A stretch of DNA of 64,000 bases from Amycolatopsis balhimycina FH 1894 (GTDB lineage Bacteria; Actinomycetota; Actinomycetes; Mycobacteriales; Pseudonocardiaceae), in assembly GCF_000384295.1 (NCBI RefSeq), contig NZ_KB913037.1, positions 4,846,868-4,910,867 on the forward strand, in the 5' to 3' direction. The notes below the pieces were generated by a model that saw nothing but the letters and a program-made list of their open reading frames with translations, made no database searches and had not been told where the DNA came from. Positions within the stretch are counted from its first letter, which is position 1; each line of letters opens with the position of its first letter. The position numbers were made by a program, and so were the translations under genes. Of this stretch, positions 1-64,000 are shown one piece after another.

Positions 1-2
1 AC

Positions 3-215
3 CGGGATCCGGCGAAGCGCGTGACAGGCCGGCTCAGGGACCGCAGTCACGCCGAACTGGCCCAAGAGGCGCTGGAACAGGTGCGACAGGACGTTCAGGA
101 CCGAGACCTGCAGTACCAGCTGCTGCCGCCGAACGCTTTGGCGGCCGGACGCTCCGACGAGGGCGGCGAACCGTCGTCCGCTCCCACCAACTACGGAGGT
201 GACGGGAAATGGTGA
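3..215 (+). CDS. 3' end of an unidentified gene (5' truncated by window edge)
   Basis: The open frame enters from the left edge and ends with TGA at 213-215. About 70 residues are visible: a charged, Gln-rich helical stretch (AELAQEALEQVRQDVQDRD) and a Gly/Ser/Pro-rich tail. No domain is recognisable. The stop overlaps the start of the FHA-PP2C gene (ATGGTGA), so the two are translationally coupled and probably functionally linked. The identity is unknown because the N-terminus lies outside the window. Confidence 0.6.
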   Translation, partial: RDPAKRVTGRLRDRSHAELAQEALEQVRQDVQDRDLQYQLLPPNALAAGRSDEGGEPSSAPTNYGGDGKW

Positions 216-1717
216 ACGTGCTGTCGATGCTGCTCGGATTCGTCATCGGAATCGCGACCGCGGCCGGCGTGTACAGGCTCTTCCGCCGCGCCGCGGTTGT
301 CCGACGTCTGGTTCGCCTGCGGAAGAGCCCGCGGCGGAAGGTGAAGCCGGGCCGGGCGGCCGGGCTCCTCGAACTCGGGCTCGGTGACACCGAAGTGGTA
401 CCGGAGCCGGCACCGGAAGACCGGCCGTTGGAACTGCCGGCGGCCGAGACCCTCCGGGAGCGCGTACCGGAGCCGGTCGACCGGCTCGTCGATGATCAGC
501 CGCCGGGCACCGAGGTCCTGGCCGCCACGCCGGCCGGGCACGACCTCGTGGTGCAGGGGTCCGGAACACCGCTGCGCCAGGCTGATCCGGCGACCGAGGT
601 ACTCGTCGCGGCAGATCCGCCGTCGTCCCGGAAAGCCTTGGCGGAGTGGCAGGCCACACCGGACGCCGAAGGCGGGGAACAGCGTCGCCGCGTCGCCACG
701 ACCCTCGCCTGGCTGCGCGGTACCGACGACTTCCTGCTCAGCCGGGCGAGCACGGTTCTCGGCCGCAGTTCCCAGTGCGACATCGTGCTCAGCGGGGATC
801 GGGTGAGCAGACGGCACTGCGTGATCAGCCAGATCGAGGAGGACTGGTGGCTGGAGGCCTTCCCGACCAGCAACGGCACGTCGCTCAACGGGCACGAGGT
901 TTCGCCGGGCCGTCCGGTCCGGCTGCGGAACGGCGACGAGGTCTGCCTCGGCGGCACGGAGGTGCTCAGCCTGGTCGTCCCTCACGACCGCGCGGGAGAG
1001 CTGTGCTTCGACGCTTTCGGCGACAGCGTCATCGGTGGCCGGCGGAAGAACGAGGACGCGTTCTTCGTGGACTGCTCGGTCGTCGCCGTGGCCGACGGGG
1101 TCGGGGGACGTCCGGCGGGTGCGGTGGCCGCCCAGATGGCGGTGAACGGTGTCCGCCACGCCGGCCCTGACCAGGATCTCGCCATGACCGCGGCCAATCT
1201 GAACCGCGCCATCCGCGCCCGCGGTGCCGGCGATGTCCTGGCCACCGGGCTCGCGACGACCCTCGACGTCGCGGTGTTGCGGCCGCACGGCACCCGATTC
1301 CGCGTCGAGGGCCTGCACGTCGGGGACGGCACGGTCCTCCTGCAGACGGAAGCGGGGATCAGCCGCCTCGTGCGGCCTCACGCCACACAGGGTTTCGCGC
1401 TCGCGGGACGGCGTGATCCGGTGGCCAAGGGCAGGCTGCTCCGGGCCGTGGGCCTTTCGGATTCGGTGCGGCCCGATCACTGGGAAAAGATCGCGTCGGT
1501 CGGGCAGCGGTTCGTGCTGGCCACGGACGGTCTGGTCGGTTCGCTGGGTACCGAACGACTCGAGGAGGCGCTCCTCGCTTCCCGTGCCGAGCCGCCCCGG
1601 GAATGCGTGGCCAATTTGCTGGCAATGGCGAAACAGGTCGGGGCGGCCGACAACGTGACCGTGGCCGTCGCCGACGTTGTCGAAGAACGAAAGCAGGGAC
1701 AACCGTGGCTCGCCTGA
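209..1717 (+). CDS. Membrane-anchored FHA domain / PP2C-type Ser/Thr phosphatase fusion
   Basis: A 502-aa protein. Residues about 4-22 form one hydrophobic N-terminal segment, followed by an acidic/Pro-rich linker. The FHA domain lies at about 178-255, with GRSS (185-188), SRRH (about 200) and NGTS (about 221), the residues that read phosphothreonine. A PP2C domain follows, with RRKNED (about 277-282) and ADGVGG (about 294-299) supplying the metal-binding aspartates, and ADNVTV near 480 as the C-terminal metal motif. The role is inferred as dephosphorylating targets of Hanks-type kinases that the FHA domain recruits. It overlaps the genes on both sides. Confidence 0.85.
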   Translation: MVNVLSMLLGFVIGIATAAGVYRLFRRAAVVRRLVRLRKSPRRKVKPGRAAGLLELGLGDTEVVPEPAPEDRPLELPAAETLRERVPEPVDRLVDDQPPGTEVLAATPAGHDLVVQGSGTPLRQADPATEVLVAADPPSSRKALAEWQATPDAEGGEQRRRVATTLAWLRGTDDFLLSRASTVLGRSSQCDIVLSGDRVSRRHCVISQIEEDWWLEAFPTSNGTSLNGHEVSPGRPVRLRNGDEVCLGGTEVLSLVVPHDRAGELCFDAFGDSVIGGRRKNEDAFFVDCSVVAVADGVGGRPAGAVAAQMAVNGVRHAGPDQDLAMTAANLNRAIRARGAGDVLATGLATTLDVAVLRPHGTRFRVEGLHVGDGTVLLQTEAGISRLVRPHATQGFALAGRRDPVAKGRLLRAVGLSDSVRPDHWEKIASVGQRFVLATDGLVGSLGTERLEEALLASRAEPPRECVANLLAMAKQVGAADNVTVAVADVVEERKQGQPWLA

Positions 1718-2445
1718 CATTGATCACACCGCCGCAGCCCGACCGGGACGTCCTGGCGGGCACCGAGGTCTACCTCGACCGGGAGTTCTTCTCCGGCGCG
1801 AATGGCGGAGTAGCCATTTCACGCCGGCCCAACACCCCCTGCCTTCGCCATCGGGATGGGGACTGGTGGCTGGACAACGATTCGACAGCGCACAACGGCC
1901 TGCTCTCGGTCCACTTCACCGGGGAGCCGAAGAGAGTTCAGGTGCCGCAACGCTGTTCGGTCCGGCTCCCGGACGGTCGTGCCGAGGTCATCGCGTGGAA
2001 CAAGGAATGCCGGCTGTGGCTGACGATCGAAGGGTCGGCGCACCAAGTCGTCAAGGTCGTCACGCCGAACGGCGAACGCACCGAAGCCGGTGTGCCGGGC
2101 GCTGTGCTCCGGGTGCGTGAGCTGTGGCAGCGGGTCCCCGTGCACCGGGTGATCCTTGCCGCGCACTACCGCGAGTACTTCACGGCCGGGCTCCGCGCAC
2201 CGGCACCGCAAGGCCGCACGCAGACGATGCGCTGCATGGGGCAGGAGAAGGCGACCCAGCTCGACCGCGCGCTCCGCGAAACGATGGACGCCGTATGGGG
2301 TGAGCAGGGGCACGGCGACGAGCTGCCGGACTACCTGATCAGCCAGCGCCTGCTCGGGCCCGGCGACCTCCACCTCGTGCCGCACCGCACGTGCCGGCAC
2401 CAGCGTCCCGGTCCGGTCGGGCCCGGCAGCACCGAGCACGGCTGA
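1705..2445 (+). CDS. Uncharacterised protein with FHA-like N-terminal half
   Basis: 246 aa with a GTG start at 1705, chosen because it overlaps the end of the FHA-PP2C gene by 13 bp; longer starts would run deep into that gene. The segment near residues 50-65 (DGDWWLDNDSTAHNG) resembles the WWL...NGT region of FHA domains, but the canonical GR..S and S..H signatures are not clear. The C-terminal half holds helices and a Cys/His-containing tail (HRTCRHQ). The likely role is in the same phospho-signalling cluster as its neighbour. This is inference from position; no family was recognised with certainty. Confidence 0.6.
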   Translation: MARLTLITPPQPDRDVLAGTEVYLDREFFSGANGGVAISRRPNTPCLRHRDGDWWLDNDSTAHNGLLSVHFTGEPKRVQVPQRCSVRLPDGRAEVIAWNKECRLWLTIEGSAHQVVKVVTPNGERTEAGVPGAVLRVRELWQRVPVHRVILAAHYREYFTAGLRAPAPQGRTQTMRCMGQEKATQLDRALRETMDAVWGEQGHGDELPDYLISQRLLGPGDLHLVPHRTCRHQRPGPVGPGSTEHG

Positions 2446-2502
2446 CCGGGCCGGCCGGTCGATATCGAGCCCTGGTCGACGTGATCGACGCCACAAGCGA
2501 CA

Positions 2503-3642
2503 ATGGAGGACGTGACCGCCACCCTGAGCAAGCCCGCCCTCGAGATCGGCCCCTACGAGGTCGATCCTCCGGTCGTGCTCGCGCCCATGGCCGGGATCAC
2601 CAACGTCGCCTTCCGGCAGCTGTGCGCCGAGTACGGCGCCGGCATCTACGTGTGCGAAATGATCACCGCCCGCGCCGTCGTCGAACGGCACCCCGGGACC
2701 ATGCACATGATGACCTTCGGGGCGAACGAAAAGCCCAGGTCCATGCAGCTTTACGGGGTGGACCCCAAGACCATGGCCGAAGCCGTGCGGATCATCGTCG
2801 GCGAGGGGCTCGCCGACCACGTCGACTCCAACTTCGGCTGCCCGGTCGCGAAGGTGACGCGCAAGGGCGGCGGGGCGGCGCTGCCGTTCAAGCGGAAGCT
2901 GTTCGAAGCCATCGTCCGCGAGTCCGCCAAGGCCGCGGGCGACGTGCCGTTCACGGTGAAGTTCCGCATCGGCATCGACGACGACCACCGCACCTACCTC
3001 GACGCCGGCCGCATCGCCGAAGCCGAGGGCGCCGCCGCGGTCAGCCTGCACGCGCGCACCGCCGCGCAGCGCTACTCCGGCCAGGCCGACTGGACCAAGA
3101 TCGCCGCGTTGAAGGAAGCGGTGACCAGCATCCCGGTGCTCGGCAACGGCGACATCTTCAGCGCGGACGACGCGCTGCGCATGGTGGCGGAGACGGGCTG
3201 CGACGGCGTCGTCGTCGGCCGCGGCTGCCTCGGCCGGCCATGGCTGTTCGGCGAACTCGAAGCCGCCTTCGCCGGTCGCCCCCTCCCGACGCCGCCCAAT
3301 CTCGGCGAAGTCGCCCGAGTACTCCGCCGTCACACGGAGCTGCTCATCGAGCACGACGGTCACGACAAGGCCATGCGCGACATCCGCAAGCACATGGCCT
3401 GGTACCTGATGGGCTTCCCGGTCGGCGCCGAACTCCGCCGCGGCTTCGCGATGCTGTCCTCGATGGACCAGCTGGACGACCTGATCGCGCAGCTCGACCA
3501 CTCGGCGCCGTTCCCGGAGGCCGCGACCGGGCCGCGCGGACGTCAGGGCTCGCCGGGCAAGGTGACGCTGCCCCACGGCTGGCTCGACGACCCGGACGAC
3601 GACTGCGTCCCCGAAGCCGAGGACATGCACTCCGGCGGCTGA
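2503..3642 (+). CDS. dusB: tRNA-dihydrouridine synthase, DusB type
   Basis: 379 aa. It has a flavin TIM barrel with the family start APMAGITNVAFR (27-38), the catalytic-cysteine motif NFGCP (Cys113) followed by KVTRKGGGAAL, and the late FMN-binding GNGDIF and GRGCLGRPW segments. The enzyme reduces uridines in the tRNA D-loop with NAD(P)H. Length and motifs are normal. The ATG at 2503 gives the natural N-terminus; the in-frame GTG at 2512 has a Shine-Dalgarno too close to use. A dus gene also lies near the phoY2/LCP genes in mycobacteria (Rv0823c), in keeping with the synteny seen further on. Confidence 0.93.
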   Translation: MEDVTATLSKPALEIGPYEVDPPVVLAPMAGITNVAFRQLCAEYGAGIYVCEMITARAVVERHPGTMHMMTFGANEKPRSMQLYGVDPKTMAEAVRIIVGEGLADHVDSNFGCPVAKVTRKGGGAALPFKRKLFEAIVRESAKAAGDVPFTVKFRIGIDDDHRTYLDAGRIAEAEGAAAVSLHARTAAQRYSGQADWTKIAALKEAVTSIPVLGNGDIFSADDALRMVAETGCDGVVVGRGCLGRPWLFGELEAAFAGRPLPTPPNLGEVARVLRRHTELLIEHDGHDKAMRDIRKHMAWYLMGFPVGAELRRGFAMLSSMDQLDDLIAQLDHSAPFPEAATGPRGRQGSPGKVTLPHGWLDDPDDDCVPEAEDMHSGG

Positions 3643-4207
3643 GGCGGATCGGTCGCCGACCTCGCCCGCGGCGCTGGTCAAAGCGGTCGCTATGCGGCGA
3701 TCTCGCTGGCCGAGGCCGGGGCGCGCCTGGTGCCGTTCGCCGGGTTCGTCGCGGCCGGGATCAGCGGGCTGACCTGGCTCGCGGTCGCGGTGGCGATCGG
3801 GTCGTGCGCCTGGTTGCCGTTCGGCGCCCGAGCGCGCGCTGGTCGAGCCGAGCCCGTCGAGCGAGCCTTGGGGCGGGGCCGTGGGTGTTCCGGCTTCTGT
3901 ACCGGGACAAGCTCACGGTGCCGGCCTGGACGATGGCCGGCCTGGGCTGGTCGGGATCGCGTTGGCCGCCACGATGCTCGCGGTGGCCGTACTGGTCGCC
4001 CAGAAGCAGACAGGCCGGGTGGTCACGGTGTGGGCGGTCGTGGCCGGGCTGAGCTTGCTGGTGCTGGTGTCGGTCCCCGGCGGGATCCTGTTCCGGGCCG
4101 TCCGGGGTGCGACGGTAGCGCCGACCGAGGGGTTGGCCGTCGCGGTGGCTCTGGTCACCGTGTCCGCCGAGGCGGAGGACAGGCGTTCGACGGCCGAGGT
4201 GACCTGA
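3643..4207 (+). pseudogene. Decayed membrane-protein gene spread over three frames
   Basis: This 718-nt stretch before the next gene has no intact ORF, but strongly hydrophobic segments follow one another in different frames: frame 1 at about 3700-3830 (GFVAAGISGLTWLAVAVAIG), frame 3 near 3890-3950 (LLYRDKLTVPAWTMAGLGW) and frame 2 at about 3950-4110 (a transmembrane pair around VVTVWAVVAGLSLLVLVSV). Together they would make one small multi-pass protein carrying at least two frameshifts. The parent family was not recognised. It could also be chance hydrophobicity in GC-rich DNA. Confidence 0.35.
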
Positions 4208-4249
4208 CACGGATGACACAAGCTTGACAAAGGTGACACAAGCTGGACA
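4205..4249 (+). repeat. Phased TGACAC direct repeats, possible operator
   Basis: TGACAC occurs at 4205, 4214 and 4234. The 16-nt copies TGACACAAGCTTGACA (4214-4229) and TGACACAAGCTGGACA (4234-4249) differ at one base and are exactly 20 nt apart, about two helical turns. They lie 110-150 nt before the two-gene operon starting at 4361, suggesting a tandem regulator site. The regulator is unknown. Confidence 0.45.
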
Positions 4250-4360
4250 CCATGATGTCATGGAGACCCACTGAGCTTTGTCGTCGATCAACAAACCGCC
4301 TCCCGGCATGATCGACACATTCCGTGACGGGTCGCAAAGACCTCGGAGAAAGGGCACCTC

Positions 4361-4570
4361 ATGGGTGCAATCGGGACATGGCTCACGCCCTGGGCGCCAC
4401 TACTGGCTCTTGCCCTCCTCCCGATCACCTGGCTCATCGGGCTGGCTCTCGTCCTTCGCGGAAGCGACCCCAAGGATCGTGTTCCCCTGATCCGCGAATA
4501 CGCGAAATGCCGTCCTTGGACGATATCAGGCCGCTTTCCGAAGTCGCGACGCAAAACGGATGGCAAATGA
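4361..4570 (+). CDS. Small single-pass membrane protein
   Basis: 69 aa. A hydrophobic helix (about residues 8-32, WLTPWAPLLALALLPITWLI) is followed by a basic C-terminus (FPKSRRKTDGK). The stop overlaps the next start as ATGA (4567-4570), so the two genes are translationally coupled, and the large partner may dock at the membrane through this protein. The start ATG at 4361 follows GAGAAAGGGCACCTC, a usable ribosome site. The family is unknown. Confidence 0.6.
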   Translation: MGAIGTWLTPWAPLLALALLPITWLIGLALVLRGSDPKDRVPLIREYAKCRPWTISGRFPKSRRKTDGK

Positions 4571-5541
4571 GCCCCGCACCTTCCGACGCCGGCAGCGAAA
4601 TCGACGAAGCAGTTCGTGAACTGAGCGAGCTTCGGCGGGGTCGCGGAATCTTCGCCACGGACATCGAGCAACGCACCGGCCGCATCCTCCGGGAAACCTG
4701 TGCGATCCAGACGACCGACACGGAACGCCAGATCAGGGAGAAACTGATCCAGGCGATCACGAGTCTGGCGACGATGCTGCCCGACGACCTGCAGCTGGCG
4801 GCACTGACTGCCCTCGGCATGGAGGAGAACTGTTCGGGCGAGTTCCTCGACCAGCGCCTGAAGTGGCTGGCGGAAGCGCTCGGCCGGGATCCGCGGACCG
4901 CTCGCAGGCGCGTCGACCTCGCCTTCCGCCGGATGGCCGAAGAACTGATCGAGAAGAAACAGTCCCCCGCGGACGACTATTCCGCCGAGCAGTGGCACAC
5001 CGAATCAGTACACGGCGTATTCCGGCTCGACCTCGAATTTCCCGTGCTGACCGAAATCCGCCAGATAGTGTCGTCGGTGAACGGACTGGACGAAATCCAG
5101 CTTCCCGCGACAGCGCCGCGGCGGACGCCGAGCCAGAAGGACCACGTCCGGGCCGAGTTCATGTACGGCGGAAGAATCCTCGAACACCGGCAGGCCTCGC
5201 CGAGCCACATGATCTTGACCGTCCAGCTCGCCAAAACCCTCCACATCGGCGAGCGCTACGAGTACTGCATCCAGTACACGGTGCTGTCTCCCGAACTGAT
5301 GCACTCGTACTACTTCCTGACCCCGCTGCGAAAAACGAGCCGCTTCAGCGCCCGCGTGAAGTTCGCCCCGGACCGCCTGCCGCGGCACGTGTGGGCGGTC
5401 CACGGCATACCTCCGCGAGCGGCAGAAGAGATCAATTCCGAAGACGTCCCCATGACGATCGATCGGATCGGCGAGGTGACCGCCGAGTTCGAACTGCTCA
5501 GGCAAGGCCTGACTTACGGACTGCGCTGGTCGGATTCCTGA
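4567..5541 (+). CDS. Uncharacterised two-part protein, helical N-half and beta-rich C-half
   Basis: 324 aa from the ATG at 4567, which overlaps the upstream stop (ATGA). Residues 1-140 are helical and charged (LRRGRGIFATDIEQRTGRILRE is typical); the DPRTARRRVDLAF stretch looks like a DNA-binding or helical bundle turn. Residues about 150-320 alternate hydrophobic and polar residues and contain FRLDLEFP and VTAEFELLRQGLTYGLRW, suggesting a beta sandwich. No catalytic motif is visible. It pairs with the small membrane protein upstream, and the phased repeats before the operon may control both. No function is assigned. Confidence 0.65.
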   Translation: MSPAPSDAGSEIDEAVRELSELRRGRGIFATDIEQRTGRILRETCAIQTTDTERQIREKLIQAITSLATMLPDDLQLAALTALGMEENCSGEFLDQRLKWLAEALGRDPRTARRRVDLAFRRMAEELIEKKQSPADDYSAEQWHTESVHGVFRLDLEFPVLTEIRQIVSSVNGLDEIQLPATAPRRTPSQKDHVRAEFMYGGRILEHRQASPSHMILTVQLAKTLHIGERYEYCIQYTVLSPELMHSYYFLTPLRKTSRFSARVKFAPDRLPRHVWAVHGIPPRAAEEINSEDVPMTIDRIGEVTAEFELLRQGLTYGLRWSDS

Positions 5542-5871
5542 CCTGCGCGAGCCGCAGCAGGCTGATCCCGAACAGCAGCCCCCCAGCGGGACGTGCACGG
5601 TCTTCACGTGCGCGATCCCCAGCGCCACCTGCGCCGGCGCGAGCCCCAGGAACACGGCCGCGTGGAGGATCGGGCGGGCCGAGCCGCCACCCGGTCGCCA
5701 CGCCAGGATCGCGGCGACGACGTGCGCCACCGCCACGACGAACACCGTGTACGCCGAGGCGCTGTGCAGCGCGTGCCCGTTCGGGGTGGTCAGCAGCAGG
5801 CCGGCGGTGACCGGTGAAAGGAAGACGGCCAGCGTCTGCAGCGCGATCGTGACGCGCAAGAAGGTTGCCAT
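5498..5871 (-). pseudogene. Four-helix membrane protein interrupted by a frameshift at a six-G run
   Basis: From ATG 5871 the product starts MATFLRVTIALQTLAVFLSP and has hydrophobic segments through HVPLG. At the run of six G (C6 on the plus strand, 5579-5584) the frame fails: the read frame goes on as CCSGSACC, while the -1 frame gives LLFGISLLRLAQVRNPTSAV and a stop at 5498. Joined, the product is about 124 aa with four membrane helices, the size of actinobacterial DUF6220-like proteins. The context G GGG GGC is also a formal -1 slippery heptamer. A one-base indel, real or from sequencing, is the simpler reading. Its end overlaps the upstream convergent gene. Confidence 0.6.
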
Positions 5872-5917
5872 GCGGACCCGACGACGCCGCCATCCGAAAC
5901 GTGAGGTCGCCGGGCCG

Positions 5918-6097
5918 TCACGGCTGTTCCTTACGCTTGATTTCGAGCGGCGGGTGCAGGGCCTTCGCGATCTCGGGGATGTCCTCCGGCCGCGCCTTGG
6001 ACACCAAGGTCTTCGCGGTCAGCCACTTGCAGACCGGCCTGACGATGGATCCGACCGCGATTATCACGACCGCAAGCTCGGGAAGTCCGGCTGACAT
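5918..6097 (-). CDS. Small membrane protein, 59 aa
   Basis: The ATG at 6097 is preceded by AAGGAGTGGAGC, a good ribosome site; a longer in-frame start at 6163 lacks one. The product begins MSAGLPELAVVIIAVGSIVRP, giving one transmembrane helix, then a basic and acidic tail ending EIKRKEQP. The family was not recognised. The 262 nt between this gene and the next (6098-6359) are non-coding and carry a small palindrome, TGACA-TC-TGTCA (6289-6300), a possible repressor site for the gene at 6360. Confidence 0.5.
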   Translation of the reverse strand: MSAGLPELAVVIIAVGSIVRPVCKWLTAKTLVSKARPEDIPEIAKALHPPLEIKRKEQP

Positions 6098-6359
6098 GCT
6101 CCACTCCTTGCCTACCCGATCGGGCATGCAAAGTGCACGAGCCAGCCCGACCAGCGTTTCCACTGGGTAGGCTGCGCCCCAAGACTCGCAGCGCTAGCGA
6201 TCTTTTCGAGCCACCGAACACTGCTGCGCCCCTCCAAACGCGGACGGTGGGCTCAAATCGCGCTGCCGATTCTAGCAAGCCAGGCCCGTGACATCTGTCA
6301 GGCCGAAGTCGTGGCGGACGACATCCTTCCGACGGCCGCCTCCGCGACAAGCTCTTCTC

Positions 6360-7019
6360 ATGACGACGAAGACGAACCAGCCCGGCAGCAACCTCCTCAA
6401 GACCCTCGCGATCGAGATCGCCGTCCCGACCGGCGTCTACTACGGACTTCACTCGCTCGGCGCGAGCGACTTCACCGCGCTCGCCCTCGCCGGGGTGTTC
6501 CCGCTGGCCCGGACCCTCTACCAGTTCGCGAAGGACCGGACCGTCAACGGCCTCGCGCTGGTCGTCCTCGTGACCAATGTCGTCGGCATGCTGTTGACCT
6601 TCGTCTCCGGCGACGCCCGGATGATGATCGCCAAGGACTCGCTCGGCAGCGGTATCACCGGCCTGGTCATCCTCGTCTCCGCGTTCACCGCGGCCCCGAT
6701 CATGACCAAGACGATGCGCCCCTTCCTCACCCGCGGCAACGCGGAACGGGAAGCCGCATGGGAACGCCTGAGCGGCACCGCGCAGTTCGACGCCGTCCTG
6801 CGGCGCTGCAGCGTGATCTGGGGCATCGGCTTCGCGCTGGAAAGCTCGGTTCGCATCGTCGGCGCGTTCACGCTGCCCATCGCGACCATGGTCTGGCTGA
6901 GCACCACCATCTTCGCGGCCGCCTTCGCGGTCATCATGGTCGTCGCCGGCAAGGTCGCCGAAAAGGCGGGCAAGATGATCGCCGCCGACGCGCAGACCAG
7001 TGCACTCGTGGCCGCTTGA
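6360..7019 (+). CDS. Multi-pass membrane protein, VC0807-like family
   Basis: 219 aa with six or so hydrophobic segments: GVYYGLHSLGASDFTALALAG near the start, LALVVLVTNVVGMLLTF, GITGLVILVSAFTAAPI, and a C-terminal pair around IATMVWLSTTIFAAAFAVI. The FLTRGNAEREAAWERLSGTAQF loop resembles the actinobacterial VC0807/septation-A-like membrane family, whose function is not established. A palindrome TGACATCTGTCA lies 60 nt upstream. The ATG at 6360 is the first in-frame start that leaves the N-terminal helix intact. The family call is from memory of the pattern. Confidence 0.65.
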   Translation: MTTKTNQPGSNLLKTLAIEIAVPTGVYYGLHSLGASDFTALALAGVFPLARTLYQFAKDRTVNGLALVVLVTNVVGMLLTFVSGDARMMIAKDSLGSGITGLVILVSAFTAAPIMTKTMRPFLTRGNAEREAAWERLSGTAQFDAVLRRCSVIWGIGFALESSVRIVGAFTLPIATMVWLSTTIFAAAFAVIMVVAGKVAEKAGKMIAADAQTSALVAA

Positions 7020-7051
7020 CCTGCGACAACACGGGGTGTACAGGTGTGGAC

Positions 7052-7744
7052 ATGTTCAGCAAGCGGCAGCAGCTGGTCGGGGACCTCACGGAGCTGATCC
7101 GCTCCGGCCGGCTCGCCCACGGCGATCGGCTCCCCGGCGAGAACCAGCTCGCCCTGCAATACCAGGTCAGCCGCGGCACCGTGCGCAGCGCGTTGTCCGA
7201 GCTGCAGCAGCTCGAACTCATCTCCACCCAGGCCGGCGTCGGATCGTTCGTCACCTTCGACGGGGTCCAGCTCGACCAGCGGATCGGCTGGGCCCGGGCC
7301 CTCGCCGACGCCGGTGCGCCGGTCACCACCGAGCTCCTCGGCATCGAGACCGTCGAAGACGCCGCCCTCGACGAGGAGTTCGGCGAGAAGACCTACGTCG
7401 CCGTCCGGCGGGTGCGGCGGGAGCACGACCGCGGGATCTCGCTGGAAACCGCCACCGTGCCCGCCGTCGGACCGCTCGCCGCCCTCCCCGAGACGGGCCT
7501 GCGGGACGGCTCCCTCACCAAGACCCTCGAAGCCGCCGGGCGGGTCTCCGTCGGCGGCGACCAGTGGATCAGCACCGAACGCCTCGACGCCTGCGCGGCC
7601 GATCTGCTGGACCGCGCCATCGGCGAACTCTTCCTCCGGGCCGAACGCACCTCCGTCGACGTCGAAGGCCGGCTCGTCGAGCGCGTCGTCAGCCTGCTGG
7701 ACCCGGACCGCTTCCAGTTCCACCTCACCTTCGGACACCGGTGA
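7052..7744 (+). CDS. GntR/HutC-family transcriptional regulator
   Basis: 230 aa. The winged HTH lies at about 5-70, with the GntR signature RLPGENQLALQYQVSRGTVR. A UTRA-type effector domain fills about 85-225, ending FHLTFGHR. It is first in a run of five overlapping genes and likely controls them and itself: TGTACA/TGTGGAC half-sites lie just before the start (7036-7050). E. coli yegW holds the same place next to yegTUV. The start at 7052 is the first Met; a GTG two codons earlier is possible. Confidence 0.85.
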   Translation: MFSKRQQLVGDLTELIRSGRLAHGDRLPGENQLALQYQVSRGTVRSALSELQQLELISTQAGVGSFVTFDGVQLDQRIGWARALADAGAPVTTELLGIETVEDAALDEEFGEKTYVAVRRVRREHDRGISLETATVPAVGPLAALPETGLRDGSLTKTLEAAGRVSVGGDQWISTERLDACAADLLDRAIGELFLRAERTSVDVEGRLVERVVSLLDPDRFQFHLTFGHR

Positions 7745-8742
7745 GCGCGCGGGACCGGGCGCTCGGCGCGTTCACCGGGCTGGCCGTCGGCGACGCGCTC
7801 GGCATGCCGACGCAGTCGATGTCCCGCGCCGCCATCGCCGCGACCTACGGCCCGGTGACCGGCCTGCTCACCGCCGTCGCCGAGCAGCCGGTCGCGCCGT
7901 CGATGCCCGCCGGGTCGGTCACCGACGACACCGAGCAGGCCATCCTGCTGGCCCGCCTGCTCATCGACGGCCGCGGCACCGTCGAGCCGCACGTTTTCGC
8001 CGACGCGCTGCTCATCTGGGAGGCGGACATGGTCCGCCGCGGTTCCGCGGACCTGCTCGGCCCGTCCACCAAGCGCGCGCTTTCCCGGCTGCAGGACGGC
8101 GTCCCGGCGGACGAAGCCGGCCGCACCGGGACGACCAACGGCGCTGCCATGCGGGTCACGCCGGTCGGCATCGCCACCCCCGCCGAGGACCTGCACGCCC
8201 TGGTCGACGCCGTCGTCGCGACCGCGCGGGTCACGCACAACACCAGCCTCGGCATCGCGTCGGCCGCCGCGGTCGCCGCCGCCGTTTCGGCCGGAGTGGA
8301 CGGCGCGAGCCTGGCCGAAGCGCTCGACGCGGGCGAGCGCGCGGCCGTCGTCGGCGGGGAACGCGGGCACTGGGCGCCCGGCGGCGAGATCGCCGCCCGG
8401 ATCCGGTGGGCCCGCCGCTGGGTGCGCGGCATGGCCCCGGACGCCGTCGCCGACGCGGTCGCGCGGGTGATCGGCACGTCGGTCGCGTCGCAGGAGTCCG
8501 TCGTGGCCGCCTTCGCGCTGGCCGAAGCCATGGGCGACGACCCGCCCGCGGCGCTGCGCCTGGCCGCCGGGCTGGGCGGCGACACCGACACCGTCGCCGC
8601 GATCTGCGGGGCGATGCTCGGGGCCGCGCACGGCATCGACGCCTTCCGCCCCGACGTCGTCGAAACCGTGCTCGCCGTCAACCGGCTCGAATTCGGGCCG
8701 CTGGTCGACGAACTCCTGAAGCTTCGGCGGCGCGCACGATGA
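7741..8742 (+). CDS. ADP-ribosylglycohydrolase family hydrolase
   Basis: 333 aa with a GTG start overlapping the regulator stop (GTGA). It carries the two metal-binding signatures of the all-helical ARH/DraG fold: TDDTE at 61-65 and GGDTDT (aspartates 281 and 283) near the C-terminus. The early GLAVGDALGMP segment is also typical. Family members cleave N- or O-glycosidic bonds to ADP-ribose or related ribosides. Together with a PfkB kinase and a base permease, a role as a nucleoside-type glycosidase (like YegU) is more likely than protein de-ADP-ribosylation. That substrate is inference. Confidence 0.85.
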   Translation: MSARDRALGAFTGLAVGDALGMPTQSMSRAAIAATYGPVTGLLTAVAEQPVAPSMPAGSVTDDTEQAILLARLLIDGRGTVEPHVFADALLIWEADMVRRGSADLLGPSTKRALSRLQDGVPADEAGRTGTTNGAAMRVTPVGIATPAEDLHALVDAVVATARVTHNTSLGIASAAAVAAAVSAGVDGASLAEALDAGERAAVVGGERGHWAPGGEIAARIRWARRWVRGMAPDAVADAVARVIGTSVASQESVVAAFALAEAMGDDPPAALRLAAGLGGDTDTVAAICGAMLGAAHGIDAFRPDVVETVLAVNRLEFGPLVDELLKLRRRAR

Positions 8743-9614
8743 CCGGGCGGCTGGTGCACACCGGGCAGGTCGTCGTCGACCTCGTCATGGCGGTGCCGGC
8801 CCTGCCACCTCCGGGCGGTGACGTCCTGGCGTCGTCGACGAACCTGGTGCCCGGCGGCGGTTTCAACGTCATGGCCGCTGCTGCGCGCTCCGGCGCCCGC
8901 GTGCTCTACGCGGGCAGCCACGGCACCGGCGGTTTCGGCGACCTCGCCCGCGCGGCCCTCGCGGCCGAGGGCGTGGAACTGGCGCACGAACCGATGTCCG
9001 AAGTGGACACCGGCGTCGTCGTGGTGCTGGTCGACGGGACCGGTGAGCGCACCTTCGCGACCGGCACCGGCGCCGAAGGACGGCTGCGCGCCGAACTGCT
9101 CGACCGGGTCCTCCCAAAGAATGACGACGTGGTCTACGTGAGCGGATACAGTTTGGTGCACGAGATCAACCGCGCGGCGCTCCTCGGCTGGTTACCCCGG
9201 CTACCCGGCTCGAGGATCCTGTTCGACCCCGGCCCACTCATCGCTGACATCGACCCTGGAGACCTTCATGACATTCTGTCCACAATAGACATAATGAGCT
9301 GCAACGCCCGTGAAGCCGAGGTGCTCGGCGAGCTGCCCCCGGTCGCTGTCGTCCGTGACGGCGCGAAGGGGTGCCGGGTCCACGAAAACGGCCACATCAC
9401 CGACGTCCCCGGCTTCCCGGTCGACGCCGTGGACACCAATGGCGCGGGAGACACGCACTGCGGTGTACTGGCCGCGGAGCTGCTGCGCGGCAGTACTCTC
9501 CTCGACGCCGCCGTGCGCGCCAACGCGGCGGCCGCCCTTTCGGTGACCCGCCGCGGCCCGGCGACCGCGCCGGTCCGGGAGGAGATCGACGAGCTCGTGG
9601 AGGCCACACCATGA
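8739..9614 (+). CDS. PfkB/ribokinase-family sugar or nucleoside kinase
   Basis: 291 aa with an ATGA overlap to the preceding gene. The substrate-side signature GGGFNVMAAAARSGA lies in the first 60 residues, and the ATP/catalytic signature DTNGAGDTHCG is at 232-242 with catalytic base Asp238. It probably phosphorylates the ribose or nucleoside released by the glycohydrolase encoded next to it. The gene order matches E. coli yegU-yegV. Length and motifs are complete. The exact substrate cannot be read from the sequence. Confidence 0.88.
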   Translation: MTGRLVHTGQVVVDLVMAVPALPPPGGDVLASSTNLVPGGGFNVMAAAARSGARVLYAGSHGTGGFGDLARAALAAEGVELAHEPMSEVDTGVVVVLVDGTGERTFATGTGAEGRLRAELLDRVLPKNDDVVYVSGYSLVHEINRAALLGWLPRLPGSRILFDPGPLIADIDPGDLHDILSTIDIMSCNAREAEVLGELPPVAVVRDGAKGCRVHENGHITDVPGFPVDAVDTNGAGDTHCGVLAAELLRGSTLLDAAVRANAAAALSVTRRGPATAPVREEIDELVEATP

Positions 9615-11044
9615 CCGGTACCCGCAGGCTCGAGGTGGAGACCAACGGCCTCGACGTGATCGACGACGCCGAGCGCCGCGGGACGCCACGCCAGCTGTTC
9701 TGGCCCTGGTTCGGCGCGAACGTTTCGGTGCTGGGGCTGAGCTACGGCTCGTTCACCCTGGGCTTCGGCATCTCGTTCGGGCAGGCGCTGGTCGCCGGTG
9801 TGGTCGGCATCCTCTTCTCGTTCCTGCTGTGCGGGTTCATCGCCATCGCGGGCAAACGCGGGTCGGCGCCGACGATGCTGCTCTCGCGCGCGGCGTTCGG
9901 CGTCCGCGGCAACCGGCTGCCGTCGGCGATCTCGTGGCTGCTCACGGTGGGCTGGGAAACCGTGCTGACCGCGTTGGCGACGCTGGCCACGGCGACGGTG
10001 TTCGAACGCCTGGGCTGGGGCGGCGGGACACCGACGAAGGCGATCGCGCTGGTCGTCGTGGCCGCCCTGACCGTCGCCGCCGGTGTGCTCGGCTTCGACG
10101 CGATCATGAAGCTGCAGACGTGGATCACCTGGATCACCGGCGTGCTCACGGTCGTCTACGTCGTCCTCGTGGCCGGCGACGTCCACTGGGACGCGGTGCG
10201 GGCGCTGCCGTCGGGCTCGGCGCAGCAATGGGTCGGCGCGCTGGTGTTCCTGATGACCGGCTTCGGCCTCGGCTGGGTCAACGCGGCCGCGGACTACTCG
10301 CGCTACCTGCCGCGGTCGTCGTCGAGCCGCGGCGTGGTCGGCTGGACGACGTTCGGCGCCTCCGTGGCGCCGCTGGTGCTGCTGGTGTTCGGGCTGCTGC
10401 TGGCCGGGTCCTCGCCGGACCTGAACAAGGCGATCGCGGCCGACCCGATCGGCGCGCTGACGACGTTGCTGCCGCTGTGGTTCCTGGTGCCGTTCGCGAT
10501 CGTCGCGGTGCTCGGCCTGGTCGGCGGCGCGGTGCTGGACATCTATTCGTCAGGGCTGGCGCTGCTCTCGGCCGGGCTGCGCGTGCCGCGGCCGGTGGCG
10601 GCGCTCGTCGACGGCGTGATCATGGTGCTGGGCACGGTCTACATCGTGTTCTTCGGCGGCGAGTTCCTCGGCCAGTTCCAGGGTTTCCTGGTGACGCTGG
10701 GCGTGCCCGTCGCGGCGTGGTGCGGCGTGATGCTCGCGGACGTCCTGTTGCGGCGCCGCGACTACGCCGAGCAGGAGCTGTTCGACCCGGCCGGCCGCTA
10801 CGGCGACGTCCGGGCCGGGCCGATCGCGCTGGTGCTGGTGGCGACCGCACTCGGCTGGGGCCTGGTGACGAACGCGTCGGCGGACTGGCTGAAGTGGCAG
10901 GGTTACCTCCTCGAGCCGTTCGGCCTCGGCGGCCGGGACGGCTCGTGGGCGTTCGCGAACCTCGGTGTCCTGCTGGCGCTGGTGCTCGGCTTCGCCGTCA
11001 CGCTGCTGACCCGGCGGCGCGTCCGGGCGCAGGAGACGGCGTGA
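9611..11044 (+). CDS. NCS1-family nucleobase (cytosine/purine) permease
   Basis: 477 aa, predicted 12 transmembrane helices, with an ATGA overlap to the kinase gene. The N-terminus (RRGTPRQLFWPWFGANVSVL) and the helix with ADYSRYLP are typical of NCS1 cytosine/purine/allantoin transporters. It probably imports the base or nucleoside that the glycohydrolase, kinase and cysteine hydrolase process. In yegTUVW the transporter is an MFS nucleoside carrier, so this would be a non-homologous replacement. The substrate is inferred only at the class level. Confidence 0.88.
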   Translation: MTGTRRLEVETNGLDVIDDAERRGTPRQLFWPWFGANVSVLGLSYGSFTLGFGISFGQALVAGVVGILFSFLLCGFIAIAGKRGSAPTMLLSRAAFGVRGNRLPSAISWLLTVGWETVLTALATLATATVFERLGWGGGTPTKAIALVVVAALTVAAGVLGFDAIMKLQTWITWITGVLTVVYVVLVAGDVHWDAVRALPSGSAQQWVGALVFLMTGFGLGWVNAAADYSRYLPRSSSSRGVVGWTTFGASVAPLVLLVFGLLLAGSSPDLNKAIAADPIGALTTLLPLWFLVPFAIVAVLGLVGGAVLDIYSSGLALLSAGLRVPRPVAALVDGVIMVLGTVYIVFFGGEFLGQFQGFLVTLGVPVAAWCGVMLADVLLRRRDYAEQELFDPAGRYGDVRAGPIALVLVATALGWGLVTNASADWLKWQGYLLEPFGLGGRDGSWAFANLGVLLALVLGFAVTLLTRRRVRAQETA

Positions 11045-11568
11045 AGGCGGTCCTGGCGGTCATCGACCTGCAGAACGTGTTCGCCGACCCGGCGAGCCCG
11101 TGGTTCACCCCGCGGTTCGCCGAGGTGGTGCCGCCGATCCGGCGCCTGGTGACGGCGTTCGGCGACGACGTCGTGTTCACCCGGTTCGTCGCGCCCCGGC
11201 AGCCGGAAGGGGCGTGGAAGCAGTACTACGCGCAGTGGCCGTTCGCCCTTCAGCCGCCGGACGCGCCGCTGTACCAAGTGGTCGGCGCGTTCCAGCCCAA
11301 GTCCACTGTGGACGCGACGACGTTCGGCAAGTGGCACGCGCGGATGGCGACCCGGGTGGGCGGCGCGAGCCTGGTCCTGGCGGGCGTGTCCACGGACTGC
11401 TGCGTCCTTTCGACGGCGTTGGCCGCGGCGGACGCGGGCGTCGACGTCACAGTGGTGGCCGACGCGTGCGCGAGCGTGGACGACGAGAGCCACGCGAAGG
11501 CGCTGGACATCATGCGGCTGTACGGCCCGCTGGTGAAGGTGGCCACAACGGCGGAAGTGCTGGGCTAA
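11041..11568 (+). CDS. Cysteine hydrolase, isochorismatase family
   Basis: 175 aa with a GTG start overlapping the permease stop (GTGA). It has the isochorismatase-like fold: Asp9 in AVIDLQN, a nucleophile region STDCCV (Cys120/121), and a basic residue region KWHARM between them. Such enzymes hydrolyse amides or ureido groups (nicotinamide, ureidoacrylate, biuret) as well as isochorismate. As the last gene of the five-gene operon it may act on a nitrogen product of base breakdown. The substrate is unknown. Confidence 0.85.
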   Translation: MKAVLAVIDLQNVFADPASPWFTPRFAEVVPPIRRLVTAFGDDVVFTRFVAPRQPEGAWKQYYAQWPFALQPPDAPLYQVVGAFQPKSTVDATTFGKWHARMATRVGGASLVLAGVSTDCCVLSTALAAADAGVDVTVVADACASVDDESHAKALDIMRLYGPLVKVATTAEVLG

Positions 11569-11578
11569 CCTTGGCTCG

Positions 11579-14500
11579 GTGAGCCTCGAAGCCTCGGCGA
11601 TCGCGTTGACCACGGCGGTGGTGAAGGCCGCCGCGAAGATCTGGCTCCGGGACCGCCCGATCGCAGCTGATGCTGCTGCGAAGGTGTTCGACCTGCTGGA
11701 GAAGCAGGTCACGGGCCTCAACGACCAGCGCAAGCTGCGGCTGCTGTTCACCAATCTCGAGTCCCGCGTGGCGGACCGGCTCCTGCCCTTCCTCGAGGTC
11801 GAGTTCCGGGCCCTGCCGGACAACGAGCGGACCGCCACGGTGAACGCGGCGCGCGAGACGTTCGAGCGTGCCGCGCTGACCGACGACGACCTCTTCGCCA
11901 CCGACCTCGACGCGGCTTACCTGTACCGCTACCTGCTCCGGACGGCCCCCGGCGCCTCTGCGCTCCTCTCGGCCGACGCGACGGCGCTGTATCGGCGAGT
12001 ACTCCGCGAGTGCTGCGCGTACCTCGTGCAGGTGACGAGCACCCTGCCCCGGTTCCAGCCGGGCGCGCTCGTCGAGATCCTCCGCCGTGAGACGGAGATC
12101 CTGGAGACGGTCCGGAACGTGCTCGCGGCATTGCCGGAACGCCGGCACCCGGAGGACTTCGCGGCCGACTTCAGGCGCCAAGTCGTGACGGCACTGGATC
12201 GGATGGCCCTGTTCGGCGCGGGCCTGACCGACGCGACCCGCCTGTACCCGCTGTCAGTGGCGTATCTGAGTCTGAGCATCAGCGCCGACCACGACGACGG
12301 ACCGGCTGACCGGATAGAGCACGTGCTGCCGCGATCGTCGCGGATTCTGCTTCGCGGAGAGGCCGGATCGGGCAAGACGACACTGCTGCAGTGGCTGGCC
12401 GTCCAGTGCGCGAGCCGAGAGCTGCAGGACGTCGACGGCTGGTCGGACGTGGAGCCTTTCCTGGTGCGGTTGCGGCGGTTCAGCCGGTCACCACTGCCGA
12501 CGCCGGAGCACTTCCTCGACGAGATCGGCCGGCACATCGCCGACGAGATGCCGTCCGGCTGGGTGCAGCAGCGACTGCGCCGCGGCCAGGCCGTCCTGCT
12601 CGTCGACGGCCTGGACGAGCTCCCGGACGAGCGTCGCCGTGAGGTACGCGAGTGGCTTCGCGAACTCGTCGGCGCGTTCCCGCGCGCCCGGTTCGTCGTG
12701 ACCACCCGCCCGTCCGCGGTGGCCCCCGGCTGGCTGCGCGGCGACGGGTTCACCGAGGTTCGGCTGCAGCCGATGACGCCTCGTGACGTCCGGACGTTCG
12801 TCAAGCGGTGGCACCGGGCGATGCCTGCCGTCGAAGACCGCGGCGACGCGCTGGTCGACGCCATCGTCGCCCGAAGCGCGTTGCGGCGACTGGCCGAGAA
12901 CCCGTTGATGTGCGCGCTGCTCTGCGCGCTCCACCACGAAGGCAACGGGCGGCTGCCGGACAACCGCATGGAGCTCTACGAGGTCGCATTGCGAATGCTG
13001 CTCGACAGCCGGGACATCGAGCGCCGGATCGAAGCGACCGTCCGGCTTTCCCTGACCGAGAAGCTCGTGCTGCTGCGGAACCTGGCGTACTGGCTGGTCC
13101 GCAACGGCCACACGGACGTCCCGGCCGTCGACGCCGAAGCCCGCATCGCGGCGAAGCTGCGTTCGATGGGGCAGATCGACGTCACCCCGCGAACGGTGTT
13201 CCGCCACCTGCTGGATCGTGGCGGCGTGCTGCGCGAGCCGGTTCCAGGCCGGGTCGACTTCGTGCACCGGACGTTCCAGGAGTACCTGGCCGCACAGGCG
13301 GCGGTCGAAGAGGACGACATCGGAATCCTCACAGCGAACGCACACCTGGACGAGTGGCGTGAAGTGGTCGTGCTGGCCGCGGGGCACGCTCATCCCGCGC
13401 AGCGTGAGCGCCTGCTGGACGGAATCCTCAGCTGGGACGCGGAAGAGCCGCAGCGGCTGAAGCTGGACCTGGTGGCGTTGGCTTGCCTGGAGACTTCGCC
13501 CGAGCTGAGTGAGCGGTTGCGGAACGAGATCGAGGATCGCGCGAGCACCCTGATCCCGCCGAACAGCTCCGACGTGGCCGACGCGTTGGCGGCGGCGGGC
13601 GAGTTCGTACTGGACCTGCTGGTCGGCTGCGAACCTGAGCCGGCGCAGGTTCCGTTCCTCATCCACGCCGCCGCTCTCATCGGCGGCCCGGCGGCGCTCG
13701 ACCTGATCGCACGGCATCGCAGAAGCAACGACCCTCGAGTCGTCAGTGAACTCCTCGCGGCCGATGCACAGTTCGAACCCGAGGAGTACGCAGAACGAGT
13801 GCTGGCCGATTCGCCTCTGTTCGATGGATACCTCAGCTTGTACGACCCGGCGAAGCTGGTGATAGTGCCCCGCCTCCGTCATCTCGAACGGCTGCGCTGC
13901 CGGTTCACCGATGGCTACGGGCGACTCGACTTCATGCGCGATCTGCCTCGGCTCGATTCGCTCGTGGTCGAGGACATCGCCGGCTACGACCTGCCCTCGT
14001 TGTCGGGCACCGGACTGACCCACTTGACGCTGACCGGTCCCCCGTTGCGGGAGTCGACGGATCTCAGCCCGCTCGCCGAAGTCCGTGGGTTGCGCTCGAT
14101 CGAAGCTCGGGTCGCCACCCACGGCTGGCCGGCGCTGGCCGAACTGCCCGAGCTGAAGCACCTGCAGCTGAGCTGGATCCACGACGCCGCCGAGCTGGCC
14201 GACCTGGTGCCGCTGACCGGCCTGCGGTCACTGTCCCTGAGCCATGTCTTCCGGCTCGACGACCTCACACCGCTCGAGTTCCTGGCCGCGCCGACCTCTC
14301 TCGCTTTCCTCTCCTGCAAGGCACTCGAAGACGTATCGCTGCTCACCCGGTGGGCGGCCGGCCTCCGGTGGCTGCGCCTCATCGCATGCCCACCCGCGGA
14401 TCCGGCGCCGATCGCCGAACTGACCAACCTGCGGCTGCTCGACCTGACCGCGACCGACCTGCCGGACCTGGCGCTGCTGTCCGGGCTCCGGCACCTGGAG

Positions 14501-14719
14501 GACCTGCGGTTGCGGGATCTGCGCGGCATGCCCGAGTTGACCCCGCTCGCCGATCTCGGCCGGCTCAAGAAGCTGACCGTGACGGGGATGGGCCGGCTCG
14601 ACCTGCGGCCGCTCGCCGGGCGGTCGCAGCTCCGCATCCACGTCAGCGATCTGGTCGAGCCGGTCGGGGTGCAGCTGCTCGGACCGGACAGCACCGTCGT
14701 GACCATCCAGGACCGCTGA
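11579..14719 (+). CDS. NLR-like NACHT ATPase with helical N-terminus and leucine-rich C-terminus
   Basis: 1046 aa from GTG 11579, 10 nt after the salvage operon. Residues 1-230 are all-helical with no enzymatic motif, like the NACHT N-terminal helical domains of actinobacteria. The NACHT ATPase has Walker A GEAGSGKTT (260-268) and Walker B VLLVDGLDE (339-347), followed by the NPLMCALLCALHH helix and the VHRTFQEYLAAQ motif typical of STAND proteins. From about 760 to 1030 there are leucine-rich repeats (LRSLSLSHVF, LRLLDLTATD, LEDLRLRDLR). This is the architecture of bacterial NLR-like proteins, some of which defend against phage. No separate toxin domain or partner gene is seen, so the helical domain may be the effector or its adaptor. 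Confidence 0.88.
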   Translation: MSLEASAIALTTAVVKAAAKIWLRDRPIAADAAAKVFDLLEKQVTGLNDQRKLRLLFTNLESRVADRLLPFLEVEFRALPDNERTATVNAARETFERAALTDDDLFATDLDAAYLYRYLLRTAPGASALLSADATALYRRVLRECCAYLVQVTSTLPRFQPGALVEILRRETEILETVRNVLAALPERRHPEDFAADFRRQVVTALDRMALFGAGLTDATRLYPLSVAYLSLSISADHDDGPADRIEHVLPRSSRILLRGEAGSGKTTLLQWLAVQCASRELQDVDGWSDVEPFLVRLRRFSRSPLPTPEHFLDEIGRHIADEMPSGWVQQRLRRGQAVLLVDGLDELPDERRREVREWLRELVGAFPRARFVVTTRPSAVAPGWLRGDGFTEVRLQPMTPRDVRTFVKRWHRAMPAVEDRGDALVDAIVARSALRRLAENPLMCALLCALHHEGNGRLPDNRMELYEVALRMLLDSRDIERRIEATVRLSLTEKLVLLRNLAYWLVRNGHTDVPAVDAEARIAAKLRSMGQIDVTPRTVFRHLLDRGGVLREPVPGRVDFVHRTFQEYLAAQAAVEEDDIGILTANAHLDEWREVVVLAAGHAHPAQRERLLDGILSWDAEEPQRLKLDLVALACLETSPELSERLRNEIEDRASTLIPPNSSDVADALAAAGEFVLDLLVGCEPEPAQVPFLIHAAALIGGPAALDLIARHRRSNDPRVVSELLAADAQFEPEEYAERVLADSPLFDGYLSLYDPAKLVIVPRLRHLERLRCRFTDGYGRLDFMRDLPRLDSLVVEDIAGYDLPSLSGTGLTHLTLTGPPLRESTDLSPLAEVRGLRSIEARVATHGWPALAELPELKHLQLSWIHDAAELADLVPLTGLRSLSLSHVFRLDDLTPLEFLAAPTSLAFLSCKALEDVSLLTRWAAGLRWLRLIACPPADPAPIAELTNLRLLDLTATDLPDLALLSGLRHLEDLRLRDLRGMPELTPLADLGRLKKLTVTGMGRLDLRPLAGRSQLRIHVSDLVEPVGVQLLGPDSTVVTIQDR

Positions 14720-14756
14720 CACCGGACGTCCAACCGGGCGAAGTAGATTCGCCTCC

Positions 14757-15590
14757 GTGATCGACCACATCAGCATCCCCACCGAGGCCGGTACCTTCGA
14801 CGCCATCGCGGCCGGGCCCGAGGACGGGCGGCCCGTGTTGCTGCTGCACGGCTTCCCCGAAGCCGCCACCGAGTGGGAGCACCAGGTCGCCACTCTCGGG
14901 GTGCTCGGGTTCCGGGCCGTCGCGCCGGATCAGCGGGGGTACTCGCCGGACGTGCGGCCCGAGCAGGCGGGCGACTACTCGATCGATCACCTCGTCGGGG
15001 ACGTCGTCACCGTCACGGAAGCACTGGGCTGGCCGAAGTTCGACCTCGTCGGGCACGACTGGGGTGGCGCCGTCGCGTGGTGGACCGCCGACGCGCACCC
15101 GGAGCGGCTGCGCAGCCTCACCGTCGTGTCGACGCCGCACCCCGCCGCGCTCGCCGGCGCCATGAAGACCGACGAGGACCAGTACCTGCGCACCCGCTAC
15201 CTGACCGAGTGGCGGCAGACCCGCGTCACCGAGCGGCGGATGCTGGAGAACGACGCCCGTGCGCTGCGCGACATGTTCGAGCGGCGGGTGTCGCCGTCCA
15301 AGGTCGACGACTACGTGCGGCGCCTGGCCGAGCCGGGCGCGCTCACCGCCGCGCTCAACTGGTATCGCGCGGGCCGGCCGGGCGGGAAGATCGGCAAGAT
15401 CTCCGTGCCGACGCTGTACATCTGGAGCACCGAAGACGTCTCGTTCGGTTCCACCGCCGCGCTCGACACCGCCAACTGGGTCACCGGGCCCTACCGCTTC
15501 GAAATGCTCGAAGACGTCACGCACTGGGTTCCCGAGGAGGCTCCGGAGGCCGTCACGACGCTGCTCGTCGAGCACCTCAACGCGCGGTAA
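14757..15590 (+). CDS. Alpha/beta hydrolase (epoxide-hydrolase-like)
   Basis: 277 aa with a GTG start. It has LLLHGFPE with the oxyanion HG near residue 31, the nucleophile elbow GHDWGG with Asp101, and His256 in DVTHWVPEE. An Asp nucleophile in GHDWGG, together with the HGFPE motif, points to epoxide hydrolases or haloalkane dehalogenase relatives rather than Ser esterases. The cytosolic substrate is unknown. It stands alone between the NACHT gene and idi, 37 nt after the former. Confidence 0.85.
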   Translation: MIDHISIPTEAGTFDAIAAGPEDGRPVLLLHGFPEAATEWEHQVATLGVLGFRAVAPDQRGYSPDVRPEQAGDYSIDHLVGDVVTVTEALGWPKFDLVGHDWGGAVAWWTADAHPERLRSLTVVSTPHPAALAGAMKTDEDQYLRTRYLTEWRQTRVTERRMLENDARALRDMFERRVSPSKVDDYVRRLAEPGALTAALNWYRAGRPGGKIGKISVPTLYIWSTEDVSFGSTAALDTANWVTGPYRFEMLEDVTHWVPEEAPEAVTTLLVEHLNAR

Positions 15591-15676
15591 CGGCGCGTCA
15601 CACCGCCGGGCGGACGGGCGGTAACCCACCCGCCTTGCGGTACGGCTCGCCGCGGCCCGTCGTGTTCACTGGGCGG

Positions 15677-16261
15677 GTGGACACCGCGACCGAACCCGAG
15701 ACCGAACAGATCGTCTTCGTCACCGAGGACGGCGTGCCCACCGGTGAGACCGGCCCGAAACTGGCCAGCCACCACGAACACACCCGGTTGCACCTGGCCT
15801 TCTCGTGTTACGTGCTGCGCCGCAGCGACAACGCCCTGCTGATCACCCAGCGCGCCCTCCACAAGAAGGTCTGGCCGGGAGTCTGGACCAACAGCGTCTG
15901 CGGCCACCCCGCACCCGGCGAATCCCTCGAGGACGCCGTCCTCCGGCGCGCAGCCTACGAGCTCGGGGTGCCTTCGCTGGCCGGGCTGCACTGCGTGCTG
16001 CCGGCCTACCGCTACCGGACGCCGCCGTTCCAGGGGATCGTCGAGAACGAGTTCTGCCCGGTGTTCGCGGCGTGGGCCGACGCCGAGCCGGCGCCGAACC
16101 CGGCCGAGGTCGGCGACTGGCGCTGGGTCAGCTGGCCCGGCTACACCGAGCTACTGAACGATCCGACGGCTAATGTGAGTTACTGGGCCAAGGACCAGTT
16201 CTCCCAGCTCAAGGACATTGAGCCGTTCGCCGGACTCGCAACACCACACTCCGCAGAGTAA
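15677..16261 (+). CDS. idi: Isopentenyl-diphosphate delta-isomerase, type I
   Basis: 194 aa. A Nudix-like enzyme that interconverts IPP and DMAPP for isoprenoids. The catalytic cysteine is Cys75 in TNSVCGHP, the metal region is RRAAYELGV, and the catalytic glutamate region is ENEFC (123-127). ITQRALHKKVWPGVWTN is the classic type I signature. The GTG at 15677 was chosen; a GTG at 15662 would add five residues. No other isoprenoid gene is adjacent. Confidence 0.93.
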   Translation: MDTATEPETEQIVFVTEDGVPTGETGPKLASHHEHTRLHLAFSCYVLRRSDNALLITQRALHKKVWPGVWTNSVCGHPAPGESLEDAVLRRAAYELGVPSLAGLHCVLPAYRYRTPPFQGIVENEFCPVFAAWADAEPAPNPAEVGDWRWVSWPGYTELLNDPTANVSYWAKDQFSQLKDIEPFAGLATPHSAE

Positions 16262-16360
16262 CCGCCCGGCTCCCGTTTGAGCGAAATTCACCTTCTTCCG
16301 CACCGACGTCTCAAGCGCGGCCTCCGCCGCGACGACAACCAATGCGTGGTGGAGGTGGGC

Positions 16361-17062
16361 ATGGTCGCCGAGGGCGACGGCGCGATGCCCCGGCCTGGCG
16401 GCCCGCCGCACCAGCCGGACCTGCTTCGCCTCCACGAGGCCATCGCCGGCCTCTTCGCCACCCAGGGCGACTGGCGCCGTGCCTACCAGCACCTGCGGTC
16501 CGCGCTGGACATCGCCCGCGACGGCAGCCTGCGCGACGCGCTGACGTCGAGCTACAACCGCCGTTACCTCGACGAGCGGCTGTACGGACCGTTCACCGAA
16601 CGACAGGCGGCGCGTTCGCCGCTGGGCATCGCGCTCGTCGACGTCGACCGCTTCAAGAGCGTCAACGACACGTACGGTCACCTCGTCGGCGACCGCGTCC
16701 TCCGCCGGGTCGCCGACCTCCTCCAGGAGAACCTGCCGCCGGACGGCTTCTGCGCCCGCTACGGCGGCGAGGAGTTCGTGCTGTGGCTGCCGGGGGTCGA
16801 CGCCGGGCACGCCGTCCGCATCGTCGACGACGCCCGCCTCCGCGTCGCCCGTCATCCCTGGTCAGAACTCCAGCCGGGGCTGCGGGTCACCATCAGCGCC
16901 GGCCTGGCGCACCACGCACCGGGATCCGGGACGACGCCCACGTCACCCGAGCGGCAGCTGCGCAGCGCGGACACCTTGCTTTATGCGGCCAAACGTGCGG
17001 GCCGGAACAAAGTGGCCTATCACGACGCGCAAACGACACAGTTAATAACCCACTCTGAGTAA
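16361..17062 (+). CDS. Diguanylate cyclase (GGDEF domain)
   Basis: 233 aa from the ATG at 16361, which has GGAGG five nt before it; the TTG at 16277 would be longer but has no ribosome site. The active-site motif is YGGEEF (134-139), with DVDRFKSVNDTYGH upstream (metal and substrate binding) and an N-terminal helical, TPR-like segment (RAYQHLRSALDIARDG). The residues before GGEEF lack the RxxD inhibitory site. It makes c-di-GMP, which the RsiG encoded 18 kb away can sense. No membrane segment is seen, so it is cytosolic. Confidence 0.88.
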   Translation: MVAEGDGAMPRPGGPPHQPDLLRLHEAIAGLFATQGDWRRAYQHLRSALDIARDGSLRDALTSSYNRRYLDERLYGPFTERQAARSPLGIALVDVDRFKSVNDTYGHLVGDRVLRRVADLLQENLPPDGFCARYGGEEFVLWLPGVDAGHAVRIVDDARLRVARHPWSELQPGLRVTISAGLAHHAPGSGTTPTSPERQLRSADTLLYAAKRAGRNKVAYHDAQTTQLITHSE

Positions 17063-17271
17063 CACAAACACCGCATTACTCCGGTTTGCCGACAAGGTGC
17101 ATCACCCGTTTGTCGACGCACACCGGCCGTTCGTCGACTCAAGGTGAAGAAAATTCCGGGAGGGTGTCGTCACGAACGGGGGGTATCCGTACGATAACGA
17201 AAACCTCCGGGGAACGATCACCTCCTGCGGGGGAAGACGGCCATGTAGACCCGTGTTCGAAAGGAGACCGA

Positions 17272-19407
17272 GTGCCGGACGAGCACGACAGCCCGGGAAC
17301 CGGTCGCCGCCTCGACGGTCCCGCGCGCCCCCGGGCCGGCAGGCGCCGGTCGATGGAGGACCAGGGCGGGATCAGCGTCTCCGACGTCGTCGCCAAGACC
17401 ACCGGCGTCCGCCCCGTGCCGGCCCGTGAGCAGCAAGACCGCTCCGACCAGCCGGGACACCGTGGCCGCACCGCCGAACCACCCGTCCCGCCGGCTCCGG
17501 CCCGGGCCGCGCAGCCGCCGCGTGCGCCGCGGCCGGCGCAGGCTCCCGCAGAAGACCCAGTACCCACGGACGCCACTCGTCAATCGCGCCCGCCGCGGCC
17601 GCGTCAGCCGCGCCGCACGACGGCCGCCGCTCCGCTGCCCGAGGCCCCGCTCCAGCGCCGCCCGGCCGCGAACCCGGGAGCGCAGCAGACGTCGGCCGCA
17701 CCCCAGCCGCCACGGCGGCCCCGCCGCCCGGCCGCCGACGGCGCCGCGCCGCAGGCCGCCGAGGGCGTCCCATCGCGCCGCCCCGCCGGTCCGGCCGCCC
17801 GGCGCCCGGCAGCCACCCCCGAGGGAGCAGCCCCTCGGCACCCCGCGGCCGACGCGCCCGCGCCCCTCCGCGCGCCCGTCGTCCCGGAAACAGCGACGCC
17901 CGAGGCCGGCCGCACCCAGGCCGCCCCGGTACCCGACGCGCCGGCCCGGCCCCTGACCGGCGGCGTGCCGCCGCGCGCCGAGCTCGACCCGCTGACCATG
18001 ACCGACGAGATGGAAGCGATCGACGAGGCGACGCAGTACCGCCGCAAGATCGACCACACGCTCGCCCGGTTCTCGGCCGCGCACGACGAGATGGAAGCCG
18101 AGGAGGCGAAGCGCCGCGAACGCCGTGACCGCCTCTCGCCGACTTCGCTGATCGAGAGCACGCGTACGGCGCTTCAGCGCGTCGTCGCACCGGTGCCGTC
18201 GCCGGACGAAGAGGCCGACGCCGCCGAGAAGGCCGAGCAGACCCGGCTGCAGGAGAAGAAGCGGCGGAAGATCGAGCGCACGGCCCGGTTCGGCCGGATC
18301 GCCGCGGCCGTCGTCGCCGGTCTCGTGTTCCTCGGCATCGGCGGCGCGTGGGGCGCCCAGACGTACTTCGACGCCAAGTTCACGCAGGTCTCCGCGCTGG
18401 ACGAGAACTCGTCCGACATCCAGGACGCCGAGGCGCAGGCGAACGACGAGAACTTCCTGATGGTCGGCTCCGACACCCGTGACGGCGCCTCCGACGAGGA
18501 AGGTGTCGGCACCGCCGACAGCACCCCGGGGGCGCGCTCGGACACCGTGATGGTGGCGCACATCCCGGCCGACCGGAAGCGCGTCGTCGTCACGTCGTTC
18601 CCCCGCGACCTGGAGATCGACCGGCCCGACTGCCAGCGATGGGACCCGGCGCAGAACAAGACCACCGACCAGGTCTCTCCGAGGCAGAAGATCGCCAAGC
18701 TCAACACCGCGTACGCCGTGGGCGGGCCGCCCTGTGTGACCAAGGTCATCCAGCAGATCACCGGCCTGCGGATCAACCACTTCGTCGGCATCGACTTCAA
18801 CGGCTTCAAGGAGATGGTCGACGCCGTGCACGGGGTCACCATCCACACCGACAAACCGATCGACGACGAGGTCCTCGGCAAGGTCGTGATGCAGACCGGT
18901 GACGTGACGATCTCCGGCGACCAGGCGCTGAACTACGTGCGCGCGCGGCACGTCCGGTCCGACGTGGCGAAGTCGGACTACGACCGGATCAAGCGGCAGC
19001 AGGCGTTCATCGGCGCGCTGCTGAAGAAGGTCATGTCGTCGGACGTCGTGCTCGACCCCGGCAAGCTCAGCGACTTCATCACGGCGTTCGCGAAGGCCAC
19101 CTTCGGCGACAACCTCGGCGTCAAGCAGATGATGACGCTGGCGCAGTCGATGAAGGGCCTGGACCCGTCGAAGATCACGTTCCTCACGGTCCCGACGGTC
19201 GGCATAGCCAACAGCCGCGGCAACGAGGTCCTCGTCGTCAGCAAGACGAAGGCCCTCTTCGAAGCGCTGCGCAACAACACCGCGATGCCCGACCCGAACG
19301 CGCCGATCCCGCGCAGCGAGCAGGCGCCGCCGACCAGCACGTCGAAGCCGAAGAGCAGCGGCAGTTCCAAGTCGACCACCACCCGCAAGAGCACCAGCAA
19401 CGGCTGA
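17272..19407 (+). CDS. LytR-CpsA-Psr (LCP) family cell-wall ligase with long Pro-rich cytosolic tail
   Basis: 711 aa with a GTG start and AAAGGAG eight nt before it. Residues 1-330 are low complexity (Pro/Ala/Arg, with an acidic KRRERRDR linker) and cytosolic. One membrane helix lies at about 342-362. The LCP domain follows: NFLMVGSDTRDG (393 on), ARSDTVMV, SFPRDLEI, HFVGIDFNGF, and the polyprenyl-binding arginines in YVRARHVRSDVAKSDYDR and IKRQQ. It transfers glycopolymers from lipid carriers to peptidoglycan outside the cell. The C-terminus is Ser/Lys/Thr-rich. Mycobacteria carry an LCP gene (Rv0822c) next to phoY2 in the same way. Confidence 0.93.
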   Translation: MPDEHDSPGTGRRLDGPARPRAGRRRSMEDQGGISVSDVVAKTTGVRPVPAREQQDRSDQPGHRGRTAEPPVPPAPARAAQPPRAPRPAQAPAEDPVPTDATRQSRPPRPRQPRRTTAAAPLPEAPLQRRPAANPGAQQTSAAPQPPRRPRRPAADGAAPQAAEGVPSRRPAGPAARRPAATPEGAAPRHPAADAPAPLRAPVVPETATPEAGRTQAAPVPDAPARPLTGGVPPRAELDPLTMTDEMEAIDEATQYRRKIDHTLARFSAAHDEMEAEEAKRRERRDRLSPTSLIESTRTALQRVVAPVPSPDEEADAAEKAEQTRLQEKKRRKIERTARFGRIAAAVVAGLVFLGIGGAWGAQTYFDAKFTQVSALDENSSDIQDAEAQANDENFLMVGSDTRDGASDEEGVGTADSTPGARSDTVMVAHIPADRKRVVVTSFPRDLEIDRPDCQRWDPAQNKTTDQVSPRQKIAKLNTAYAVGGPPCVTKVIQQITGLRINHFVGIDFNGFKEMVDAVHGVTIHTDKPIDDEVLGKVVMQTGDVTISGDQALNYVRARHVRSDVAKSDYDRIKRQQAFIGALLKKVMSSDVVLDPGKLSDFITAFAKATFGDNLGVKQMMTLAQSMKGLDPSKITFLTVPTVGIANSRGNEVLVVSKTKALFEALRNNTAMPDPNAPIPRSEQAPPTSTSKPKSSGSSKSTTTRKSTSNG

Positions 19408-19429
19408 GCCGCGAGGATCGTTAGACCGG

Positions 19430-19451
19430 GTTCACATGCGGTTCACCCGGC
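19430..19451 (+). promoter_or_regulatory. PHO box upstream of phoU
   Basis: Two adjacent 11-nt direct repeats, GTTCACATGCG and GTTCACCCGGC, match the actinobacterial PhoP-binding unit. A -10 box TAGGGT (19479-19484) lies 27 nt downstream and is followed by six nt and the phoU ATG, so the transcript is probably leaderless and phosphate-controlled. Confidence 0.8.
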
Positions 19452-19490
19452 GATGCGGTATTCGGTCACAGTTGGCCGTAGGGTTGGGCC

Positions 19491-20156
19491 ATGCGTGAGG
19501 CTTACCATGTCGAACTCGAACAGCTCGCCGACCACCTGGCCGCGATGTCCGTCCAGGTCGCCGACGCCATGGAGCGCGCCACACGGGCACTGCTGGAGGT
19601 CGACCTCAGTCTCGCCGAACAAGTGATCAGCGACGACGCCAAGGTCGACGACGCCCGTGCCCAGTGCGAGGAGCAGGCGTACGCCCTGCTGGCCCTGCAG
19701 GCGCCCGTGGCGACCGATCTGCGTACCGTGCTGGCGGCGATCCACGCCGCGGAAAGCCTGGAGCGGATGGGCGACCTGGCACTGCACGTGGCGAAGGCCG
19801 CGCGGCGCCGACACCCGGAGCCGGTGCTGCCGGACTCGGTGCGGCCGTACTTCGCCGAGATGAGCGAGGTCGCGGTCAAGCTGGCCCGCCAGGTCGAGCA
19901 GGTCATCCACTCGAAGGACGTCGAAGCGGCGAAGTCGATCGAGTCCGAGGACGACCAGGTGGACGACATCCACCGCCACCTGTTCACGGTCATCATGGAC
20001 CGCGAATGGCCGCACGGCGTGGCCGCGGCGGTCGACGTCACCCTCCTCGGCCGCTTCTACGAGCGCTACTCCGACCACGCGGTGTCGGTCGCGAAGCGGA
20101 TGATCTTCGTGGTCACCGGCAAGATGCCGGGCTACGGCACCGACGAAGACATCTGA
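19491..20156 (+). CDS. phoU: Phosphate-specific transport system accessory protein PhoU
   Basis: 221 aa with two three-helix bundles. The metal-binding signatures ESLERMGDLALHVA and ERYSDHAVSVAKR are present in the two halves. PhoU links the Pst transporter to phosphate sensing and represses Pho genes when phosphate is plentiful. The gene faces the pst operon convergently, with two hairpin terminators between them. A PHO box lies before it. Length is normal for the family (mycobacterial phoY). Confidence 0.95.
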   Translation: MREAYHVELEQLADHLAAMSVQVADAMERATRALLEVDLSLAEQVISDDAKVDDARAQCEEQAYALLALQAPVATDLRTVLAAIHAAESLERMGDLALHVAKAARRRHPEPVLPDSVRPYFAEMSEVAVKLARQVEQVIHSKDVEAAKSIESEDDQVDDIHRHLFTVIMDREWPHGVAAAVDVTLLGRFYERYSDHAVSVAKRMIFVVTGKMPGYGTDEDI

Positions 20157-20170
20157 GCCCTGACAAGGAG

Positions 20171-20198
20171 AAAGCCCCCGGCCGATGCCGGGGGCTTT
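20171..20198 (+). terminator. Rho-independent terminator after phoU
   Basis: A perfect 12-bp stem, AAAGCCCCCGGC / GCCGGGGGCTTT, with loop CGAT, followed by TCTTCG. It lies 15 nt after the phoU stop and suits plus-strand transcription. Confidence 0.85.
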
Positions 20199-20226
20199 CT
20201 TCGTTGATCCACTTTGGACAAAAGAA

Positions 20227-20270
20227 AAGGCCTTTCTCGCCGGCCCCCGAGCGCCGGCGAGAAAGGCCTT
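20227..20270 (-). terminator. Long hairpin between phoU and pstB
   Basis: A perfect 18-bp inverted repeat (20227-20244 and 20253-20270, arm AAGGCCTTTCTCGCCGGC) with an 8-nt loop. It sits 17 nt after the pstB stop on the minus strand, so it probably ends the pst transcript; it would work in both directions. Confidence 0.8.
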
Positions 20271-20286
20271 GTTCCGCAACGAAGTC

Positions 20287-21063
20287 TCAGCCGAAGCGGC
20301 CGGAAATGTAGTCTTCCGTGGCCTTTTCGTCCGGGTTGGAGAAGATCTTCTCCGTGTCGTTCAGTTCCACCAGCCGGCCCGGCTGGCCGACGCCGGCGAG
20401 GTTGAAGAACGCCGTCTGGTCGGAAACCCGCGCCGCCTGCTGCATGTTGTGCGTGACGATGACAATCGTGTAGTCCTTCTTCAGCTCGCCGATCAGGTCC
20501 TCGATCGCGAGCGTCGAAATCGGGTCCAGGGCCGAGCACGGCTCGTCCATCAGCAGCACGTCCGGCTGGACCGCGATCGCGCGGGCGATGCACAGCCGCT
20601 GCTGCTGACCGCCCGAAAGACCGCCACCCGGCTTGTTGAGGCGGTCCTTGACCTCGTTCCACAGGTTCGCGCCGCGCAGGGCGCGCTCGGCGATGTCGTC
20701 GAGGGTCTTCTTGCCCTTGGTGCCACCCAGCTTCAGGCCCGCGACGACGTTGTCCTTGATGGACATCGTCGGGAACGGGTTGGGGCGCTGGAACACCATG
20801 CCGATCGTGCGCCGCACCTGCACCGGGTCGACCGACGACGCGTAGATGTTCTCGCCGTCCAGCAGGACGTCGCCCTCGACGCGGGCGCCGGGGATGACCT
20901 CGTGCATGCGGTTGAGCGTGCGCAGCACCGTCGACTTGCCGCAACCGGACGGGCCGATGAACGCGGTGACGTTGCGCGGCGGCACGGAAAGGGTGACACC
21001 GTCCACGGCGTGGAACTTGCCGTAGTAGATGTCGACGTCCTTGACATCGAGTCGTTTGGCCAT
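20287..21063 (-). CDS. pstB: Phosphate ABC transporter ATP-binding protein PstB
   Basis: 258 aa. Walker [10 protein letters not shown] (37-45), signature LSGGQQQRL (about 149-157) and Walker [13 protein letters not shown]. The [11 protein letters not shown] start and [18 protein letters not shown] end are typical of PstB. It powers high-affinity phosphate uptake with PstA and PstC. It is the last gene of pstSCAB, 10 nt after pstA. Confidence 0.97.
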
Positions 21064-21073
21064 CAGGAACAGC

Positions 21074-21991
21074 TCACTTCTTCTTCGGGGCGACGAGGCG
21101 CGCGAACACGGTGGCGAGGAGGTTGATCAGCGCGATGATGAGCACCAGGGTCAGGGCCGCACCCCAGATCCGGTCGAAGCCGACCGAGCCCGGATCCATC
21201 GAGTTGGTGACGCGCTCGTTGTTCATCAGCAACGGCAGCGCCGCCTGCTCGCCGCTGAAGATGTCCCAGTTCGTGTAGGCGGAGTAGCCGACCAGGACCA
21301 GCAGCGGCGCGGTCTCGCCCATCACCCTGGCCAGCGCCATCATGACGCCGCCGACGATGCCGGACATCGCCGTCGGCAGGACGATCTTCATGATCGTCTT
21401 CCACTTCGGCACGCCCAGCGCGTAGGACGCCTCGCGCAGGTCGTCCGGGACGATCCGCAGCATCTCCTCCGACGAGCGGACGACCACCGGGATCATCAGC
21501 AGCACCAGGGCCAGCGACACGGCGAACCCGCTGCGCGGCAGGCCGAACGTCGTGATCCAGAGCGCGTAGATGAACAGCGCGGCGACGATCGAAGGGACAC
21601 CCGAGAGGATGTCGACCATGAACGTCGTGGCCTTCGCGAGCTTGCCGCGGCCGTACTCGACGAGGTAGATCGCGACGAGCATGCCGATCGGCACCGCGAT
21701 GACCGCGCAGACCAGGCCCTGCAGCAGGCTGCCGATGATGGCGTGCAGCACGCCGCCGCCGACCTCGTCGGACAGGAAGTTGCCCAGGTCCTGCGACCAC
21801 CAGTTGGAGTACGGGATGCGCTTGATGCCGTTCGCGATGACCGTGTACAGCACCCAGACCAGCGGGACGACGGCGATCAGGAACGACAGCCAGACCAGGA
21901 CGGTCGCGATGCCGTTCTTGACCTTGCGGGCCAGGCTGACCTGCTGGAACGCGGGGGTCGTGGCAGGGGCTTCGAGCGTGGAGGTGGACAT
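21074..21991 (-). CDS. pstA: Phosphate ABC transporter permease PstA
   Basis: 305 aa with six predicted membrane helices after a short cytosolic N-terminus. The coupling segment [23 protein letters not shown] is the EAA loop that contacts Pst[21 protein letters not shown] is the family signature. The gene lies two nt after pstC and 10 nt before pstB, in one operon. Confidence 0.96.
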
Positions 21992-21993
21992 GC

Positions 21994-23061
21994 TCAGTCT
22001 CCCTTCTTGCCGATGACGGACCGGGCCGCGAAGTTCACCAGGAAGGTGAGCACGAACAGCACCAGGCCGGCCGCGATGTACGCGCCCGCCGAGATCTGGT
22101 TGTTGAACTCGCTGTAGTTGGCGGCGATCTTCGAAGCGAACGTGGCACCGCCGTCGAAGAGGCTCCAGTCGAAGTTGCGCCCCTGCGGGATCAGCAGGAT
22201 GACGGCGAGCGCGATCGTCTCACCCAGTGCCCGGCCGAGGCCGAGCATGGACGCGCCGACGTACCCGGCCTTGCCGAACGGCAGCACCGTGGTGCGGATG
22301 ACCTCCCAGCGGGTGGCGCCGAGCGCGAGCGCGCCCTCCATGTGCGGGGTCGGCGTGCGCTCGAAGACCTCGCGCGAGAGCGAGGTGATGATCGGCAGGA
22401 TCATCACGGCCAGCACGATGCCGGCGGTGAAGATCGTGCCGCGCACGCTTGGCGCGACGTTGCCGGGCGCCAGCAGCGGGAACCACGAGAACGTTTCGTT
22501 GATCCACTGCGAGAACGGCTCGATCGCCGGGGCGAACACCAGGATGCCCCAGAGGCCGAAGATGATCGACGGCACCGCGGCGAGCAGGTCGACGACGTAG
22601 GCGAACGTCCGAGCGAGCCGCTTCGGCGCGTACTGGGTGAGGAACAGCGCGATGCCCAGCGAGACCGGCATCGCGATGATCAGCGCGACGAGCGACGTCG
22701 CCACGGTCACCTCGAGCAGGTCGAGGATGCCGAACGACATGTTCGCCGGGTCGTTGGTCGACCAGCCGTGGTTGAAGAGGAAGTTGGCCTTGTCGGCCTG
22801 CAGCGCCGGGATCGCCTGGATGAGCAGGAAGAGCCCGATCAGGCCGATCAGGCCGACGACGAAGATCCCGGCCCCGGTGGTCAGGTTCTCGAAGATGCGG
22901 TCACCGGGCCGCACCTTCTTCGGTTTCTCGCTCGCGGGCGGCTCGGGCGCCGCCGTCGAGGTTCGTTGCTCCGAAATCGGATCCTCCGGGGGCGTTGTGG
23001 CGGACGACGAACGCCCACCGGGGTCGCCGGTGGGCGTTCGCGTCGAGCTTGACTCGCTCAT
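21994..23061 (-). CDS. pstC: Phosphate ABC transporter permease PstC
   Basis: 355 aa. A 60-residue Ser/Thr/Pro-rich cytosolic N-terminus is followed by six membrane helices. The signature VVDLLAAVPSIIFGLWG and the EAA-type loop EGALALGATRWEVIRTTVLP are present. With PstA it forms the phosphate channel. The start (ATG 23061) lies 52 nt after the pstS stop. Confidence 0.96.
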   Translation of the reverse strand: MSESSSTRTPTGDPGGRSSSATTPPEDPISEQRTSTAAPEPPASEKPKKVRPGDRIFENLTTGAGIFVVGLIGLIGLFLLIQAIPALQADKANFLFNHGWSTNDPANMSFGILDLLEVTVATSLVALIIAMPVSLGIALFLTQYAPKRLARTFAYVVDLLAAVPSIIFGLWGILVFAPAIEPFSQWINETFSWFPLLAPGNVAPSVRGTIFTAGIVLAVMILPIITSLSREVFERTPTPHMEGALALGATRWEVIRTTVLPFGKAGYVGASMLGLGRALGETIALAVILLIPQGRNFDWSLFDGGATFASKIAANYSEFNNQISAGAYIAAGLVLFVLTFLVNFAARSVIGKKGD

Positions 23062-23113
23062 CGACTACTTCTGTCCAGCCTGTATCAACTCGGGGAAAAG
23101 TCGCAAGACCAGG

Positions 23114-24244
23114 TCAGGAGATCGCCTTGACCGCGGCCAGGACCTTGGTCTGCAGCGACTGCGGGATCGGCACGTAGCCCTTGGCGGACAGCGGCTGCTG
23201 ACCGTCGGTGGCGGCCACCGTCAGGAACGCCTTGACAGCCTTCGCGACGTCCGGGTTCGAGTACTTCGAGCAGACGATCTCGTAGGTCGTCAGCAGCAGC
23301 GGGTAGGCACCCGCGGTGTTGCTGGCGTAGATGCCGTTGAGGTCGAGCGCGAGGTCGTTCGTGCCGTCCTTGAGGAACTTCGCCGCGTCCAGGGACTTCG
23401 CCACGTTGGCCGCGTTCAGCTCGACGCCGCCGGAACCGCTGTCGATCAGAGCCGGGGTCAGGCCGTCCTTGGCGAACGCGCCCTCGACGTAGGTGATGCC
23501 GCCGTCGGAGGCCTTCACCGCGGTCGCGACACCGTTGGAGCCCTGCGCACCGTTGCCGACGCCACCGTTGAACTTCTTGCCGGCGCCCTTGGTCCAGTCC
23601 GCCTTCGCGGCCGCGCCCAGGTACTTCTGGAAGTTGTCGGTGGTGCCCGACTCGTCCGCGCGGGAGACGACCTGGATGGGCTTGTCCGGCAGGTTCAGGC
23701 TCTCGTTGCCCTTGACCGCCTTGATGGCCGGGTCGTTCCACTTGGTGATGCCACCGCTGAAGATCTTGGCGGCGACCGACGGGGTCAGCGTCAGCTTGTC
23801 CACACCGGAGAGCTTGTAGGCGATCGCGATCGGGCCGACCACCATCGGGATGTTCCACGCGTCGCTGCCGCAGCGGGTCTTGGCGGCCGCGGCGTCGGCG
23901 TCCTTGATCGGCGAGTCCGAGCCGCCGAAGTCGATCTGGTTGGCGTTGAACTGCTTGACGCCGGCACCCGAGCCACTGGGGTTGTAGTTGACCTGCTGGC
24001 CCGAGCACTTCTTGCTGTACTGCTGCGTGAAGATGTCGATGGCGTTCTTCTGAGCCGACGAACCTTCCGCGGAGAGCGGGCTCTTGCCACCGCACTCCAC
24101 GTCGGCGGTGCCGGTCGCAGCGGGGGCCGAAGCCGAGTTGGAGCTGCTGCTGTTGGTCGCCGCGGGGTCGGAACCACAGGCGGCGAGCACGAGGGCGGCG
24201 CTCGCGACGATGCCCACCGCGCTCAGGGGCCGCATGATCTTCAC
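23114..24244 (-). CDS. pstS: Phosphate-binding lipoprotein PstS
   Basis: 376 aa from the GTG at 24244, which follows GGAGGAAACAGCA; the upstream ATG-like starts would spoil the signal peptide. The signal peptide ends in the lipobox LAAC with lipidated Cys23, followed by a Ser/Asn-rich linker. Phosphate-contact motifs are SAEGSSAQK, NPSGSGAGVKQF, FGGSDSPI and RADESGTTDNF. It captures phosphate at the cell surface for PstCAB. A PHO box lies about 95 nt upstream. Confidence 0.96.
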   Translation of the reverse strand: MKIMRPLSAVGIVASAALVLAACGSDPAATNSSSSNSASAPAATGTADVECGGKSPLSAEGSSAQKNAIDIFTQQYSKKCSGQQVNYNPSGSGAGVKQFNANQIDFGGSDSPIKDADAAAAKTRCGSDAWNIPMVVGPIAIAYKLSGVDKLTLTPSVAAKIFSGGITKWNDPAIKAVKGNESLNLPDKPIQVVSRADESGTTDNFQKYLGAAAKADWTKGAGKKFNGGVGNGAQGSNGVATAVKASDGGITYVEGAFAKDGLTPALIDSGSGGVELNAANVAKSLDAAKFLKDGTNDLALDLNGIYASNTAGAYPLLLTTYEIVCSKYSNPDVAKAVKAFLTVAATDGQQPLSAKGYVPIPQSLQTKVLAAVKAIS

Positions 24245-24305
24245 TGCTGTTTCCTCCATCAGGAGCTTGACCGGGTCGTCGCGGCGTGCTGCCGCGCCGG
24301 ATCCG

Positions 24306-24361
24306 GACATTAGGCAGCGCCGATGGACGGGTTCCCCTGTCCAGATGAACGCAAAGTGAAC
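24306..24361 (-). promoter_or_regulatory. PHO box and -10 element of the pstSCAB operon
   Basis: On the minus strand two 11-nt direct repeats, GTTCACTTTGC (24361-24351) and GTTCATCTGGA (24350-24340), form a PhoP box. A -10 element TAATGT lies at 24311-24306, 28 nt downstream, the same arrangement as before phoU. The leader to pstS is about 55 nt. Confidence 0.8.
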
Positions 24362-24469
24362 AAGCCTTTCGATGTGAGGAGCGCGACTAGCCTGAGAGAG
24401 GCCCGTGTCCGGCCCGTGACCTGCGCGTTCGCGCACTGTGACGGACTGTTCGCCCGGCGTCCATCGTGT

Positions 24470-25399
24470 TCACCGACCGTACTGGACGTCGGTTTCGTAA
24501 CGCGCAAACCCGAGTTTGGTGTAGACCGCCAAGGCCGCCGCGTTGTCACCCTCCACGTACAGGATGATCTGCCGCAACCCCCGGCCGGCGAGGTACCGCA
24601 GCCCGGCCAGCGTCAGCGCCCGGCCGAGGCCGCCGCCCTGCGCGGCGGGGTCGACACCGACGACGTACACCTCGCCGACGCGCTCGCCGTCGAACCGGCC
24701 CGGCGTCGGCTCGTGCACCTTCGTCCAGTGGAAGCCGATCACTGTGTCATTCCCGCTGCCGGCTGCTGTGTCTTCTTCCACGGCGAGGAAGAAGCCTTCG
24801 GCGTCGAACCAGGGCCGAGCTTCGTCGGCGCGGACGTCGTCGGCGGTCAGCGCGCCCTGCTCGGGGTGCCAGTCGAAGGCTCGCGCGTTGACCTGGACGA
24901 CGGCGTCCTCGTCCTGTTCCGGCACGAACGTCCGCAGCGAGACGCCGTCGCGCAGGATCGGCTCCGGCCAGTCCGCGCCGTCGACCTCGACGCGCAGGAT
25001 CAGCAGCTCGCGTTTGCGCTCGAGGCCGGTCTTGCGCGCCAGCCGCTGCGCCGCCGGGTGGTCGCCGTGCGCCCAGACGCGGAACCCGACCGCGGCACGC
25101 TCGTCGAGCGCGTGAAGCAGCTTCGCGCCGTAGCCGCGGTTGCGGTGGGCGGGGTGGACGAACAGCTCGGCCACCTGGTGCCCGAAGGAGTCACCGGTGG
25201 TGTCGATGTGCGCATAGCCGACGACGTCGCCCTCGACGCAGGCGACGAGGTGCTCACCGCCGTCGAACTCGCCGGGCAGCGGCCCCTCGGGCCCGACCTC
25301 GGGCCGCCCGTCGGCCTCACGGACAGCCAGCAGCAGCCCGCGGACGTCATCAAGCTGCTTCTTGTCCAGTTCCTGGCGCCACTCGCCGTCTCCGCTCAC
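24470..25399 (-). CDS. mshD: Mycothiol synthase MshD (tandem GNAT domains)
   Basis: 309 aa from the GTG at 25399, chosen because a -10 box TACGGT lies six nt upstream (leaderless). There are two acetyltransferase domains: the first with VHPAHRNRGYGAKLLHAL, the second with VGVDPAAQGGGLGRALTLAGL, both acetyl-CoA-binding loops. The ending GDNAAALAVYTKLGFARYETDVQY is the MshD signature. It acetylates Cys-GlcN-Ins, the last step of mycothiol synthesis. It lies next to glnR and pst, as in mycobacteria (Rv0818-Rv0820). Confidence 0.95.
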   Translation of the reverse strand: MSGDGEWRQELDKKQLDDVRGLLLAVREADGRPEVGPEGPLPGEFDGGEHLVACVEGDVVGYAHIDTTGDSFGHQVAELFVHPAHRNRGYGAKLLHALDERAAVGFRVWAHGDHPAAQRLARKTGLERKRELLILRVEVDGADWPEPILRDGVSLRTFVPEQDEDAVVQVNARAFDWHPEQGALTADDVRADEARPWFDAEGFFLAVEEDTAAGSGNDTVIGFHWTKVHEPTPGRFDGERVGEVYVVGVDPAAQGGGLGRALTLAGLRYLAGRGLRQIILYVEGDNAAALAVYTKLGFARYETDVQYGR

Positions 25400-25496
25400 C
25401 CTGCGACCGTACCCGCGCCGGACGCAACGCGAAGGCTGCGTGAGACGTCTTTCGTGCGCGAAAGGGGGATCAGTGCGCGCGTTCGGGAGTACTTGG

Positions 25497-26429
<933 letters not shown>

Positions 26430-26449
26430 TCACACCTGGAGGAATCCGG

Positions 26450-27379
26450 GTGTCCCCGACGAACAGGAGTACGGACGCGATGGTGAGCAGGCCCGTGACC
26501 CGGGACGACCGACCCGCACCGAGGCCCGACGCACGACGCCGCGGCCGCCGTGCCCGCCGCTGGGTGATCGCACTGGTCGTTCTGGTGTTGCTGCTGGTCG
26601 GTGCCGATTTCGGAGCCGCCGCGTACGCCGAGCACATGATTTCGCAGAAGGCACGCACGCAGCTGCAGCTGAACGACGACCCGTCGGTCACGATCCACGG
26701 CTTCCCGTTCCTCACGCAGGCACTCGGCGGTGACTACAGTCACATCAGCGTGTCCGCCGCCGGCATCCCGGTCGCGGACAAGCTGCAGGACGTCGCGGTG
26801 AACGCCGAACTCGAGAACGTCAAGGCGCCGCTGTCCGACCTCGCGAACGGCAACACGAAGGCGATCACCATCGGCGAGCTGACCGGCTCGGTCACCATCA
26901 AGGCCGCCGATCTGGCCCGCGTCTCGCCGCTGGACAAGATCAAGGATCTCCGGATCGAGCCGTCGAGCACCGCGTACGTCAAGAACGGCGACGCCGGGCA
27001 GAGCGAGCCGACGCCGACCACCACGAAGACCACCGAGGGTCAAGCCGACCAGGACGAGTCGAGTACCGGTGTCCGCATTTCGGGACACCTGTCGTTCGCG
27101 GGCCGCGATCTGGAAATCTTCTGCTTCGCGATGATCGAGGCCGACGCGAAGGGCGGGACGATCAACTTCATCCCCAAGCGGCTGCAGTTCGGGAACAACC
27201 AGGAGACGACGGTCGTCCCCCAGGCGGTGCAGAACGCGCTGATGCCGAACTTCCGGGCATCGATCACCACGAAGGACCTCCCGCTGTCGGTCACCCCGAC
27301 CGGCGTGCAGGTGCGGAGCGGATCGGTGACGATCAAGGGCAAGGCGGCGAACGTGTCCTTCGCGGACCTGAGCAAGTAA
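26450..27379 (+). CDS. LmeA/DUF2993-like exported lipid-binding protein
   Basis: 309 aa with a GTG start and GGAGG eight nt before it; the ATG at 26480 is an alternative. A basic N-terminus and one membrane anchor (WVIALVVLVLLLVGADFGA) are followed by an extracytoplasmic domain with FPFLTQALGGDYSHISVSA, the typical DUF2993 core. Mycobacterial LmeA, of this family, helps mature lipomannan. A Thr/Gln-rich insert lies at about 185-205. It is divergent from glnR, as Rv0817c is in M. tuberculosis, and 10 nt before the thioredoxin gene. Confidence 0.85.
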   Translation: MSPTNRSTDAMVSRPVTRDDRPAPRPDARRRGRRARRWVIALVVLVLLLVGADFGAAAYAEHMISQKARTQLQLNDDPSVTIHGFPFLTQALGGDYSHISVSAAGIPVADKLQDVAVNAELENVKAPLSDLANGNTKAITIGELTGSVTIKAADLARVSPLDKIKDLRIEPSSTAYVKNGDAGQSEPTPTTTKTTEGQADQDESSTGVRISGHLSFAGRDLEIFCFAMIEADAKGGTINFIPKRLQFGNNQETTVVPQAVQNALMPNFRASITTKDLPLSVTPTGVQVRSGSVTIKGKAANVSFADLSK

Positions 27380-27389
27380 GGAGCGGCCG

Positions 27390-27815
27390 GTGACGGGGCT
27401 GTGGGTGCTCGTGGCGACGCTGGTGGCCGCCGTGGCCGCCGGCGCGCTGCTTCGGGCGCGCAACGGCCGGGTCCGGGACGCCAAACCCGCCCGCGAGCTG
27501 CCCGCGCCCGTCACCGACGTGCTCGACCCGGCGTCCGCCGTGACGCTGGTCCAGATCTCCACCACCTTCTGCGCGCCCTGCCGGCACGCGAAGGCCGTGC
27601 TCGCGCCGCTGGCCGAGCGGACCGACGGCCTGCACCACGTCGAGCTCGACGTGACGAACCAGCCGGAGGTCGCGCAGTCGCTGGCCGTGCTGCGGACGCC
27701 GACCACGATCGCGCTGACCCCGGACGGCCGGGAGCTCCTGCGCGTCGGCGGCGTCCCCAAGGGGCCCGAACTGCTGGCCGCCCTGCGGCCGCATCTCACC
27801 ACCCGGACGTCCTGA
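27390..27815 (+). CDS. Membrane-anchored thioredoxin-like protein (ThiX type)
   Basis: 141 aa with a GTG start and AAGGAG upstream. One N-terminal helix (WVLVATLVAAVAAGALL), then a thioredoxin fold with redox motif CAPC (61-64) and the cis-Pro segment LRTPTTIAL. It probably faces the outside and reduces or transfers sulfur. It corresponds in order to M. tuberculosis Rv0816c (thiX). It is 10 nt after the LmeA-like gene, in one operon. Confidence 0.85.
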   Translation: MTGLWVLVATLVAAVAAGALLRARNGRVRDAKPARELPAPVTDVLDPASAVTLVQISTTFCAPCRHAKAVLAPLAERTDGLHHVELDVTNQPEVAQSLAVLRTPTTIALTPDGRELLRVGGVPKGPELLAALRPHLTTRTS

Positions 27816-27837
27816 CCAGGGTGTTGTCCCAGAAAAC

Positions 27838-27894
27838 GGGAACCGTCCCAAGGGATGAACGTGGTTCCCACTCTGAGGGAGCTCTGGGTACCCT
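27838..27894 (+). promoter_or_regulatory. Palindrome and -10 box of the sulfur-operon leader
   Basis: Inverted arms GGGAACC and GGTTCCC flank a 17-nt or so spacer (27838-27868), a possible operator. A -10 box TACCCT (27889-27894) lies seven nt before the GTG of the leader peptide, so transcription probably begins at that codon (leaderless). Confidence 0.5.
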
Positions 27895-27901
27895 CGCACC
27901 C

Positions 27902-28000
27902 GTGACCCGGCTGACCACCTTCTTCTTGACGCAGCGACGCGCAGTCGACCTCTGCCGCGTCCGCAGCAGCCTGTGTCGTGTTCAGTCCGACCGGCGCTGA
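27902..28000 (+). CDS. Cys-containing leader peptide of the sulfur operon
   Basis: A 32-residue ORF, too short for usual gene finders: VTRLTTFFLTQRRAVDLCRV, then RSSLCR and a basic tail. The RRxVDLCRV...LCR pattern is shared by actinobacterial putative leader peptides that precede sulfur-assimilation genes; in mycobacteria related leaderless Cys-containing uORFs act as cysteine-responsive attenuators. Here it lies 82 nt before DUF4395 and the thiosulfate sulfurtransferase genes, and its promoter is leaderless. Regulation by cysteine is inference from family and place; only two Cys codons are present. Confidence 0.75.
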   Translation: MTRLTTFFLTQRRAVDLCRVRSSLCRVQSDRR

Positions 28001-28082
28001 AGCACGTCCGGTCCCAGCCAGCCCCTAAGCCGCTGAAGCGTGCCGTTCGCACGCACCCCCTCTGCTCCAGCTGGAGGAACGA

Positions 28083-28514
28083 ATGCCCGCAGGACCGGCC
28101 GTCGACCCGCGAGGCCCGCGGTTCGCCGCCATCCTGACCACGATCGTCCTGGCGGTCGTGCTGGTCACCGGGTGGTGGCCGCTGCTGGCGATCCAGACCG
28201 TCGTGTTCGCCATCGGCGCGTTCATCGGGCTGAAGCCGGCGCCGTACTCGATCGTCTACCGCAAGCTCGTGGCCCCGCGCCTCGGTCCGACGGACGAGCG
28301 GGAGGACGCGGCGCCGCTGCGGTTCGCCCAGGCCGTCGGGTTCGTGTTCGCCCTGGCCGGCACGGTCGGCTTCGCGCTCGACGTCACCCCGCTCGGCATC
28401 GTCGCGACGGCCTTCGCGCTGTTCGCGGCCTTCCTCAACGCGGCCTTCGACTTCTGCCTCGGCTGCGAAATGTACTTGCTCATCAAACGCTTCACCCCCG
28501 CCCGCGCGTCCTAG
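28083..28514 (+). CDS. DUF4395 membrane protein
   Basis: 143 aa with about four membrane helices and a GGAGG ribosome site. PRGPRFAAILTTIVLAVVL and FCLGCEMYLLIKR are the family markers; the FCLGCEM cysteines near the end may be redox active or bind sulfur. DUF4395 proteins often sit next to thioredoxin and thiosulfate sulfurtransferase genes, as here. The role is probably sulfur or redox transport in the membrane. The function is not established. Confidence 0.85.
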   Translation: MPAGPAVDPRGPRFAAILTTIVLAVVLVTGWWPLLAIQTVVFAIGAFIGLKPAPYSIVYRKLVAPRLGPTDEREDAAPLRFAQAVGFVFALAGTVGFALDVTPLGIVATAFALFAAFLNAAFDFCLGCEMYLLIKRFTPARAS

Positions 28515-28545
28515 AAGTTCAACCCCAGAAAGAGAGTCCAAGTCC

Positions 28546-29382
28546 ATGAGCCGTGAAGACGTCCTGGTCACAACCCAGTGGGCCGAGGAGAACCTGGACA
28601 CCCCCGGCGTCGTGTTCGCCGAGGTCGACGAGGACACCACCGCCTACGACGCCGGCCACATCCGGGGCGCGGTGAAGTTCGACTGGCGGAAGGACCTGCA
28701 GGACGGGGTGCGCCGCGACTTCGTCTCCAAGGAGGGCTTCGAGGCGCTCCTGTCGGAGAAGGGCATCGCCAACGACGACCTCGTGGTCCTCTACGGCGGC
28801 AACAACAACTGGTTCGCCGCGTACGCGTACTGGTACTTCAAGCTGTACGGCCACGACAAGGTCAAGCTGCTCGACGGCGGCCGCAAGAAGTGGGAGCTCG
28901 ACGGCCGTGAGCTGAACTCCGACGAGGTCAAGCGCGCCGGCACCGACTACCAGGCCCAGGACCAGGACCTGTCGCTGCGCGCCTTCCGCGACGAGGTCGT
29001 CCAGTCGATCGGGTCGAAGAACTTCGTCGACGTGCGTTCGCCCGACGAGTTCTCCGGCAAGCTGCTCGCCCCGGCGCACCTGCCGCAGGAGCAGTCCCAG
29101 GTTCCCGGCCACATCCCCGGCGCGCTGAACGTGCCGTGGGCGAAGGTCGCCAACGAAGACGGCACCTTCAAGACCGAGGAAGAGATCAAGGAGCTGTACC
29201 AGGACGAGGGCATCGACGAGGGCAAGGGCACCATCGCCTACTGCCGCATCGGCGAGCGCTCCTCGATCGCGTGGTTCGCGCTCCACGAGCTGCTGGGCTA
29301 CGAGGACGTGAAGAACTACGACGGTTCATGGACGGAATACGGCTCGCTCGTCGGCGTGCCGGTCGAGTTGGGAGCCAAGTGA
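28546..29382 (+). CDS. Thiosulfate sulfurtransferase (rhodanese, CysA2/SseA type)
   Basis: 278 aa with two rhodanese domains. The catalytic Cys233 lies in YCRIGERSS, the loop type that favours thiosulfate over mercaptopyruvate. The N-terminal domain carries the structural ones, VLYGGNNNWFAAYAYWY and LLDGGRKKWELDGREL. It moves sulfane sulfur to thiol acceptors. The downstream DUF1416 gene overlaps its stop by one nt (TGATG). The pair matches cysA2-sseC2 of M. tuberculosis. Confidence 0.93.
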   Translation: MSREDVLVTTQWAEENLDTPGVVFAEVDEDTTAYDAGHIRGAVKFDWRKDLQDGVRRDFVSKEGFEALLSEKGIANDDLVVLYGGNNNWFAAYAYWYFKLYGHDKVKLLDGGRKKWELDGRELNSDEVKRAGTDYQAQDQDLSLRAFRDEVVQSIGSKNFVDVRSPDEFSGKLLAPAHLPQEQSQVPGHIPGALNVPWAKVANEDGTFKTEEEIKELYQDEGIDEGKGTIAYCRIGERSSIAWFALHELLGYEDVKNYDGSWTEYGSLVGVPVELGAK

Positions 29383-29693
29383 TGGCGGTTGACGACAGCT
29401 GCGGCGCACCGGCCCAGGAGGCCACGCCGGCGGACTACGACACGCGCGGGCAGGTCGTGCTGGCCGGCAAGGTGACGGGCGCGAACGGGCCGGTCGGCGG
29501 CGCGTTCGTCCGGCTCCTGGACGGCGGCGGCGACTTCACCGGCGAGGTCGTCTCGTCGGCCGAGGGCGACTTCCGCTTCTACGCGGCGCCGGGCGAGTGG
29601 ACGGTCCGCGCCCTGCACCGCACCGGCAACGGCGAAGCCTCCGTCACCGCGGAAGGCCCGGGCGTGCACCAGCTGGCCATCTCCGTCGGCTGA
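29382..29693 (+). CDS. sseC: DUF1416 protein (SseC-like)
   Basis: 103 aa, starting on the last base of the sulfurtransferase stop (TGATG). The sequence DDSCGAPAQE, QVVLAGKVTG, VGGAFVRLLDGGGDFTGEV and FRFYAAPGEWTVR form a small beta-sandwich like other SseC proteins; Cys7 is conserved in the family. It always travels with CysA-type sulfurtransferases and probably aids sulfur transfer. The exact role is unknown. Confidence 0.88.
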   Translation: MAVDDSCGAPAQEATPADYDTRGQVVLAGKVTGANGPVGGAFVRLLDGGGDFTGEVVSSAEGDFRFYAAPGEWTVRALHRTGNGEASVTAEGPGVHQLAISVG

Positions 29694-29705
29694 GTTTCGT
29701 GGTTC

Positions 29706-29752
29706 GTGAAGGCCACCTTGAGGAACTTGAAGTTCCTGAAGGTGGCCTTCAC
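29706..29752 (+). terminator. Hairpin with GTGAAGGCCACCTT arms after sseC
   Basis: Arms GTGAAGGCCACCTT (29706-29719) and AAGGTGGCCTTCAC (29739-29752) pair perfectly, and inside them GGAACTT/AAGTTCC pair too, making one almost uninterrupted hairpin followed by GGCTTTT. It probably ends the sulfur operon. I recall this sequence type as a recurrent intergenic repeat in Amycolatopsis, a point to check by search. Confidence 0.75.
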
Positions 29753-29841
29753 GGCTTTTCGGGGTCCCGAAGCGGTGACTGTGCTCACCGCGGCCACCCT
29801 GGGCAGGACCGGACGCGGCCGGGCGGACTAAACTCCGGCGC

Positions 29842-29940
29842 GTGGAAGCTCTGTTTACGACCTTGCTGGTCCTCGCGGGCGTCGCGATCACCTGGTTCGC
29901 CGTGTATGTCGTCTACCGGCTGTACGCGGACCAGCGCTGA
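29842..29940 (+). CDS. 32-aa single-pass membrane microprotein
   Basis: VEALFTTLLVLAGVAITWFA, then VYVVYRLYADQR. One membrane helix with a basic end. A -10 box TAAACT (29829-29834) lies seven nt before the GTG, giving a leaderless start. It ends three nt before the nitrobindin ATG, so the two are likely co-transcribed. Real translation is supported by the promoter position and the clean helix; the function is unknown. Confidence 0.6.
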   Translation: MEALFTTLLVLAGVAITWFAVYVVYRLYADQR

Positions 29941-29943
29941 CCC

Positions 29944-30558
29944 ATGACCGCCAGCGGCGACGAAGCCATCGCGGCAGCGGAGAAGCGCGCCGAAAGCACG
30001 CGGGTGCGCAACCTTCCGCTGTGGGACGACCTGCCCATCCCCAACGACACGGCGAACCTGCGCGAGGGGCCGAACCTCAACGACGCCTGCCTCGCGCTGC
30101 TGCCGATCGTCGGTGTCTGGCGCGGTGAGGGCGAGGTCGGCTACCCGACCATCGACGGCCCGCGCAAGTTCGCGCAGCAGCTGACGATCTCCCACGACGG
30201 CCGCCCGTTCCTCATCCACGAGTCCCGCTCGTGGCTGCTGGACGAAGACGGCAACGTCATCCGCCCCGCCGCCCGCGAGTCCGGGTTCTGGCGGCCGCAG
30301 GAGGACGACACGATCGAGCTGCTGCTCACGCACAACACCGGCATCGTCGAGCTGTACTACGGCAAGCCGCGCAACCAGACGTCCTGGGAGCTCGGCACGG
30401 ACGCGGTGGTCCGCACGGCCACGGCCAAGGACGTCACCGCGGCCCAGCGCCTGTACGGCCTGATCGAAGGCTCCCTCGGCTATGTCGAGGAGCGCGCGAT
30501 GGTGGGCCAGGAGATGCAGCCGCACACCTCGGCCCTGCTGCACCGCGTCGTCGGCTGA
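29944..30558 (+). CDS. Nitrobindin-family heme-binding beta-barrel protein
   Basis: 204 aa. The FABP-like barrel signatures are GVWRGEGEVGYPTI and SRSWLLDEDG; the near C-terminal His in QPHTSALLHRV is the usual heme ligand. Nitrobindins bind ferric heme and can isomerise peroxynitrite to nitrate. M. tuberculosis Rv0813c is the counterpart and holds the same place in the gene order. It has a 35-residue N-terminal extension of low complexity. Confidence 0.88.
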   Translation: MTASGDEAIAAAEKRAESTRVRNLPLWDDLPIPNDTANLREGPNLNDACLALLPIVGVWRGEGEVGYPTIDGPRKFAQQLTISHDGRPFLIHESRSWLLDEDGNVIRPAARESGFWRPQEDDTIELLLTHNTGIVELYYGKPRNQTSWELGTDAVVRTATAKDVTAAQRLYGLIEGSLGYVEERAMVGQEMQPHTSALLHRVVG

Positions 30559-30562
30559 CACC

Positions 30563-31159
30563 GTGCGCTGGCGGCGGTGTGGCGAGGACGCCGCCCTGCT
30601 GGACTGCGACTCCCTCGAGCAGATGCGGGCGGCCCACGCGACCGTCTGCGCGGCGCGCCCCGACGGCGTGGTCGACCTCGTGCCCGGCGCACGCAGCCTG
30701 CTGGTCGTCGGCGGCGTCGCGGCAGTGCGGGCGCTGCTGGAGGACGCCGATCTCACGCACCCGCCTTCGGGCGAGCCCCGCGAAGTGACCCTCGACGTCC
30801 GCTACGACGGTGAGGACCTGGCCCTGATCGCCGCCGACGCCGGCGTTTCCCCGGACGCGGTCGTCGAGCTGCACACCGAAGCCGTCTACACGGTCGCCTT
30901 CACCGGGTTCGCCCCCGGCTTCGGCTACCTGACCGGGCTGCCCCCGCAGCTTCAGCAACCTCGCCTGGAGTCGCCGCGGACCCGCGTCCCGGCCGGGTCG
31001 GTCGGGCTCGCCGGCGAGTTCACCGGCGTCTACCCGCGCGAGTCACCCGGTGGCTGGCGGCTGCTCGGGCACACCACGGCGACGCTGTTCGACCCGCACG
31101 CCGACCCGCCCGCGTTGTTCGCGCCCGGTGACCGCGTCCGCTTCCGGAGCGTCCGATGA
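30563..31159 (+). CDS. pxpB: 5-oxoprolinase subunit B (PxpB/KipI-like)
   Basis: 198 aa with a GTG start four nt after the nitrobindin stop. FAPGFGYLTGLPPQLQQPR and TRVPAGSVGLAGEFTGVYPRESPGGW are the family core. With PxpA and PxpC it forms the ATP-dependent enzyme that opens 5-oxoproline. The stop overlaps pxpC (ATGA). No pxpA is seen nearby. Confidence 0.9.
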   Translation: MRWRRCGEDAALLDCDSLEQMRAAHATVCAARPDGVVDLVPGARSLLVVGGVAAVRALLEDADLTHPPSGEPREVTLDVRYDGEDLALIAADAGVSPDAVVELHTEAVYTVAFTGFAPGFGYLTGLPPQLQQPRLESPRTRVPAGSVGLAGEFTGVYPRESPGGWRLLGHTTATLFDPHADPPALFAPGDRVRFRSVR

Positions 31160-32004
31160 GGTGCCTGGAAGTGCTCGACCCGGGCCGGTACGCACTCGTG
31201 GAGGACCTGGGCCGGCCCGGTTACGCCCACCTGGGCGTCCCCCCTTCGGGCGCGTTGGACGCGGCCTCGCTGCGGCTCGCGAACCGCCTCGCCGGCAACC
31301 CCGAAACCGCCGCGGGAATCGAAACCCTGCTCGGCGGCCTGTCGGCACGGTTCAGCGCGGCGGCGACGGTGGCGGTGACCGGCCCGGCCGTCGCGGTTTC
31401 CGTCGACGGCCGCGCGTTCGGCTCCCACCTGCCCGTCCCGGTCTGCGCCGGGCAGACGCTGACGCTGGGCACCCCGTCCGCGGGACTGCGCTGCTACCTG
31501 GCCGTCTCCGGCGGGATCGCGGTGGAGCCGGTGCTGGGCAGCCGGTCGCGGGACGTCCTCTCCGGCATCGGTCCCGAGCCCCTGAAAGCCGGTGACGTGC
31601 TCCCGCTCGGCGTCCCGGCCGGAGTTCCGGCGGGCGCGGACGTCGTGGTGCCCGTTCCGGCGCCGGCCGACCTGGTGGTCCCGGTGACGCTCGGCCCCCG
31701 CGACGACTGGTTCGACGACCCGGCAGGCGGGCTCTCGGCGGGGTGGACGGTCACGCCGGAGTCGAACCGCGTCGGCCTGCGCCTGGACGGAACTCCGCTG
31801 CGCCGGGCCGTCGACGGCGAGCTGCCCAGTGAAGGCGTTCTCACGGGCGCGATCCAGGTGCCGCCGAGCGGGCTCCCGGTGGTGTTCCTCGCCGACCACC
31901 CGACCACCGGCGGCTATCCCGTGGCCGCCGTCGTCCGGACGGCCGCGCTCGGCGCGCTCGCGCAAGCCCGGCCGGGTACCCGAATCCGGTTCCGGCCTTC
32001 CTGA
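31156..32004 (+). CDS. pxpC: 5-oxoprolinase subunit C (PxpC, biotin-dependent carboxylase-like)
   Basis: 282 aa. The start overlaps the pxpB stop. EDLGRPGYAHLGVPPSGALD, RCYLAVSGGI and LSSEGVLTGAIQVPPSG-like SEGVLTGAIQVPPSGLPV, then LADHPTTGGYPV are the PxpC/KipA marks. It is the partner of PxpB in the 5-oxoprolinase complex. Slightly short of the E. coli length but complete in motif order. Confidence 0.9.
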   Translation: MRCLEVLDPGRYALVEDLGRPGYAHLGVPPSGALDAASLRLANRLAGNPETAAGIETLLGGLSARFSAAATVAVTGPAVAVSVDGRAFGSHLPVPVCAGQTLTLGTPSAGLRCYLAVSGGIAVEPVLGSRSRDVLSGIGPEPLKAGDVLPLGVPAGVPAGADVVVPVPAPADLVVPVTLGPRDDWFDDPAGGLSAGWTVTPESNRVGLRLDGTPLRRAVDGELPSEGVLTGAIQVPPSGLPVVFLADHPTTGGYPVAAVVRTAALGALAQARPGTRIRFRPS

Positions 32005-32102
32005 GCAACGCGTACCGCCGCGCGGGTGAGAGCCGGGTCACGCGGTGCACCCGTCCGGGTAGGGGCCGGAACCATGTCGCGCCGCCGCCCGTCCTGATAA
32101 GC

Positions 32103-32528
32103 GTGGAACAGGTGACGATCAGCGGTGGCACGGGTTTCCTCGACGTGAACACGCGGGCGCGGGCCGAGCTGCCGCAGTCCCTGCGGATCGCGCTGGCCAC
32201 CGGGCAGCTGCGCCGTCCGCTGGCCGCCACGCTCGGGCCGGTCCTCGACCTGCTCGTCGACGGCGACTACCGCGTGAGCGGCCCGGAACGCCTGCCCGAC
32301 GGCCGGCTGCTCACGCCGACCGACACCTGGCCGCCGTCGGACGAAGCCCGCGTCGGGTACTACCGGACCGCCATCCGCACCGGCCACCGGCCGGTCGCGG
32401 TGGTGCTGGCCGACGGCGAACGCGAGCTGATCATCGACGGCCACCACAAGATCGCCGCCTACCGCGCCGAAGAGGTCGCCCCCGCCGTCGTCCGGATCAG
32501 CCAGGGTCAGGCGTACTCGGCCTCGTAG
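32103..32528 (+). CDS. Uncharacterised protein with ParB/sulfiredoxin-like motif
   Basis: 141 aa with a GTG start. The segment LADGERELIIDGHHKIAAYRA resembles the GxHR box of ParB/Srx-fold proteins, here DGHHK. The N-terminal part is unremarkable. The end overlaps the convergent aminotransferase gene by 22 bp. No catalytic role is claimed. It stands alone, 98 nt after pxpC. Confidence 0.6.
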   Translation: MEQVTISGGTGFLDVNTRARAELPQSLRIALATGQLRRPLAATLGPVLDLLVDGDYRVSGPERLPDGRLLTPTDTWPPSDEARVGYYRTAIRTGHRPVAVVLADGERELIIDGHHKIAAYRAEEVAPAVVRISQGQAYSAS

Positions 32529-33355
32529 GCCGCCACCAGCTCGGCGTACACCGCCGAGGAGCCGGGCAGCCGCTCGCCGTCCAGCGTGTGCACGCGGGTC
32601 AGCTTGCGCACGCTCGACGCCATGAAGACGCCGTCACCCTCGACGAGGTCCCGCACGGTCAGCGGCGCCACCTCGACCGCCCAGCCGGCCTTCCCGGCGC
32701 CGCGGAACAACGCCGCCTGGGTCGTGCCGGGCAGGATGCCGATGCTCGACGGCGGCGTGACGAGCGTTCGCCCCTTCGCGAGCACCACGGTCGACGTCGG
32801 GCCTTCGAACACCGAACCGTCGGCGGCGGTGAAAATCACATCTTCGGCTCCGCGACGCCCGGCTTCGCGCAGCGCGGCCATGTTGACGCCGTACGACAGC
32901 GGCTTCGCGCCCAGCAGCAGCCACGGCGCGCGCTGGGCGAGGTCCGGCGCGAAACCGCGTTCCAGGGTGATCGCGGCGACGCCGTCGGCGCGGGCCCGCA
33001 AGATCGCCGGCGAGACCTCGGAACCCAGGACGAAGCCGGTCGGCGCCGCGTCCGGATCGCCGTCCGATCCCCGCGTGTACACCAGTTTCAGCACCATCTC
33101 GCGGCTGCCGGCCCACCGTTCGAGCACCAGCGAAACGACCTTCTCCCACGCCGCGAGGTCGGGCTCGGGCAGGTCGAGCATGGCCGCCGAACGGGCCAGG
33201 CGCTCGAGGTGCGGCCGGAGTTCGCGGGGGTGGCCGTCGACGACGAGGATCGTCTCGAAAACGCCGTCACCGCGCGTCAACCCGAGGTCGTCGACCTTGA
33301 TCTGGGCCACGTCGGGATCGGCCTGGGTTCCGTCGAGGAAGACGAGCACGCGCAT
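32507..33355 (-). CDS. Aminotransferase class IV (aminodeoxychorismate lyase-like)
   Basis: 282 aa from ATG 33355. PLP lysine Lys151 in LLLGAKPLSYG; the N-terminal LTRGDGVFETI and the GSVFEGPTSTVVL and SIGILPGTTQAAL segments are typical of 4-amino-4-deoxychorismate lyase and D-amino/branched-chain aminotransferases. The order next to YgfZ matches Rv0812 of M. tuberculosis, annotated as aminodeoxychorismate lyase. The folate step is therefore likely. Substrate is not decided by sequence alone. Confidence 0.85.
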   Translation of the reverse strand: MRVLVFLDGTQADPDVAQIKVDDLGLTRGDGVFETILVVDGHPRELRPHLERLARSAAMLDLPEPDLAAWEKVVSLVLERWAGSREMVLKLVYTRGSDGDPDAAPTGFVLGSEVSPAILRARADGVAAITLERGFAPDLAQRAPWLLLGAKPLSYGVNMAALREAGRRGAEDVIFTAADGSVFEGPTSTVVLAKGRTLVTPPSSIGILPGTTQAALFRGAGKAGWAVEVAPLTVRDLVEGDGVFMASSVRKLTRVHTLDGERLPGSSAVYAELVAAYEAEYA

Positions 33356-33386
33356 GCCGACACGGTACTCACCTAGGCTGAGCGGT

Positions 33387-34520
33387 ATGCCGTACCGCTC
33401 GCCGCTGCTGGACGTGCCCGGATCCATCCCACCGCCTGACGATCACCCCGAAGCAGGCGTGCCCTGGCATTGGGGAGACCCCTTCGCCGAGCAGCGCACG
33501 GCCTCGCGCGGCGTGGTCGTGATCGACCGGTCGCACCGCGAGTTCCTCGCCGTCACCGGCGAAGAACGGCTGTCGTGGCTGCACCTGGTCATCTCGCAGC
33601 ACGTGACCGAGCTGGCCGAGGGCTCCGGCACCGAGGCGCTGGTCCTCGACAGCCAGGGCCGCATCGAGACCCACATGGTGGTGGCGCACCTCGACGGCAC
33701 TGTGTACCTCGACACAGACCCGGCCCCGAGCGTGACGAGCGCCCTGCCCAAGGGTGGCCCCCAGACGCTGCGCGAGTACCTCGAGGCGATGAAGTTCTGG
33801 TCCAAGGTGGACATCCGCGACACGACCGGCGAGCTCGCGCTGCTCACCGTGCTCGGCCCGGACGCCGAGCGCGTCCTGAGCGCGGCCGGCGCCGAAGTCG
33901 GCCCGGAGCCGTACGCGGTGGCGGCGCTGGAAGGACACGCTGGCTTCGCGCGGCGGATGCCGTGGCCGGGCCGGTGGAGCGTCGACCTGGCGGTGCCGCG
34001 CGAGGCGCTCGTGGACTGGTGGAAGCGCCTCACCGACGCCGGCGCCCGCGCGGCGGGCAGCTGGGTGTTCGACGCGCTGCGCGTCGAATCGCTGCGGCCG
34101 CGGCTCGGGGTCGACACCGACGAGCGCGCCATCCCGCACGAGGTGGGCTGGGTCGGGTCGGCCGCACACGTCGCGAAGGGCTGTTACCGCGGCCAGGAGA
34201 CGGTGTCGAAGGTCCACAACGTGGGACGGCCGCCGCGGAACCTGCTCCTGCTGCACCTCGACGGCTCACCCGAGGTCACGCCGGAGACCGGCGACCCGGT
34301 GCAGCTGGACGGCCGGACGGTCGGCCGGATCGGTACCGTGATCCAGCACCACGAGCTCGGCCCGATCGCGCTGGCCCTGGTCAAGCGGTCGACGCCGGTG
34401 GGCGCGGAGCTGCTGACCGGCTCGGAGGACAACCTCGTCCAGGCGGCGATCGACCCCGACTCCGTGCCTTCGGAACAGCCGGCACCGGGGCGTGCCGCGG
34501 CGGCCCAACTTCGTGGCTGA
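33387..34520 (+). CDS. ygfZ: Folate-binding protein YgfZ (iron-sulfur cluster repair)
   Basis: 377 aa. The YgfZ signature KGCYRGQE lies at 264-271 with conserved Cys266; the N-terminal RTASRGVVVIDRSHREFLAV is the GcvT-like folate-binding part. It helps make or repair Fe-S proteins. A -10 box TAGGCT (33374-33379) lies seven nt before the ATG (leaderless). It is divergent from the class IV aminotransferase gene, with only 31 nt between starts. Confidence 0.9.
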   Translation: MPYRSPLLDVPGSIPPPDDHPEAGVPWHWGDPFAEQRTASRGVVVIDRSHREFLAVTGEERLSWLHLVISQHVTELAEGSGTEALVLDSQGRIETHMVVAHLDGTVYLDTDPAPSVTSALPKGGPQTLREYLEAMKFWSKVDIRDTTGELALLTVLGPDAERVLSAAGAEVGPEPYAVAALEGHAGFARRMPWPGRWSVDLAVPREALVDWWKRLTDAGARAAGSWVFDALRVESLRPRLGVDTDERAIPHEVGWVGSAAHVAKGCYRGQETVSKVHNVGRPPRNLLLLHLDGSPEVTPETGDPVQLDGRTVGRIGTVIQHHELGPIALALVKRSTPVGAELLTGSEDNLVQAAIDPDSVPSEQPAPGRAAAAQLRG

Positions 34521-34569
34521 TCAAAAGCCCCTGACAGCGAGATCACGCTCAACCGGGATAAACTGCGCT

Positions 34570-35133
34570 GTGATCGAAGTGCGGCCCGGCGGCAGGCGGC
34601 GGATCGACCGCGTGCTCGGCCCGGGGTACCTCAGCGGCTTGGGTGAGCTGCCGCTGAAGGTGCTGCGCGAGCGGCGCGACGAAGCCGCCCAGGAAGAGAC
34701 CGACCTGTCCTACCTGCGCCGTCTCCTGCACGCCCGGATCGACATCGTGCGCGCGGAGCAGGCGCGGCGCAGCTCCGGCGGCGAGGCCAGCATCGTCGAC
34801 CAGCTGGCCACGATCCTGGCCGACAACGCGCTGGGCCCGGCGGCGGGCTCGGGACGTCACCAGCAGCTGGAGCCGTCGCGGGCCGGCGAGCACCGGCGGC
34901 ACGCCGAAGCCCTGATCGGCGACACCGACCTGACCGACGTCGGGTCCCTCTCGGACGAGAAGCTCGCCTCCGCTTTGGACACCTACGCGAGCGAAGAGCT
35001 GTCAGTGTCGTCCTTCCGCCGCGAGGTCCAGGGCGTGATGGACACGCTCAACGCCGAGATCGCGCAGCGCTACCAGCAGGGTTCGGCCACTGTGGACGAG
35101 CTGCTGGAGAACGAAGGCGGCCGCGGCGAGTGA
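34570..35133 (+). CDS. rsiG: RsiG-type c-di-GMP-binding anti-sigma factor
   Basis: 187 aa with a GTG start; a -10 box TAAACT (34559-34564) is five nt upstream, so leaderless or nearly so. Two amphipathic helices each carry the c-di-GMP motif E-x3-S-x2-R-x3-Q-x3-D: Glu43-Ser47-Arg50-His54-Asp58, with His in place of Gln, and Glu143-Ser147-Arg150-Gln154-Asp158, complete. In Streptomyces RsiG holds the sporulation sigma WhiG when armed with c-di-GMP. The diguanylate cyclase at 16361 could supply the ligand. The stop overlaps the asparaginase start (GTGA). Confidence 0.9.
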   Translation: MIEVRPGGRRRIDRVLGPGYLSGLGELPLKVLRERRDEAAQEETDLSYLRRLLHARIDIVRAEQARRSSGGEASIVDQLATILADNALGPAAGSGRHQQLEPSRAGEHRRHAEALIGDTDLTDVGSLSDEKLASALDTYASEELSVSSFRREVQGVMDTLNAEIAQRYQQGSATVDELLENEGGRGE

Positions 35134-36065
35134 CGAACCCCGTCCTCGCCGAAGTCGTCCGATCCGAATTCGTCGAAAGCGTCCACCGCGGCGCGCTCGT
35201 GGTCACCGGCCCCGAAGGCGAAGCGCGCCTGGCGCTCGGCGACGTGGTTTCGCCGGTCTTCCCGCGCTCGTCGAACAAGCCACTGCAGGCCGTCGGCATG
35301 CTGCGGTCCGGGCTCGGTTTCGCGGGCGAGGACCTGGCGCTGGCCTGCGCGTCCCACTCCGGCGAGCCCGCGCACGTCAAGCGCGTCCTCGAACTGCTGC
35401 GGGCGGCCGGCCTGACCGAGGACGACCTCGCGTGCCCGCCGGACTTCCCGCTGCACGTGCCGAGCATGCGCGACGCGGCCGAGCCGCGGCGCGTGACGAT
35501 GAACTGCTCCGGCAAGCACACGGCGATGCTCACCACGTGCGTCCGGGCCGGCTGGCCGACCGCGGGCTACGAGGCACCGGACCACCCGCTGCAGCAGGCG
35601 ATCGCTTCGGCCGTCGAGGAGCTGACGGGCGAGCCGATCGCCCACACGGGCGTGGACGGCTGCGGCGCGCCACTGTTCGCGTTCTCGCTGACCGGGCTGG
35701 CCCGGGCGTTCGGCCGCGTCGCGCTCGCTGCGGACGGGCCATTGCGGACGGTGGCGTCGGCGATGCGGGAACACCCGTGGCTGGTGGCGGGCACCGGGCG
35801 CGAGGACACCGAGCTGATGTCCGCCGTGGACGGTCTGATCGCGAAGGGCGGCGCCGAAGGAGTCCAGGCCTTCGCCCTGCCGGACGGCTTCGCGGTGGCG
35901 ATCAAGATCGACGACGGCGCCAAGCGGGCCTGCGCGCCGCTGGCAGTGGCGGCGCTGCGCTACCTCGGCGTGGATGTGTCCGGCCTCGAAGCCCTCGCCG
36001 GCCCTGTCGTCTCGGGTGGCGGCCGCCCCGTGGGGGAAGTACGGGTGCCGGAGCTGCGCGGCTGA
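35130..36065 (+). CDS. L-asparaginase II, Rhizobium type
   Basis: 311 aa with a GTGA overlap to rsiG. SSNKPLQAVGML, CASHSGEPAHV and MNCSGKHTAML are the conserved boxes of the thermolabile Rhizobium etli-type asparaginases; DGCGAPLFAFSLTGLA and the late REDTELM segment complete the family pattern. It turns asparagine into aspartate and ammonia. The downstream intergenic stretch holds a promoter-like motif facing back into this gene. Confidence 0.88.
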   Translation: MTNPVLAEVVRSEFVESVHRGALVVTGPEGEARLALGDVVSPVFPRSSNKPLQAVGMLRSGLGFAGEDLALACASHSGEPAHVKRVLELLRAAGLTEDDLACPPDFPLHVPSMRDAAEPRRVTMNCSGKHTAMLTTCVRAGWPTAGYEAPDHPLQQAIASAVEELTGEPIAHTGVDGCGAPLFAFSLTGLARAFGRVALAADGPLRTVASAMREHPWLVAGTGREDTELMSAVDGLIAKGGAEGVQAFALPDGFAVAIKIDDGAKRACAPLAVAALRYLGVDVSGLEALAGPVVSGGGRPVGEVRVPELRG

Positions 36066-36091
36066 CCTGCGCTGAGCAGCCCCCGTTTTCC

Positions 36092-36114
36092 ACGCTACCG
36101 GCGGGCACCGACAG
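36092..36114 (-). promoter_or_regulatory. PafBC-type (RecA-NDp) promoter motif, antisense to asparaginase gene
   Basis: Minus strand: CTGTCGGTG (36114-36106), eight nt, TAGCGT (36097-36092). This fits TTGTCRGTG-N8-TANNNT, the DNA-damage promoter of mycobacteria, at all but one base. No minus-strand gene starts just after it; transcription would run antisense into the asparaginase gene. The flanks resemble those of the motif at 61883. Confidence 0.5.
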
Positions 36115-36178
36115 TTCCGGGCCGGAACCGCCGTCCGGCATGGTGGCCTTCCCCAGCCTGCGGGTCCCGTCGCCGTCG

Positions 36179-37075
36179 CTAGTTCGCGCGTTCGCGGGCG
36201 GCCAGGTCGCCCCAGAACTCGCGCAGGTCGGAGAACAGCTCGGCCAGCTCCTCGACGTTGCCCGAGCGCAGCGCGTCCAGGATGTCGTGGACCTCGTCGG
36301 CCGTGTTGTCGGCCTCCAGGACCGGGTCGGCGAAGAGCTGCACGAGGCCGCCGTAGTCCAGCTCGACGACGGAGTCCGGGTGGAAGTTGTCCAGCCACCG
36401 CCGGGTCTCGAAGAGCACGCGCCCCGGACCGGAGTCGCCGAAGGTCTGTTCCAGCAGGTCACCGGCCTCGCGCGCGCGATGCTGGGCATCGGCGAGCGTG
36501 GCTCGCCAGGACATTTCCCGCTGCGGGTCGTCGCGGCCGCGGCCGAGCACCAGCCGGCGTTCGTCCGGCTCGATCAGCACGAACCACGGCAGCGGGACGG
36601 TCCAGGTGGTGGACAGCGTGTGCGCGGCCGTCGTGCTCAGGTCCGCCATGGCCGACTTGGTCCGGCCGCGGATCGTCTCCTGGGTGAAGCCACCTTCGTC
36701 GAGGACGACGTTCTTCAGCGCCGGGTGCGCGTCGCCGAGGAACGTGACCAGCGCGGCGGCCGAGCGGGCCCGCAGCTCGAGCGGGCAGACCAGCGGACCG
36801 TGTTCGGCCTTGCCACCGGGCACCTCTTCGGCGTCGAGCACCAGGACGTCGGTCAGCAGGCTCGGCGCGGGACGGCCGTCGGCGAGTTCGGCGGGCAGCA
36901 GCCGCCGCGGCGCGGCGACCTGTGACTTGAGCCACATGGCCTGCTCGCGCGCGCCCGCGTCCGTCCGCCGCAGCTTGGCCGCCGAGACGGCCGCGCACAG
37001 CCGTTCGTCCGGCGGGTCGCCCAGGGCGAGCAGGGGTTCGTACACCCGCAAGTAAGCCACGAAGGGACGGAGCAC
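36179..37075 (-). CDS. Conserved actinobacterial protein of unknown function
   Basis: 298 aa. It starts MLRPFVAYLRVYEPLLALG and contains WTVPLPWFVLIEPDERRLV and a helical acidic C-terminal part (NTADEVHDILDALRSGNVEELAELFSDL). The order between asparaginase and DUF3073 matches Rv0811c of M. tuberculosis. No enzymatic motif is seen. It probably acts in the cytosol. Confidence 0.7.
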   Translation of the reverse strand: MLRPFVAYLRVYEPLLALGDPPDERLCAAVSAAKLRRTDAGAREQAMWLKSQVAAPRRLLPAELADGRPAPSLLTDVLVLDAEEVPGGKAEHGPLVCPLELRARSAAALVTFLGDAHPALKNVVLDEGGFTQETIRGRTKSAMADLSTTAAHTLSTTWTVPLPWFVLIEPDERRLVLGRGRDDPQREMSWRATLADAQHRAREAGDLLEQTFGDSGPGRVLFETRRWLDNFHPDSVVELDYGGLVQLFADPVLEADNTADEVHDILDALRSGNVEELAELFSDLREFWGDLAARERAN

Positions 37076-37282
37076 GAGTAGATCGTGGCACGTTTACCTG
37101 CGCCGATCGCCACCGACCGGCCGGTAACCGGTGTCCGCCGAACACTGTCGGCTCCGGCACACCGTGCCACGTCGCATCCAACCCCCCGGACACGGTACGG
37201 TGTGACCAGGAAAGAATTGTCGAGACGATGCGGGGCCGCCGATTCCCCCGGCCGCCCCGCCCCTGTGCGAGGGGGTCGAGCC

Positions 37283-37471
37283 ATGGGGCGCGGCCGGGCT
37301 AAGGCCAAGCAGACGAAGGTGGCGCGTGAGCTCAAGTACAGCTCGCACGAGACCGACTTCGATGCTTTGCAGCGCGAGCTGTCGAGTAACTCCTCGGGTA
37401 GTCATTACGAGGAGTCCGACAGCGATGATCAAGACCCGTACGACGACGGGTACGACGAGTACCGTCGTTGA
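37283..37471 (+). CDS. DUF3073 protein
   Basis: 62 aa: MGRGRAKAKQTKVARELKYS at the start and an acidic Tyr/Asp-rich end. The basic head and acidic tail are the family pattern; Rv0810c is the M. tuberculosis counterpart. The role is unknown. A run of 200 nt without genes precedes it and a GGGGGTCGAG ribosome-site-like stretch. Confidence 0.9.
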   Translation: MGRGRAKAKQTKVARELKYSSHETDFDALQRELSSNSSGSHYEESDSDDQDPYDDGYDEYRR

Positions 37472-37576
37472 GCACGCGTAACTGCGCGAGGGCATCGCCG
37501 GAGGCTTCCGGTGACTGCCCTCGCGCGCTGCGTGCTGCCCGGATACGGGGCTGCGAAGCGATGAAGGAGTGAGCCG

Positions 37577-38431
37577 GTGGTAAGTCGGGTTGGAGTCGTC
37601 GGAGCGGGACTGATGGGTTCCGGCATCGCCGAGGTACACGCCCGGTCCGGATTGGACGTCGTGGTCACCGAGGTGAACCAGCCGGCGCTCGACGCGGGCA
37701 AGGCTCGCATCGAGAAGTCGCTGCAACGCGGCGTCAAGAACGGCAAGCTCTCGACCGAGGACGCCGACGCGGCCCTCGGCAGGCTCCGGTTCACGACGGA
37801 CATCGCCGAGTTCGCCGACCGCGATCTGGTCATCGAAGCGATCCTCGAGCAGGAGCAGGCGAAGGTCGACGTCTTCCGCCAGCTCGACAAGATCGTCGAG
37901 GCCGAGGACGCGCTGTTCGCGTCCAACACGTCGTCGATCCCGATCATGAAGCTGGGCATGGCGACGAGCCGGCCGCAGCAGGTGGTCGGCATCCACTTCT
38001 TCAACCCGGTGCCGGTGCTGCCGCTGGTGGAGCTGGTGCCCTCGCTGCTGACCAGCGAGGAGACCACCCGCCGCGCGGAGGAGCACGCGACGACGGCGCT
38101 GGGCAAGACGGTCATCCGTTCGCAGGACCGCGCCGGGTTCATCGTGAACTCGCTGCTGGTGCCGTACCTGCTCTCGGCGATCCGGATGATCGAGTCGGGC
38201 TTCGCCTCGGCCGAGGACATCGACCGCGGCATGGAGCTGGGCACCGCCCACCCGATGGGCCCGCTGCGCCTGTCCGACCTGATCGGACTCGACACCATCA
38301 AGGCCATCGCGGACTCGATGTACGCGGAGTTCAAGGAGCCGCTGTACTCGTCGCCGCCGCTGCTGCTGCGCATGGTGGACGCGGGCCTGCTCGGCAAGAA
38401 GACCGGCCGCGGCTTCTATTCGTACAGCTGA
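37577..38431 (+). CDS. 3-hydroxybutyryl-CoA dehydrogenase
   Basis: 284 aa, GTG start with AAGGAG upstream. The NAD-binding motif GAGLMGSGIAE is at residues 9-19; SNTSSIPI, GIHFFNPVPVLPLVEL and the catalytic NSLLVPYLLSAI/AHPMGPLRLSDLIGLD segments follow. It makes acetoacetyl-CoA from 3-hydroxybutyryl-CoA in fatty acid or PHB metabolism. It ends 16 bp inside the convergent ECF gene. Confidence 0.93.
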   Translation: MVSRVGVVGAGLMGSGIAEVHARSGLDVVVTEVNQPALDAGKARIEKSLQRGVKNGKLSTEDADAALGRLRFTTDIAEFADRDLVIEAILEQEQAKVDVFRQLDKIVEAEDALFASNTSSIPIMKLGMATSRPQQVVGIHFFNPVPVLPLVELVPSLLTSEETTRRAEEHATTALGKTVIRSQDRAGFIVNSLLVPYLLSAIRMIESGFASAEDIDRGMELGTAHPMGPLRLSDLIGLDTIKAIADSMYAEFKEPLYSSPPLLLRMVDAGLLGKKTGRGFYSYS

Positions 38432-39243
38432 CTCTGGTCGAACCCGACGGGCGCGTCGAAAGCCGCCCGCCGGGCCGCCCGGCGAAGGACGGTCAGCACG
38501 GCCGGTCCCAGCAGGACGATGGCCACGGCGTTGGTGATGGCTCGGCCGGTGTCCCAGCCGAGGGTCGAAGTCAGGACCGTGTAGACGGCGAACCGGTGCA
38601 GGTTGTCCAGCAGCGGCGCGCCGGGCACGAACCCGAGTTCGGTAGCGGTCCCGGCGAGGAACGGCCACGTCCACAGGCTCATCAGCAGCCCGAAGAAGTA
38701 GGCCGCGAAGACGCCGTAAGCGACCAGCAGGGCGATCTCCGCCTTGCCACGAGCCTTCGGCAGCACCCCGGCGCCGAGCCCGATCATCGACGACGCCAGC
38801 ATCTGGAACGGCAGCCACGGCCCGACACCGGCGGTGAGCAGCGCCGACGTGAACAGCGACGTCGAGCCGAGCACGAACCCGAAGCCGGGCCCGAACACGC
38901 GCCCGGCGAGCACGAGCAGGAAGAACACCAGCTCGATGCCCCCGGTGCCGGCCCCGAGCGGCCGAAGACCGGCGTTCACGGCCGACAGCACACCGAGCAG
39001 CGCGAGCGCCTTGGCGTCGATGCCACCGCGGGACAGCTCGGCCAGGACGACCAGGATCAGCACGGGCAACGTCGCCATGAACACGAACGGCGCATCCATG
39101 GCGTGCGCGGCCGCGCTGGGCCGGGGGTGCGCGAAGAGCGGCCAGCAGAACATGGCCAAGCCGAGGAGGCTCGCGACACCGAGGACCAGCGCGGGCCGCA
39201 ACGTCAGGCGGACGGCGCGGGGCGCGCCGAGGAACTCGGTCAT
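38416..39243 (-). CDS. ECF transporter substrate-binding S component
   Basis: 275 aa from ATG 39243 with six to eight membrane helices. GAGTGGIELVFFLLVLAGRVF and FGFVLGSTSLFTSALLTAGVGPWLPFQML-type helices are typical of S components in actinobacteria. It is the substrate-selective part of the transporter made with the ATPase pair and EcfT downstream on the same strand. A cobalamin-like vitamin is possible, but no riboswitch was found. Confidence 0.85.
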   Translation of the reverse strand: MTEFLGAPRAVRLTLRPALVLGVASLLGLAMFCWPLFAHPRPSAAAHAMDAPFVFMATLPVLILVVLAELSRGGIDAKALALLGVLSAVNAGLRPLGAGTGGIELVFFLLVLAGRVFGPGFGFVLGSTSLFTSALLTAGVGPWLPFQMLASSMIGLGAGVLPKARGKAEIALLVAYGVFAAYFFGLLMSLWTWPFLAGTATELGFVPGAPLLDNLHRFAVYTVLTSTLGWDTGRAITNAVAIVLLGPAVLTVLRRAARRAAFDAPVGFDQSQLYE

Positions 39244-39430
39244 GCCGCCGCCTCCGCCGCTCCAAAGGCGCGGCTGGGCGCGTTGACAGGCGAGGTCCGC
39301 GGGGCGTCGCCTCGGCACCGAGCCATGGCCGGCGGCCCCGCCGGAGGGGCCGCCAACCGCGGGCCGGCGGCGGAGCGCGCTCGTCTGCTTCGGCCCCCGC
39401 CCCCGCCCCCCACCCCCGCCTCCGCCACCC

Positions 39431-41041
39431 TCACTTCAATGCCTCCGACACCTCGTCGACCGTCAGCCACGGCTCCGGGGCCAGGATCTTCGCCACCTGC
39501 GGCGCGAACGCCGGCGAGGCGACGATCACCTCCCTCGTCGGGCCGTCCGCGACGATCTCGCCCTCGGCCATGACCACCACGCGGCCGGCCACCGTGGCCA
39601 CGAACTCCACGTCGTGGGTGGCCAGCACCACCGCCCGGTCCTGCGAGGCCAGCTCTCGCAGGACCGCGGCGAAGCGCCGTTTCGCGTGGTAGTCCAGGCC
39701 GCGGGTGGGCTCGTCGAGCAACACGACCGGCGGGGCCGCCGCCAGCTGGACCGCCAGCACCAGCGCCAGTCGCTGCCCTTCGGACAGATCGCCGGGGTGC
39801 GCTTCACCGGCGATCCCGGGGGCGAGCCGGTCCAGCAGGGCCCGGGCCGTGCCCGCCGGTACCTCCGACTCGGTGTCGGCCTGTGCGCACTCGGCGTCCA
39901 CCGAATCGAGGTACAGCAGGTCGGCCGGGGTCTGCGGGACCAGCCCCACGCGCTGACGGGCCACTCGTGGCTTGAGCGACGCAGGGTCGGCGCCGCCGAC
40001 GTCGACCTTCCCCGCCGACCTCGGCCCGCTGCCCTGCACCGCCCAGAGAAGCGACGACTTGCCGGAGCCGTTGCGTCCCATCAGCGCGACCACTTCTCCC
40101 GGTCCGACACGCAGGTCGACCCCGCGCACCGCCAGGACATCTCCGTATCGGACCACCACCCCTCTCACATCCAGTGCCGAACCGGTCACCGAGAGACTAC
40201 GACCCACCACCGACAGTTTTTGAAGACTCGGCGCGAGGCGCGAGCGCAGCGGCCCCGCGACCCGCCTCGCGTCCCGGACCGACAGCGGCAACGGTGACCA
40301 GCCCGCGAGCCGCCCCAGCTCGGCGATCGGGGGTGCGATCGAAGACGTCGCCAGGATTTCGGCGGGCGGCCCGGACCGCACCGAACCGTCGCCCGGCAGG
40401 TACAGCAGCCGGTCGGCGTACTGCGCGACGCGCTCCATCCGGTGCTCCGCGACGACCACCGTGGTCCCGAGGTCGTGCACCAGCCGCGTGATCACCGCGA
40501 GCACGTCCTCGGCGGCCGTCGGGTCCAGCGCGGACGTCGGCTCGTCCAGGACCAGCACGCGGGGGTGCGCCGTCAGCACCGAGCCGATCGCGACCCGCTG
40601 CTGCTGCCCGCCCGAGAGTGTCCGAAGTGGACGGTTGCGCAGCTCCGCGATGCCCAGCAGGTCCAGCGTTTCCTCGACCCGCTTGCGCATGACGTCCGGC
40701 GGGACCGCCAGCTGCTCCATCGCGTACGCGAGTTCTTCCTCGACGGTGTCCGTCACGAACCCGGAGAGGGGGTCCTGCCCGACGACGCCGACGACCGAGG
40801 CCAGCTCACGAGGCGGAAAGAGCGAAGTGTCCTGCCCGTCGACGCGCACCCGCCCGGCCAGCCGTCCGCCGGTGAAGTGCGGGACGAGCCCGTTGATCGC
40901 GCCGAGGAACGTCGACTTGCCGGCCCCGGTCGGCCCGGCGACCAGGCACAGCTCACCCTCTTCGACCTGCAGGGAGACGTCCGAAAGCGCCGGCCGCGCC
41001 GCGTCCGGGTAGGTCACCGTGACCCGCGAGAACTCGATCAC
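39431..41041 (-). CDS. ECF transporter ATPase, two fused ABC domains
   Basis: 536 aa from GTG 41041, overlapping the EcfT stop (GTGA). The first domain has Walker A GPTGAGKST (36-44) and LSGGQQQRV; the second has GRNGSGKSS (322-330) and LSEGQRLALVLA. It fuses the usual EcfA1/EcfA2 pair and drives the ECF uptake complex with EcfT and the S component. Confidence 0.93.
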   Translation of the reverse strand: MIEFSRVTVTYPDAARPALSDVSLQVEEGELCLVAGPTGAGKSTFLGAINGLVPHFTGGRLAGRVRVDGQDTSLFPPRELASVVGVVGQDPLSGFVTDTVEEELAYAMEQLAVPPDVMRKRVEETLDLLGIAELRNRPLRTLSGGQQQRVAIGSVLTAHPRVLVLDEPTSALDPTAAEDVLAVITRLVHDLGTTVVVAEHRMERVAQYADRLLYLPGDGSVRSGPPAEILATSSIAPPIAELGRLAGWSPLPLSVRDARRVAGPLRSRLAPSLQKLSVVGRSLSVTGSALDVRGVVVRYGDVLAVRGVDLRVGPGEVVALMGRNGSGKSSLLWAVQGSGPRSAGKVDVGGADPASLKPRVARQRVGLVPQTPADLLYLDSVDAECAQADTESEVPAGTARALLDRLAPGIAGEAHPGDLSEGQRLALVLAVQLAAAPPVVLLDEPTRGLDYHAKRRFAAVLRELASQDRAVVLATHDVEFVATVAGRVVVMAEGEIVADGPTREVIVASPAFAPQVAKILAPEPWLTVDEVSEALK

Positions 41042-42117
41042 CGGACGACCTCCGACGACGACGAAGACGAAGGGGCAGGAGGCGCGACAAACGCCGGCAG
41101 CACTGCCACCAGCAGGGACAACGCGTGCGCCGAAGAGACTTCCGGCCAGCGCAGCGGGCTCAGCGACGGGTAGAGGTTCCCCGGGGCGACGCGGGCGGTC
41201 ACGAACAGCAGCCCGCACGCCCCGGCGCCCGCCGCCACGACCAGCGTCTCCGGCCACCGCCACGGATCCGGCCGGTACGCCGTCCGCCGCACGCGCCGGC
41301 CTCCGAGGACGAAGCCCGCGACCGCCACCGCCAGCCCGGCCGTCAGCAGCGGGACGCCGAGCCAGGGCGTCGTCCCGTCGAGCACGCCGTAGACGCCGAC
41401 GCACACGCCGACCAGCCCGGCCAGGACGCAAGAAGCGATCAGCAGCCGCACGCCGGGACTCAAGTACGCCCGGCGGCCGTAGCCCCGGGAGTCCATCGCG
41501 GCCGCCAGCCGCAGCGACCGGTCCATCGCGTCCTCCAGCACCGGGACCACGATGCCCTTGACCGCCCGAAGCCCGCGAGTCCGGCCGGCCCGCAGCCGGC
41601 GGGCCCGCCGCACGCGCTGCACGCTCTCGACGAGCTGCGGAGCGACCGTCAGCGCCACCGTCACCGCCGTGCCCACCTCGTACAGCGCCCCCGGGACCGC
41701 CTTGAGCAGCCGTTTCGGGTTGGCCAGGGCGTTGGCCGCACCGACGCAGACCACCATCGTCGCCAGCCGCAGGCCGTCGTAGAACCCGCCGAGCAGTTCC
41801 TCCGCCGACGTCGGCCCGAGCAGGGACAACCCGGCGGTCAAGGTGATCCGCGGCAGCGTGAACAGGACGTGCCCGCCGTCCTCGCCGCCGATCAGGATCC
41901 GGAACAGCACGCGTGAGGCGACGATCAGCGCGCCGACGTAGGCGTACAGCCGGAACGCCAGTGCCCAGGGCGCGTCACTCCGCCGGTTCGCGACGACGAA
42001 CCCGGCGACGGCGATGATCAGGCCGAGCAGCAACGGGTTCGTGGTGCGGCTGGCGGCGACGGCCAGCGCGAGCGCCCAGACCCACCAGGCGCCGGGGTGC
42101 AGAGCCCTACTGTTCAC
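41038..42117 (-). CDS. ECF transporter transmembrane protein EcfT
   Basis: 359 aa from GTG 42117. Six or so membrane helices; the coupling motif MDSRGYGRR contacts the ATPase. ALYEVGTAVTVALTVAPQLV is the family segment. The C-terminal tail is Ser-rich and basic. The start overlaps the SCO2322-like gene by 11 nt. Confidence 0.9.
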   Translation of the reverse strand: MNSRALHPGAWWVWALALAVAASRTTNPLLLGLIIAVAGFVVANRRSDAPWALAFRLYAYVGALIVASRVLFRILIGGEDGGHVLFTLPRITLTAGLSLLGPTSAEELLGGFYDGLRLATMVVCVGAANALANPKRLLKAVPGALYEVGTAVTVALTVAPQLVESVQRVRRARRLRAGRTRGLRAVKGIVVPVLEDAMDRSLRLAAAMDSRGYGRRAYLSPGVRLLIASCVLAGLVGVCVGVYGVLDGTTPWLGVPLLTAGLAVAVAGFVLGGRRVRRTAYRPDPWRWPETLVVAAGAGACGLLFVTARVAPGNLYPSLSPLRWPEVSSAHALSLLVAVLPAFVAPPAPSSSSSSEVVR

Positions 42118-42739
42118 GCCGACGCCGCCGGCGCGACGAGATGAACACCCCCGCGGCACCGATCACCAGGATCACCGCGGCGCCGATCACGAACCCCCAC
42201 GGGAATTCGATGTCGCCGGCCACCGCGACGTCCGGGACAGCTGTCCCGGTTTGCCGGACCGGCGGCACCCGAGGCGGCGCCGGCAGGTCGTTCGCGGACT
42301 TCGGACGCGCGAACGCCCACCCTTCGAACCCGCCGGGGGCCGGCTTCGCCGTCTGGGCGCCTTCCTGGCTCGACTGCCAGGTGCCGCCCGCCGGCGCGTG
42401 CCAGTAGCTCCAGTACGCCGTGGCCGACGGCATGCCCGCGCAGGGCTCGACGTCGGGGCCGGGCTTGCCGTCGATCCGGCAGGCCACGGCGAGGCCGTAC
42501 TTCTGCGAGCCCACCACCTGGAACCCCGCCTCCTGCAGGGCGGCGATGCCGTTCGCGGGCGTCCCGGGAGCGCAGCGGATCGACGACCCGGGGCCCAGGT
42601 CGCCGAAGTCGACGACCACCGTCACCCCGCCACCCGCGGGGCACGCCCCCTCGGTGGCCGCCGCGGACGCGGGCGCGGCGCCGGTGAAGCCGGCAGCGAG
42701 CAGCAGTGCGCAGACGGCGACGAAGCGGGACGCGATCAT
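42107..42739 (-). CDS. SCO2322-family exported protein of the ECF locus
   Basis: 210 aa from ATG 42739; a -10 box TAAAGT (42751-42746) lies six nt before it (leaderless). It has a Sec signal peptide (VAVCALLLAAGFTGAAPASA), YWSYWHAPAGGTWQ and FEGWAFA as the family core, and a C-terminal helix with an RRRRRRE-like basic end. It is probably a surface receptor for the ECF transporter. The family is known from Streptomyces ECF loci; the ligand is unknown. Confidence 0.82.
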   Translation of the reverse strand: MIASRFVAVCALLLAAGFTGAAPASAAATEGACPAGGGVTVVVDFGDLGPGSSIRCAPGTPANGIAALQEAGFQVVGSQKYGLAVACRIDGKPGPDVEPCAGMPSATAYWSYWHAPAGGTWQSSQEGAQTAKPAPGGFEGWAFARPKSANDLPAPPRVPPVRQTGTAVPDVAVAGDIEFPWGFVIGAAVILVIGAAGVFISSRRRRRREQ

Positions 42740-42748
42740 GCAGGCACT

Positions 42749-42852
42749 TTACTAATCCGGCCAAAAGTAGGCCGACCCCCCACGCGGCACGCAACCGTAG
42801 CTACGAAGCCATTCGGCCGTGACTGTGGTCGGATTAGTAATGATCGGCACAG
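42749..42852 (-). repeat. Dispersed repeat copy B with terminal inverted repeats
   Basis: 42757-42852 is about 83% identical to the glnR 3' end (25497-25591). This copy is bounded by perfect 11-bp inverted repeats, TTACTAATCCG (42749-42759) and CGGATTAGTAA (42830-42840), giving a 92-bp MITE-like unit. Its left end holds the -10 box of the SCO2322-like gene. Confidence 0.65.
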
Positions 42853-42917
42853 TCACCACGTCGGCGGCTGCCGAGGTGCGGTTCCGGCGCGACGCGGGAC
42901 ACACCTAGACTGCGGCC

Positions 42918-43826
42918 GTGGGACAGCTCATCGCGGACGGACAGCTGCGCGTCGGCCTGATCGGTGCCGGCCCGTGGGCGGCGACGGTGCACGCGCCCGG
43001 ACTGGCGGATCACCCCGGCACGGCGCTGACCGCGGTCTGGGCCCGGCGGCCGGAGGCGGCGCAAGCGCTTGCGGAGACGCACTGCACGACCGCCGCGGGC
43101 AGCGTCGAGGAGCTGTTCGAGCAGGTGGACGCGGTCGCGTTCGCCGTTCCACCGTCGATCCAGGCGCAGCTGGGCGTGCGCGCGGCCGAAGCCGGGAAGC
43201 ACCTGATCCTGGAGAAGCCGATCGCCGCCGACCTCGACGGCGCGCAACGGCTGGCCGACGCGGTCGCGTCCGCCGACGTCGCCGCGCTCGTCGTGCTGAC
43301 CCTGCGCTACGCGGCGCAGACCCAGGAGTGGCTCGCCGGCCTCGCCGAGGCGGGCGGCTGGGCGGGCGGTGGGGCGCGCTGGCTGTCCGGGGCCCTGCTC
43401 GGCGGCCAGTACGCGGCGTCGGAGTGGCGCCAGGACGACGGCGGCGCGCTGTACGACATCGGCCCGCACGCGCTCGACCTGCTGGACGCGGCGCTCGGCC
43501 CGATCACCGACGTCGTGGCGGCTCGGCGGAGCCCCGGCGACCTCTGGCACCTGATGCTGGCCCACGAGGGCGGCGTGATCAGCACCGCCACGCTCTCCCT
43601 GCGGCTGCCGGTGCAGCCGACCGTCGTCGAGGTCGCCGTCTGGGGACAGCACGGCTACCGGACGCTCGGGCGCAAGCCCGGCTCGGCGCAGGAGTCGTAC
43701 ACCGCGCTGCTGGACGACTTCGCCGCGATGATCGCGAGCGGCACGACGACGCACCCCTGCGACGTCCGGCGCGGCCTGCACCTGCAGACCTTGCTCGAGC
43801 AGGCGCTCGAACTGGCCGCGAAGTAG
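42918..43826 (+). CDS. Gfo/Idh/MocA-family oxidoreductase
   Basis: 302 aa. The Rossmann motif GLIGAGPWAATVHAPGL begins at about residue 14, and EKPIAADLDGA, the conserved EKP box, follows. A -10 box TAGACT (42906-42911) is six nt before the GTG (leaderless). The substrate is probably a sugar or inositol. The gene stands alone. Confidence 0.88.
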   Translation: MGQLIADGQLRVGLIGAGPWAATVHAPGLADHPGTALTAVWARRPEAAQALAETHCTTAAGSVEELFEQVDAVAFAVPPSIQAQLGVRAAEAGKHLILEKPIAADLDGAQRLADAVASADVAALVVLTLRYAAQTQEWLAGLAEAGGWAGGGARWLSGALLGGQYAASEWRQDDGGALYDIGPHALDLLDAALGPITDVVAARRSPGDLWHLMLAHEGGVISTATLSLRLPVQPTVVEVAVWGQHGYRTLGRKPGSAQESYTALLDDFAAMIASGTTTHPCDVRRGLHLQTLLEQALELAAK

Positions 43827-43888
43827 TACACAGGTCCGCTTCGCGCTCTTTCCTTGCAGCACAACACTTTCGCACTTCTCGCGCGAAT

Positions 43889-43925
43889 TCATCCACAGGT
43901 TGTCCACAGCCTCCACTGTGGACAG
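43889..43925 (+). promoter_or_regulatory. Cluster of three DnaA-box-like sequences
   Basis: TCATCCACA (43889-43897), TTGTCCACA (43900-43908, exact actinobacterial DnaA box) and TGTGGACAG (43917-43925, reverse orientation) lie within 37 nt, between the oxidoreductase and VanZ genes (gap 43827-44093). It may be a DnaA-titration or regulatory site, not an origin; the second and third also form a 9-bp hairpin. Confidence 0.5.
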
Positions 43926-44093
43926 TGCACCCGCTGACCGAACCACGGGAAGACAACCGGCGCCACCGGAAAGATCACCGAATAGTGCGGTCCGCTCAGA
44001 ATGCCGAGTCGATCTTGTGATGCGAAGGTGATCTTGGGAGGGGTCACTTTCATCGCGCATTGTCGATCTTGAGGGGTTCGAGAAGGGAGGCGC

Positions 44094-44750
44094 ATGGATG
44101 CTCTGCTGCGCGCCTTCTGGGGGATGATTCCGGTTTCCGCCATCGCGCTGCCGTACGCGCTGCTCGGCTGGCCACTGCTCGCGGCCCGGCGCCGCCGAAG
44201 ACTACCCGCCCGCTACGCGACCGCGTCCGCCGGCGTCGACTGCGCTGTCTTCTTCGCCGCTTTCCTGGTGTTCTTCCTGGTCACGATGCCCGTGGGCGAC
44301 TCCGCCGGCAGCACGCTCGACCTCGTGCCGGGTGCGGACATCACCGCGGCTTTCAGCAGCGACGGTTCACTCTGGCAGGTGGTCGGCAACGTCCTGCTGC
44401 TGAGCCCGCTCGGCGCGCTGCTCCCGCTGCGGATCCGCCGCCTGCGGGCGCTGCCGCGGGTCGCGCTGGCCGCGTTGATCGCATCGGTGCTGGTGGAAGG
44501 TACGCAATATCTGATCCACGACGGCCGGGTGACGTCGACCGACGACGTCCTGCTGAACGCGGCGGGCGCGGCGCTCGGGGCGGCCCTCAGCCGCCGCGGC
44601 TGGCGTTCGCTCGACGTGCCACCGCCGGTCCCGGTGGTGATCCCGGCGCCTCGCCGCACGATCTGCGAAGCCCCGGCGCTCACGCTGCGGGTGCCGCGGT
44701 CGGTGTGGGACACGCGTTACGCGGCCATCGCGCACCCGGAACGCCAGTAA
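44094..44750 (+). CDS. VanZ-family membrane protein
   Basis: 218 aa with four to five membrane helices. The core WQVVGNVLLLSPLGALLPLR, VLVEGTQYL and STDDVLLNAAGAALGA is the VanZ pattern. The C-terminal 40 residues are cytosolic and Pro-rich. VanZ raises teicoplanin resistance in enterococci; most members are uncharacterised. No van cluster is near. Confidence 0.85.
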   Translation: MDALLRAFWGMIPVSAIALPYALLGWPLLAARRRRRLPARYATASAGVDCAVFFAAFLVFFLVTMPVGDSAGSTLDLVPGADITAAFSSDGSLWQVVGNVLLLSPLGALLPLRIRRLRALPRVALAALIASVLVEGTQYLIHDGRVTSTDDVLLNAAGAALGAALSRRGWRSLDVPPPVPVVIPAPRRTICEAPALTLRVPRSVWDTRYAAIAHPERQ

Positions 44751-44805
44751 ACCGGTTGCGGGCCGTGCGATCATCGCGGAAGAAGAGCCTCCTTCGAGTC
44801 AAGGA

Positions 44806-44907
44806 ATGACCGCCTATGCCTGGCGCCGTCTCCGGCGTCGGCCTCCGCTAGGCCCGACGCCCAGCGACCTGCCCGCAGACCCGTTTTCGAGGGTTGCGGT
44901 TCCTTGA
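44806..44907 (+). CDS. Possible 33-aa upstream ORF before the GNAT gene
   Basis: MTAYAWRRLRRRPPLGPTPS, then DLPADPFSRVAVP. A weak AAGGA site precedes the ATG. It ends 21 nt before the acetyltransferase start. The Arg/Pro-rich start could slow ribosomes. It may also be chance. Confidence 0.3.
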   Translation: MTAYAWRRLRRRPPLGPTPSDLPADPFSRVAVP

Positions 44908-44928
44908 CGTGCTTTTCGAAAGGCTCGA

Positions 44929-45681
44929 ATGTCTGCCATCCAGACGTATGTCCGCAAGACGGCGCCGCGCGGCCGGGCGACCGAGCGGGTCGGCCCGTTC
45001 CTCGCCACCTACTCGCCGGGCACGGCGCACCCGATGCTCAACTACGCGATCCCGGACGACGGCGCGCAGCCGACGGCGACCGAGATCGACGCGCTGACCG
45101 AGGCGTACCGGCGGCGGGACCTGCTCCCGCGGCTCGAGTACTTCACCGACGTCGCCCCCGACCTGGAGAACCTGCTGGTCGAAGCGGGGTATGCGCTCGA
45201 ACGACGGGTCGCGCTGATGACCTGCACGCCGGCCGGGTTCACCGGCCGTCCCGCACCGAGCGGTTACGCCATCCGCGAACCGGAGTCCGGCGAGGACTAC
45301 CGGCGGATGCGCTCGGCGCAGAACCGCGCGTACGGCGAACCAGCCGAAGTCACCGAAGAAGAGACCGAAAGGGCGGAGAAGAGCAAGGCGGCGGGAGTCA
45401 CTTCGGCACTCGCCGAGGACCTGGTCACCGGCGAGGTCGTCGCCGGCGGGGTCGCCCTCGAAATCGTCGACAGCACCACGGAGATCGCCGGCATCGGCGT
45501 GCTCGGCACCCATCGCGGACGCGGGCTCGCCGCCGCGCTCACCGCGTTCCTGACCCGCGACGCGTTCGCGAAGGGCGCGCACACCGCGTTCCTGACCCCG
45601 GGTGACGCCGGGATCGGGCGCATCTACGCCCGCGTCGGCTACCGGCCGGCGGGCGAGTGCGTGCACCTGTCATTGGGTTAA
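44929..45681 (+). CDS. GNAT-family N-acetyltransferase
   Basis: 250 aa. The acetyl-CoA loop VLGTHRGRGLAAALTAFL (about residue 185-202) and the late GDAGIGRIYARVGYRPAGEC stretch are clear; the N-terminal half is a divergent GNAT-like or lid domain. The substrate is unknown. Its TAA overlaps the TAA of the convergent arfB gene. Confidence 0.82.
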   Translation: MSAIQTYVRKTAPRGRATERVGPFLATYSPGTAHPMLNYAIPDDGAQPTATEIDALTEAYRRRDLLPRLEYFTDVAPDLENLLVEAGYALERRVALMTCTPAGFTGRPAPSGYAIREPESGEDYRRMRSAQNRAYGEPAEVTEEETERAEKSKAAGVTSALAEDLVTGEVVAGGVALEIVDSTTEIAGIGVLGTHRGRGLAAALTAFLTRDAFAKGAHTAFLTPGDAGIGRIYARVGYRPAGECVHLSLG

Positions 45682-46109
45682 TCCTCGAAGCGGCCGGAGC
45701 GGCCTCGTTTCACGTCGCTCCGGCGCTTCTTCGACGCCAGGCGGCGCTCCTTCGAACCGCGGGACGGCTTCGTGGGGCGTCGCTTGGCGGGCGGCGGTGC
45801 CGACGCGTCGAGCAGCAGGTTCGCCAAGCGGCCACGCGCCGCCTCACGGTTCTGCAGCTGTGACCGGTGTTCGCTGGCGGCGATCGTCAGGACGCCGTCG
45901 ACCAGCCGCGAGCCGAGCCCGGTCAGCACCCGGTCACGCAGGTGCTCCGGGATCGACGGCGACGCGGCGACGTCGAAGGACAGCTCCACCCGCGAGTCCG
46001 TGGTGTTCACGCCCTGGCCGCCCGGGCCGGACGACCGCGAAAAGCGCTCGCTCAACTCGGCTCCCGGGATCACGAACCGGGAGCCGATCACCACGTCTTC
46101 GGCTGCCAC
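45678..46109 (-). CDS. arfB: Alternative ribosome-rescue factor / peptidyl-tRNA hydrolase ArfB
   Basis: 143 aa from GTG 46109; longer starts run into purM. SRSSGPGGQGVNTTDSRVEL carries the GGQ (30-32) that hydrolyses peptidyl-tRNA on stalled ribosomes; the C-terminal tail (KRRPTKPSRGSKERRLASKK) is the basic arm that enters the mRNA channel. It is 34 nt after purM and may share its transcript. Confidence 0.92.
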   Translation of the reverse strand: MAAEDVVIGSRFVIPGAELSERFSRSSGPGGQGVNTTDSRVELSFDVAASPSIPEHLRDRVLTGLGSRLVDGVLTIAASEHRSQLQNREAARGRLANLLLDASAPPPAKRRPTKPSRGSKERRLASKKRRSDVKRGRSGRFED

Positions 46110-46143
46110 GTCAACCAGTGTGACAGCCGCGATCAAGTACGTT

Positions 46144-47214
46144 TCAGAACCGCGGGTGGTCGCCCGAGAGCACCGCGCGCGGGCCGTCGACGTCACCGGC
46201 GGGCTGGACGTCGCCCAGCACCCAGGCCGGGACGTGTCGCGCGGTGAGCATGGCCAGCGCCCGGTCGACGTCCTCGGCACCGACGATCGCGACCATGCCG
46301 ACACCCATGTTGAACGTTTTCTCCAGCTCGGCCCGCTCGACCTTGCCGCGCTGGCCGATCAGGGCGAACACCGGCGCCGGGGTCCAGGTGCCGCGGTCGA
46401 GCCGGGCGACCAGGCCGCGCGGCATGACGCGGGCCAGGTTCGACTCCAGGCCGCCGCCGGTGATGTGCGCGAACGTCCGGACCTCGGTCTCGGCGGCGAG
46501 CGCCAGGCAGTCCTTCGCGTAGATCCGCGTCGGCTCCAGCATCTCCTCGCCGAGGGTGCGGCCGAACTCCTCGACGTGCCCGCCGAGCGGCATCCGGGCG
46601 ATGTCCAGCAGCACGTGCCGGGCCAGGGAGTACCCGTTCGAGTGCAATCCCGACGAGCCGAGGGCCAGCACGACGTCACCCGGACGGACCTTTTCCGGCG
46701 AGAGCAGCTGGGACGCCTCGACGACGCCGACGCCGGTGGCCGACATGTCGTAGTCGTGCTCGCCCATCATCCCCGGGTGCTCCGCGGTCTCCCCGCCGAG
46801 CAGGGCGCAGCCGGCCTTGACGCACCCCTCGGCGATGCCGCCGACCAGCGCGGCGATCTTCTCCGGGTGCACCTTGCCGACGGCGATGTAGTCCTGCAGG
46901 AACAGCGGCTCGGCCCCGGTCACGACCAGGTCGTCGACCACCATGGCGACCAGGTCGATGCCGACCGTGTCGTGCTTGTCCAGCGCCTGCGCGACCGCGA
47001 TCTTGGTGCCGACGCCGTCGGTCGACGACGCGAGCACCGGCTCCTTCCACTTGTCGAGCCTCAGGGAGAAGAGCCCGGCGAAACCGCCGACACCACCCAT
47101 GACCTCGGGCCGCGTCGCCCGCTCGGCGTGCGGCTTGAGCAGCTCGACGGCGTGCTCGCCGGCGTCGATGCTGACGCCGGCGGCGGCGTACGTGGCGCGC
47201 GTGGACTCGCTCAC
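46144..47214 (-). CDS. purM: Phosphoribosylformylglycinamidine cyclo-ligase PurM
   Basis: 356 aa from GTG 47214. TYAAAGVSIDAGEHAVELLK, ASSTDGVGTKIAVA, GIDLVAMVVDDLVV, GGETAEHPGMM and ITGGGLESNLARV are the AIR synthetase boxes. It makes AIR from FGAM with ATP in de novo purine synthesis. It lies 28 nt after purF in one operon. Confidence 0.97.
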   Translation of the reverse strand: MSESTRATYAAAGVSIDAGEHAVELLKPHAERATRPEVMGGVGGFAGLFSLRLDKWKEPVLASSTDGVGTKIAVAQALDKHDTVGIDLVAMVVDDLVVTGAEPLFLQDYIAVGKVHPEKIAALVGGIAEGCVKAGCALLGGETAEHPGMMGEHDYDMSATGVGVVEASQLLSPEKVRPGDVVLALGSSGLHSNGYSLARHVLLDIARMPLGGHVEEFGRTLGEEMLEPTRIYAKDCLALAAETEVRTFAHITGGGLESNLARVMPRGLVARLDRGTWTPAPVFALIGQRGKVERAELEKTFNMGVGMVAIVGAEDVDRALAMLTARHVPAWVLGDVQPAGDVDGPRAVLSGDHPRF

Positions 47215-47242
47215 GGTGGACGGACTCCCTACTGGAAGGAAC

Positions 47243-48769
47243 TCAGGGACGCCGGACGGCGTCTTCGGCACCGTACCCGGCGGGGCTGACGGGGGTCGCC
47301 GCGCCATTGACCGCGTCGAGGGTTTCGAGCAGGTGTTTCCCGATCAGCGCGTCCTCCGGGAGCGGGATCGGGTACTCGCCGGAGAAGCACGCCGTGCACA
47401 GCCGCGACTTCGGCTGTTCCGTGGCCGCGACCAGGCCGTCCAGGGAAATGTAGCCCAGGGAGTCGGCTCCGATCGAGCGCCGGATGCCGTCGAGGTCGAC
47501 GCCGTTCGCGACCAGCTCGGCCCGCGACGCGAAGTCGATGCCGTAGAAGCACGGCCAGCGGACCGGCGGCGACGCGATCCGGACGTGCACCTCGAGCGCG
47601 CCGGCCTCCCGCAGCATGCGGACGAGCGCGCGCTGGGTGTTGCCGCGGACGATCGAGTCGTCCACCACGACCAGGCGCTTGCCGCGGATGACGTCGCGCA
47701 GCGGGTTCAGCTTGAGCCGGATGCCCAGCTGCCGGATGGTCTGGGACGGCTGGATGAACGTGCGCCCGACGTAAGCGTTCTTCACCAGGCCGGTGCCGTA
47801 GGGGATGCCGGAGCCCTGCGCGTAGCCGATCGCGGCCGGGGTGCCCGACTCCGGCACCGGCATCACCAGGTCGGCCTCGACCGGCTGCTCGGTGGCCAGG
47901 CGGCGGCCGATCTCGACGCGGGTGGCGTGCACGCCGCGGCCGGCGATCGTGGTGTCGGGGCGGGCGAGGTAGACGTACTCGAAGACGCAGCCCTTGGGGT
48001 CCGGGTTCGCGAACCGCGAGGAGCGCAGGCCCGCGGCGTCGATGGCGATCAGCTCGCCCGGCTCGACCTCGCGGACGAACGACGCGCCGACGATGTCGAG
48101 GCCCGCCGTCTCGCTCGCGACGACCCAGCCGCGCTCGAGCCTGCCGAGCACCAGCGGGTGCACGCCGTGCGGGTCGCGGGCCGCGTAGAGCGTGTTCTCG
48201 TCGGCGAACACCAGGCAGAAGGCGCCCTTGAGGGTGGGCAGCAGCTCCACGGCGGCCGCCTCGATGCCCTTGTCGGCGGCGTTCGCGGCGAGCAGGCCGC
48301 AGATCAGGTCGGAGTCGCTGGACGAGCCGGTGAGGCCGGCGTGCGGCTTGAGGCCCGCCGCGATGGTGCGTTCACGCAGCTCAGCCGTGTTGACGAGGTT
48401 GCCGTTGTGCGCGAAGGAGATTCCGCTGCCGGTCGCGGTGGTGCGGAAGATCGGCTGCGCGTTCTCCCAGATGGTCGCGCCGGTGGTCGAGTACCGGCAG
48501 TGCCCGACGGCGATGTGGCCCTGCAGCGACTGCAGGATCTGCTCGTCGAACACCTGGCTGACCAGGCCGAGGTCCTTGAAGACCACGATCTGCGAGCCGT
48601 CGGAGACGGAGATGCCGGCCGCCTCCTGGCCCCGGTGCTGCAGGGCGTAGAGGCCGTAGTAGGTCAGCTTCGCGACTTCTTCCCCGGGAGCCCAGACGCC
48701 GAAGACGCCACACTCCTCGCGGGGTTCCGGGTCGGGCTGGTCGGACACGACTTGCGGGTCGGAAACCAC
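47243..48769 (-). CDS. purF: Amidophosphoribosyltransferase PurF
   Basis: 508 aa from GTG 48769. A propeptide of 19 residues precedes the N-terminal nucleophile Cys20 in EECGVFGVW. LQHRGQEAAGIS, the PRPP motif VVVDDSIVRGNT and the Cys-containing ACFSGEYP tail follow. It commits PRPP to purines using glutamine. A -10 box TACACT lies at 48813-48808, about 40 nt before the start. Confidence 0.97.
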   Translation of the reverse strand: MVSDPQVVSDQPDPEPREECGVFGVWAPGEEVAKLTYYGLYALQHRGQEAAGISVSDGSQIVVFKDLGLVSQVFDEQILQSLQGHIAVGHCRYSTTGATIWENAQPIFRTTATGSGISFAHNGNLVNTAELRERTIAAGLKPHAGLTGSSSDSDLICGLLAANAADKGIEAAAVELLPTLKGAFCLVFADENTLYAARDPHGVHPLVLGRLERGWVVASETAGLDIVGASFVREVEPGELIAIDAAGLRSSRFANPDPKGCVFEYVYLARPDTTIAGRGVHATRVEIGRRLATEQPVEADLVMPVPESGTPAAIGYAQGSGIPYGTGLVKNAYVGRTFIQPSQTIRQLGIRLKLNPLRDVIRGKRLVVVDDSIVRGNTQRALVRMLREAGALEVHVRIASPPVRWPCFYGIDFASRAELVANGVDLDGIRRSIGADSLGYISLDGLVAATEQPKSRLCTACFSGEYPIPLPEDALIGKHLLETLDAVNGAATPVSPAGYGAEDAVRRP

Positions 48770-48833
48770 CGAGGAGCTCCTGGGAAGACGTGGTCAGGCC
48801 GGTTCCGAGTGTAGACGGTCCGGTCATGAGCCA

Positions 48834-48873
48834 GGCCCCGCCCGACGTGGCACTGACCACTTCGGACGGGGCC
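48834..48873 (-). terminator. Hairpin downstream of the 48889 gene
   Basis: Arms GGCCCCGCCCGA (48834-48845) and TCGGACGGGGCC (48862-48873) pair with one mismatch. It lies 16 nt after a minus-strand stop and just before the purF promoter, separating the two units. Confidence 0.55.
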
Positions 48874-48888
48874 CGCAAGTCTTCACCC

Positions 48889-49194
48889 CTAGCACGCATC
48901 CGACAGCGAGAGGATCTCCGCGAGGACCTGTGCGCCTTCGCCACGGCGGCGCCACAGCCACCGCTCCGGCTCCAAGATGTTCTCTTCGGTGCCGGGCATC
49001 CGGGTCGCCACGACGTCGTCCTCGGCGTTCAGCCGGACCACGTCCACCACGTCGTCATGCACCCGCACGCCCACGACGGCGAGAACTTCGCCGTGCTCGT
49101 CGGCGGGGTGGACGAACTGGTAGCCGCGAGCCACCAGCTCCTGCAGTCCGGTTTCGATGTCGATGGCGGGGGCGACGGCCTCAGCCGAGGACAT
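48889..49194 (-). CDS. Uncharacterised 101-aa protein
   Basis: Begins MSSAEAVAPAIDIETGLQEL and ends QVLAEILSLSDAC. It holds VARGYQFVHPADEHGEVLAVVGVRV and a WLWRRRGEG turn, suggesting a small beta fold. The ATG at 49194 lies inside the end of the DUF397 gene (14-nt overlap), so the two are coupled. The function is unknown; the pairing with DUF397 suggests a regulatory set. Confidence 0.7.
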   Translation of the reverse strand: MSSAEAVAPAIDIETGLQELVARGYQFVHPADEHGEVLAVVGVRVHDDVVDVVRLNAEDDVVATRMPGTEENILEPERWLWRRRGEGAQVLAEILSLSDAC

Positions 49195-49420
49195 CGTCGA
49201 ATTCACCGTCCTTCGCGCCCGCCAGGAACGCCGCCATTTCCGCGCGTGTGTACACGAGCGCGGGGCCGGTGGGGAACCGCGAGTTGCGCATCGCGATCTC
49301 ACCGTTCGACAGCGGTGCCACTTCGACGCAGTTGCCCACCGCGCCGCTGTAGCTCGCCTTGCGCCATTGGGCGCCGGAGAGCCGATCGGCCGGGATGCCG
49401 TTCTCGAATCGCTCAGCCAT
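49181..49420 (-). CDS. DUF397 protein
   Basis: 79 aa from ATG 49420. WRKASYSGAVGNCVEVAPL and MRNSRFPTGPALVYTRAEMAAFL are the DUF397 core. These small proteins pair with XRE/DUF5753 regulators in actinobacteria (BldB/AbaA-type sets), here with the gene at 49682-50581 on the same strand, about 260 nt upstream. Confidence 0.92.
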   Translation of the reverse strand: MAERFENGIPADRLSGAQWRKASYSGAVGNCVEVAPLSNGEIAMRNSRFPTGPALVYTRAEMAAFLAGAKDGEFDDVLG

Positions 49421-49457
49421 GGTCCCACCTCTCGATGCGGAAATCTGCTGCGGGCTA

Positions 49458-49528
49458 TGCATCTGCATGTGCATTTGCCCGCGTATCCGAGGCTAGCACG
49501 TGTGACTGCAACGGTAAATGCACGTGCA
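49458..49528. promoter_or_regulatory. TGCA-rich repeats before the DUF397 gene
   Basis: TGCATCTGCATGTGCAT (49458-49474) and ATGCACGTGCA (49516-49526 or so) repeat the TGCA core with short spacers, in AT-richer DNA than around. It lies 38-110 nt before the DUF397 start. A possible operator, perhaps for the neighbouring XRE regulator. Confidence 0.4.
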
Positions 49529-49681
49529 GAATTTCTTGCAAAGTTCTCGGACGGTAAAGAATCACGAGGTCGCGGTTAAGCGATCGAGTGACAGGCACAT
49601 ACCCGATCGGACTAATAGCTACGGCGAGTTACCGCTCAGCGGCATTGACAAGCTGTCGAATCAGGGCCCGACCAGGACTTT

Positions 49682-50581
49682 CTAGATCTCCTGCCGACGC
49701 TTCGCGAGCAAAGTCCGGCTCCGTTCCGGCGTCTCCGCGTCGACCGCCAGCATGTCGAGCGCGCGGCTGTACTTTTCGATCTCTTCGCGTTTCTCGATGT
49801 AGTGCGCACCGGTCAGGTACTCGACATACGCGATGTTCGGCAGTTCCGGCTCACCGAACCGCAGCAGCGAAAACGCGTGTTCGGCGGACAGCCCGCTGCG
49901 CGAATACGGCAGCACCTGAACCGACACGTGCGGCAGCGCGCTCATCTCGAGCAGGTATTCGATCTGCTCCTTGAGAACCTTCATGCCACCGATCGGGCGG
50001 TACAGCACCGACTCGTCGAGCACCATCCACACGCGCGGCGCGTCCGGCCTGCTGAACATCTTCTGCCGCCGCATCCGCAGCGCGACGAGCTGGTCGACCC
50101 GCTCGTCGGCCATCTCCGGACGGCCGTGGCTGAAGATCGCCCGCGCGTACGGCTCGATCTGCAGCAGGCCCGACACGTAGATCGGCTCCCAGATCTGGAT
50201 GCGCGCGGCGGCTTCTTCGAGGCCGACGAGGTCGGTGAACCAGTTCGGCATGGTGTCGCCGAAGCGGCGCCACCAGCCTGGCTCGTTCGACTGCTTGACC
50301 ATGTCGAGGAACGTCTGGCGCTCCGTCGAGTCCTCGACCCCGTACATCGTCAGCAGGTCGGTGACGTCGCGTTCCTTGAACCCGACCCGGCCCAGCTCGA
50401 GGCGGCTGATCTTGGATTCCGACCCGCGGATGTTGTAGCCGGCCTGCTGGCGGGTGATGCCCGCCTCTTCACGGAGTCGGCGAAGCTGCGAGCCCAGGAT
50501 CATCCGGCGGGCCGTCGGGCCGATGTTCTGTTCGCCACCGGCCGCGTTCACCGCGTTCATTCCCGGACCTTCCGCACTCAT
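49682..50581 (-). CDS. XRE-family regulator with DUF5753 domain
   Basis: 299 aa. The HTH (LGSQLRRLREEAGITRQQAG, SESKISRLELGR) spans about 28-75; DUF5753 fills the rest, with IQIWEPIYVSGLLQIEPYAR and SVQVLPYSRSGL. Such proteins pair with DUF397 partners and control development or antibiotic genes. The ATG at 50581 or 50560 may be used. Confidence 0.9.
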   Translation of the reverse strand: MSAEGPGMNAVNAAGGEQNIGPTARRMILGSQLRRLREEAGITRQQAGYNIRGSESKISRLELGRVGFKERDVTDLLTMYGVEDSTERQTFLDMVKQSNEPGWWRRFGDTMPNWFTDLVGLEEAAARIQIWEPIYVSGLLQIEPYARAIFSHGRPEMADERVDQLVALRMRRQKMFSRPDAPRVWMVLDESVLYRPIGGMKVLKEQIEYLLEMSALPHVSVQVLPYSRSGLSAEHAFSLLRFGEPELPNIAYVEYLTGAHYIEKREEIEKYSRALDMLAVDAETPERSRTLLAKRRQEI

Positions 50582-50724
50582 ATCACCAGGGGGTTCTAAC
50601 CCGACTACCGAAAGTACACGTTAACCCGTCCTGCGCAAAGGGGTGACCCGGTTTACCGCGTGCGCGCACCGTCCTACTGTACGTAGAGCACGAGACTTTC
50701 GACACAGAACTTGCGAGGTTCAAA

Positions 50725-51558
50725 ATGCCCGACGCCGCGACCCGGACCGAACGAGTTCCCGTGGGGGTCGACCCGACCCGAGCGAGCATCGCGCGCGTGT
50801 ACGACGCCTTCCTGCTCGGGAAGGACAACTACGAGATCGACCGGGAGGTCCTGCACAAGGTGCAGAAGGCCGCCCCGGAAGCGCAGGACCTGGCGTTCGA
50901 AAACCGGGGTTTCCTCATCCGGGCCTGTCGCTTCCTCGCGAGCCAGACGGGCATCACCCAGTTCCTCGACTGCGGCTCCGGCCTGCCGACCGCCGAGAAC
51001 ACCCACCAGGTCGTCCAGCGGATCAACCCGGACATCCAGGTCGTCTACATCGACAACGACCCGGTCGTGCTCGCCCACGGCCGTGCGCTGCTCGAAGAGA
51101 ACGAGAACACCCACTTCGTCGCCGAGGACATCTTCGAGCCGCAGCGGATCCTCGAGAACGAGGTCGTCCGGCAGCACATCGACTTCTCGGAGCCGATCGC
51201 CTTCCTCCAGATGGGCACGCTGCACCACTTCAACGGCCCGTCCGAGCGGCCGGCGGAGATCATGAAGGAGTACGTCGACGCGCTGCCCTCGGGTTCGTTC
51301 GTGGCGGTGTCGCACTTCTTCGACCCGGAGGACGAGGACTCCGCGACGGCCCGCCGGATGGAGGACTTCTTCCTGCACAGCCCGATGGGCTCGGGCACGT
51401 TCCGCACACAGAAGGAGATCGAGGGCCTGTTCCCCGGGCTCGACATGGTGCCCCCGGGCGTGGTCCGGTGCGCCGACTGGTGGCCGGACGGCCCGCGGCT
51501 CAAGGAGCTCAACGTCGCCCAGCGGACCATCGCCGGCGGAATCGGCCGCAAGCCGTAA
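50725..51558 (+). CDS. SAM-dependent methyltransferase (DUF574/PF04672 type)
   Basis: 277 aa. PTRASIARVYDAFLLGKDNYEIDREV is the family start (residues about 16-41); FLDCGSGLPTAENTHQV is the SAM site. These are common beside XRE/DUF397 pairs in actinobacteria; the substrate is unknown. It is divergent from the XRE gene. Confidence 0.9.
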   Translation: MPDAATRTERVPVGVDPTRASIARVYDAFLLGKDNYEIDREVLHKVQKAAPEAQDLAFENRGFLIRACRFLASQTGITQFLDCGSGLPTAENTHQVVQRINPDIQVVYIDNDPVVLAHGRALLEENENTHFVAEDIFEPQRILENEVVRQHIDFSEPIAFLQMGTLHHFNGPSERPAEIMKEYVDALPSGSFVAVSHFFDPEDEDSATARRMEDFFLHSPMGSGTFRTQKEIEGLFPGLDMVPPGVVRCADWWPDGPRLKELNVAQRTIAGGIGRKP

Positions 51559-51574
51559 CCCACGCACCCGTCCG

Positions 51575-51955
51575 TCAGAGCCGGACGAGGGGGAGCCAGT
51601 GGGAAAGGTCGGCCCGGGTGCCCGACGCGGACACCCGGCCGTCCGCCACGGCCGTGGTCCAGTCCAGTCGCCCGGTGGCCAGTTCGAGCCACGTCCGCGG
51701 GTCGGTCTCGATCACGTTCGGCGGGGTGCCCCGCGTGTGACGCAGGCCCTCGACGCACTGCACCGCCGCGAACGGCGGCACCCGCACCTCGACCGCCCGG
51801 CCCGGCGCGTCCGCCGCCAGCGCCCGCAGGCTGAGCCGGACCGCCGCGGCCAGTTCCGCGCGCGCCGGATCGGGCGCATCGCCCTGCAACCACGGGGAAA
51901 TCACCAGCACCGCCGCGCGTAACTGTCCGGGGTCGACCGAACGCGAAGAGGCCAT
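51575..51955 (-). CDS. Sterol carrier family protein (Rv0807-like)
   Basis: 126 aa from ATG 51955. VEVRVPPFAAVQCVEGLRHTRG, then PNVIETDPRTWLELATG are the mark of the SCP2-like actinobacterial family. A -10 box TACTGT (51967-51962) lies six nt before the ATG (leaderless) and overlaps the -10 box of the divergent gene. Ligand unknown. Mycobacteria keep this gene next to purF. Confidence 0.85.
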   Translation of the reverse strand: MASSRSVDPGQLRAAVLVISPWLQGDAPDPARAELAAAVRLSLRALAADAPGRAVEVRVPPFAAVQCVEGLRHTRGTPPNVIETDPRTWLELATGRLDWTTAVADGRVSASGTRADLSHWLPLVRL

Positions 51956-52011
51956 GGGCAAACAGTAGAGTGGCGCACCAAGAGTTCGCAGGCACACCCG
52001 AGAACGTGGGG

Positions 52012-52716
52012 ATGACGATGGCGCAGCGGGACGACGCGGATCGGACGGTTTCGCAGCAGCCCACCGGAAGCGGGGCCGATCGCCCCGGCAGGCATGGCAA
52101 GCACAACCGCGCCGCGCGGCGCGAAGGCCGGCAGGCACGGCGCTCAGGCAAGCACGGCACACCCGAGATCACCGCGGAGATGCGGGAGAACGCCCGTGCC
52201 AATCCCAACAGCTGGCTCTACGTCATCGACGAGGCCTTCGACCCGAACGGCCCGGTGCCGTCGTGGGCGGTCGTCGGCGCCTACCCGGTGAACGCGGCCG
52301 GCGACGTCGTCGCCGACTTCCACCCCAACGACCGCTACCGCCCCTCGCCCAAGGCGCTCGGCTTCCCCGAGCCGGCGAACGACCTCGAGCAGCTGCTACA
52401 GCTCGTCCGCACCGAGCACCGCCCGCCGTCGGACCTGCCGAAGATCGTCCTCGACTCGACGTTGTTCGTCTACGCGATGTCGCCGGTGCAGCGGACCGTC
52501 ATCGGCTTCCACAACACCGACGGCCGGGTCATGGTGCCCGCGTACACCCGCAAGGCGCTGGTGCCGCGCGAGTGGCCGCACGCGCGGGCCGTGCTCGGCC
52601 GGGACATCGTCGGCCTGCTCGGCGGGCACCCCGTCGCGATCAACCCGCACGACCTGATCACGGCCGTCGTGCCGGCGGAGCACCTGCTGAAGGCCATCAC
52701 CGAAGAACAGCGCTGA
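52012..52716 (+). CDS. Type VII secretion system-associated protein
   Basis: 234 aa. A basic, low-complexity N-terminus (GRHGKHNRAARREGRQARRS) precedes the family core TPEITAEMRENARANPNSWL and IDEAFDPNGPVPSWAVVGAY. A repeated-fold second half contains VMVPAYTRKALVP. The ATG at 52012 fits a -10 box TAGAGT at 51966-51971; the GTG at 51970 is inside that box and was rejected. No ESX genes are near. The family label is from the pattern. Confidence 0.6.
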   Translation: MTMAQRDDADRTVSQQPTGSGADRPGRHGKHNRAARREGRQARRSGKHGTPEITAEMRENARANPNSWLYVIDEAFDPNGPVPSWAVVGAYPVNAAGDVVADFHPNDRYRPSPKALGFPEPANDLEQLLQLVRTEHRPPSDLPKIVLDSTLFVYAMSPVQRTVIGFHNTDGRVMVPAYTRKALVPREWPHARAVLGRDIVGLLGGHPVAINPHDLITAVVPAEHLLKAITEEQR

Positions 52717-52744
52717 CCTGCGGGTTTCACTCCACCGAGTGACG

Positions 52745-52773
52745 ACCCGAGTCGCCGATCCGGCGACTCGGGT
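52745..52773 (+). terminator. Hairpin after the T7SS-associated gene
   Basis: A perfect 13-bp stem, ACCCGAGTCGCCG / CGGCGACTCGGGT, with loop ATC, 28 nt after the stop. No T-run follows, as is usual for this GC content. Confidence 0.75.
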
Positions 52774-52826
52774 GCATCGTGAGGCTGAAGAAGTCTCATG
52801 AGACCGGTGGGGAGCAAGAGGGTGCT

Positions 52827-53654
52827 GTGCCGTTGGTAAGAAGTCGTTCGCTGCCCTTCGCCGCCGTCCTCGCCGCCACCCTCCTCGTGGCAGGGCAGGC
52901 GCCGGCGAAGGCCCTCGACGTCTACGCCGGCGCCGAAGGCCACTACGCGGGTTCGCAGATCGCCAAGGTGGAAGGCGTCGACGCGGTACCCGGCCTGACG
53001 TACGGGGGCAGCGACCAGCAGCTCGGGCACGACGTCAGCGGGCACCAGGGCCCGGTCGACTGGCCCGGCGCAGCGGGGGCGGGCGCCAAGTTCGTCTACG
53101 TCAAGGCGACCGAGGGCACCGGCTTCGTCAACCCGCAGTTCGCGCAGCAGTACAACGGCTCCTACACCGCCGGCCTGGTCCGCGGCGCCTACCACTTCGC
53201 GCGGCCGGACGTCTCCGACGGCGCGTCGCAGGCGCGGTACTTCCTCGCCCACGGTGGCGGTTGGTCGGCCGACGGCAAGACCCTGCCCGGCGCGCTCGAC
53301 GCGGAGTACAACCCCTACGGCGAGACCTGCTACGGCAAGGACGCGGCGGGCATGGTCGCCTGGATCCGCGGCTTCTCCGACACCTACCGCGCGGCGACCG
53401 GCCGGTTCCCGGCGATCTACACGTCGACGAGCTGGTGGAAGCGGTGCACCGCCAACAACGGCGGCTTCGGCGGCAACCCGCTCTGGATCGCCCGGTACAA
53501 CACCTTCATCGGCGAGCTCCCCGCCGGCTGGAGCGTGCACACGATCTGGCAGTTCGCCGATCGCGGCACCCTGCCCGGCGACCAGAACTGGTTCAACGGC
53601 GGCGCCGACCGGCTGCTCGCCCTGGCCCTCGGCCGACCGGCCGCGGTCCAGTAA
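52827..53654 (+). CDS. Secreted GH25 muramidase (copy 1)
   Basis: 275 aa from GTG 52827, with AGAGGG four nt before. A signal peptide (LPFAAVLAATLLVAGQAPAKA) leads to a GH25 lysozyme: HDVSGHQGPVDW with Asp69, TEGTGFVNPQF, RGAYHFARPD and the catalytic Asp158/Glu160 in LDAEYNPYG. It cuts cell-wall glycan at muramic acid. It is a tandem paralog of the next gene. Confidence 0.9.
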   Translation: MPLVRSRSLPFAAVLAATLLVAGQAPAKALDVYAGAEGHYAGSQIAKVEGVDAVPGLTYGGSDQQLGHDVSGHQGPVDWPGAAGAGAKFVYVKATEGTGFVNPQFAQQYNGSYTAGLVRGAYHFARPDVSDGASQARYFLAHGGGWSADGKTLPGALDAEYNPYGETCYGKDAAGMVAWIRGFSDTYRAATGRFPAIYTSTSWWKRCTANNGGFGGNPLWIARYNTFIGELPAGWSVHTIWQFADRGTLPGDQNWFNGGADRLLALALGRPAAVQ

Positions 53655-53823
53655 TAAGTGTTAACCGCTGACCAATTGAAGATCGACTTCCCGGGAAAAT
53701 CACCCACACGTATACCCAATTTCACGGAACTGAGTGACAAACGCCACTTCGTCCTCAACAATCGTGCGCGGGCGGCTACCTGCAGTAAGCCGCTCTCAGC
53801 GAGGGTATCTGTGAAGGGATTTC

Positions 53824-54696
53824 ATGATGTCCACTCCCCGAAGAGGGCGGTTCCGCGCTGCCCTGATCGTCCCGGCCACGCTGCTCCTGCTCGGCGGCAC
53901 GGCCCAGGCGACGACGTTCTCCCCCGAGGTCGACCCGGTGTCCGCGATCAACGCGGACATCGCGCAGCACGACCACGAGCTGGGGTCCCAGATCCGGCGC
54001 GTCGAAGGCGACAAGTCGACACCGGAAACGCAGCGGGCGGCGCAGCAGCCGCAGCCCGCCCAGGCCATCCCGAACCAGGTGCTGGCCACCGTGGCCGGCA
54101 TGGACGTCGCCGGCTACCAGGGCAATGTCGACTGGGCGAACTGGTGGAACCAAGGCAAGCGGTTCGTCTGGACCAAGGCCACGGAGAGCACCAGCTACAC
54201 CAACCCGTACTTCGCGCAGCAGTACAACGGCTCCTACAACCAGGGCTTCATCCGCGGCGCCTACCACTTCGCCACCCCGAACACCTCGAGCGGCGCGGCC
54301 CAGGCCCGGTACTTCGTCGCCCACGGCGGCGGCTGGTCGAAGGACGGCAGGACACTGCCCGGCACGCTGGACATGGAGTACAACCCGTACGGCGCGACCT
54401 GCTACGGGCTGGGCAAAGCCGGGATGACGTCGTGGATCCTCGACTTCCACGACACCTACCACGCCCTGACCGGGCGCTGGCCGGTGATCTACACGTCGGC
54501 GAACTGGTGGGGTCAGTGCGTGAGCGGTGACTTCTCCAGCACGGCCCCGCTGTGGGTCGCGCGGTACTCGTCTTCGGTCGGCACCCTGCCCTACAACTGG
54601 GGCTTCTACACCGTCTGGCAGTACACCTCGAGCCCGCTCGACCAGGACACCTTCAACGGTGCCTACGACCGGCTCCAGGCCCTCGCCACCGGCTGA
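53824..54696 (+). CDS. Secreted GH25 muramidase (copy 2)
   Basis: 290 aa. A signal peptide (AALIVPATLLLLGGTAQA), then a 60-residue linker rich in Gln/Ala, then GH25 with MDVAGYQGNVDW (Asp94), RGAYHFATPN and LDMEYNPYG (Asp183/Glu185). About half the domain residues match copy 1 (YFAQQYNGSY shared). The differing linker suggests split roles. A strong hairpin follows. Confidence 0.9.
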   Translation: MMSTPRRGRFRAALIVPATLLLLGGTAQATTFSPEVDPVSAINADIAQHDHELGSQIRRVEGDKSTPETQRAAQQPQPAQAIPNQVLATVAGMDVAGYQGNVDWANWWNQGKRFVWTKATESTSYTNPYFAQQYNGSYNQGFIRGAYHFATPNTSSGAAQARYFVAHGGGWSKDGRTLPGTLDMEYNPYGATCYGLGKAGMTSWILDFHDTYHALTGRWPVIYTSANWWGQCVSGDFSSTAPLWVARYSSSVGTLPYNWGFYTVWQYTSSPLDQDTFNGAYDRLQALATG

Positions 54697-54719
54697 TCCA
54701 CACCCGCCCCGCTCCCGGC

Positions 54720-54769
54720 CCGGCTCCGGTCCGCGACGACTTCGCATCGTCGCGGGCCCGGAGCCGGTT
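54720..54769 (+). terminator. Terminator after the second muramidase
   Basis: CCGGCTCCGG ... GCGACGA / TCGTCGC ... CCGGAGCCGG form a long interrupted stem with loop CTTCGCA, followed by TTTC. Confidence 0.8.
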
Positions 54770-54884
54770 TCATGCCGTACCGTCCGAGCATTGCAGAATG
54801 CCGCTGCCACGTCCGGGGGGAACCGCTTCCGCCTGCCGGACGTCGGAAGCGCACTGACTCCCCACGCCCGGAAGGCATGGAAAG

Positions 54885-55823
54885 ATGACGTACCCGCCTC
54901 AGCCGGGACAGCCCGGTCAGCCCGATCCGTACGGCCGGCCGCCGCAGTCCGGCGGTTTCCCGCAGCAGGGCGGGTGGGACCCGAACCAGCAGCAGCAGCC
55001 GTACCCGACGCAGCAGTACCCGCAGGGCTGGGACCCGAGTCAGCAGGGGTACGCGCCGCCTTCCGGCGGGTTCCCGGCGAACCCGCAGCCGGCGTGGGGA
55101 GATCCCGGCACGCAGCAGCAGGCGTGGGGCGACCCGAACGCGCAGCAGCAGGCGTGGGCGGATCCGAACGCGCAGCAGCAGCAATGGGCGGATCCGAACG
55201 CACAGCAGTCGGCCTGGGCGGATCCGAACGCGCAGCAGTACGGCCAGCAGGCGTGGACCCCGAACGCGGGCGGCCAGGTGTCCGGCTGGGACCCGGCGAC
55301 CGGGGGCTATTCGCAGGGTTTCGGCGGGCCGCCGACGCCGCCGAAGAAGAGCCGGACCGGGATGTGGATCGCCGTCGGCGCCGCCGTGGTCGTCGTGCTC
55401 GCCCTGGTGGGTGTCACGGGCTTCGTCACGCCCGGGTTCTTCCTGTCGAAGGACAACACCGCCGCGGCCCCGCAGCCGAGCACGTCCGCCAACCCGTCGG
55501 CGCCGAAGACGAAGCCGTCGACGTCCGGCGGCGGCTCGGACGCCAAGGCCGTGCTGCAGGGTTTCATCGACAAGCTCAACGCGGGTGACAACGCCGGCGC
55601 GGTCGCCCTGGGCTGCGCCAACTCGAAGCGGCTGCTCGACTCGTGGCTCAGGACGTTCCTCAAGCCGCCGTTGCAGCTGCGGCTCGGCGAGGTGCCGGAC
55701 GACGAGTACCTGGCCGAGGGCCAGGTCACCGGGACCGCCGCCGGCAAGCCGGTCAAGGGCACGCTGAGCGCGACGAACTTCGACGAAAAGGGTTTCTGCA
55801 TCAGCACCATGCTGGTTTCCTGA
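54885..55823 (+). CDS. Pro/Gln-rich membrane protein with W-x-D-P-N repeats
   Basis: 312 aa. The cytosolic half is Gln/Pro/Gly-rich with five decapeptides (W at 71, 81, 91, 101, 111) encoded by a 30-bp tandem repeat. One helix (GMWIAVGAAVVVVLALVGVT) leads to an external Ser/Pro linker and a small C-terminal domain (AVLQGFIDKLNAGDNAGAVA, then NFDEKGFCISTML) like NTF2/DUF4878 folds. Role unknown; perhaps a septum or secretion scaffold. Confidence 0.75.
   Translation: MTYPPQPGQPGQPDPYGRPPQSGGFPQQGGWDPNQQQQPYPTQQYPQGWDPSQQGYAPPSGGFPANPQPAWGDPGTQQQAWGDPNAQQQAWADPNAQQQQWADPNAQQSAWADPNAQQYGQQAWTPNAGGQVSGWDPATGGYSQGFGGPPTPPKKSRTGMWIAVGAAVVVVLALVGVTGFVTPGFFLSKDNTAAAPQPSTSANPSAPKTKPSTSGGGSDAKAVLQGFIDKLNAGDNAGAVALGCANSKRLLDSWLRTFLKPPLQLRLGEVPDDEYLAEGQVTGTAAGKPVKGTLSATNFDEKGFCISTMLVS
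55095..55244 (+). repeat. Five 30-bp tandem repeats inside the 54885 gene
   Basis: Units start at 55095, 55125, 55155, 55185 and 55215, each encoding W-(G/A)-D-P-N-A-Q-Q-x-x. The middle units are almost identical in DNA, so copy number may vary between strains. Confidence 0.85.
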
Positions 55824-55827
55824 GCCG

Positions 55828-56925
55828 GTGAAGCTGTGGCGATCACCGCTGGCGTGGACGTTCCTGGCGTCGTTGGCGCTGCTGCTCGGGGTCGGCGGCT
55901 GGCTGCTGACCGACCCCGCCACCAGCCGCAGTGACGCGCTGAAGACCGGCGGCCTCGCCGGCGGCGCGATCGTGGCGCTGTACGCGCTGTGGCTGAACGA
56001 CCGGCGGCGCCGGGTCGAGGAACGACGCCAGGACATCGAGCGGCGACGGCACGAACTGGAGTCGCAGCGCGCGGAACAGGACCGCGAGCGGGTCGCCGAC
56101 GAGCGGTTCGCGAAGGCCGTCGAGCTGCTCGGGCACGCGGCCGACCAGGTGCGGGTCGGGGCGTTGCACGCGCTGGCGGGCCTGGCGCGCAGCCGGCCGG
56201 AATACACGCAGACGGTGCTGGACGTGCTGTGCTCGTACCTGCGCCGGCCGTTCAAGCACCCGCGGTACAAGAACGACTCGAAGAACGACAGCGACGACGA
56301 GGGCAGCCCTGAGGAGGAGCGGGAGCTGACGGTCCGGCTGACGGCGCAGCGGCTGGTGGTCGGGTTGCTGCCTCCGGCGTCCGAAACGTCGGCGCAGTCC
56401 TTCGACCTGGACCTGACGGGCGCGACGCTGGAGTACTTCGACCTGTCGAAGCGCCGGGTCGGCGACCTCTGGCTCCGCTACGCGAGCCTCTACAGCAGCA
56501 CGAACCTCAGCGGCGCGGTGTTCACGGGCAAGGCGTACTTCACCGGCGCCGGCACCGGATCCGGCAGGCTGATCGGGATGTTCCGCTGCAAGGGCGCCCG
56601 GTTCGAGGGCCACGCGTGGTTCAGCGGCACCGGCTTCGCCGAGCTGGCGGACTTCACGAACACGACGTTCGCGGGGCCGACCACGTTCAAAGACGCGAAG
56701 TTCGCGCGGGACGCGGATTTCCAGGGCGTGACCGTGCTCGATTCACTGGACCTGCGGCGGACTTGCTTCAGCGGGCAGGCGGACCTGCGGTTCGCTTCGC
56801 TGCCGGACGCGGTCTCGCTGTACAACACGCGGGTGCGCACGGAGAAGGAGATCCGGCTGCCGGCGAGCTGGGCCATCGAGGAACTCCGCGACGATGAAGC
56901 TCGGATCGTCGCCAAGGCGGGTTGA
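55828..56925 (+). CDS. Pentapeptide-repeat membrane protein
   Basis: 365 aa with a GTG start four nt after the last stop. Two helices (PLAWTFLASLALLLGVGGWL and about 32-50) and a coiled-coil (DRRRRVEERRQDIERRRHEL) lead to a cytosolic helical core (AVELLGHAADQVRVGALHAL) and a C-terminal right-handed quadrilateral of A(D/N)LxF-like repeats (ATLEYFDL, ANLSGAVFTG, ADFTNTTFAG, ATFKDAKFARDADFQG). The role is unknown; many contain the same two-helix plus repeat design. Confidence 0.8.
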   Translation: MKLWRSPLAWTFLASLALLLGVGGWLLTDPATSRSDALKTGGLAGGAIVALYALWLNDRRRRVEERRQDIERRRHELESQRAEQDRERVADERFAKAVELLGHAADQVRVGALHALAGLARSRPEYTQTVLDVLCSYLRRPFKHPRYKNDSKNDSDDEGSPEEERELTVRLTAQRLVVGLLPPASETSAQSFDLDLTGATLEYFDLSKRRVGDLWLRYASLYSSTNLSGAVFTGKAYFTGAGTGSGRLIGMFRCKGARFEGHAWFSGTGFAELADFTNTTFAGPTTFKDAKFARDADFQGVTVLDSLDLRRTCFSGQADLRFASLPDAVSLYNTRVRTEKEIRLPASWAIEELRDDEARIVAKAG

Positions 56926-56989
56926 GCGGAGGGGTCCGGCGAAGTCTTGTGCCGGGACTCCGGAAGTGCGTGGTGGGCGCCGCTGCGAT

Positions 56990-58691
56990 GTCGTGAACGA
57001 CTCTTTCACCTCGTCCGACCCGGATCCACCGATGTGATTTTTGGTGATCTTGGGGCTGGGTTGTTGATCTTGTTGTGGGTGGTGGGCGTGCTGGATCGTG
57101 CTGGCTGGTCCAGCTCGTCCACGGTGAGGTCTCCGGTCGTCGGGGCAGGGGCTCAGCGGAGCGGTGGTGGCCCTGCGGTGCTGGTGAACAGGCCGAGCCA
57201 GCTGTCCTGCCAGGGCCAGTTCTGCGGGAGCCGCAGGGTGAGAGTGCGGGCGGTGCGGGTGACGCGGGCGGGAACGGCGATCAGCTGACGGCGGAGGGTG
57301 GCGGTGCGGGCCCGGGCGTGCGCCTGGCTGGCCAGGACACCGAGGGTGCGCAGCAGGTTGTGGGTCAGGGCTGTCAGGGTGAGCCAGGCTTGATTGGCGT
57401 GGAACTGCCCGGAGGGGAAGTGCGCCAGGGCGGAGTTGTTGAGGTCGGCGAAGACCTGCTCGATGGTGCCGGCCCGGCCGCGGTGCTGTTTCTCCGCATC
57501 GACGGTGTTCAGGCCGGTGTTGGTGAAGATGGCCTGGTAGCGCCAGACGGGGAACAGCTCGCCCTGTTCGCTGCGGGTCTCGACGCGGTAGCGGCGCACG
57601 ATCAGCCGGGCGGAGATGGGGCCTTGCGGGTGTTCGGTGGAGTTGGTGAAGGCGGTGTAGCTGGTCTCGGCGACCTGCGCGGTGTGGATCCAGGTCCCGG
57701 TGTCCTGATCGAATACCGGGGTGGCGTAGGTGATCGGGGTCCAGGCGTGCTCGTCGATGCCCTCGATCACCGGCTGCAGGCCGGGATGCTGGCGCATGGT
57801 GATCGAAAACCGGGCCCCCCGCCGCGATGACGGCGTGGATCAGGGAACAGACGTAGTAGCCGGAATCCGCACGCACCAGCAGGTTCCCGGTGGCGCCGCA
57901 GCCACGGGCGGTCCGCAGTGCCTGCTCCACAAACGAGGTGGCGTTGCGGCGGGTGTCGGCCTGCCCGCCGCGCAGCCGGGTCGCCAGCAGCACCGGCGCC
58001 GCGATCGGGGTGGACAACGTGGCGGCGAGGAAGTGGTAGCCCCGCACGTGGGTGTAGCCGCGGTTCGCACCGACCTTGCCGTGACCGTAGACCTGGGTGA
58101 TCTTCGAGTCCACGTCCAGGATCGCGTACTCACCCACCCCGGGCAGCAACCGCCCGCCGGTGGCCCGGGCCAGGCGGATCAGAACCTGCGCGGCGAACGC
58201 CTCCAACGCACCGGCGTGGCCGATGTCGAACCCGCGCAGGAACGTCCCCAGCGTCGACGGTGCCCGGACCCCGCGAAACAGCCGGTGCATCGCGCCGGCC
58301 CGCAGCACATCCAGATCGTCGATACTGTCCGCGCCCGCGGCCATGCCCGCGACGATCGAGAGCAGCTTCGCGCTCGGGTTCGCACCAGCCGGACCAGGGA
58401 TCCTGATCCGTTCGGCCGCCAGATCGGCGAAGCCGACATTCTCGGCCAGTCGCAGCAAGGGCAGCAGCCCGGCATGGGACACGACGCTCTGATCGTCGAA
58501 CCTCGCCGCCACCCTGCCCCAGGTATGAGATGCTCGCATCCAGCAGATGCCCTCTCACTTAAGGTCTGTTTGTTCCCTAGACAAGAACAATCATCCCAGG
58601 TCAGAGGGCATCTGCCCGTTTACGACATACCCCCAGCCAGCACATTCACCGGTGGATCCGGGTCCGACGACAGGAAAGAGTCGTTCATGAC
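56990..58691 (-). mobile_element. IS1380-type insertion element, transposase frameshifted
   Basis: Ends are imperfect inverted repeats of 42 bp (56990-57031 and 58650-58691, five mismatches); the perfect inner core is GACCCGGATCCACCG (57017-57031 / 58650-58664). The element is about 1.7 kb, the usual IS1380 size, and holds one transposase. No clear target duplication flanks it. GTGAACGACTCTTTCAC-like palindromes at both ends may be the target repeat. Confidence 0.75.
57153..58539 (-). pseudogene. IS1380-family transposase, interrupted at a six-G run
   Basis: The 5' part from 58539 reads RFDDQSVVSHAGLLPLLRLA, SIVAGMAAGADSIDDLDVLR, GVRAPSTLGTFLR and YAILDVDSKITQVYGHGKVG, the family hallmarks. 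At the G6 run (C6 at 57815-57820, plus strand) the frame breaks; dropping one G joins it to FSITMRQHPGLQPVIEGIDE and RAGTIEQVFADLNNSALAHF, ending at 57153 (462 codons in all). It is likely dead, or a sequencing indel. Confidence 0.85.
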
Positions 58692-58801
58692 GTCCGGACA
58701 GTCGTCGGCCGGCGGAGCGGTCCGGCTTCACTGCATCCCCCACCCGTTCCCGGGGGGCCGGCAAAGTCCCGCCCGGTTCGCGGATCGGCCGCTCGCCGGA
58801 G

Positions 58802-58854
58802 GTCTTGAATGACTCATTCAGGACCTCCCAAGCCCTGAATGAGTCATTCAAGAC
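58802..58854. repeat. Perfect 21-bp inverted repeat built from TGAATGACTCATTCA
   Basis: Arms GTCTTGAATGACTCATTCAGG minus the last base match their complement at 58834-58854 over all 21 bp. Each arm is itself almost palindromic around ATGACTCAT. I recall similar intergenic sequences in Amycolatopsis. Confidence 0.85.
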
Positions 58855-58968
58855 ACCGCAGCAGCGGCCGCCACGCACACCGGTGAGCGAACAGGCGCTC
58901 CCAGGCATGGGCGCCGACATGCGTACTCGCGCAGCCTCTTCCGACAAATCAGCCTCTGAACTGCAGAA

Positions 58969-59039
58969 ACGACTTTGCCGGGGCCCTGCCCGTCGCGAAA
59001 CTTCCCCTGCCCACCCTGGCAGGGTTCCGGCAAAGTCGT
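58969..59039. repeat. 13-bp inverted repeat ACGACTTTGCCGG
   Basis: Arms at 58969-58981 and 59027-59039 with a 45-nt spacer that has its own GGGCAGG/CCTGCC pairing. GGCAAAGTC recurs near 58761. Function unknown. Confidence 0.65.
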
Positions 59040-59355
59040 AGCGCCTCTTTGCAGGCGCCTCGCCAGTGTGCTCGACGCGCTGACGGCATGACCGGCGCCC
59101 CACCCAGCCCCCTCCCCGCAACCCCGATACGAAGCCAGAACACGGACGGTAGTGCCGGGTCAAGGCACGCTTTCCCGCCTTGACGCGGTACTGCCGGCCG
59201 TAGTCACAATCCGGCTTCGGGGTGGTGGGTCCATTGAGTGCTCTGCGCTGCCTGCAACGACACGACCTTGCCGGAACCCCCGCCCTCCCTGGGGGGCGTC
59301 CCCAAGTCCAGTCTACCGGTGGGGTCTGCCGAAAACCCTGGAATCGCCTCGGAAG

Positions 59356-59397
59356 CCCCGACTTGTCCACAATCGAGCCGGCCTGTGGACAAGTCGG
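59356..59397 (-). terminator. purL terminator hairpin made of two inverted DnaA boxes
   Basis: Arms CCCGACTTGTCCACA (59356-59370) and TGTGGACAAGTCGGG (59383-59397), 15 bp perfect, lie 10 nt after the purL stop. Each arm has a full TTGTCCACA box (59362-59370 and 59383-59391). Confidence 0.7.
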
Positions 59398-59406
59398 GTT
59401 TCCGGG

Positions 59407-61713
59407 TCAGTTGAACAAAGCGGGGAGAGTACGCTCCCAGGTTTCGCGCAGCTCGTCGAGCGTGAACTCCGTGATGTCCTGCAGCTCCAGCGTGCCCGAC
59501 TCCGGGTCCACCACACCCGTCTTGCGCCACGGCAGGCCACGGGCCGTGCACATCTCCGTGAAGCGCAGCTCTTCCGTGCGCGGGACCGCCACCAGCACTC
59601 GGCCCGCCGACTCGGAGAACAGCTGGACGAACGGGTCCTGGTCGCTGTCCAGGAACACCCGGGCGCCGCACTGTCCGATGAGGACGGTCTCGACCAGCGT
59701 CTGGATCAGGCCGCCGTCCGAAAGGTCGTGGGCCGCCGAGATCATTCCGTCGCGGGAACCCGCCACCAGGATCTCCGCCAGCAGCTTCTCGCGGGCCAAA
59801 TCGACCCTTGGCGGAACGCCGCCGAGGTGGCCGTGGAGCTCGCGGGCCCAGGCCGAGCCGTCCAGCTCGTCGTGCGTTTCGCCCAGCAGCAGCAGGGTTT
59901 CGCCCGCCTCCGCGCCGATGCCCGTCGGGATGCGGCGGGTCACGTCGTCGATCACGCCGAGGACGCCGATCACCGGTGTCGGGAGGATCGCCGTCGAACC
60001 CGTCTGGTTGAAGAAGCTCACGTTGCCGCCCGTCACCGGGATGCCCAGCTCGACGCAGCCGTCCGCGAGGCCGTGCACCGCCTGCTCGAACTGCCACATC
60101 ACGCCCGGGTCGGTGGGGGCGCCGAAGTTGAGGCAGTCCGACACCGCGACCGGCGTCGCGCCGCCCGTCGCCACGTTGCGGTACGCCTCCGCCAGCGCCA
60201 GCTGCGCGCCGCGGTACGGGTCCAGGTACACGAACTTGCTGTTGCAGTCCGTCGCCACCGAGACGCCGCGGCCGCTCGACTCGTCGATCCGGATCATGCC
60301 CGAGTCCGACGGCTGGGCCAGCACGCTGTTCCCCCGCACGTACCGGTCGTACTGCGACGTCACCCATTCCTTCGACGCCTGGTTCGGCGACGAAATCAAC
60401 CGCAGTACGTCCGCGCGCAGTTCGTCCGGAGTGGACGGACGAGGCAGCGAAGCCGACGTGTCCGCGATCAGGGCGTCCTGAGTGGACGGACGCTCGATCG
60501 GCCGGTCGTACACCGGGCCCTGGTGGGCGACCGTGTGCGCCGGGACGTCGACGACGACCTCGTCGTGCCACGTGATGACCAGGTGCTCGCCGTCGGTGAC
60601 CTCGCCGATGTCGGTGGCGATGACGTCCCACTTGCGGCAGACCGCCATGAAAGCCTCGACGTTCTCCGGCGAAACGACCGCGCACATGCGCTCCTGCGAC
60701 TCGCTGGAGAGCACCTCGGCCGGCGTCATCCCGGTGGCGCGCAACGGAACCCGGTCGAGGTAGATGTGCATGCCGCCGTCGCCGGCCGCGGCCAGTTCCG
60801 ACGTCGCGCAGGACAGCCCGGCGCCGCCGAGGTCCTGGATGCCGACGACGAGCTTCTGCGCGAACAGCTCGAGGCAGCACTCGATGAGCACCTTCTCGGT
60901 GAACGGGTCGCCCACCTGGACGCTCGGCAGCTTCTTGCGGCCCGACGCCGACTCGTCACCCGAAAAGGTGTCACTCGCCAGGACGGAAACGCCGCCGATG
61001 CCGTCGAGGCCGGTGCGGGCACCGAACAGGATGATCTTGTTGCCGGTACCGGACGCGAACGCCAGGTGCAGGTCCTCGACGCGCATCGCGCCGACGCACA
61101 GCGCGTTCACCAGCGGGTTGCCCGAGTAGGACGGGTCGAACACCAGCTCGCCGCCGATGTTCGGCAGGCCGAGGCAGTTGCCGTAGCCGCCGACGCCGGC
61201 GACGACGCCGGGCAGCACGCGCTTGGTGTCGGGGGCGTCGGCCGGGCCGAAGCGCAGCGCGTCGGCGACGGCGAGGGGCCGCGCGCCCATCGCCATGATG
61301 TCGCGGACGATGCCGCCGACGCCGGTCGCCGCGCCCTGGTACGGCTCCACATAGGACGGGTGGTTGTGGCTCTCCACCTTGAAGGTGACCGCCCAGCCCT
61401 CGCCGATGTCGACGACGCCCGCGTTCTCGCCGATGCCGGCCAGCATCTTGGCCTTCATCTTGTCGGTGGCGGTTTCGCCGAAGTAGCGCAGGTGCTTCTT
61501 CGAGGACTTGTAGGAGCAGTGCTCGCTCCACATCACCGAGTACATGGCCAGCTCGGCGTCGGTGGGCCGGCGGCCGAGGATCTCCCGGATGCGGGCGTAC
61601 TCGTCGTCGGCGAGCCCGAGCTCGCGATACGGCTGGGTGTGGTCCGGGGTCGCCCCGGCGCGCTCGGTGGTGTCAACGGTGCTGGTCACGGTGTCCGTGT
61701 CAGGGTTCGCCAC
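59407..61713 (-). CDS. purL: Phosphoribosylformylglycinamidine synthase subunit PurL
   Basis: 768 aa from GTG 61713, with a -10 box TATCCT (61726-61721) seven nt before it (leaderless). The small-type PurL (needs PurQ and PurS): [65 protein letters not shown] and [10 protein letters not shown] mark the ATP-grasp-like repeated domains. It makes FGAM from FGAR. The neighbours are not purine genes; purF and purM are 11 kb away, as in mycobacteria (purL Rv0803, purF Rv0808). Confidence 0.97.
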
Positions 61714-61882
61714 GGCCGCCAGGATACGTGCCGGGCCCGGGCGCCCCGGACGGTGGGCCGTCGAAATCGGACGGCCCGCGGCCGGTGTGACCGAGCCGAC
61801 ATCGCGACCGGCCCGGACGCCCCGATGCGGCCTGGGACGCGGGGGTGCGCCCTGGGGACAACTCCGGTGCGCGGGCCCGGAA

Positions 61883-61905
61883 TTGTCGGTCCCCTCGAGT
61901 AACGT
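61883..61905 (+). promoter_or_regulatory. PafBC-type (RecA-NDp) promoter before the ABC exporter
   Basis: TTGTCGGTC, eight nt, TAACGT fits TTGTCRGTG-N8-TANNNT with one change. It faces the ABC exporter, whose start is about 180 nt downstream. Sequence around it (GGGCCCGGAA before, GAAACCGGGGG after) resembles the copy at 36092. Confidence 0.6.
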
Positions 61906-61921
61906 CGAAACCGGGGGTCCC

Positions 61922-61981
61922 CCGAGCGGCGAGGGCACTCGGGCCGGGGCAGGGCCGAGCGGCGAAGGCACTCCGGCCGGG
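61922..61981 (+). repeat. Two 27-bp direct repeats in the exporter leader
   Basis: Copies starting at 61922 and 61955 (CCGAGCGGCGAGGGCACTCG...) differ at two bases and are offset by 33 nt. The non-coding 61714-62092 stretch contains these, the promoter above and nothing else that I can identify. Confidence 0.65.
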
Positions 61982-62092
61982 AAAAGCCGACCGGCGGGGC
62001 CGGTGCGCGACCCGAGCACCGGGGGTGCCTTCGGACTCGGCGGCCGGAAAATCGGTCGCCTTCGCACGAGCCTCGGCTTACCGTCGGAAATC

Positions 62093-63727
62093 GTGCTTTC
62101 CGCCACGTATCCCTTTCCGCCGCTGCGGCTGCCCGCACGGCCGAGCGCGAGCCGCTTCCTGCTCGCCGTCTTCCGTGCCCGGCTGGGCACGGTGCTCGGC
62201 GCGGCCGCGATCGGTGTCGTCTGGGCGCTGCCGGGCGCGCTGCTGCCGCTGGTGGTCGGCCAGGGCATCGGTGCGGTCAGCGCGCACGACGGCGCCGCCG
62301 TCGGACGCTGGGCGCTGGCCGCCGCCCTGCTCGGGGTCGTACAGACGCTGACCGGGACCTGGCTGCACTTCCTCAACTTCGGCTTGTGGCTGCACGGCGC
62401 CGGCTCGACGCAGCGCGCGGTGTCGGCGCACACCACCCGCGTCGGCGCCGGCCTGCGTGAGCAGACGACCACCGGCAACCTCGTCGCGATCAGCACGACG
62501 GACATCAACCACATCGGCAACACCGTCGAAATCACCAGCCGGGCGTTCGGTTCGCTGATGGCGTTCGTCGTGGTCGCGGTGTGGCTGGTCTCGACGTCGC
62601 CGCTACTCGGCGTGGTCGCGCTGATCGGCGTGCCGGTCGCGGTGCTGGGCATCGGGCCACTGCTGGCGCCGCTGCAGAATCGCAAGGCGAAGCAGCGCGA
62701 GAAGCGCGGAGACGTCAACGCGCTCGGCGCCGACATCGTGTCCGGCCTGCGGATCCTGCGCGGCATCGGCGGCGAGCGGCGGTTCTTCGCCCGCTTCCGG
62801 GAAACCAGCCGGCGGGTGCGGCTGGCCGGCATCGAGGTCGGCAAGGCCGAGTCGTGGCTGGCCGCGGCGGAGATCGCGCTGCCCGGCCTGGTCACCGTGG
62901 TGATCACCTGGCTGGGGGCGCGGCTGGCCGTGGCCGGGGAGATCGGCGTCGGGCAGCTCGTGTCGTTCTACGGCGTTTCGGCGTTCCTGATCTGGCCGGT
63001 CACCACCGCGACGGAAGCGGTCGGCTCGATCACCTCCGGCCTGGTCGCGGCCCGGAAGGTCGTCGCGCTGCTGGCCATCCGCCCGAAGCTGGCGGACCCG
63101 GAGACGCCGGTACCGCTGCCCCGAGGGCCGCTGGAGCTGGTCGACACCGAGTCCGGCGTCCGCGTCGCGGCCGGACGGCTGACGGTCGTCGACTTCGGCG
63201 CCGGCGGGGAAGCGGTGGCCGACCGGCTGGCCCGGTTCGCCGACCCGGCCGAGGGCGAAGACGTGCTGGTCGGCGGGGTCCGCGCGGACCAGGTCGCGCT
63301 CGCGGAGCTGCGGCAGCGGGTCGTGTACGCGCACAACCAGGACATCTGGTTCTCCGGCGTGCTGCGCGAGCAGCTGGCGCCGGCGCGACCGAGCGGCGTG
63401 GACATCACCGAAGCGCTGTACGCGGCCGACGCCGACGACATCGTCGAGGCACTGCCCGACGGCGTCGACGAGGTGATCGGCGAGCGCGGGCGCGAGGTGT
63501 CCGGCGGCCAGCGGCAGCGGCTGAACCTGGCCCGCGCGCTGGCGACCGACGCGGACGTCCTGGTGCTGGACGAGCCGACGTCGGCGGTCGACGCGCACAC
63601 CGAGGCACGCATCACCGAACGCGTCGCCGCGCTGCGACGCGGCAAGACGACGGTGGTGTTCAGCCAGAGTCCTTTGTGGACACATGTGGCGGACGAAGTC
63701 TTCACGGCGAAGGTAGTGACGGTATGA
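62093..63727 (+). CDS. ABC exporter half-transporter with degenerate Walker A
   Basis: 544 aa from GTG 62093. Six membrane helices, then an NBD with intact signature [14 protein letters not shown] and Walker [14 protein letters not shown], but the place of Walker A reads [18 protein letters not shown], with no GKS/T. It therefore cannot bind ATP normally and likely forms a heterodimer with the next gene, whose stop-start overlap (ATGA) supports this. The substrate is unknown. A -10-like TACCGT lies at 62078-62083. Confidence 0.88.
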
Positions 63728-64000
63728 AACGGCTTCCCACGGCGTCCCGGCGGGACGTCCGCCGCTGGGCGCTGAAGACGGCGGCGACCCACAAACGCGA
63801 GTTCGCACTGCTGCTGGGTTCGCTGGCCGTGGCCACGCTGATCGGGCTGGCCGGCCCGCAGCTGCTCGGCGCGCTGGTCGACGACGTCGCGGCCGGCACG
63901 ACGACGGCCCACGTCGATGTGCTGGCGGTGGCGTTCGTCGCGATCCTGGTGTTCCAGGCGCTGGCGCGGAAGATCGCGCGGATGCGCGGCGCGGTGTTCG
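63724..64000 (+). CDS. ABC exporter half-transporter, partner subunit (3' truncated by window edge)
   Basis: 92 residues visible from ATG 63724 (ATGA overlap): [20 protein letters not shown], then helices LLLGSLAVATLIGLAGPQLL and VLAVAFVAILVFQALARK. This is the start of the exporter transmembrane domain. If its NBD has a normal Walker A, the pair works with one active ATP site. The rest is outside the window. Confidence 0.85.
   Translation, partial: MKRLPTASRRDVRRWALKTAATHKREFALLLGSLAVATLIGLAGPQLLGALVDDVAAGTTTAHVDVLAVAFVAILVFQALARKIARMRGAVF

Follow-up and report, generated by a model that had tools for sequence, protein, structure and literature searches.

A gene of Amycolatopsis balhimycina FH 1894, lying in the 64,000-nucleotide stretch of DNA that we analysed (the window), encodes in one chain an N-terminal NNH1 domain, a NACHT NTPase and a leucine-rich repeat (LRR) sensor. 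Bacterial NACHT-LRR proteins are already a known kind, and NNH1 is a named domain of uncharacterised function; what is new is the behaviour of the gene, namely its presence or absence at a fixed site and the conflicting trees of its sensor. We consider it somewhat better than an even bet, at a probability of roughly 0.55, that the product is a single-protein receptor of the NLR type, whose variable LRR face would bind a protein of an invader and whose NNH1 domain would stop or kill the cell. Phage defence by this particular gene is suggested by analogy with other bacterial NACHT proteins, as treated in the accessible text of PMC12169576. The features are collected in Table 1; site A denotes the position between the isochorismatase-family and alpha/beta-hydrolase genes, and site B a second fixed position flanked by bcp upstream and rdgB downstream.

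Table 1. Features of the gene and its surroundings, in window coordinates
Feature	Position	Strand	Basis or remark
Upstream operon-like run	7046..11568	+	GntR/UTRA regulator, ADP-ribosylglycohydrolase, PfkB kinase, cytosine/purine permease, isochorismatase family
Isochorismatase-gene gap, 10 nt	11569..11578	+	Probable cassette entry point in the last isochorismatase codons
NNH1-NACHT-LRR gene	11579..14719	+	ORF call, GTG start, 1046 aa, Amycolatopsis
NNH1 helical domain, residues 7-183	11597..12127	+	Pfam PF22733, E 1.6e-51; AF2 helices
NACHT NTPase domain, residues 255-414	12341..12820	+	Pfam PF05729, E 7.1e-25
Walker A, residues 260-268	12356..12382	+	A262, G263, G265, K266 and T268 invariant in 74 homologues
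Walker B, residues 339-347	12593..12619	+	D343, G344, D346 and E347 invariant in 74 homologues
Motif DFVHRTFQEYLA, residues 560-571, which we take to be winged-helix	13256..13291	+	D560, F561, H563, F566 and A571 invariant in 74 homologues
LRR sensor, with strands between residues 751 and 1043	13829..14707	+	Internalin/Roco-like solenoid; sequence matches, AF2, structure comparison
3' spacer	14720..14756	+	Its end resembles sequence left at empty sites G016, G024 and G067 (by eye)
Alpha/beta-hydrolase gene bounding the insertion site downstream	14757..15590	+	Neighbour scan

RESULTS

Architecture and known relatives

The first-pass annotation had described one ORF joining a helical N-terminus, a complete NACHT domain and LRRs, and this was borne out by hmmscan, by matches to internalin and Roco proteins and by structure comparison; its positions for Walker A (GEAGSGKTT) and Walker B (VLLVDGLDE) were exact. 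The NACHT match scored 88.2 bits against a cut-off of 26.7 (hmmscan), the model of this module aligns with NLRP3 in structure comparison, and the invariance of the motif residues among the 74 homologues upholds the plan of an NLR with an intact NACHT domain. The absence of a fused nuclease, TIR or protease domain was likewise confirmed by Pfam, PADLOC and NCBIfam searches of the 1046-aa protein, in which Pfam also found no DNA-binding domain. The genome contains at least 17 NACHT matches, at least 5 of them over the cut-off (150 of 340 candidates scored).

When the window protein was tested as a member of the NACHT-LRR class, the NACHT domain exceeded its cut-off, Walker A and B were intact and a C-terminal LRR lay in the same chain. 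NACHT-LRR proteins, which belong to the bacterial NACHT (bNACHT) proteins of Kibby et al. (2023), are termed "bona fide bacterial NLRs" in the accessible text of PMC12169576, according to which bNACHT proteins defend against phage and one clade lacks a discernible effector; the likeness lies in the invariant Walker motifs, the plan of N-terminal domain, NACHT and sensor, and the existence of antiphage members without an effector domain, and the difference in the N-terminal domain, which here is NNH1. EruA and HyoA, antiphage NACHT proteins modelled in NCBIfam, match in part, over the stretch from NACHT to the winged helix (residues 334-573 and 390-573; E 1.7e-13 and 8.5e-6), but the scores, 49.7 bits against an equivalog cut-off of 1000 and 23.6 bits against one of 1200, fall far short, and the protein is not a member. 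Avs proteins carry an N-terminal nuclease, protease or similar effector domain, whereas the window protein has NNH1 in that place, and no Avs model was among the 10 PADLOC families listed, the best match there being PDC-S60 at 24.5 bits. In the CARD-NLR/gasdermin system, as far as the available part of PMC13236601 describes it, a protease and a gasdermin or other death effector lie adjacent; none of these was found among the ten genes scanned around ours (6360-19407).

NNH1 as the candidate effector

The N-terminal domain, which had been described as all-helical, already forms a Pfam family, which corrects the earlier description: the match to PF22733 scores 175.4 bits against a cut-off of 27 and spans model positions 1-177 of 177 (hmmscan). 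It is the most constrained part of the protein among site-A copies (dN/dS 0.12-0.15 by counting; omega 0.073 by maximum likelihood, ML). Its conserved residues include W22, R51, E83, D109, D111, E166 and R170, and among residues conserved in at least 80% of sequences no catalytic pattern, HEPN-type or other, was recognised by eye. A structural check bore out the helices in the AF2 model and gave no match to a solved structure above noise: by itself the NNH1 prediction is of moderate quality (pLDDT 71.0), fold searches against solved structures returned nothing over helical-bundle noise, neither for nor against a CC-type or HeLo bundle like those of pore-forming NLRs, and sequence matches gave nothing below E 0.45. 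The first helix, closed by a tryptophan (W22) found in 93% of the NNH1 alignment, is hydrophobic (1.41 on a 19-residue Kyte-Doolittle scale in the window protein), but across the family this value lies mostly under the membrane-helix level, with 6 of 74 proteins at 1.6 or more. A literature search with few subscription papers in reach found nothing in print on NNH1 function.

The gene had been described as standing alone, and as far as tested it does, with no partner gene that recurs beyond site B, a single NNH1 match in its genome (E<=0.001) and no effector fusion. The partner search covered 101 loci with a gene table, 89 of them with a NACHT hit (site-A loci were left out and some genomes appear twice), and among families seen in at least 5 loci and belonging to the 30 largest listed, those recurring directly next to the gene were the families of site B. 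A search for NNH1 proteins of about 105-333 aa yielded 12, of 111-322 aa, and none carried an added effector domain in the precomputed Pfam assignments, which gave NNH1 alone and, once, NNH1 with NACHT; fusions of about 333-575 aa lie outside the length ranges of both NNH1 protein searches.

The helical domain had been proposed either as the effector or as the recruiter of one. A recruiting role is the strongest of the alternatives, and we regard it as unlikely, at perhaps one chance in four: NNH1 would then be an adaptor through which the oligomerised receptor enlists a separate, unlinked host effector, in the manner of animal CARD and PYD domains. According to the accessible text of PMC8195603, small helical domains of bacterial conflict systems are thought to couple to effectors through homotypic contact, and both the lack of a recognised catalytic signature and the lack of a recurring neighbour away from site B speak for such a role; a receptor of this kind is harder to reconcile with the lone NNH1 domain of the genome and with the short NNH1 proteins, among which no effector fusion occurs, although it may work through a heterotypic partner. 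Since there is no recurring partner gene, no second NNH1 and no catalytic motif seen, we infer that NNH1 itself acts as the effector, the best remaining reading, reached by exclusion.

A fixed site with many states

Site A was found in 28 of 80 Amycolatopsis genomes with an isochorismatase at least 83% identical to that of the window; in three further genomes the isochorismatase is 66-70% identical and does not adjoin the hydrolase gene. Thirteen of the 28 sites hold a whole gene, five a remnant, one unrelated DNA and nine are empty. In the 12 full copies other than our own the NACHT protein is 65-79% identical, the neighbouring proteins mostly 81-100%, and the hypothetical protein at 6360 is 73-87% identical. 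The remnants lie in gaps of 214-901 bp (G078, G066, G029, G022 and G018), and the unrelated DNA is a segment of 1553 bp in G041 without similarity to the gene. Site A of G078 (L130) retains a remnant of codons 1-169 only, and on another contig of that genome (L088) lies a gene of 74% identity whose alignment spans the full 1046 residues.

The nine empty sites have gaps of 9-37 bp and are of two sorts. At G016, G024 and G067 the gene has probably been deleted, because sequence resembling the end of the 3' spacer remains there on inspection by eye. The other six share an alternative junction at which the isochorismatase, of 176 residues, ends in VLAK; because outgroup isochorismatases end in VLAH, VLAN or LLA, this junction is probably the state before insertion, the cassette having entered within the last codons. 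These six sites are interspersed with full alleles, and the site states are scattered on the flank tree when this is read by eye.

Probable exchange between lineages

Strict vertical inheritance is rejected by the disagreement between gene and flank trees. Each alignment rejects the trees of the other two: for residues 1-600 delta lnL is 225 with the flank tree and 119 with the tree of the LRR region, for residues 601-1030 it is 353 with the tree of residues 1-600 and 686 with the flank tree, and for the flanks it is 1105 and 1118 with the two gene trees; the LRR alignment holds indels, from which alone differences this large are unlikely to arise. This mutual rejection suggests that entire genes, and sensor halves as well, have been exchanged. 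Two homologues illustrate this: P0002 and P0004 each differ from the window protein by 11% in NNH1, and at the concave positions of the LRR by 10% and 49%, respectively, as exchange of sensors on a constant chassis predicts.

A diversity-generating retroelement was considered and set aside, the lone reverse-transcriptase match of the genome (G000:C1:289864-290502) lying about 4.6 Mb away. No match indicated carriage of the gene by phage, and a plasmid search produced no near match, its 14 records all being below 60% identity and none covering 80%.

Variability of the LRR sensor

Pfam LRR models remained under their own cut-offs (best 26.2 of 27 bits), and the LRR was identified by sequence matches to internalins and Roco LRRs and by structure comparison. 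Counting dN/dS (NG86, 78 pairs, ratio of median dN to median dS) was 0.15 for NNH1, 0.26 for NACHT, 0.17 for residues 415-600, 0.38 for residues 601-760 and 0.56 for the LRR; the ten flanking genes gave 0.12-0.24, so that NNH1 and NACHT are near their neighbours in dN/dS, yet their absolute divergence exceeds that of most flanking genes. ML estimates of omega were 0.073, 0.129, 0.081, 0.153 (residues 601-744) and 0.260 (remainder of the LRR) for the corresponding regions.

Within the LRR repeat, variability is highest at the concave positions, and this face evolves fastest in the protein. By counting, outward strand positions 0, 2 and 4 gave 1.58, 1.16 and 1.55 and inward positions 0.27 and 0.35, a contrast that is strongest in register; conserved inward residues are expected in any LRR. 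NG86 gave 1.20 for a concave set defined in advance (48 sites; bootstrap over sites 0.86-1.60), 1.41 for a strand core that was selected once the offset profile was known (39 sites; bootstrap 1.09-1.83) and 0.85 for the concave face in the ten closest pairs. ML with codon frequencies gave 0.405 for the 48-site set and 0.501, significantly below 1, for the strand core; the ML fit for the buried LRR set stayed at 1.0, and the nearest homologue showed no excess. The concave face is thus hypervariable in these alignments, and because counting gave 1.2-1.4 but ML 0.4-0.5, positive selection on it is unproven and was dropped.

A second site and wider distribution

The gene names at site B and beyond (bcp, peroxiredoxin-like; rdgB; rph; murI) are our readings of the sequences. 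Of the 80 Amycolatopsis genomes, 21 have an NNH1 gene between bcp and rdgB. In 25 the two genes are no more than 150 bp apart (16 bp in our own genome), in 10 the distance is 151-1000 bp, in 23 it exceeds 1 kb and the interval yields no NNH1 match, and in one the site is split over contigs. Across the genus this gap therefore varies between NNH1 genes, nothing and other cargo; a two-component-like gene or pair (named by eye) is among the ORFs of 12 of the 16 gaps fetched from these 23 long ones, and two unusual-looking gaps gave no NACHT match. In a rate test confined to 15 Amycolatopsis loci (three other genera and L197 were left out), site-B copies gave 0.77 for exposed, 0.47 for buried and 0.53 for other LRR positions and 0.26 for the N-terminal part; by position, two exposed positions gave 0.99 and 0.88 against 0.35 and 0.60 for the buried ones, the first exposed position being saturated.

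The distribution is patchy: genomes with a match over the cut-off numbered 40 of 80 in the genus, at least 23 of 296 in the class sample and at least 9 of 396 in the phylum sample, our own included each time; 37, 11 and 8 candidates, respectively, were scored per genome, so the class and phylum counts may be low. Loci outside the Actinobacteria include those of an Alphaproteobacteria MAG (L190, with NNH1 and NACHT in 759 aa), a Thermomicrobiales MAG (L179) and Ktedonobacter (L205). Within the same class, three tandem NNH1-NACHT genes (L060:6282-15385) and two (L061:9108-15035) lie beside a gene read from its sequence as clpC-like; one member of the pair has sub-cut-off LRR matches and its neighbour none, a layout reminiscent of sensor/helper NLR pairs. 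In Paractinoplanes atraurantiacus (L186:8001-8720) the NNH1 frame is broken by stops, through sequencing error or in a decayed copy.

Distribution and exchange also bear on a reading that we hold to be improbable, and more so than the adaptor: that mycelia use the receptor to recognise kin or non-self, in the way of the NLR incompatibility genes of fungi, and not to fend off phage. Apart from conjugation, different Amycolatopsis strains are not known to mix their cytoplasm, and a relative occurs in the Alphaproteobacteria-binned contig L190 (a MAG, in which contamination is possible). Presence/absence polymorphism and conflicting sensor trees would nevertheless suit such a role, which is discussed for the conflict systems of multicellular bacteria in the accessible text of PMC10907252, and in fungal NLRs positively selected sites of the TPR lie on the concave side (PMC4986451, in the part available).

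The upstream operon as host

The ten neighbours scanned encode GntR, ADP-ribosylglycohydrolase, PfkB, permease, isochorismatase, hydrolase, NUDIX, GGDEF and LytR proteins and one product without a Pfam match, so that the neighbourhood first described as metabolic is in part regulatory. The unmatched gene (6360-7019), close to where the syntenic block begins, encodes a conserved protein of 219 aa with 73-87% identity. The isochorismatase gene (11041-11568) has a median dS of 0.49 against 0.24-0.36 in the nine other flanking genes, possibly dragged upwards by exchange at the adjacent cassette.

The gap of 10 nt between the isochorismatase stop at 11568 and the start of the gene, noted in the first pass, is real and recurs in 11 of 13 site-A copies, the others having 9 nt and a 4-nt overlap. 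Of the evidence for a transcript shared with the salvage operon, spacing is what remains (each of the 13 copies either overlaps the stop or begins no more than 10 nt from it), and on this basis co-transcription is likely at site A. As a family-wide rule tight coupling was rejected: a same-strand upstream gene lies within 30 nt at 10 of 19 site-B loci, at 6 of 62 other loci (5 of which have no upstream gene in view) and in 395 of 1317 background pairs. A scan for promoters and terminators found no sigma-70-type promoter and one terminator-like site against 0.9 expected, and Rfam gave no match in 5000-20000.

In the 15 genomes without an intact copy, the genes for the regulator, glycohydrolase, permease and isochorismatase are kept in 14, the fifteenth contig being too short to tell, and the PfkB gene was undetected in two. 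Because the operon is retained where the gene is broken or missing, and because relatives of the gene lie behind bcp at other loci, the tie between nucleotide supply and sensor that had been suggested is unsupported. That the protein is a STAND regulator of the salvage operon or of nucleotide supply, as the conserved spacing might suggest, is accordingly very improbable, given also the lack of a Pfam DNA-binding domain and the fact that hypervariability would not be expected if the sensor read a fixed metabolite. The operon is the host of the cassette and lies outside the system.

DISCUSSION

The evidence fits an innate receptor in which the switch and effector module is constrained and the sensor labile, and whose cost would drive repeated loss. 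If the receptor reading is right, the ligand of the LRR would be a phage or other mobile-element protein, and binding would trigger exchange of the nucleotide and oligomerisation, steps established for NLRs and STAND NTPases. Released by this ATP-driven NACHT switch and brought together in clusters, the NNH1 bundles would act without a partner, the most likely mechanism being disturbance of the membrane by the hydrophobic first helix, and a cost of carriage when the gene is not needed would explain its repeated loss. We advance more tentatively, at rather less than even odds, a fuller version in which an NLR cassette lacking a promoter of its own is lodged at the very end of a housekeeping operon, within its final codons. 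Homologous recombination through the flanking housekeeping genes would swap between lineages both the presence or absence of the cassette and its sensor half, the constant NNH1-NACHT chassis would kill the infected cell unaided, and the LRR alleles would determine which invader is seen.

Plant NB-LRR genes show presence/absence polymorphism. They also combine purifying selection on the NTPase with LRR diversification and sequence exchange (PMC3782705, in the part available), and to that extent resemble the genes described here; they differ in that the NTPase of the window protein is NACHT and not NB-ARC and that omega > 1 is not established here. If the cassette-swap version were true, it would be a bacterial counterpart of plant resistance-gene polymorphism.

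In summary, the gene would be a minimal one-protein NLR with an uncharacterised candidate executioner domain. Thirteen divergent alleles at one site, together with closely related empty sites as controls, could make specificity mappable by swaps of alleles and sensors, and the alleles of site A offer a route to what the LRRs of bacterial NLRs recognise. Site A would also show whether NLR presence/absence polymorphism of the plant kind exists in bacteria.
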